The notes beneath the pieces were generated by a model, which was not told the origin of the DNA, did no database searches, and saw only the letters and a program-made list of their open reading frames with translations. Positions 1-20,547 of a stretch of 20,547 bases of DNA are shown here, one piece after another; positions within the stretch are counted from its first letter, which is position 1, and every line of letters begins with the position of its first letter. Position numbers and translations under genes: made by a program. Source of the DNA: a virus; IMG/VR virus record IMGVR_UViG_3300012178_000489, positions 1 through 20,547 of that record. The stretch is one strand, 5' to 3'.

Positions 1-66
1 ACACTTGGTTATTTATCACCAAATGAATACGAAAAGAATTACAAACAAAACAAGTTAATCAATTAA
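1..66 (+). CDS. IS3-family transposase OrfB, C-terminal end (cut by window edge)
   Basis: The first 21 codons read TLGYLSPNEYEKNYKQ... and end at TAA (64-66). A 'lGYLsP.eYe' tail is the usual C-terminus of IS3-family (IS150-like) OrfB transposases. The codons are intact and in frame from base 1, so the element may be complete to the left of the window. It lies head-on to an older, decayed transposase of the same family on the other strand. Only the tail is visible, so nothing can be said about the catalytic core. Confidence 0.7.
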   Translation, partial: TLGYLSPNEYEKNYKQNKLIN

Positions 67-91
67 TCATTAAAATGAACTTACTATATTT

Positions 92-122
92 TTAACTTGT
101 CCGTTTTCTTGACATAGTACCA
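92..122. mobile_element. Probable right terminal inverted repeat of the IS3-family element
   Basis: Shortly after the transposase stop codon comes AACTTGTCCGTTTTCTTGAC followed by ATAGTACCA. This resembles the usual IS3-family right end, a TGTCC...TTGAC block close to a terminal CA. The matching left end is outside the window, so the exact boundary and any target duplication cannot be checked here. Confidence 0.4.
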
Positions 123-151
123 CTTGTTTTATATAGACTCATTGATATATA

Positions 152-480
152 TTAAATATCATGCATCATTCTATATTCTATAAGACTTAAGTAATTTATT
201 TTCCAAGAAGGTCTTTTGTTATTGAAGTAATTCACATAGATTTCAATAGTTGCTCAAGCATCTTGAAAATCATCTATTTTAAGGTCTTATTAATGTCTAC
301 CTTTTTTTCCATTAAGTGATTTTATAACTGGATTATCCGTTGGAGTAGTGACCCTTGACATACTTTTTATGATTGAGTAATATTTGTGCGCATTCTCATA
401 CTTCTTTGATGCATATATTTAACCTTGGTCACTGTGTAAGATTGTATTCAAATCACCTTGCTTTTTATTTTTTAATTATG
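152..480 (-). pseudogene. Degenerate IS3-family transposase (DDE core remnant)
   Basis: Read on the minus strand, the segments give LKNKKQGDLNTILHSDQG, then a TAA, then YASKKYENAHKYYSIIK, then SMSRVTTPTDNPVIKSLNG, another stop, and finally IYVNYFNNKRPSWKINYLS. These are in the order of the rve integrase core of IS3-family OrfB: HSDQG with the second catalytic Asp, the SMSR...DNxxxES block with the Glu, and the YNNxRP..L.Y tail. At least three in-frame stops interrupt it and the catalytic Glu of the ES motif is Lys, so it is dead twice over. It ends at TAA 152-154. Upstream of 480 the frame can no longer be followed with confidence. Confidence 0.8.
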
Positions 481-747
481 AGTAATCAAATTAACTGTAT
501 TATATATATAGGTCATTGTAAAGTTGTTTTAAATTCTTTTTTCTTATTTATATCACCGTTTCCATTAGTGGCCATGTCCCCTGTTTTTCATAGCAGTGTA
601 ACCTTAGTTCAAATACGGTAGGGTCCTCAAAAAATGGCCTTTTAAGCCAAAAACTCAAGTCCGTTCTTGTGAAAGGTATTTTATGTAAAAAAGTCCATTA
701 AAAAAAGAGTAAAATCAATGAAAAATCACTAATTTTACCCTAATAAT
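481..747. other. Non-coding stretch, probably further decayed IS sequence
   Basis: No credible gene is visible on either strand. Minus-strand reading is broken by frequent stops but continues directly from the transposase remnant, so it is probably the eroded 5' part of that element. The single plus-strand open frame here (373-621) is antisense to the remnant and has no ribosome site. AT content is very high. Confidence 0.4.
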
Positions 748-817
748 AGAAAAAGTTGCTTTATATTAGAACGCTTAAAACGTCTATATTTAGACGTCAA
801 ACGTTATAAAGCAACTT
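748..817 (-). terminator. Long nested inverted repeat; possible terminator of the metallopeptidase lipoprotein gene
   Basis: Perfect 13-bp outer arms AAGTTGCTTTATA (753-765) and TATAAAGCAACTT (805-817) enclose a second perfect inverted repeat, ACGTCTA (780-786) and TAGACGT (791-797), around a TATT loop. On the minus strand the outer stem is followed by a T-rich run (TTTTTCTATTATTA), as in an intrinsic terminator. It lies about 150 bases after the stop codon at 971, farther than usual. The two-level structure is larger than a plain terminator, and it could instead be an IS end or a small RNA element. Confidence 0.5.
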
Positions 818-841
818 GGTATAATTAACCTGTCTTGTCAT

Positions 842-932
842 TACGGAGTTTTACTCCAAAATCGCTATTTTCATACGGAGTTTTACTCCTTTTCATATGG
901 AAAGTTGTATGTTTTCGTACGGAGTTGCTTTT
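842..932. repeat. Short palindromic repeat cluster (TACGGAGTTTTACTCC)
   Basis: TACGGAGTTTTACTCC occurs exactly at 842-857 and 874-889. A degraded copy, TATGGAAAGTTGTATG, is at 896-911 and a partial copy, TACGGAGTTGC, at 918-928. Each full unit is a small hairpin, GGAGT-TTT-ACTCC. Units from the second onward are led by TTTTC and recur every 22 bases. The cluster lies in the 3' untranslated region of the gene ending at 971. It is too short and irregular to be CRISPR. Confidence 0.6.
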
Positions 933-970
933 TACCATCTGATTTCCAACACAGTAAGCCAGATTTATTA

Positions 971-2551
971 CTAATCATATTTTGATTTAATATATATTTC
1001 CCAGTCTCTGATAATCTCTGGCCACGTTTTGTTTGTCAACTCGTTGATTAAAGAACTATCTGTAAACGCTTTAAAATATATTTCTTCACCATAGGTTTCT
1101 ATAAAATAATGAACCATTGAGGTATATTGGAGCCCAGATCGACCAAAGTCATATACTTCATAGACACCACTGTAATCACCCATAAGATAAATATAGATAT
1201 CATTTAGCTCATATCGATCTTTTGAATATTCAATCTCCCTATTATAAATCTCTCTAAACATTTGAGCTGCATCAGACATGGTTGGCGAGTTCACACTATT
1301 ATCACTTCTTCCAAGATATTGGTGTTCATAATATTTATCGTAATAATAAAAATCGCGCCCATAGTAGTGGGCTACTGTTTCACTCAACCATTCGTTGTTT
1401 CCAGAGAATTTAGTATAAGGAAAAGTTAGAAAATGTATATACTCATGGCTTAATGCAGTAATTGTACATAGATATATTGCACCACTGGTGTAAAGTGAAT
1501 AACCTCTATCACTATATTCAATAAATACTTTTAAATCTTGGTAGTCGACTGAATCATCTTTAAATAATGCATCCTTTTCATACATATCATCTTCAAAACG
1601 ATAAATGTTTTCTTTTAACTCCTGATAATTACTCATTAAGAAGTTTCCAAAATATCGAAAATCGATTGAAACCTTCCTGAAGGATTCATGTAAAAAATAT
1701 TTTGCGTGTTTTGTATACCAAACAGAATAATAATTCCTAGGATTCCTATCAAAAAATATTGGATGCTTATTGGTTGAAACTTCATATTCTAAACCATTTG
1801 CCATTATAAATTCATTGACTAATAATTTATATTCAGATTCGAATTCATCATAATCGCTTATAAGTAGTAAATTATTTATCTTTTGAATATCATAATTTTT
1901 AATTATAAATCTAGTGAAATGATTTGAGAATTGTTTTACAAAATTTATCACTCTTTTCCCGGTATATGACTCACTAAACGTAGGATAAGTTAAATCCATT
2001 AAATCGTCTCTGTCTTCGTGTAGAAAATACCTTATTACTTCCTCAGTTGACCATTCATCTTCTTCTATATAACCCAGTTCAATGGAGATAGATGTGGCTA
2101 AACCATAAATTAATCCATAATTTGCGTAACTTTCATAGAGACTAAAGAGTGAATGTAAAACAGTTTCGAATGATTGTATATTACCCTCATTAATATAGAT
2201 TAACTTGTATACTTCATCAAAATAGTTTTCATCTTTATCAGTCAGCTTATAGGTTATTTGTTCGTTTTCAGCTAGACCCTTATATATTAATTTATCGACA
2301 ATAACTTCTACCTCATCAATGACTTGACTCTCATTATCAATTTCTAACTCTTCGTCAAATATGTAATTGGCATTAACCTCATTTTTAAGTTCCAATAATT
2401 CAGATGAAACACACTGTCCATTGGAAAGAACTTCATCATCAGAACACGCTGATGTTGTTGGATTAACTTCTTGTGTGCAAGATGATAAAAACATCATGGC
2501 TAAAAGAATAACCGCTATTTTGATTGTGTTATATACTCTATGATTATCCAC
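971..2551 (-). CDS. Gluzincin-like zinc metallopeptidase lipoprotein
   Basis: This is a predicted surface lipoprotein: a hydrophobic signal (about residues 10-22) runs into the lipobox LSSC, with lipidated Cys25. An acidic, charged stretch follows. A zinc site lies near residues 369-391, where HEYIH is followed 17 residues later by the Glu of NEWLSE. HExxH with a downstream WxxE is the gluzincin layout (peptidase MA/M1-like clans), so an extracellular protease or peptidase is likely; its substrate is unknown. The middle and C-terminal parts are rich in Tyr, Glu and Asp. GTG at 2551 is preferred because AAAGGAG lies eight bases upstream. The longer GTG at 2560 would overlap that ribosome site. 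The gene stands alone, followed by repeats and a hairpin at 748-817. It has no phage-like features and is probably chromosomal or accessory. Confidence 0.75.
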   Translation of the reverse strand: MDNHRVYNTIKIAVILLAMMFLSSCTQEVNPTTSACSDDEVLSNGQCVSSELLELKNEVNANYIFDEELEIDNESQVIDEVEVIVDKLIYKGLAENEQITYKLTDKDENYFDEVYKLIYINEGNIQSFETVLHSLFSLYESYANYGLIYGLATSISIELGYIEEDEWSTEEVIRYFLHEDRDDLMDLTYPTFSESYTGKRVINFVKQFSNHFTRFIIKNYDIQKINNLLLISDYDEFESEYKLLVNEFIMANGLEYEVSTNKHPIFFDRNPRNYYSVWYTKHAKYFLHESFRKVSIDFRYFGNFLMSNYQELKENIYRFEDDMYEKDALFKDDSVDYQDLKVFIEYSDRGYSLYTSGAIYLCTITALSHEYIHFLTFPYTKFSGNNEWLSETVAHYYGRDFYYYDKYYEHQYLGRSDNSVNSPTMSDAAQMFREIYNREIEYSKDRYELNDIYIYLMGDYSGVYEVYDFGRSGLQYTSMVHYFIETYGEEIYFKAFTDSSLINELTNKTWPEIIRDWEIYIKSKYD

Positions 2552-2670
2552 CGCGCACACTCCTTTGATTATTTTACTATAACAGACTCCGCTACTAGGC
2601 CATTATATTAATTATATCTTATTATATAATATTATGAGTTATCGCTCAACCTAATAACAATAAATAATAG

Positions 2671-2710
2671 AAAGAAAGCATTATAACTAAAAGTTAAAGT
2701 CATAATGCTT
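2671..2710 (-). terminator. Intrinsic terminator after the WG-repeat lipoprotein operon
   Basis: Arms AAGCATTAT (2676-2684) and ATAATGCTT (2702-2710) form a 9-bp stem that can extend past a bulge by three pairs. On the minus strand the stem is followed by TTCTTTCTATTATTT. It sits 33 bases past the stop codon at 2743, the right place to end the 5031-2743 unit. Confidence 0.6.
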
Positions 2711-2742
2711 GTGCATCTTCTAATTATTTCTACTATTAAGGT

Positions 2743-4179
2743 TTATTCAACGGTTGTTCTTGCGACAGAAAACATGTCTTCATAAGCAATATCTACAATA
2801 ACATTATTACTTGTATCAACAATACCATATAAACCGTCTTTTCTTACCACTGCATATCCATCAATAAATGTTGTCATGAAATCATATTCAAAATCAATCG
2901 CCACATTTCCTGTGGAAACATCAACGGCACCATATAAATTCTCATCATTCTTCAAAACAACCAAACCATTAGAAATGGTCGTTGCGTAGAGTTGGTCAGA
3001 AGCACCTTTATATAAATAATCCATGACCATGTTACCTGATAAGTCATAAATGGCGCAATACCCATTTTCATTTCTTGTCAGTACATAACCATCATTCACA
3101 TCAACTGGCTGGTCTTCTTCAAATTCAATGACAAGATTACCTTGTTCATCAATCACCTGATATTTAGGTAAATCATACTCAGTTCCTATCATCCTTAAGG
3201 CTGTTCTGCCTATGGCATAACCATTTTTAAATAAAACTGGTTGGATGCCATCAAACATATGATAAACTTCAATGAAGTCTGTATCTAAAACAATGTCGCC
3301 TTGAGGATTAATAAAGGCATACCTATCTTTGAAAGAACCATCTTCTACTGAACCTGTTTGAATTCTAACTGCAGCTAAACCATTTGAAAACGATGTACAA
3401 TCATTGTAATCACCATCTAAAGCAATATCGCCGTTTTCATCAAGGTAAACACATTTATCAATATTAGGATTGGTGACATTATAAGTATACGCTGGTACTA
3501 ATCCATCTGAAAAGTGAAATCTAGCTCTAATATGCATATCGTTTTCCTGAACCAATGGATATGTATTTTCAATTTCAAATAAACTGGTTTCTTCATGATC
3601 CATAAACTTAAGAATTGAATCCCCCATATGAACTTTTGTGATTCTATCACTGGTGAATTGAAGATTACCCATAGTGCCAAAAAGTGACCCTGTATACCAA
3701 TTTGAAAATTCATTACCAATCGTATTTATAAAACCTGCTCTACCTTCTTTGACAACTAAAGCATAACCATATCTAAAAGGTTCTACACTATCATACTTAG
3801 CCTCAATAATCACTTCTCCAGTTGGTAACATAAAGCCGTATTTTCCGTCATCTTTAAAGGCTATATAATTTTCTTTTCCTAGTTCATACACGCTAAACCT
3901 TGCGTAGATATCTGTATTTTCATTAATAGTTAGATCAAAATCATATAATTCTTCATAGGCATCTGACTTATACCAACCTAAAAACTGATAATCTCCATTA
4001 CTTGGATCATTTATCTTTTCAACAGTATCACCGTGTTTGACTTCAACCACAATATTATCAAGAGAATCTCCCATAACAAAATTAACATCATAGGTTGTAT
4101 TTGTGTCACTACAGGCTGATAGAAATACAAGGAATAAGATAGTTATTGATAAATATAATATCTTCTTAATTTTAATCAT
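2743..4179 (-). CDS. Lipoprotein with InlB-type repeat and WG (KWG-like) repeats
   Basis: The N-terminus MIKIKKILYL... leads into lipobox LSAC (Cys23), so the protein is lipid-anchored outside the membrane. Residues about 30-95 form one Listeria-Bacteroides/InlB B-type repeat, with the FLGWY centre and the IYARF end. From about residue 100 to the C-terminus there are WG-type beta repeats with cores such as KYGFM, RAGFI, LYGAV and LYGIV, each followed by a 'G.v.i...YD' strand. Such repeats are found in bacterial surface proteins and are thought to bind protein or carbohydrate; no enzyme is implied. AAGGAAGGA sits just before ATG 4179, and the gene starts 15 bases after the stop of the secreted protein upstream, so the two are probably co-transcribed. 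Confidence 0.8.
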   Translation of the reverse strand: MIKIKKILYLSITILFLVFLSACSDTNTTYDVNFVMGDSLDNIVVEVKHGDTVEKINDPSNGDYQFLGWYKSDAYEELYDFDLTINENTDIYARFSVYELGKENYIAFKDDGKYGFMLPTGEVIIEAKYDSVEPFRYGYALVVKEGRAGFINTIGNEFSNWYTGSLFGTMGNLQFTSDRITKVHMGDSILKFMDHEETSLFEIENTYPLVQENDMHIRARFHFSDGLVPAYTYNVTNPNIDKCVYLDENGDIALDGDYNDCTSFSNGLAAVRIQTGSVEDGSFKDRYAFINPQGDIVLDTDFIEVYHMFDGIQPVLFKNGYAIGRTALRMIGTEYDLPKYQVIDEQGNLVIEFEEDQPVDVNDGYVLTRNENGYCAIYDLSGNMVMDYLYKGASDQLYATTISNGLVVLKNDENLYGAVDVSTGNVAIDFEYDFMTTFIDGYAVVRKDGLYGIVDTSNNVIVDIAYEDMFSVARTTVE

Positions 4180-4194
4180 TCCTTCCTTATTAGA

Positions 4195-5031
4195 TTAACC
4201 AATATTCATTACAATTGTTTGGTCTATAATATCAGACCAATTTGAATGATACTCATATGTGTATAATCCTGATCCACTGGTAAGATTCATTGCCGACCAA
4301 CTATAAGAGTCAAAATATGTAGGTTCTATTTCTATTGTATAATATCCACCATAAAAATCAAGATTAGAAAGTGGATCGTTTATCGGAACCATAAGGGTCG
4401 ATGTATGAACTTGAAGATATACACTTTTCTGCCCTAAATATTGTCCGTCTACTGTTATAAATGTTTGTCCTAAATAATTATATACATTATAAGAATTTGT
4501 CACATCGACAGCGTTTGTTTCTTGAGAGGCTTCAAAACCACTCATCGTTTCATGCCAATTATATACTAAATCAATATTGCTAAAATATGTATAATTTGCA
4601 TCATCTGGTATTGCATTTACATCCGTGACATAGATAACTTTATAAAAATTATTATTATAGTACTCTAATTCAGAATTTGTAAATCTTGCATAAAACTGTG
4701 TTATCCCTGCTACATCAACAAATTTATCATCAATATCATCCAGTGGTAAATATAACTCCATTTGCAATCCATAGATAACATCTCCATTATTATAGTATGG
4801 AGCATCATAAAGTTTGTTTCCATCTTGATCATATTGGTGCACTTCTTTTAAAAACCCAGTTGCAATAAGTTCTATATCATCTGAGACCGGTGGTGTATCT
4901 CCGCTTCCTCCGCCGCCATCTTCAAAATAGAAGCCTGGACCGTAACCCCCATCTGCATTTACATTTTTTTCACTAAATGATAAAAACAAACTTAAAACTA
5001 GCATTAAACTAAAAATCAAACATTTCTTCGT
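4195..5031 (-). CDS. Secreted protein of unknown function with apparent ACG start
   Basis: A signal peptide (KKCLIFSLMLVLSLFLSF) ends at a likely signal peptidase I site, NVNA/DGG. A Gly-rich linker follows (about residues 28-42), then a roughly 230-residue domain rich in Tyr, Asp and aromatic residues that looks all-beta. I do not recognise a family. There is no lipobox, so it is probably released or held by partners. The first standard start in frame is TTG 5019, but that lies 17 bases from AGGAGG (5037-5042) and would remove the positive N-terminus of the signal peptide. ACG at 5029-5031 sits five bases from that site and restores MKKCLIF. The frame is closed by TAG just upstream, so no other standard start exists. 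It is the first gene of a unit with the WG-repeat lipoprotein. Confidence 0.6.
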   Translation of the reverse strand, partial: TKKCLIFSLMLVLSLFLSFSEKNVNADGGYGPGFYFEDGGGGSGDTPPVSDDIELIATGFLKEVHQYDQDGNKLYDAPYYNNGDVIYGLQMELYLPLDDIDDKFVDVAGITQFYARFTNSELEYYNNNFYKVIYVTDVNAIPDDANYTYFSNIDLVYNWHETMSGFEASQETNAVDVTNSYNVYNYLGQTFITVDGQYLGQKSVYLQVHTSTLMVPINDPLSNLDFYGGYYTIEIEPTYFDSYSWSAMNLTSGSGLYTYEYHSNWSDIIDQTIVMNIG

Positions 5032-5036
5032 TTTTT

Positions 5037-5042
5037 CCTCCT
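5037..5042 (-). promoter_or_regulatory. Ribosome binding site AGGAGG that points to an ACG start
   Basis: A full-consensus AGGAGG is followed after five bases (AAAAA) by ACG AAG AAA. The only nearby ATG (5021-5023) is out of frame and gives a four-residue peptide, MFDF. The site therefore argues that translation begins at ACG 5031, or did so when the codon was ATG. Confidence 0.6.
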
Positions 5043-5500
5043 AAAAATAATTTGTAGTATAAGCGAAAGTGAGGCCAACTACATTAAATAATAACTAATG
5101 ATGAACAATATAGAATCTAAAATCACCTTTAGCTCCAAATGTCCAACATGAAATGCCGTTTGTTAAAACTTAAAAGAAAATCTAATATCATCTCTAACTT
5201 AATATTGATAGTTTTTGGTCAAATCATTTAATAACTTTTTTAAAAGATGAAACCAAAAATCAATTCTTTAGAATTAAAGATATTAATAAAGAATAAAGTA
5301 AAATTCTAATGCAATTATAGTTTATCATAAGAAGACAAGTAATACACCGGCGTATACGTCATACTTTTGACACTTTTTTATACTTTTTTTCGAAAAATTT
5401 ACTTTTTATTGTAAATACATGCAAAATTTAAAATCCTGGATTTGAAGAATATTAAAACTCCTTTTGAATAGAAATGAAATTCTTATCAGCCTATATATAA
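5043..5500. other. Intergenic region between surface-protein operon and HEPN/MNT cassette
   Basis: No gene is visible. The region is very AT-rich with several small inverted repeats: TTTTTGGT (5212-5219) with ACCAAAAA (5252-5259), and the palindrome AATTCTTTAGAATT near 5262-5275. A locally GC-richer island, CACCGGCGTATACGTC at about 5345-5360, contains the 8-bp palindrome CGTATACG (5351-5358). It should hold the promoter of the 5031-2743 unit; TATACT at 5056-5061 is a possible -10 but no matching -35 is visible. It could also hold the prophage-host junction, which cannot be tested without the other end. Confidence 0.5.
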
Positions 5501-5545
5501 TAAAAAAACCAAACAATTAATGTATATCTCATCAATCGTTTGGTT
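5501..5545 (-). terminator. Intrinsic terminator of the HEPN/MNT cassette
   Basis: On the minus strand CCAAACGATT (5543-5534) pairs with AATTGTTTGG (5518-5509), ten pairs with one G-U, and is followed by TTTTTTTA. It lies 45 bases past the stop codon at 5590 and closes the three-gene cassette, separating it from the surface-protein genes. Confidence 0.8.
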
Positions 5546-5589
5546 ATAAATTCAACTATATCATCACTTAAACATGAGGCATATGGAAT

Positions 5590-6207
5590 TCACAACCCCC
5601 ATTTATTAAGCACCTCGTTAGTTGCTTCTTGTAATAAAGCGAAAGAATAGATTCTATCTTCTTTGTTGGTTTCATGTTGTATTTCTTTTTTTACTAGATA
5701 TATTCTTCTTAATTCATTCCACATTTCTGAACCTTTTATTTGTTTAAACTTTTCAATAAAATGGTTTGAATCAGGCACTTGTACAAAATGATATGGCCCA
5801 TTACTTCCATTCTCTTTTTCATTTTTTAGAATTTCAGAGTATTCACCCTTTTTCACAATTGCCAAATCATATGAATATTTCAATTTACCACCTTCTATAC
5901 ATTTGATTGTAATCACATGCGTGGAATCCTTACTATTTGATAGGTGGCTTGGAGTTATTTTGTTTAATGTATCCATAAAAAGTATTTTTATATCTTCAGC
6001 TTTCAAGTCTTTAGGATACTTATTGAGTAGTATATGATAGTCTAAATCAAAACCTTCATTAGATTCAACAACCATATTTCTTCTGCCTGAACCGACTAAA
6101 TAATAATGAAAACTCCAATCGTTTCCTAGTTCTGTTTTTAGGTCTTCTATAATTTTTTTGATTTCCTCTTTATATTGTTTTAGTTTCTTCTTACCCAAAT
6201 AGTCCAT
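5590..6207 (-). CDS. Pol-beta-superfamily nucleotidyltransferase (MNT-like), probable antitoxin partner
   Basis: A 205-aa protein with the pol-beta nucleotidyltransferase signature: G39-S40 in LVGSGRRNMV, the DLD metal pair D54/D56, and a third carboxylate D114 in YSYDLAIV on the next strand. All three acidic residues are present, so it should be active. The GSGRRNMV...FDLDYH form differs from short classical MntA (GSRARG...DIDL) and resembles longer phage and prophage NTases. It starts inside the end of the HEPN gene (17-base overlap) behind AAAGGAG, so the two are translationally coupled. In HEPN/MNT systems the MNT protein neutralises the HEPN RNase, in studied cases by adenylylating it. 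That role here is inference from family and pairing. The stop is TGA. Confidence 0.75.
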   Translation of the reverse strand: MDYLGKKKLKQYKEEIKKIIEDLKTELGNDWSFHYYLVGSGRRNMVVESNEGFDLDYHILLNKYPKDLKAEDIKILFMDTLNKITPSHLSNSKDSTHVITIKCIEGGKLKYSYDLAIVKKGEYSEILKNEKENGSNGPYHFVQVPDSNHFIEKFKQIKGSEMWNELRRIYLVKKEIQHETNKEDRIYSFALLQEATNEVLNKWGL

Positions 6208-6895
6208 TTTTCATCTCCTTTAAACAAAGAATTTCTAAATTAGGAACTCTGCTTTTAACAGTTAAATGATTGCATTTATTAATATTTCCTTCAAATGCAT
6301 TTTTCATAGGTCTAGGTAAATACTGATATATTAATTCACAGTAACTTTCTATCTCTTTGATTTCGTTTTCTATTTTCTCTTCTTCGGTATGATAACTTAT
6401 AATAATTAGATTATGATGCATGACCTTATTTCTAAAGATTCTTATCTGATTAAGAGCGTCTTCTTCTAATTTTGTTATTAAGCCTTTACTCTTTAGCAGC
6501 TCAATCAGTTTGTTAAAAGTAAATTTTTTACTAAACGTAAAATTATATAAGTTTGATGTTTCTTCATTGGATTCAATTAAATCACTTTTATCGACAGAAC
6601 TGTTTATTGGGTCTTGAATAGGGTCTTTAACATCATAGTTATTTATCAGTCTGGCTCTATAATATTCTTCAACCGCAGATAAATTTCTATACAGCACATT
6701 TCTTAATCCTTTATCATATCGAATATAGGTGGATAACTCATGATATGTAACAATATCTTTGTATAATAAAAACGCCTCATATACATGTTTATGAAGAAAC
6801 AAACCTTTAAATTCTAAATAATCATAAAAGGTCTGTTTTTCTTCTTCATTTGCAAATGTCAACTTAGGAAATAATTTATGTTTACACTCAATCAC
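6191..6895 (-). CDS. Abi_2-like HEPN protein, probable RNase toxin
   Basis: A 234-aa helical protein resembling the AbiD/AbiF (Abi_2) group. A block at about residues 75-110 (YIRYDKGLRNVLYRNL, then EEYYRARL) matches the 'fD..LR.ll...i..iE...R' core. RNKVMHH at residues 155-161 is the HEPN Rx4H motif, with R155 and H160 intact. HEPN proteins of this kind cleave RNA and cause growth arrest or abortive infection. The linker at about 110-140 is polar and variable. GTG 6895 overlaps the stop of the gene before it (GTGA) and follows AGGAGG by eight bases; the nucleotidyltransferase starts inside its 3' end. The RNA target is unknown, and the Abi_2 assignment is by pattern only. Confidence 0.75.
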   Translation of the reverse strand: MIECKHKLFPKLTFANEEEKQTFYDYLEFKGLFLHKHVYEAFLLYKDIVTYHELSTYIRYDKGLRNVLYRNLSAVEEYYRARLINNYDVKDPIQDPINSSVDKSDLIESNEETSNLYNFTFSKKFTFNKLIELLKSKGLITKLEEDALNQIRIFRNKVMHHNLIIISYHTEEEKIENEIKEIESYCELIYQYLPRPMKNAFEGNINKCNHLTVKSRVPNLEILCLKEMKNGLFG

Positions 6896-7221
6896 AAAAA
6901 GATCCTCCTCTTATCACTTTTCCATAATTCTATTGTATTGTTACTGATGCTTTCAGTTCCTTTATAATTACCTTTAATGACCTGGTACTGAAAGGCATGC
7001 CTTGACTCATGAAAGCAAGTAATCATAATCTCCATATTATTTTTAACACTTTCAATCCAATTTTCATTAAAAGCGATCATATACTCGTCTTTTCTAAAGA
7101 TGGCGTTTATACCCTTTTCATCTAATGACTTGTTATTAAAAAAACACACTTCAGGCGTCTTAATTTGCAATATCTTTGCTGCAACCTCAACGCCCACCAT
7201 AGCCAATTCAAAATTATCCAT
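6892..7221 (-). CDS. Short HExxH protein, probably C-terminally truncated metallopeptidase-like
   Basis: A 109-aa protein, first gene of the HEPN/MNT cassette. Its C-terminal half has CFHESRHAFQYQ, an HExxH zinc motif in a helix of the kind seen in small prophage metallopeptidase-like proteins. Relatives I recall continue after the 'W' near the end with a helix carrying a third acidic ligand. Here the frame stops at ELWKSDKRRIFL, merging into the ribosome site of the next gene, so the third zinc ligand seems missing. It may be a trimmed, non-catalytic remnant or an adaptor kept for binding. The start is supported by AGGGGG five bases before ATG 7221. It overlaps the HEPN gene by four bases. 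The family name is uncertain. Confidence 0.6.
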   Translation of the reverse strand: MDNFELAMVGVEVAAKILQIKTPEVCFFNNKSLDEKGINAIFRKDEYMIAFNENWIESVKNNMEIMITCFHESRHAFQYQVIKGNYKGTESISNNTIELWKSDKRRIFL

Positions 7222-7250
7222 CTGTACCCCCTAAGTTGCCCAATTTAATA

Positions 7251-7261
7251 TAAGTATATCA
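7251..7261 (-). promoter_or_regulatory. Extended -10 promoter of the HEPN/MNT cassette
   Basis: The minus strand reads TGATATACTTA: TATACT (7258-7253) preceded by TG one base upstream, an extended -10. It lies 32 bases before ATG 7221. The -35 region (TTTTTA near 7281-7276) is weak, as is common with extended -10 promoters. The identical 11-mer lies before the other cargo cassette at 17483-17493. Confidence 0.55.
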
Positions 7262-7285
7262 TAAACTAAATCATATAAAAATACG

Positions 7286-7323
7286 AAAAGCCATATTCAT
7301 TTTAATAACTGAATATGGCTTTT
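7286..7323. terminator. Strong, probably bidirectional terminator ending the phage late operon
   Basis: Perfect 14-bp arms AAAAGCCATATTCA (7286-7299) and TGAATATGGCTTTT (7310-7323) enclose a 10-base loop. The minus strand continues TTTTCGTATTTTT and the plus strand TTTTTTC, so it can act in both directions. It lies 25 bases after the stop at 7348 and directly upstream of the cassette promoter, insulating the cassette from late transcription. Confidence 0.85.
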
Positions 7324-7347
7324 TTCTCCCTATATATTTCTGATTTA

Positions 7348-7602
7348 TTATTTTGTGTTTATAAATGATAATTTTTCTGCTTTGATTTTTAAGATAAGAT
7401 TATCAATTATGAGTGATGCTTTCACCCCAATCGTTGCGTCTTCAGTTAAATAGTTTAAAACACTAGTCATCAGTTCTTCGTTTAAAGACACAGGAACTAA
7501 ATCAGAATCCATTCCTTTTGATCTTTTTATACTTATTGAAACAATACCTGCTAATTTATCAACATTTTTAACCCTACCTACTAAAACAACCTGGTTTAAC
7601 AT
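7348..7602 (-). CDS. SSB-like OB-fold protein at the end of the late operon
   Basis: An 84-aa protein beginning MLNQVVLVGRV, close to the start of bacterial SSB proteins (MLNrViLvGRL). The later pieces VSISIKR, DLVPVSL, a helix with NYLTEDATIGVKASL and a final LILKIKAEKLSFI follow the strand order of the SSB OB fold. It is shorter than the usual ~110-residue domain, has no Trp and few aromatics, and lacks the acidic tail, so typical ssDNA stacking and partner recruitment are doubtful. ATG 7602 is chosen because AAGGAGG precedes it; the in-frame ATG at 7632 has no ribosome site. It follows the holin gene by 60 bases, an odd place for a replication protein. Confidence 0.55.
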   Translation of the reverse strand: MLNQVVLVGRVKNVDKLAGIVSISIKRSKGMDSDLVPVSLNEELMTSVLNYLTEDATIGVKASLIIDNLILKIKAEKLSFINTK

Positions 7603-7662
7603 AATCTCCTCCTTAGTTTTCTTGTGATACATGTTACCTAAATAAGTCTTCTATATCAAGTG

Positions 7663-8157
7663 CTAATTCTCTTTATTCGATAACTTATCGGCTATGATTT
7701 TCTCTGCTTCAGATAAGGTGGATTTACCATGCATTTTATTAGAAAATGATATATAGTCATCAATGATAGATTCAATTTTACTTTGATTATCTTCTACAAA
7801 GTTAACGGCTTTTTCTGTTGAACCAGAAAGGTTAGCGACCCATTCACTTAGGCGTTTAATAACGGCGTGTTTTTTCTCATCACCTATTAAGAATGATTCA
7901 CCTTTTTGTTTGGCAATTTGATTTTTCTCTTCAACGATCATAATAAATTCTTTTATGGTCTTTTGCACGCTTTCATCAAAAACAATGTCAGTCGCTTTGG
8001 TAACTAATTCGGAAACGACTTCTGATGAGTTTTTAATATCTTTTTTTACCTCTTTAATAACCTCTGTTAAACTTGTACCTTCTTTATATTTAGATGTGAC
8101 GTATAAGACAAGTGTTAGTAGATTAGTCACTACTAAAAATATTTCAAATGTTGTCAT
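7663..8157 (-). CDS. Holin, LLH-type
   Basis: A 164-aa protein with one N-terminal membrane helix (about residues 4-22, TFEIFLVVTNLLTLVLYV) and a long charged helical remainder. The segment AKQKGESFLIGDEKKHAVIKR around 85-105 recalls the 'AEQ..G.g..KK..V...l' centre of the Phage_holin_LLH family. It would open or depolarise the membrane at the end of the lytic cycle. It overlaps the preceding membrane gene by 14 bases behind GGAGG. No endolysin follows, which fits a host without peptidoglycan. Confidence 0.6.
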   Translation of the reverse strand: MTTFEIFLVVTNLLTLVLYVTSKYKEGTSLTEVIKEVKKDIKNSSEVVSELVTKATDIVFDESVQKTIKEFIMIVEEKNQIAKQKGESFLIGDEKKHAVIKRLSEWVANLSGSTEKAVNFVEDNQSKIESIIDDYISFSNKMHGKSTLSEAEKIIADKLSNKEN

Positions 8158-8437
8158 TGAGTTTTCCTCCTATTCGGTTATATATGTTTACTTGTGAGTC
8201 TTCTAATCTAGAAACCCTGTGTTCTAATACATTAACATCCTTTTTTAAGGACCTAATGTCTTGGCCATGCATTTCTAACAAGTTAAGCATTTTTATATTT
8301 TGCTTTTCTATACCTTGTAATCTAATGATGATTTCATCATTTTTTGTTTTATTATGTTTGTCTTGTTTACTGAATTGTTTTATCGTTGTAAGAATCACCA
8401 CAACCATTGTTACAATCCAATAGATTAAGTTTTCCAT
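8144..8437 (-). CDS. Membrane-anchored coiled-coil protein, XhlA-like, lysis region
   Basis: About 97 aa: an N-terminal membrane helix (MENLIYWIVTMVVVILTTI) and then a coiled coil with heptads such as IIIRLQGIEKQNIKMLNLL and LKKDVNVLEHRVSRLEDS. XhlA-type lysis accessory proteins have a similar coiled coil with one membrane helix, though usually at the C-terminus. ATG 8437 is preferred: it is two bases from the stop of the upstream frame (TAGAATG) and puts the membrane helix at the N-terminus. An in-frame ATG at 8476 would add 13 residues, but neither start has a clear ribosome site, so reinitiation is likely. It is followed by the holin. Confidence 0.5.
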   Translation of the reverse strand: MENLIYWIVTMVVVILTTIKQFSKQDKHNKTKNDEIIIRLQGIEKQNIKMLNLLEMHGQDIRSLKKDVNVLEHRVSRLEDSQVNIYNRIGGKLNDNI

Positions 8438-8438
8438 T

Positions 8439-9095
8439 CTAAATAAGTGTAATAGGTTGTCCCAGTCCACATTCAATCAACTCATTTCGGTAATTTTCTA
8501 AATAGTCTATTTGTTCTTTGATTTCTTCTATATATTCTTTAGCTCTATCACTGTTCCAGTTCAATTTATAATTTATCATCATTTGGTACCAAGGTTCTTC
8601 TACAATTAATTCAAACTTCCCTGTTTTCTTAAAGTGTTCTATTATGCCTCTCATTCTAAATACATGGTAATGAGACTTAAGTGTTTTCTTTATTGCAAAC
8701 CTCATCCTTGTATAACTTAATAAGGCACATAATTGATTAATCAAAAATGACTTAATATCAAAATGTTTTAAGTTCATGTAATCTAACTCAAAGTCTTTAC
8801 TCAAGTAAATCACCTTATCTTCCGCCACTAAGATATCATCAGCTGCACTTTTGTAATAGTCAATAATTGTTTCATCAAAGCTTTGTCTTTTAAGATAGTC
8901 TTCTCTAGAAAAGACAAAGATATCAATTTCACCTAATTGAACATGCATGTTTCCTTTAAAATTCTCTAAGACAGCTGTTAAGTCTGTATCACTCTTTTCA
9001 TCATCAAAACCTTATCCTTTTGATCCAGAATAATAAAGAAGTAATACCTTGCTTGAAGGAAACAAATTATTGACAAAGTATAATAAATCATCCAT
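8439..9095 (-). pseudogene. Nucleotidyltransferase (COG3541/YcgL-like) broken by one in-frame TAA
   Basis: From ATG 9095 the frame reads MDDLLYFVNN...LLYYSGSKG, then TAA, then GFDDEKSDTDLTAVLENF..., continuing open to 8439. GSxGxG...SDxDL is the pol-beta nucleotidyltransferase motif. The TAA replaces the aromatic residue (Tyr: TAT or TAC) between the two glycines, so one base change explains it. The later part, SHYHVFRMRGIIEHFKKTGK, resembles the helical half of the YcgL/RlaP-type family (PF10127). The open frame from ATG 8948 alone would lack all catalytic residues. The gene overlaps the upstream one by eight bases (ATGGATGA) and sits between fibre and lysis genes. A sequencing error or recoding is possible. 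Confidence 0.75.
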
Positions 9096-9420
9096 CTATA
9101 TCACCTTCTATATCAGTGACTATTGGCTCTAATACATCAAAATCATCACTTGCATCTTCAAAGCCGATAACATTCATTTTTAGCCACTCATATCCTTTTT
9201 CAATTGGGTTAACTCCTAAAAACAATGGATAATCTTCATAGGGTATAGATATGTCTAGTTCTTCAATTGGAGTACTTTGTTTAGCCCTGGCTTCTTTTGA
9301 TACATAAGAGGCTAGGCAGATAGTAATTTTTTTATGAGCGTAGCTAATATTAAAAGCTGTAATTCTGTGATAGCTTACAGATATATCAAATTTTGTATCT
9401 AACGCTTTTATAATTGCCAT
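9088..9420 (-). CDS. Small phage protein downstream of the tail fibre genes
   Basis: A 110-aa protein starting MAIIKALDTKFDISVSYHRI. It is acidic at the C-terminus (DASDDFDVLEPIVTDIEGD), with an N-terminal half that looks like beta strands. Small proteins of this size are common after fibre genes in Firmicutes prophages, and this may be a minor tail or fibre-associated protein. I cannot name a family. It is in the late operon, seven bases after the fibre gene, with the ribosome site GTAGGT, and its end overlaps the broken nucleotidyltransferase. Confidence 0.6.
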   Translation of the reverse strand: MAIIKALDTKFDISVSYHRITAFNISYAHKKITICLASYVSKEARAKQSTPIEELDISIPYEDYPLFLGVNPIEKGYEWLKMNVIGFEDASDDFDVLEPIVTDIEGDIDG

Positions 9421-9427
9421 TATTTAC

Positions 9428-10108
9428 CTACTTTCTTTTCATCCTAAAGATTGTGACAGATATACTATCAGGTATGCCAACTGAAACACCAGGATTAATA
9501 TATAACCCACCAAGATTACCATTCACTGAATGGGCAAAATCAACCATCTTTATCGATGCATCATTTTGGTCATTATTGGTTGTGATACTTTTTCCATAAA
9601 TTACCCATTGCTCTGTATCAAGATAATTTCTTTTGAATGTCGGTGATATTTCAAAGTCTATGACTTTTGTAATACCACTGGTGATACTTGGTCCAGAAAC
9701 ATAACTATCCTCAATATAAAAACGACTTTGGTTTGAACTTGATGATTTTGTATGAGTTGTATCTTCTGTATTAACATGATGAGATACATAAGAACCATAT
9801 AGATTTGAATTACTAGATGTTCTGTAATAAATGAAAGTATCAGATGTATCATTTGAGTTGCCATAAGTTCCTGCTATGACATGGACTTTATAAATATAGT
9901 CTGGATCAAAATCATAAGAAAAACTTCTATAAGTTGATGAAGCCTCTGAAACATAAACTCTTTCAAAGTTACCACCAATTTTTACAACAGATGACTGACC
10001 TCTTGCATATAGTATTTCATTAGTATAATCAAAGCCAAGTTCACCCAAATAAGACATATTAGAAGTGGTGGGTTTAGTTGAGCCTCTTTTCACTCTGATA
10101 ATGGCCAC
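9428..10108 (-). CDS. Tail fibre / receptor-binding protein
   Basis: A 226-aa protein. Residues 1-46 (IIRVKRGSTKP...YLGELGFDYTNEILY) match the short N-terminal anchor common in phage fibres and tropism determinants, 'i.lRRgt......GElgfd....lyvG'. The rest is Ser/Thr/Asn/Tyr-rich with alternating polar and aromatic residues, typical of a beta-rich receptor-binding tip. GTG 10108 shares one base with the stop of the preceding fibre gene (TAGTG). It probably binds the host surface, which in a wall-less host would be membrane protein, lipid or capsule. The exact role is inferred from position and composition. Confidence 0.65.
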   Translation of the reverse strand: MAIIRVKRGSTKPTTSNMSYLGELGFDYTNEILYARGQSSVVKIGGNFERVYVSEASSTYRSFSYDFDPDYIYKVHVIAGTYGNSNDTSDTFIYYRTSSNSNLYGSYVSHHVNTEDTTHTKSSSSNQSRFYIEDSYVSGPSITSGITKVIDFEISPTFKRNYLDTEQWVIYGKSITTNNDQNDASIKMVDFAHSVNGNLGGLYINPGVSVGIPDSISVTIFRMKRK

Positions 10109-10959
10109 TAGTAAGTTCCACCATCAATAACAGAGGTTGGTTGGAGTACTTTTGTTTCATCAATCCCCAACTGATAAGTAATTCTTTTGGGTGTGTAATC
10201 ACTATCAATGATTGGATACATGACAAGACCTTTATAGATAGCCTTACTAGCATAATTTGTTGAAGAGCTTGCTAGAGAGGTTCCTGTTGATTCATATATT
10301 CTAGCATCTGCAATCGTGCTTAATATAGTTCGCTGCGTTTCTGTTAAGTGAGATGTATTATCCTTATGTGTGTTAAACGTTGTATTAGATACACCACCAA
10401 GACCTGCTAGAGATATGGTCACTGCCCCGGTGATCCCATTAACACTCGAAACTGCATCCGTCGGACTTAAGAGTTCTTGCCAGTTAGCAAGACTTGAATA
10501 AGGTGTAGACTTAAGTATAAATGATTTCTTTAAGTCCGTCCTAACGGCAACGTCACCCTCTTGTGCGCTAGATAAGGCAAGCATGGCTGATTGATTAGAT
10601 ACCACATAAGTATTGGTCATGGCTATTTTTGGAACCACACTATCAACTAACTTACCACTTGAATTCAAGACAGGAATATTACCACTGCCTGTACCGGTAT
10701 TTTTAGTAGAGGCTGTTCCTAGATTAAGGGCAGTTATTTTTGTATCGATTTGGTTATTAACTTTGCCTACACCTGGTATTTTTAAATAATCTGATTCTGC
10801 TAGTGGGTTAGAACTATTAGCTGTTTTATCAGCTTTAGCAATATATAAGTGTTGACCATTAAAATCAACTTGTGGTTCTCCTGCTTTTACACGTCCTGTT
10901 GTTCCAGTAAGTGGCCCTGAACCCGTGGTTGTTCTTCTTTTGATTTGAATTGTTGCCAT
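10108..10959 (-). CDS. Tail fibre protein
   Basis: A 283-aa protein. It begins with the same kind of anchor as the next gene (IQIKRRTTTG...AGEPQVDFNGQHLYIAK). A low-complexity Thr/Ser/Gly region follows, then a module around 115-165 (NTYVVSNQSAMLALSSAQEG through WQELLSP) often found in fibre shafts, and an SVNGITGAVTISLAGLGGVS stretch typical of fibres. A strong ribosome site, AAGGAGG, precedes ATG 10959. It is co-translated with the downstream fibre gene by a one-base overlap. Confidence 0.75.
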   Translation of the reverse strand: MATIQIKRRTTTGSGPLTGTTGRVKAGEPQVDFNGQHLYIAKADKTANSSNPLAESDYLKIPGVGKVNNQIDTKITALNLGTASTKNTGTGSGNIPVLNSSGKLVDSVVPKIAMTNTYVVSNQSAMLALSSAQEGDVAVRTDLKKSFILKSTPYSSLANWQELLSPTDAVSSVNGITGAVTISLAGLGGVSNTTFNTHKDNTSHLTETQRTILSTIADARIYESTGTSLASSSTNYASKAIYKGLVMYPIIDSDYTPKRITYQLGIDETKVLQPTSVIDGGTY

Positions 10960-10971
10960 AATTTATCCTCC

Positions 10972-11745
10972 TTATTTTTTCATAAATACACTTGTAATAT
11001 TTTGAAGTGTATTCCCAGTCGTTAGGGTAACTGTGCCATTTTCATAAGTGACACCTAATGAATAATCTGATCCGGCATACCGATAAGTTATCGATGTATG
11101 AGATCCAACAAACAAAAACATTGCCTGACCAGGAAAAGTAATCACCGTATTGTTATTTATGGTGACATAGATAACAGAATCCATTAACTCAACTGAACTT
11201 GTGCCTGAGAAGGTATAGGTGCCAGATGTTACTCTATTAAGTGTTTTTCTTTTTGGTAGATATCTACTTGTAATCTCATTTTCCAAATCATTCACACGCG
11301 TTTTATCTTTTTCAATCCATTGCTTGTGATAATCAGACAAGGTAATTCCACTTGTTGTTTTTATATATGCAGATAATGCTAGTTCATATAAACCTTCCAC
11401 TTGATTTAGGGTTGTTCTTGTTAGAGATGGATATCCACTTGTTTGTTCTTTTAAATATAGGTTAGCACTATTATTTGATGTATCAACACCTAAGACAACA
11501 TAGCCATACTTGTTGGAGTCAGGTGTAATAGTGATGGTTGTTTGATTTTCTATATAGATAATTCGTCCATAAATTGAAACATAACCATCACTAAAGGTGA
11601 TAGTATTATTGGCCAAAGTAAAACTACATTCGTTTTTTAAACCTTTTAAAATACCTACATCATTTGAAAATAAAAAATGGTAAAGCTCTGAATCTGTCTT
11701 TGATGTGACATTGCCACCTTCAAAAGTTATTTTTTGTATGCCCAT
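10972..11745 (-). CDS. Baseplate/tail appendage protein
   Basis: A 257-aa protein. The N-terminus MGIQKITFEGGNVTSKTDSE and the block ITFSDGYVSIYGRIIYIE followed by KYGYVVLGVDTSNN match a family of Firmicutes siphophage structural proteins encoded between the tail-associated Tal protein and the fibres. A predicted helix near 140-160 (IEKDKTRVNDLENEI) is the usual short coiled coil before a beta-rich C-terminal domain that may bind carbohydrate or another appendage. It overlaps the stop of Tal by one base (TAATG), with GGAGGAG upstream. Confidence 0.7.
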   Translation of the reverse strand: MGIQKITFEGGNVTSKTDSELYHFLFSNDVGILKGLKNECSFTLANNTITFSDGYVSIYGRIIYIENQTTITITPDSNKYGYVVLGVDTSNNSANLYLKEQTSGYPSLTRTTLNQVEGLYELALSAYIKTTSGITLSDYHKQWIEKDKTRVNDLENEITSRYLPKRKTLNRVTSGTYTFSGTSSVELMDSVIYVTINNNTVITFPGQAMFLFVGSHTSITYRYAGSDYSLGVTYENGTVTLTTGNTLQNITSVFMKK

Positions 11746-12863
11746 TAAAACTCTCCTCCGTCAATGTTTTGATTCGTGATTGTTATTTGACTTGTCTGAC
11801 CACTGCTTTTATTTTTACTTAATAATTGTATTTTTTCAGTTAATTTGACCCGGTACTCGCCTAAAGTAATCAATGCTTTATTTAATGAATCCTTAAAAGC
11901 TATACCAGTGATGACTGATTCATAAGTCTTACCCTTATGAATAAATGAAATATAATCTCCTAGGTATACATTCTTAAAGGGGACAAATATCTTATTATTC
12001 ATGTCAATGGTAAAGGTTATATTATGGTCTAGTTTAGATGTGATCATATCGCTTCTTGCTTTTGTTTCTAATGTTTCAAAGTCTTTGTCTGTATATTTAT
12101 AACTATTAACCATGACACTTGTGTATCTATAGACTGAGTCACTGTCTTCTGTAATATCACCATTTGTTAATAAGTAGTAGGTCTTTATGTTTTTGTGTAT
12201 TTCATTATCACTTCTTGGATAAAAGATAACTTTATTAACAAGCTGACTTGTTGAATCATTGGTTTCTATATTTAGAATTGATGAAAAATCACTCCTAATC
12301 TTTAAGCCTCGCCTAACACTAACAATCCGAAAAACAATACCTCTTATCCTGCCCCTTAAATAAATCACATCTGTAGAAGAGCTAATACCATAACTTTTAG
12401 ATGCAAGTTCAAAAATTTTGGATATATTGATAATCTTGTCAGTTTCAAAGTTTAGTGTCCCAGTAACACTTGTTTCTTTAGAAACCGTTAAATATGATAA
12501 GTTCTGCTTTTTATCTGTATTGAACTTGAAATTGCTTGTTATGATTTGTTTCAAGTAGTCAGCTAAATCACCACTATAGCTATCTGCTTGTATATCCAAA
12601 TTAAAAATCTCTCTAAAATCGAGAGATTTAATCTGTGTTGTATCATCATCACCTAGTTCTATACTTTCTAAAATACCAATATAAGAAAAAGTTTCATTTC
12701 TAAGAACCAGGATATCACCAATGGTGCAGTTTATCTTTGTCTTGTTGACTTTAAAGGTTGAGCGTTTGATTAAGACCATATCTAATACAAGTTCATATTG
12801 TTTACTTATATATGCATTATCTTTGTATTGCAAGGTATGTCTATCTAGGAATAGTAATTTCAT
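11745..12863 (-). CDS. Tail hub / tail-associated protein (Tal N-terminal type)
   Basis: About 372 aa. Position directly after Dit and the strand pattern (LLFLDRHTLQYK; a middle DFREIFNLDI; a late FVPFKNVYLGDYISF) fit the gp37-like/Tal hub that closes the tail tip. It ends in a polar SKNKSSGQTSQITITNQ tail with no peptidoglycan hydrolase or lysozyme domain. Many Tal proteins carry one, and its absence fits a host without a wall. ATG 12863 is preferred because it directly follows the Dit stop (TAAAATG); ATG 12887 in the same frame would give a 24-base overlap and eight extra residues. Confidence 0.75.
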   Translation of the reverse strand: MKLLFLDRHTLQYKDNAYISKQYELVLDMVLIKRSTFKVNKTKINCTIGDILVLRNETFSYIGILESIELGDDDTTQIKSLDFREIFNLDIQADSYSGDLADYLKQIITSNFKFNTDKKQNLSYLTVSKETSVTGTLNFETDKIINISKIFELASKSYGISSSTDVIYLRGRIRGIVFRIVSVRRGLKIRSDFSSILNIETNDSTSQLVNKVIFYPRSDNEIHKNIKTYYLLTNGDITEDSDSVYRYTSVMVNSYKYTDKDFETLETKARSDMITSKLDHNITFTIDMNNKIFVPFKNVYLGDYISFIHKGKTYESVITGIAFKDSLNKALITLGEYRVKLTEKIQLLSKNKSSGQTSQITITNQNIDGGEF

Positions 12864-12864
12864 T

Positions 12865-13695
12865 TTATATACCCAAGTAGCCTTCAATAACTGTTAGCTT
12901 ACAAATTGATTCAGTAGCGACACCTGGTTTAAACTCAACTTCAAAATCCCCATGATCTAAAAAGATAAAGTTATCTACTTCAAAGTCTTGTTGGCTGTAT
13001 ATATCCGTTTTGATACCTGATTCGTCCATAATCATTTCTTGTTTGCTTGGCATGGCATTAATAATTATTGTAGCGTTTTCTGCTGTTACATATAATCTTA
13101 GAAGAGATACAGTTTCACCATTCTTTTTAATATGAACTTCAGGATTAATAACATTACCTATAATTTCAATTAAAATAGGTGCCTTGTCTAAACCTTCATT
13201 TTTTATAAAAGCCTTACCCTCATATGAACTTGAATAAAAATATGGATAGGTGTAAGAATAGACCTTTCCACTTGAACTTCCATTCGCAATAATCTCATAA
13301 GTCTTCTCTTTTAACCATAGGGATAACTTCTTAAAAATGATATTGCTTTGAATGGTTCCAGCTATGAGTTCTGCTTTTGAGAGGCTTGCGATATCAACAT
13401 AACAATAAGCCTTAAAGGCTTGATTTTCATAGTAGAGTTTATATGACTTATAAGACTTACTAATATAATCAACAAAATGCTTATAACCTTGGTATCCTTT
13501 TAAAAAGACGAGGGTTTCTGTGATTTCAGTTAATGGGATATTATAATCTGATTTTTGATAAAACTGACTATACTCTAAGTATTTTAAATCCAAAGAAAAA
13601 CCAAGACCACTCACTTGGGAGATAATGGTCTGGTTTTTATGATTAAAATAATAGATATCACCGTATTCATTTTCTAAGTAAAATTGTCTAATCAA
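12865..13695 (-). CDS. Distal tail protein (Dit)
   Basis: A 276-aa protein. An N-terminal beta domain, FYLENEYGDIYYFN..., and 'GLGFSLDLKYLEY' resemble Dit/phage tail component proteins, and it sits in the canonical place between the tape measure and Tal genes. The C-terminal half (KAPILIEIIGNVINPEVHI) has the galectin-like strands typical of the family. It joins the tail tube to the baseplate. The start is TTG 13695, overlapping the tape-measure stop (TTGA), with AGGAGG nine bases upstream and no better codon nearby. Confidence 0.8.
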   Translation of the reverse strand: MIRQFYLENEYGDIYYFNHKNQTIISQVSGLGFSLDLKYLEYSQFYQKSDYNIPLTEITETLVFLKGYQGYKHFVDYISKSYKSYKLYYENQAFKAYCYVDIASLSKAELIAGTIQSNIIFKKLSLWLKEKTYEIIANGSSSGKVYSYTYPYFYSSSYEGKAFIKNEGLDKAPILIEIIGNVINPEVHIKKNGETVSLLRLYVTAENATIIINAMPSKQEMIMDESGIKTDIYSQQDFEVDNFIFLDHGDFEVEFKPGVATESICKLTVIEGYLGI

Positions 13696-15701
13696 ATGAC
13701 ATTACCTCCTAATGCTTGATTGATAGAATCAATATCAAAGGTTGGTGATGTTGTATTGATGGTGATGTTGTTTGTATTTGAGTTTGCTGTGTTTGAGTTT
13801 GAGTTATTGACTGTACTTGATCCTTTTAGATTAAATGTATCCGAGAAAAACCCGCCTACCTTACCAAAGAAGCCACCAACTTTATCGGCAGCATTACCTG
13901 CAAAATCACTAATACCATCAGTAACCTTGTTTGCAATATTAGATATACCTTCAGTAACATTCCCGAACACATCTTTGACCTTGCCACCAAAGTCACCTAT
14001 CTTAGAAGGTAAGTCTCCAATCCACTCAAATATTTTTTGGATAAATTCTACTATCTTTTGAACGACTTTTAAAACTGGTTCAAGTACGGTCTTTAAAACA
14101 TTGATTGCTGGAACTAATACAGCGTTTAAAACTTCTCCTATAACTGTAATCAGTGGTGCAAGTAATCCTAATATCTCAGCAAACATCTGAATCTGAGTCA
14201 TCAAAGGCATTAAGATGACTTCAAGTATTGGCATAAGTAAATCAAGTAGCATAATGATTAAATCAATAATGACATCTAAGATAGGTTGTAAGGCTGTCAT
14301 TAAAGAATCAACTATGGCAAGAATCGGTGGAAGCAACTGCATAAAGGTTTCCATGAGTCTTCCAAGCAACTCTTTAAACTCTTCACTTTGAAACAAGGCC
14401 ATTGCTAATATAGCAATCAATGCGCCTATACCTAAAGTAGCAGCGTTTATTCCAACACCTGCAAATATACCTGAAGTTCCGACACCTTTTAATGCAATGG
14501 ATGCAATGTTTAAAAGCGGACCGACTTTACCAACGATAGATAGAACAGGTCCTAAAGCTGCAACAACGCCTGTTAAAGTTACAATCATTTTCTTAGTGCC
14601 AGCGTCCATATTTTTCCACTTATCAATCCAGTCTTTTAATGTTGGAATGATATTGTCTCTAACCTTTATAGTGAGTTCTTGAATCACTGGTAGAAGTGTA
14701 CTTGCTAAGTCAACACCTAAACTAGAGACGGCTTGTTTCGTTCTATCGAGTGCATCAGTAAACTCACCTGCTTGAGCGGCTTGTTCATTGGTAACAATAC
14801 CTAATTCCTTAGCTTCATTTCTTAAATCATAAATAGTAGCTGTTTCTTGAGTTAGAACAGGAATAATATCAGCTGCAACTCTTTCACTTAATAAATCGTT
14901 GGCCACACCAACTCTAATGGCTTCATCTTCTACTTCACTTAAAGCATCTCTTATAAGCGCAAATGCTTGATCTGCATTCTTGCCTTCTAGATCATCTAAG
15001 CTTAATCCAATCAAGGCTAAACTATCAGCGTATTTATCTCCATTACCTGTCGCAATCTCACCTAATAGTCCATTGACTTTCATAAAGGCTCGTTGCATTC
15101 TTTCTGTAGAGACACCTAGAATAGTCGCTGAGTGATTCCACTCTTGCATTTGTTCTGCAGATAAACCTAATTTTTCAGCAGTGTCTCCTATTTCATCAGA
15201 TGCATAGGCACTCTTAATTGAAAAGGCTGTTAAAGCAGAAACGGCTCCTAAGATAGGAACCGTTACAGATTTTGTTAATGTTGAACCAAGTTTACCAATT
15301 TTCTCAAAGTTAGCATTGCTTAGTTCTTTTATTTTATTGCCTGTTTTTTCTAGTTGCCCATTGAACTTTGCCAGTGAAGCCTCTGTGTATTGGACATTTC
15401 GCTTGAGTTTGTTAAACTCTTCTTGACTCATATCACCTAATTGAACAGCTTTTTTAGCACGGTCAAGTTCTTGATTTTGAGTGCTTAGTTTTTTCTTTGT
15501 TTGAACTAAGATATCATTTAATTTACCTTGTTTTTGTTTCCATAGATCTAAATTTGTACTATCATATCTAAGGTTGGTATTAATAGCTCTAAGGTCTTTA
15601 TTTTGTTCTTTAAGGTCTTTCTTGATGCCTTTTAATTCATTTTCCAAATCCTTGCCATCAAGACTTAGTTTGATATTTAATCCTTTGACTGTTTCTGCCA
15701 T
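13692..15701 (-). CDS. Tail tape measure protein
   Basis: A 669-aa protein. Residues about 10-130 form a long charged coiled coil. The TP901-type core follows at about 140-350 (SVTVPILGAVSALTAFSIKS, then ASDEIGDTAEKLGLSAEQMQ). A strongly hydrophobic stretch occupies about 370-560. After that come Gly/Phe-rich repeats (IGDFGGKVKDVFGN) and an Asn/Ser/Thr tail. It sets tail length and helps DNA passage through the membrane; at roughly 0.15 nm per residue it predicts a tail near 100 nm. It has a GGAGG ribosome site but no visible promoter: an intrinsic terminator lies just 22 bases upstream of its start, so its transcription depends on read-through. Confidence 0.93.
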   Translation of the reverse strand: MAETVKGLNIKLSLDGKDLENELKGIKKDLKEQNKDLRAINTNLRYDSTNLDLWKQKQGKLNDILVQTKKKLSTQNQELDRAKKAVQLGDMSQEEFNKLKRNVQYTEASLAKFNGQLEKTGNKIKELSNANFEKIGKLGSTLTKSVTVPILGAVSALTAFSIKSAYASDEIGDTAEKLGLSAEQMQEWNHSATILGVSTERMQRAFMKVNGLLGEIATGNGDKYADSLALIGLSLDDLEGKNADQAFALIRDALSEVEDEAIRVGVANDLLSERVAADIIPVLTQETATIYDLRNEAKELGIVTNEQAAQAGEFTDALDRTKQAVSSLGVDLASTLLPVIQELTIKVRDNIIPTLKDWIDKWKNMDAGTKKMIVTLTGVVAALGPVLSIVGKVGPLLNIASIALKGVGTSGIFAGVGINAATLGIGALIAILAMALFQSEEFKELLGRLMETFMQLLPPILAIVDSLMTALQPILDVIIDLIIMLLDLLMPILEVILMPLMTQIQMFAEILGLLAPLITVIGEVLNAVLVPAINVLKTVLEPVLKVVQKIVEFIQKIFEWIGDLPSKIGDFGGKVKDVFGNVTEGISNIANKVTDGISDFAGNAADKVGGFFGKVGGFFSDTFNLKGSSTVNNSNSNTANSNTNNITINTTSPTFDIDSINQALGGNVI

Positions 15702-15722
15702 TAATGTTCACCTCCAGTGTAT

Positions 15723-15748
15723 AAAAAAAACACATCAAAGGATGTGTT
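15723..15748 (-). terminator. Intrinsic terminator of the tail-operon cargo cassette
   Basis: AACACATC (15748-15741 on the minus strand) pairs perfectly with GATGTGTT (15736-15729) around CTTT and is followed by eight T (15730-15723). The first stem base overlaps the stop codon TAA (15750-15748) of the membrane-protein gene. It lies directly in front of the tape measure ribosome site. Confidence 0.85.
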
Positions 15749-16104
15749 TAATCTATTTTTTTAAAAGCCCTATAATATAGTACTGAAATCAACAGCATTA
15801 ATAATAGCCAACTAATGATTACTAAGAAATCTGTACCAAAGCTCCATGATTCACCATAGTTAGGGCTATTCAACCATTCTAAAGTCATATTAATACTATA
15901 CCATTGAAAACCCAAAATTAAACCAGTAAAAACTCCTATGATAATACTACTAATCTTTTTATCAAATCCGCCCATAACAAATAGTATCAACAGATACGTG
16001 CTAAAGATTACAGAAGTTATAACTGAATAATAACTAAGCCCGAAAATAACATATATTAAAATTATCATGAGTGGTAAAGCAAATATACTAATTTTTCTTA
16101 TCAT
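15748..16104 (-). CDS. Four-helix membrane protein, cargo gene in the tail operon
   Basis: A 118-aa protein that is nearly all membrane: hydrophobic helices at about 5-22, 25-43, 51-68 and 90-111, with short polar loops and a charged YRAFKKID end. I do not recognise a family. It follows the secreted cargo protein by nine bases with its own GGGG ribosome site and ends inside the terminator stem, so the two form one unit. No tail function is expected for such a protein. Small prophage membrane proteins often block superinfection, or it may help export or anchor its partner; both are guesses. Confidence 0.65.
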   Translation of the reverse strand: MIRKISIFALPLMIILIYVIFGLSYYSVITSVIFSTYLLILFVMGGFDKKISSIIIGVFTGLILGFQWYSINMTLEWLNSPNYGESWSFGTDFLVIISWLLLMLLISVLYYRAFKKID

Positions 16105-16113
16105 AAATATCCC

Positions 16114-17457
16114 CTAGTAATAATATGGAGCGCTGCTCATTGCACATATATAATTATAAAACAACCTTGCAGCATATTCTCTATATTCATATGGAACTAA
16201 ACTAGACCCATATCCTCCAGTTCTCAAAAGAGAAAAACCTGCATAGAAATTACCACTATAATAACTATGATTAGAGTATGTTCCATCTGAATATTTGACA
16301 TTTAATGACATAAAAACTTCATCTCTAAATCTATTATACTGTGAAGTTGAAGTCGACTTTGAATTAATTTGTGCAGATTCTTTGAATATTTTATATCTGT
16401 TAGGATACTGTGAATTATCTCCACTGGTTACATTATAATATGCTGACAATGAATTACTCAAGGTATTTTCCTCTATATCAAGAAAAATCTTTGCAATATT
16501 CATTGCATCAATGTCTGCTAACATATCTTCTTCAGGAAACGTACAACTTGAAACCCCAACCCATTCACAAAAATCAATATTTGAATTCGTATAACCATAA
16601 GAAACATCAATACTTAAGGATAGTTCTGATACATCAATATTCTCAGTATATAACTTCTTAGTAAATGTATGCAGGTCTCCAAGCCATCCCGCAAGATCTT
16701 GTTGATGTTGATTTCCTAAGTCAATTGTATTTCCTGTACTTTGATACGCACCATCTATTGAAGCAAAGAGATGTGTTACATCAATTCCTGTACTATTTAC
16801 ACCATTAAATGGATCGACCAATAGATATCCTCTAGATTTATATGTTGTTGACACATAACCATATTCATCATTATAATCAGAAGCATTTTGTAAAAATTGA
16901 GCGAAATATTCATTAAATTCTATTCCAGTTCCATCAACTTGCTCTACATAGTCTACGAATCCCATATTTGTTGTGCCTGCAGTGATTCCCCAGGTTTCAT
17001 ACATAGAGGAATTATCAGAATAATTTTCATTTATACTTCGTAAATAACCTAAAACACAGTTTTCAATGTTAGAACACCCATAGTTTTCAGCAAGTTCTTC
17101 TAATTCTGTTACCATATAAATAAGAGTATCAACATCATTAAAGAGTTGTCTTTGTTCTACAATAGTGTCTACAAACTTGTCTTCATAAAAGTAATACTTG
17201 TCCATCCATGGAATCCTTATGCCTAAAAAATTATAATGTTTATAATGATAGACATTCTTTCCAGTTGATTCTATGAGTCCAACTTGATCTTCATCAATAT
17301 ATATTCTAACTCTAGTCATCACTTGTTCTGTTACGGTATATGTTCCCATGTCTTCGAGCATTTCCAACTCATTTGCGCCCGCACTAATTTTTGATGTACT
17401 AACATTAACAACTATAACCATAATCATAAATAATACAAAACAAACTAATTTTTTCAT
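16114..17457 (-). CDS. Secreted cargo protein of unknown function in the tail operon
   Basis: A 447-aa protein with a signal peptide (MKKLVCFVLFMIMVIVVNVS) and no lipobox at the usual place, so it is secreted or N-terminally anchored. The centre holds GIDVTHLFASIDGAY followed by LAGWLGDLHTF, a conserved-looking Asp/His-rich pair of motifs that I have the impression of seeing in other Firmicutes exported proteins but cannot name. Two Cys pairs (SNIENC region and CEWVGVSSC) may form disulfides. The C-terminus is Tyr-rich. ATG 17457 is chosen for the AGAGG site six bases upstream; the in-frame TTG 17475 would add six residues and overlap that site. It has its own promoter, so it is probably expressed in the lysogen. 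Confidence 0.65.
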   Translation of the reverse strand: MKKLVCFVLFMIMVIVVNVSTSKISAGANELEMLEDMGTYTVTEQVMTRVRIYIDEDQVGLIESTGKNVYHYKHYNFLGIRIPWMDKYYFYEDKFVDTIVEQRQLFNDVDTLIYMVTELEELAENYGCSNIENCVLGYLRSINENYSDNSSMYETWGITAGTTNMGFVDYVEQVDGTGIEFNEYFAQFLQNASDYNDEYGYVSTTYKSRGYLLVDPFNGVNSTGIDVTHLFASIDGAYQSTGNTIDLGNQHQQDLAGWLGDLHTFTKKLYTENIDVSELSLSIDVSYGYTNSNIDFCEWVGVSSCTFPEEDMLADIDAMNIAKIFLDIEENTLSNSLSAYYNVTSGDNSQYPNRYKIFKESAQINSKSTSTSQYNRFRDEVFMSLNVKYSDGTYSNHSYYSGNFYAGFSLLRTGGYGSSLVPYEYREYAARLFYNYICAMSSAPYYY

Positions 17458-17482
17458 CTTCTGCCTCTCTTTCAACTTTTGT

Positions 17483-17493
17483 TAAGTATATCA
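17483..17493 (-). promoter_or_regulatory. Extended -10 promoter of the tail-operon cargo cassette
   Basis: The minus strand reads TGATATACTTA, with TATACT at 17490-17485 and the TG of an extended -10. A weak -35, TTACTC, lies 17 bases upstream. It is 28 bases before the ATG at 17457. The same 11 bases occur before the HEPN/MNT cassette. Confidence 0.55.
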
Positions 17494-17528
17494 CAAATAA
17501 TTAGATTGAGTAATAACCTTTGAAGAAA

Positions 17529-17774
17529 TCATAAGAAAAATTTATCTATATCTTTCTGGTTTCCTCTTTTAATCGATCCTTTTCCACTTATAACATTAGT
17601 CTCTAACTTAACAATCTCAAAATATGTATTTATATCAAAGTTCTTTGTATCTTCTATTGATAAGCCTAAATGAGCTAGATTGAAGATGATGTTAGCCGAT
17701 ATATTGGAATCATCATTTACCTTTTGTGTATTGCTTGGAGGGTGATCCTTTCTGAAAGGTTCCGAGCATTTCAC
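17529..17774 (-). CDS. Tail assembly chaperone, frameshift extension (gpT-type part of gpGT)
   Basis: This open frame overlaps the end of the chaperone gene and continues 184 bases past its stop. It has no good start or ribosome site of its own (the first candidate is a GTG), so it is best read as an extension reached by frameshifting. From CCA 17738 it adds 69 residues (PSNTQKV...FNLAHLGLSIEDTKNFDI...), where NLAHLGLSIED recalls the 'L...Gf..~di' helix of gpT-like parts. With the first 110 codons of the upstream gene the fusion would be about 179 aa. In siphophages the fusion bridges tail tube protein and tape measure during assembly. The frame relation requires +1 (or -2), not the lambda-type -1. 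Confidence 0.7.
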   Translation of the reverse strand: MKCSEPFRKDHPPSNTQKVNDDSNISANIIFNLAHLGLSIEDTKNFDINTYFEIVKLETNVISGKGSIKRGNQKDIDKFFL

Positions 17775-18069
17775 CTATGGTATTTGTTAAATTTTCTAAT
17801 TCATTTTGATTACTTAAAATAGAAAAGTCTAAAGACATTAAAAAGTCATTATATGATTGCTTATTAAAAGGTCTTTGTAAAATATAAATGATACGAAAAA
17901 TCGTATCAATGGCAGTTGATAAATCAGCTTCTTTTTTTATATTGGTTTTTTCAAGTTTCTTTATATCACTAAACAATTCAGTTGAGAACACGCTACGATA
18001 ATCAATGATTGTAAATAGTGATGAATGTAGGCGATAGTCCTTATCACCTAATTTAAGTGTTTTTTCCAT
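17713..18069 (-). CDS. Tail assembly chaperone (gpG-type)
   Basis: A 118-aa helical protein directly after the major tail protein. It starts EKTLKLGDKDYRLHSSLFTI and has the 'd.r..f..~l' helix typical of Firmicutes gp13/gpG-like chaperones. It is overlapped at its 3' end by a second frame, the hallmark of the chaperone pair. It coats the tape measure protein before tube polymerisation. Normally the tape measure gene follows at once; here a two-gene cargo cassette lies in between. Confidence 0.8.
   Translation of the reverse strand: MEKTLKLGDKDYRLHSSLFTIIDYRSVFSTELFSDIKKLEKTNIKKEADLSTAIDTIFRIIYILQRPFNKQSYNDFLMSLDFSILSNQNELENLTNTIGEMLGTFQKGSPSKQYTKGK
17736..17745 (-). other. Predicted +1 ribosomal frameshift site CCC-T
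   Basis: The chaperone frame reads TCA CCC TCC AAG. A +1 slip of the Pro tRNA from CCC (17742-17740) to CCT leads directly to CCA AGC AAT in the extension frame. CCC is a rare codon in such AT-rich DNA, and CCC-U stretches are known +1 slip sites; the Listeria phage PSA is a described case of +1 frameshifting in structural genes. No lambda-type A/G heptamer is visible in the overlap. The position is inferred from sequence only. Confidence 0.55.
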
Positions 18070-18083
18070 TTTATCTTATCTCC

Positions 18084-18650
18084 CTAGATAAACGTAGGCA
18101 AGGCAGGTGTTTGTGTTAAGAAACCAGTATAATTAGTATCTCCCATACCTGCGATGACTCTTAGTATTTGATTATCACCTGACTCAATAGGTCTAGCTGT
18201 TACATTTAATGTAATTGAGTTAGCTTCGATTGAATCGGCTTTAGATTTACTCGCATCTCCTGAAGGTGTCGCTGTACATAAGAAATACCAAATACGTCTT
18301 GCTTTGATATCTCCTTGAATCTCATAACCTAGAGCGAATGTTTTAGTTTCATTATTAACAACCTCAACAAGGTTTCCATTTGTATCTTCTAAAACTCCAA
18401 AGATATCCTTTTTAAAGACATCGTCAATTTCTGTAAACTTAAGCGTTACAGTTGTTCCTGAATTAGAAACTAACGTTGCAATAACTTTATCATCTGCATA
18501 GACTTGTGTACTTCCACCAATTGCCTCAGTTGTAATCTCTTGTGCACCCTCTAATCGTTTAGGTGTGGCAAAGGTCCAAGACCCATCTTCTGCTTGACTT
18601 GCAAGCGCATAATGTACATTTGTTAAACCAAATGTGACTTTGTTACTCAT
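18084..18650 (-). CDS. Major tail (tube) protein, phi13 family
   Basis: A 188-aa protein. The start, VTFGLTNVHYAL, the block TPKRLEGAQEITTEAIGGST and QVYADDKVIA, and the later KTFALGYEIQGDIKARRIWYFLC are characteristic of the phi13-type major tail protein of Firmicutes siphophages. It forms the tail tube. It has a strong ribosome site, GGAGG, and starts directly after the stop of the previous gene (TAAATG). Length is normal for the family. Confidence 0.92.
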   Translation of the reverse strand: MSNKVTFGLTNVHYALASQAEDGSWTFATPKRLEGAQEITTEAIGGSTQVYADDKVIATLVSNSGTTVTLKFTEIDDVFKKDIFGVLEDTNGNLVEVVNNETKTFALGYEIQGDIKARRIWYFLCTATPSGDASKSKADSIEANSITLNVTARPIESGDNQILRVIAGMGDTNYTGFLTQTPALPTFI

Positions 18651-18986
18651 TTAAAATACCTCCTGTTTGATTTCATATATTCTGTTAACTGAACTGTCTT
18701 CATTGACAAATTCAGACAATAATTCGAATTCATATCCCATAAAATATAGGGACGCTTCTAATCTTTCCTCAAGAACTAAATCTTTCTTCTTCGTAATCAA
18801 GCTCACTTGAAAGGTCGCAACCTTCACCACGACTTGATCATCTGCATGGACAAGAGATCGATTACTTAAGACTTGATAAATAATATAGTTAGGATCAGTT
18901 TCTAAACCGACTCTAGTGCCATAGGAAACTTTGCCTGGTAATACTGAATCTAGCGTATTAAACAAAGTCTCTAACTTATCTTTCAT
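18651..18986 (-). CDS. Tail terminator / tail completion protein
   Basis: A 111-aa protein: LETLFNTLDSVLPGKVSYG, then YIIYQVLSNRSLVHADDQVV and VATFQVSLITKKKD. The N-terminal helix and four-strand sheet fit the small tail-completion proteins encoded between the gp10-like and major tail genes. It would cap the tail tube and join it to the head. The start overlaps the stop of the preceding gene by one base (TAATG). Confidence 0.7.
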   Translation of the reverse strand: MKDKLETLFNTLDSVLPGKVSYGTRVGLETDPNYIIYQVLSNRSLVHADDQVVVKVATFQVSLITKKKDLVLEERLEASLYFMGYEFELLSEFVNEDSSVNRIYEIKQEVF

Positions 18987-19378
18987 TAAGTATCACCTTT
19001 TTCAATAATCGATTTGATGTCTTCTAACATTTTTGGTGTAAGTAAATCAAATGCTGGACGCATAAAAGGTCTTGGCCCTACATATTTGCCACTTCGGTGT
19101 GTAAAACCAAATTCAAGTAGGTGAGTTAGGCCGCCTTTTTGATTTGAGAATATTGAAATGGTTTTATTGATTCCACTGCCTTTAGGCTCTGCAACAAAAG
19201 AGTCGGCAAATGGCTTTGAATGACCACTTCTTGGTGCATGTGCATTAATATATTTAATAATATCATTCGCTGTTTCATCTAATCTTTTTTCTAGGCTTTT
19301 TTTGATATCTTCTGTATACGCTTCAACAAGCCCTAATATCTCACTGCCTAAATCATCAAGTGTAGCCAATGATATCAC
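18986..19378 (-). CDS. HK97 gp10-family head-tail protein
   Basis: A 130-aa protein. NAHAPRSGHSKPFADSF, TISIFSNQKGGLTHLLEFG and GPRPFMRPAFD are the conserved blocks of the HK97-gp10 family (a tail completion or neck protein). GTG 19378 lies inside the end of the previous gene (23-base overlap) and close to AGGAAG; TTG 19369 in the same frame is a possible alternative. Order and size are standard for the head-tail module. Confidence 0.85.
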   Translation of the reverse strand: MISLATLDDLGSEILGLVEAYTEDIKKSLEKRLDETANDIIKYINAHAPRSGHSKPFADSFVAEPKGSGINKTISIFSNQKGGLTHLLEFGFTHRSGKYVGPRPFMRPAFDLLTPKMLEDIKSIIEKGDT

Positions 19379-19691
19379 TCTTCCTAATCTTAGACTTGCT
19401 TAAATATAGTTCTATAAACTGTCCAATCTGATAGGTTCTTTCTATCTTGTAAATGTCTCCTGCAACAGAGGCATATTGACTCTGGTCATACAAGAAACTT
19501 TGAATCTTTAATGCCATATCAATTTTTATATCAGAGCGTTTGCTTTCATAATATTCACTTGAGCGAATAGAAAAGTTAATGCCCACAACTTCCTTTAAAC
19601 TTTGAAGTTGATAAATTGATGAGCCTATCGAGTTTTGAACTAAGTCTAGGGTAAGTAATACAAGTTTTATATTGGGTGAATTAGGATACAT
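19356..19691 (-). CDS. Head closure protein
   Basis: A 111-aa protein: VVGINFSIRSSEYYESKRSD, then YDQSQYASVAGDIYKIERTY. The 'R.sEyyes.r.g......~..~~.~dY.ge.~v...g..Y~I.Rty' pattern is that of phage head closure (SPP1 gp16-like) proteins, which plug the connector after packaging. It overlaps the connector gene by 11 bases and the gp10-like gene by 23. Family and order agree. Confidence 0.75.
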   Translation of the reverse strand: MYPNSPNIKLVLLTLDLVQNSIGSSIYQLQSLKEVVGINFSIRSSEYYESKRSDIKIDMALKIQSFLYDQSQYASVAGDIYKIERTYQIGQFIELYLSKSKIRKSDIIGYT

Positions 19692-19977
19692 CTTCTGAAA
19701 TCCCCTTAGTTAATGCAATCTGTCCGACCAACATATCAAATGTTTTCGGTAGTTCTTTTGCACTCCCATCATTCTTAAATCCAAAGAATGTCTTCACATA
19801 AATTATGATTATGGTAGAAACCATTGGATTTGTTTCATCATTGATATAAGTCGGATCAATCCCACAACTCATCAGGTATGCTTTACAACTACTAATGTGA
19901 GTCGATAACTCATGATCAGCAAATGATTCTGATAAGGGTATGAGTAGTGCTTTTTTTACAATATCTAGTATAGCCAT
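19681..19977 (-). CDS. Head-tail connector (gp6-like adaptor)
   Basis: A 98-aa helical protein. AILDIVKKALLIPLSESFAD, then LSTHISSCKAYLMSCGID and PMVSTIIIIYVKTFFGF, follow the HK97 gp6/phage_connect_1 pattern of short helices in a ring adaptor under the portal. It lies directly after the major capsid gene, 41 bases from its stop, with an AAGGAAGGA ribosome site. Confidence 0.78.
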   Translation of the reverse strand: MAILDIVKKALLIPLSESFADHELSTHISSCKAYLMSCGIDPTYINDETNPMVSTIIIIYVKTFFGFKNDGSAKELPKTFDMLVGQIALTKGISEDVS

Positions 19978-20018
19978 GGAATCAATCCTTCCTTATAATC
20001 TTTAATCAGCTTTAGCTA

Positions 20019-20547
20019 TTAAGCTGCTGCTTTCTTTTTAATGCGTAAGAATCCGTTATATCCAACAACATTACCACCTGTAAATACAGATGCTTTATAA
20101 CTGATGATTCCATCTTTGAATTTGTAATCTGTTGATTTTCCGATTTCAACTGGTGAGAATACTGGTACTTCATAATTCTTTAATGCGCCATATGCAATAC
20201 CATACTCACCTGCAGCGGTATTTGTATTTGAGATGGCTTTACAATGTGAATTAATGATATAAGGAATACCATCAATGGTTTTATTGACATAATCAATTGT
20301 ATGAACTTTACGACCTTCTTGAGTTTTAAGTCCTGCAAAAGCACGTAAGTCATTCTTATTTAAAATTAGTACTGCTCCGCCTTCAACTTCTTCATCTCCG
20401 CCATATGCAAAGACAATATCATCAAGAGTTGAATCTGTGATTGCTTCAATCTCAAGTGGGGTTGTATCAGCTAAAGCTACAGCTGCATCACTAAAGATAC
20501 CAGTGAATGTATTAGTGGTTCCTGCGCCTCTTAAGATTTGTTCACTA
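20019..20547 (-). CDS. Major capsid protein, HK97 fold (C-terminal part; 5' end beyond window)
   Basis: The frame is open from the right window edge to TAA 20021-20019, 176 codons. It reads SEQILRGAGTTNTFTGIF..., then LNKNDLRAFAGLKTQEGRK, GIPYIINSHC and a final FTGGNVVGYNGFLRIKKKAAA. The 'qiL.G.Gt...~~Gi~' start, the 'l~~~d~~~l~~lkd~~Gr' centre and the 'G~pv~~s' strand are those of the HK97-type P and A domains. It forms the capsid shell. Any portal, terminase and protease genes would lie farther right. Confidence 0.88.
   Translation of the reverse strand, partial: SEQILRGAGTTNTFTGIFSDAAVALADTTPLEIEAITDSTLDDIVFAYGGDEEVEGGAVLILNKNDLRAFAGLKTQEGRKVHTIDYVNKTIDGIPYIINSHCKAISNTNTAAGEYGIAYGALKNYEVPVFSPVEIGKSTDYKFKDGIISYKASVFTGGNVVGYNGFLRIKKKAAA

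What the first reader, a model, noticed from the sequence alone, without database searches (positions are those of the whole stretch)
15723..17493. Cargo cassette with its own promoter and terminator between tail chaperone and tape measure genes
The chaperone and tape measure genes are almost always adjacent in siphophages. Here a promoter (17483-17493), a secreted 447-aa protein, a 4-TM protein and a strong intrinsic terminator (15723-15748) are inserted exactly between them. This is the structure of a moron, but in an unusual place. Secretion plus a membrane partner suggests lysogenic conversion, superinfection exclusion or a secreted effector.
Basis: partly seen in the sequence, partly recalled or inferred. 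Interest (0 to 1): 0.8.

Follow-up and report, generated by a model that had tools for sequence, protein, structure and literature searches.

The report
Phage-borne secreted toxin cassette
Between two tail genes, this virus of wall-less bacteria carries a swappable two-gene cassette that most likely encodes a secreted antibacterial enzyme related to the TelC toxin and a membrane protein that protects the carrier; related viruses carry other cargo, or nothing, at the same spot.

Summary
A 1,827-nt insert (15702-17528) separates the tail chaperone from the tape measure gene. It has an extended -10 promoter, a 447-aa protein with a signal sequence, a 4-TM protein and a strong terminator. In 101 related junctions from phages of Acholeplasmatales, 42 hold only 11-33 nt. 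The other 59 hold about 24 unrelated cargo families, usually with an extended -10 at the start and a near-identical terminator hairpin at the end. The two neighbouring tail junctions never vary (95 of 95 each). So this is a moron-exchange site, and the window's sister phages are empty there.

The secreted protein is not an orphan. Relatives occur in two other phages (upstream of terminase) and in Bacilli chromosomes. More distant relatives are C-terminal domains of peptidoglycan hydrolases. A family profile finds one solved structure, TelC (5ukh, E 1.4e-5), and the H, GD, D...D(+6), R signature is conserved. I read the pair as a Sec-secreted TelC-family lipid-pyrophosphate phosphatase toxin plus a membrane immunity protein. 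Hosts of the group lack MraY (10/10), hence lipid II, but 9/10 have UppS, so undecaprenyl-PP is the likely shared substrate. Activity and immunity are inferred, not shown. Structure prediction failed.

The parts
17713..18069 (-). tail chaperone, first frame (upstream flank of the site)
   Evidence: phrog_709 E 2e-11; conserved in all relatives
17529..17774 (-). tail chaperone, second, overlapping frame; its stop marks the start of the insert
   Evidence: homologs in all 101 junction loci
17485..17493 (-). extended -10 promoter element TGATATACT of the cassette
   Evidence: sequence; extended -10 elements enriched at this place in relatives' cassettes
16114..17457 (-). 447-aa secreted protein, TelC-family (lipocone) phosphatase toxin candidate; D226, H229, W258, GDL 260-262, D311, D315, D317, R354 conserved
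   Evidence: homologs
15748..16104 (-). 118-aa 4-TM membrane protein, immunity candidate
   Evidence: four hydrophobic segments; a multi-TM gene follows the homologs in L113, L114 and G007
15728..15749 (-). intrinsic terminator of the site, shared by unrelated cassettes
13692..15701 (-). tape measure protein (downstream flank of the site)
   Evidence: phrog_58 E 2e-38

Best explanation
A moron cassette in a recurrent cargo-exchange site of a siphophage of wall-less Acholeplasmatales. Shown: the site is empty, or holds unrelated cargo, in relatives; cargo lies between a promoter-like element and a shared terminator; the secreted protein belongs to a family that matches TelC and keeps its signature residues; a small multi-TM protein gene follows it in three different genomic settings. 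Inferred: in the lysogen the cassette is transcribed from its own promoter, the first protein leaves by the Sec pathway and cleaves undecaprenyl pyrophosphate (and lipid II where a target has it) on the outer membrane face of neighbouring bacteria, and the 4-TM protein protects the producer and its sister cells. Also inferred: late transcription must pass the terminator (antitermination or readthrough), because it lies on the late strand upstream of the tape measure gene.
For: Site: 42 of 101 junctions empty, 59 filled, about 24 cargo families; neighbouring junctions invariant in 95 of 95; at least 23 occupied/empty and 38 cargo changes on the tape measure tree, nearest relatives empty; shared terminator and promoter enrichment. 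Toxin: profile of 11 family members finds only TelC in the PDB, E 1.4e-5; D311/D317 spacing of six and R354 match the TelC-clade signature; family domain also fused to peptidoglycan hydrolases. Pair: same order toxin then multi-TM gene at the tail site, upstream of terminase (L113, L114) and in a chromosome. Substrate: hosts lack MraY 10/10, have UppS 9/10; TelC also hydrolyses undecaprenyl pyrophosphate (PMC5555719).
Against: The profile of only the three closest sequences does not reach TelC, so membership rests on intermediate sequences; the match covers the C-terminal half. AlphaFold gave no usable model (pLDDT 31-32). The membrane partner has no recognised immunity fold, and in other genomes the partner is a lipoprotein or single-TM protein instead. 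No transcript, toxicity or enzyme data. The host of the window itself is not known directly.
Confidence: 0.62

Rival explanations
1. Superinfection exclusion: the secreted protein and its membrane partner alter the envelope, for example polyprenyl-linked lipoglycan, so that related phages cannot adsorb or inject.
For: Membrane and secreted morons often act this way (for example HK97 gp15, cited in PMC10884400); several cargo genes at this site look defence-like or membrane-bound.
Against: TelC-type enzymes are known as antibacterial toxins; homologs sit in chromosomes and as domains of peptidoglycan hydrolases, away from phages.
Confidence: 0.13
2. Lysogenic conversion without toxicity: the enzyme trims the producer's own polyprenyl-linked surface polymers or recycles the lipid carrier, a fitness or surface trait rather than a weapon.
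For: Hosts have UppS but no MraY, so a carrier-lipid substrate exists without a wall; other cargo at the site looks metabolic (CorA, ABC exporter, amidohydrolase).
Against: The paired, fast-diverging membrane partner (28-32% identity) and fusions to peptidoglycan hydrolases fit antagonism better.
Confidence: 0.17
3. The two proteins are parts of the tail or its assembly that happen to be present in this phage.
For: They lie inside the tail operon on the same strand.
Against: Absent from the other 100 junctions, including phages with 92-93% identical tape measure proteins; homologs lie outside tail modules and in chromosomes.
Confidence: 0.02

Closest known systems
TelC of Streptococcus intermedius (lipid II phosphatase, PDB 5ukh) and the prok-TelC family of the lipocone superfamily
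   Same: Signature residues and motif order (D/H, GD, ED...DxD, R); action expected outside the cytoplasm
   Different: Sec signal peptide instead of an LXG domain and type VII secretion; no full structural check; phage-borne
TelC-Rv2525c/PG-binding fusion proteins of Bacillota and plasmids
   Same: Same C-terminal domain; such fusions are described in PMC12419801
   Different: The window protein has no wall-binding or hydrolase domain
Two-gene secreted lipocone toxin-immunity systems (PMC12419801)
   Same: Stand-alone secreted lipocone plus a small, fast-evolving partner; multi-TM proteins occur there as immunity candidates
   Different: The simple two-gene form was described for CapCone-2 and Min-Wnt; the passages I read do not mention a stand-alone secreted TelC on a phage
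TelC-TipC pair
   Same: Membrane-located partner encoded next to the toxin
   Different: TipC has one TM segment and an extracellular beta-rich domain; the window partner is almost all TM
Phage morons and prophage cargo hotspots (HK97 gp15; Tab between the terminase genes of JBD26)
   Same: Extra genes with their own control elements between late genes
   Different: Here a single slot between chaperone and tape measure, with a shared site terminator and about 24 cargo families

Membership tests
Phage moron | Inserted between adjacent phage genes, absent from relatives | tested here: met
   42 of 101 sites empty; nearest relatives L002 and L007 empty
Phage moron | Own promoter and terminator | tested here: met
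   by sequence only: terminator z -5.06, extended -10 element with group enrichment; no transcript data
Phage moron | Base composition unlike the phage | tested here: inconclusive
   G+C 0.304 against 0.326-0.36 for tail genes: small difference
Phage moron | Found in more than one kind of phage | tested here: met
   homologous pair at another site in L113 and L114
prok-TelC (lipocone) | Sequence similarity to TelC | tested here: met
   family profile, 5ukh E 1.4e-5, only PDB hit; the three closest sequences alone do not reach it
prok-TelC (lipocone) | Asp six residues after the active-site Asp, and a conserved Arg in the C-terminal extension | tested here: met
   D311, D317, R354; rule from PMC12419801
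prok-TelC (lipocone) | Lipocone fold with Ca2+ site | tested here: inconclusive
   AlphaFold pLDDT 31-32
prok-TelC (lipocone) | Phosphatase activity on lipid II or undecaprenyl pyrophosphate | not testable with these tools
   needs purified protein
T7SS LXG effector (TelC proper) | N-terminal LXG domain | tested here: not met
   signal-like segment instead; no Pfam match
TipC immunity protein | One N-terminal TM segment and a soluble extracellular domain | tested here: not met
   four hydrophobic segments fill the 118 aa

The most novel reading that the evidence does not exclude
Temperate phages of wall-less bacteria trade weapon and defence cassettes through one fixed slot in the tail operon; in this phage the slot delivers a Sec-secreted TelC-type enzyme with a multi-TM immunity protein that attacks the shared undecaprenyl-pyrophosphate carrier rather than lipid II, giving lysogens a contact-free weapon.
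Probability: 0.35. Interest if true: 0.78.

Novelty: new variant of a known kind. Interest (0 to 1): 0.62.

Why it matters
It turns an orphan two-gene insert into a testable toxin-immunity pair and shows that a fixed slot in the tail operon of a whole phage group is used to carry and swap cargo. Such a slot is a systematic source of new lysogen traits (toxins, defence, transporters) in a poorly studied host group. If the enzyme matters in bacteria that have no wall, TelC-type toxins have a broader target than lipid II.

Tried and rejected
Essential tail part: rejected by the empty sites. Searches with the window protein alone against Pfam, PHROGs, NCBIfam, PADLOC, PDB and annotated phages gave nothing useful, nor did the first IMG/VR scan; only searches from the wider family worked. 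A weak phmmer hit to armadillo-repeat designs (E 0.013) was discarded. Structure prediction failed twice, so no fold search was run. A TelC fragment found no plasmid or phage relatives. The hhalign scores of that fragment are not independent evidence, since the fragment came from the hit. Rfam found nothing at its thresholds in ten sources searched. DNA-pattern scans for further UGA-peptide cassettes brought up only unrelated new contigs.

Full report
Observation. The window is an IMG/VR virus record of 20,547 bases. On the minus strand it holds a siphophage tail operon: major tail protein, chaperone in two overlapping frames, tape measure, Dit and further tail genes. Between the chaperone stop (17529) and the tape measure start (15701) lie 1,827 nt with a 447-aa protein that has an N-terminal hydrophobic segment, a 118-aa protein with four hydrophobic segments and a strong terminator (z -5.06).

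The site. A scan with the tape measure protein and then with its alignment gave IMG/VR loci and 16 genome loci, whose record titles are Tenericutes, Acholeplasmataceae, Acholeplasma and unclassified Bacillota/Bacilli, including Tenericutes bacterium MO-XQ, chromosome and plasmid. At 101 complete chaperone-tape measure junctions, 42 have 11-33 nt and 59 have 237-2642 nt. The adjacent junctions do not vary: major tail protein to chaperone 7-15 nt and tape measure to Dit -4 nt, 95 of 95 each. The inserts fall into about 24 families (25 DNA clusters, two of which, L047 and L079, encode related proteins). On a tape measure tree of 94 rows at least 23 occupied/empty changes and 38 cargo changes are needed; the window's nearest relatives (L007, L002) are empty, and the next clade holds one empty site and one other cargo. 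The tree is a quick one with 22 weak forks, so these counts are approximate.

Shared ends. Most cassettes start with an extended -10 in about the first 50 nt after the chaperone stop; 20 of 36 representatives are at p 0.05 or better against shuffles (the combined p treats related sequences as independent). Of 47 distinct cassette ends, 43 have a hairpin plus T-run by a simple test, mostly (A/G)CACATC-loop-GATGTGTTTTT shortly before the tape measure ribosome site. A strict form of the pattern is found once per locus in 21 loci; where the junction is known it lies at the junction. The terminator thus belongs to the site rather than to the cargo, which suggests exchange by recombination in the flanks (inference). 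Because it lies on the late strand, late transcription must read through or be antiterminated (inference).

Other cargo. By Pfam: CorA (L038), CopZ/BFD-like iron-sulfur protein and an ABC/UPF0014 transporter (L025, L045), amidohydrolase (L081), DUF6946 (L050, L059), RelB-like (L018), List_Bact_rpt lipoprotein (L061), weak ParB-like (L011), DUF1232 (L086). Several are unassigned. PADLOC gave only two weak partial hits.

The secreted protein. Alone it matches nothing curated. Homologs: L113 (44% identity) and L114 (42% over the aligned part), both IMG/VR contigs, both upstream of a terminase small subunit (phrog_309 in L113; L114 by similarity) and both followed by a 163-164-aa multi-TM protein. 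L114 is on the same contig as L033, whose tape measure junction carries a different cargo. In host genome G007 the gene is split in two frames and is followed by a 145-aa 4-TM protein. The membrane partners are only 28-32% identical to the window's. Wider Bacilli genomes carry the protein followed by lipoproteins or single-TM proteins, twice next to a radical SAM gene. In G109 the domain is the C-terminus of an M23/amidase protein and of a PG-binding/Rv2525c-like protein. Related domains lie on some 350 plasmid records, mostly of Enterococcus and Lactiplantibacillus, many annotated as glycoside hydrolase domain proteins.

Identity. The alignment of 11 members keeps an A, R, H, GDL, D, DxD, Y, R and F in every row. 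Its profile finds one PDB chain at E 0.01 or better, 5ukh = TelC, E 1.4e-5 (PDB code in PMC5555719). In TelC the matching stretches read NADFTH, GWEGD, EDDYKADLDSVNI and a conserved arginine. TelC D401, whose change to Ala is used as the inactive control (PMC6193138), probably aligns with D226; this rests on an assumed tag length. The TelC group is described as having a second Asp six residues after the active-site Asp and an interacting Arg (PMC12419801): here D311, D317 and R354. The fold could not be checked, and the three closest sequences alone do not reach TelC.

Mechanism. TelC is a Ca2+-dependent phosphatase that cuts lipid II and undecaprenyl pyrophosphate and is toxic only outside the cytoplasm (PMC5555719). 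Hosts of this phage group and its relatives lack MraY (0 of 10) but have UppS (9 of 10), so they should make undecaprenyl pyrophosphate but not lipid II. A secreted enzyme of this kind would threaten the producer as well as walled neighbours, which gives the 4-TM partner a role as immunity protein. Multi-TM immunity candidates are reported for related lipocone toxins (PMC12419801). These steps are inferred.

Known or new. Morons and cargo hotspots in late operons are known (PMC2920897, PMC10884400). TelC domains and two-gene lipocone toxins are known (PMC12419801). I found no report of this slot or of a phage-borne stand-alone secreted TelC, within an open-access library only.

Noticed in passing
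L042:4224-4322, L040:9797-9907, L029:2640-2750, L069:9793-9903, L003:1234-1326, L031:1720-1809 (+), and identical copies in L043, L070, L076, L032, L067, L053: At the same junction, 12 loci carry 237-277-nt cassettes whose main frame is a 29-36-residue cationic, hydrophobic peptide with conserved in-frame TGA at positions that align as Trp (one is TGG in L069). Yet the phage genes use TGA as stop (0 TGA against 92 TGG in tail genes of these loci; most of their tape measure genes end in TGA), four host genomes have RF2, and a pattern search plus ARAGORN found no tRNA with a UCA anticodon. The peptide may need UGA readthrough, for example as a tripwire. L029 and L069 lack a standard start codon in this frame.
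   Followed up: partly
L009:9655-10000 and the 3' part of the insert in L028: The insert holds sequence that looks like the 3' half and then the 5' half of a tRNA in permuted order around a short reading frame. ARAGORN finds no tRNA and Rfam only a chance match.
   Followed up: partly
L034:5259-5886, L022:6624-7244: Possible type III toxin-antitoxin cargo: three imperfect repeats of about 40 nt before a 148-aa protein with a very weak match to CptN (E 0.18).
   Followed up: partly
17713-17774: The chaperone is encoded in two overlapping frames, conserved in relatives, as for a programmed frameshift of +1 (or -2) rather than the usual -1.
   Followed up: no
2743-4179: 478-aa protein with WG repeats and a Flg_new (List_Bact_rpt) domain; it and the seven other left-hand genes tested match no PHROG.
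   Followed up: no
L122:6478-7743, L125:2815-4146: In two Bacilli genomes a radical SAM gene lies beside the TelC-like gene and its lipoprotein/TM partner, hinting at a modified product in that operon.
   Followed up: no
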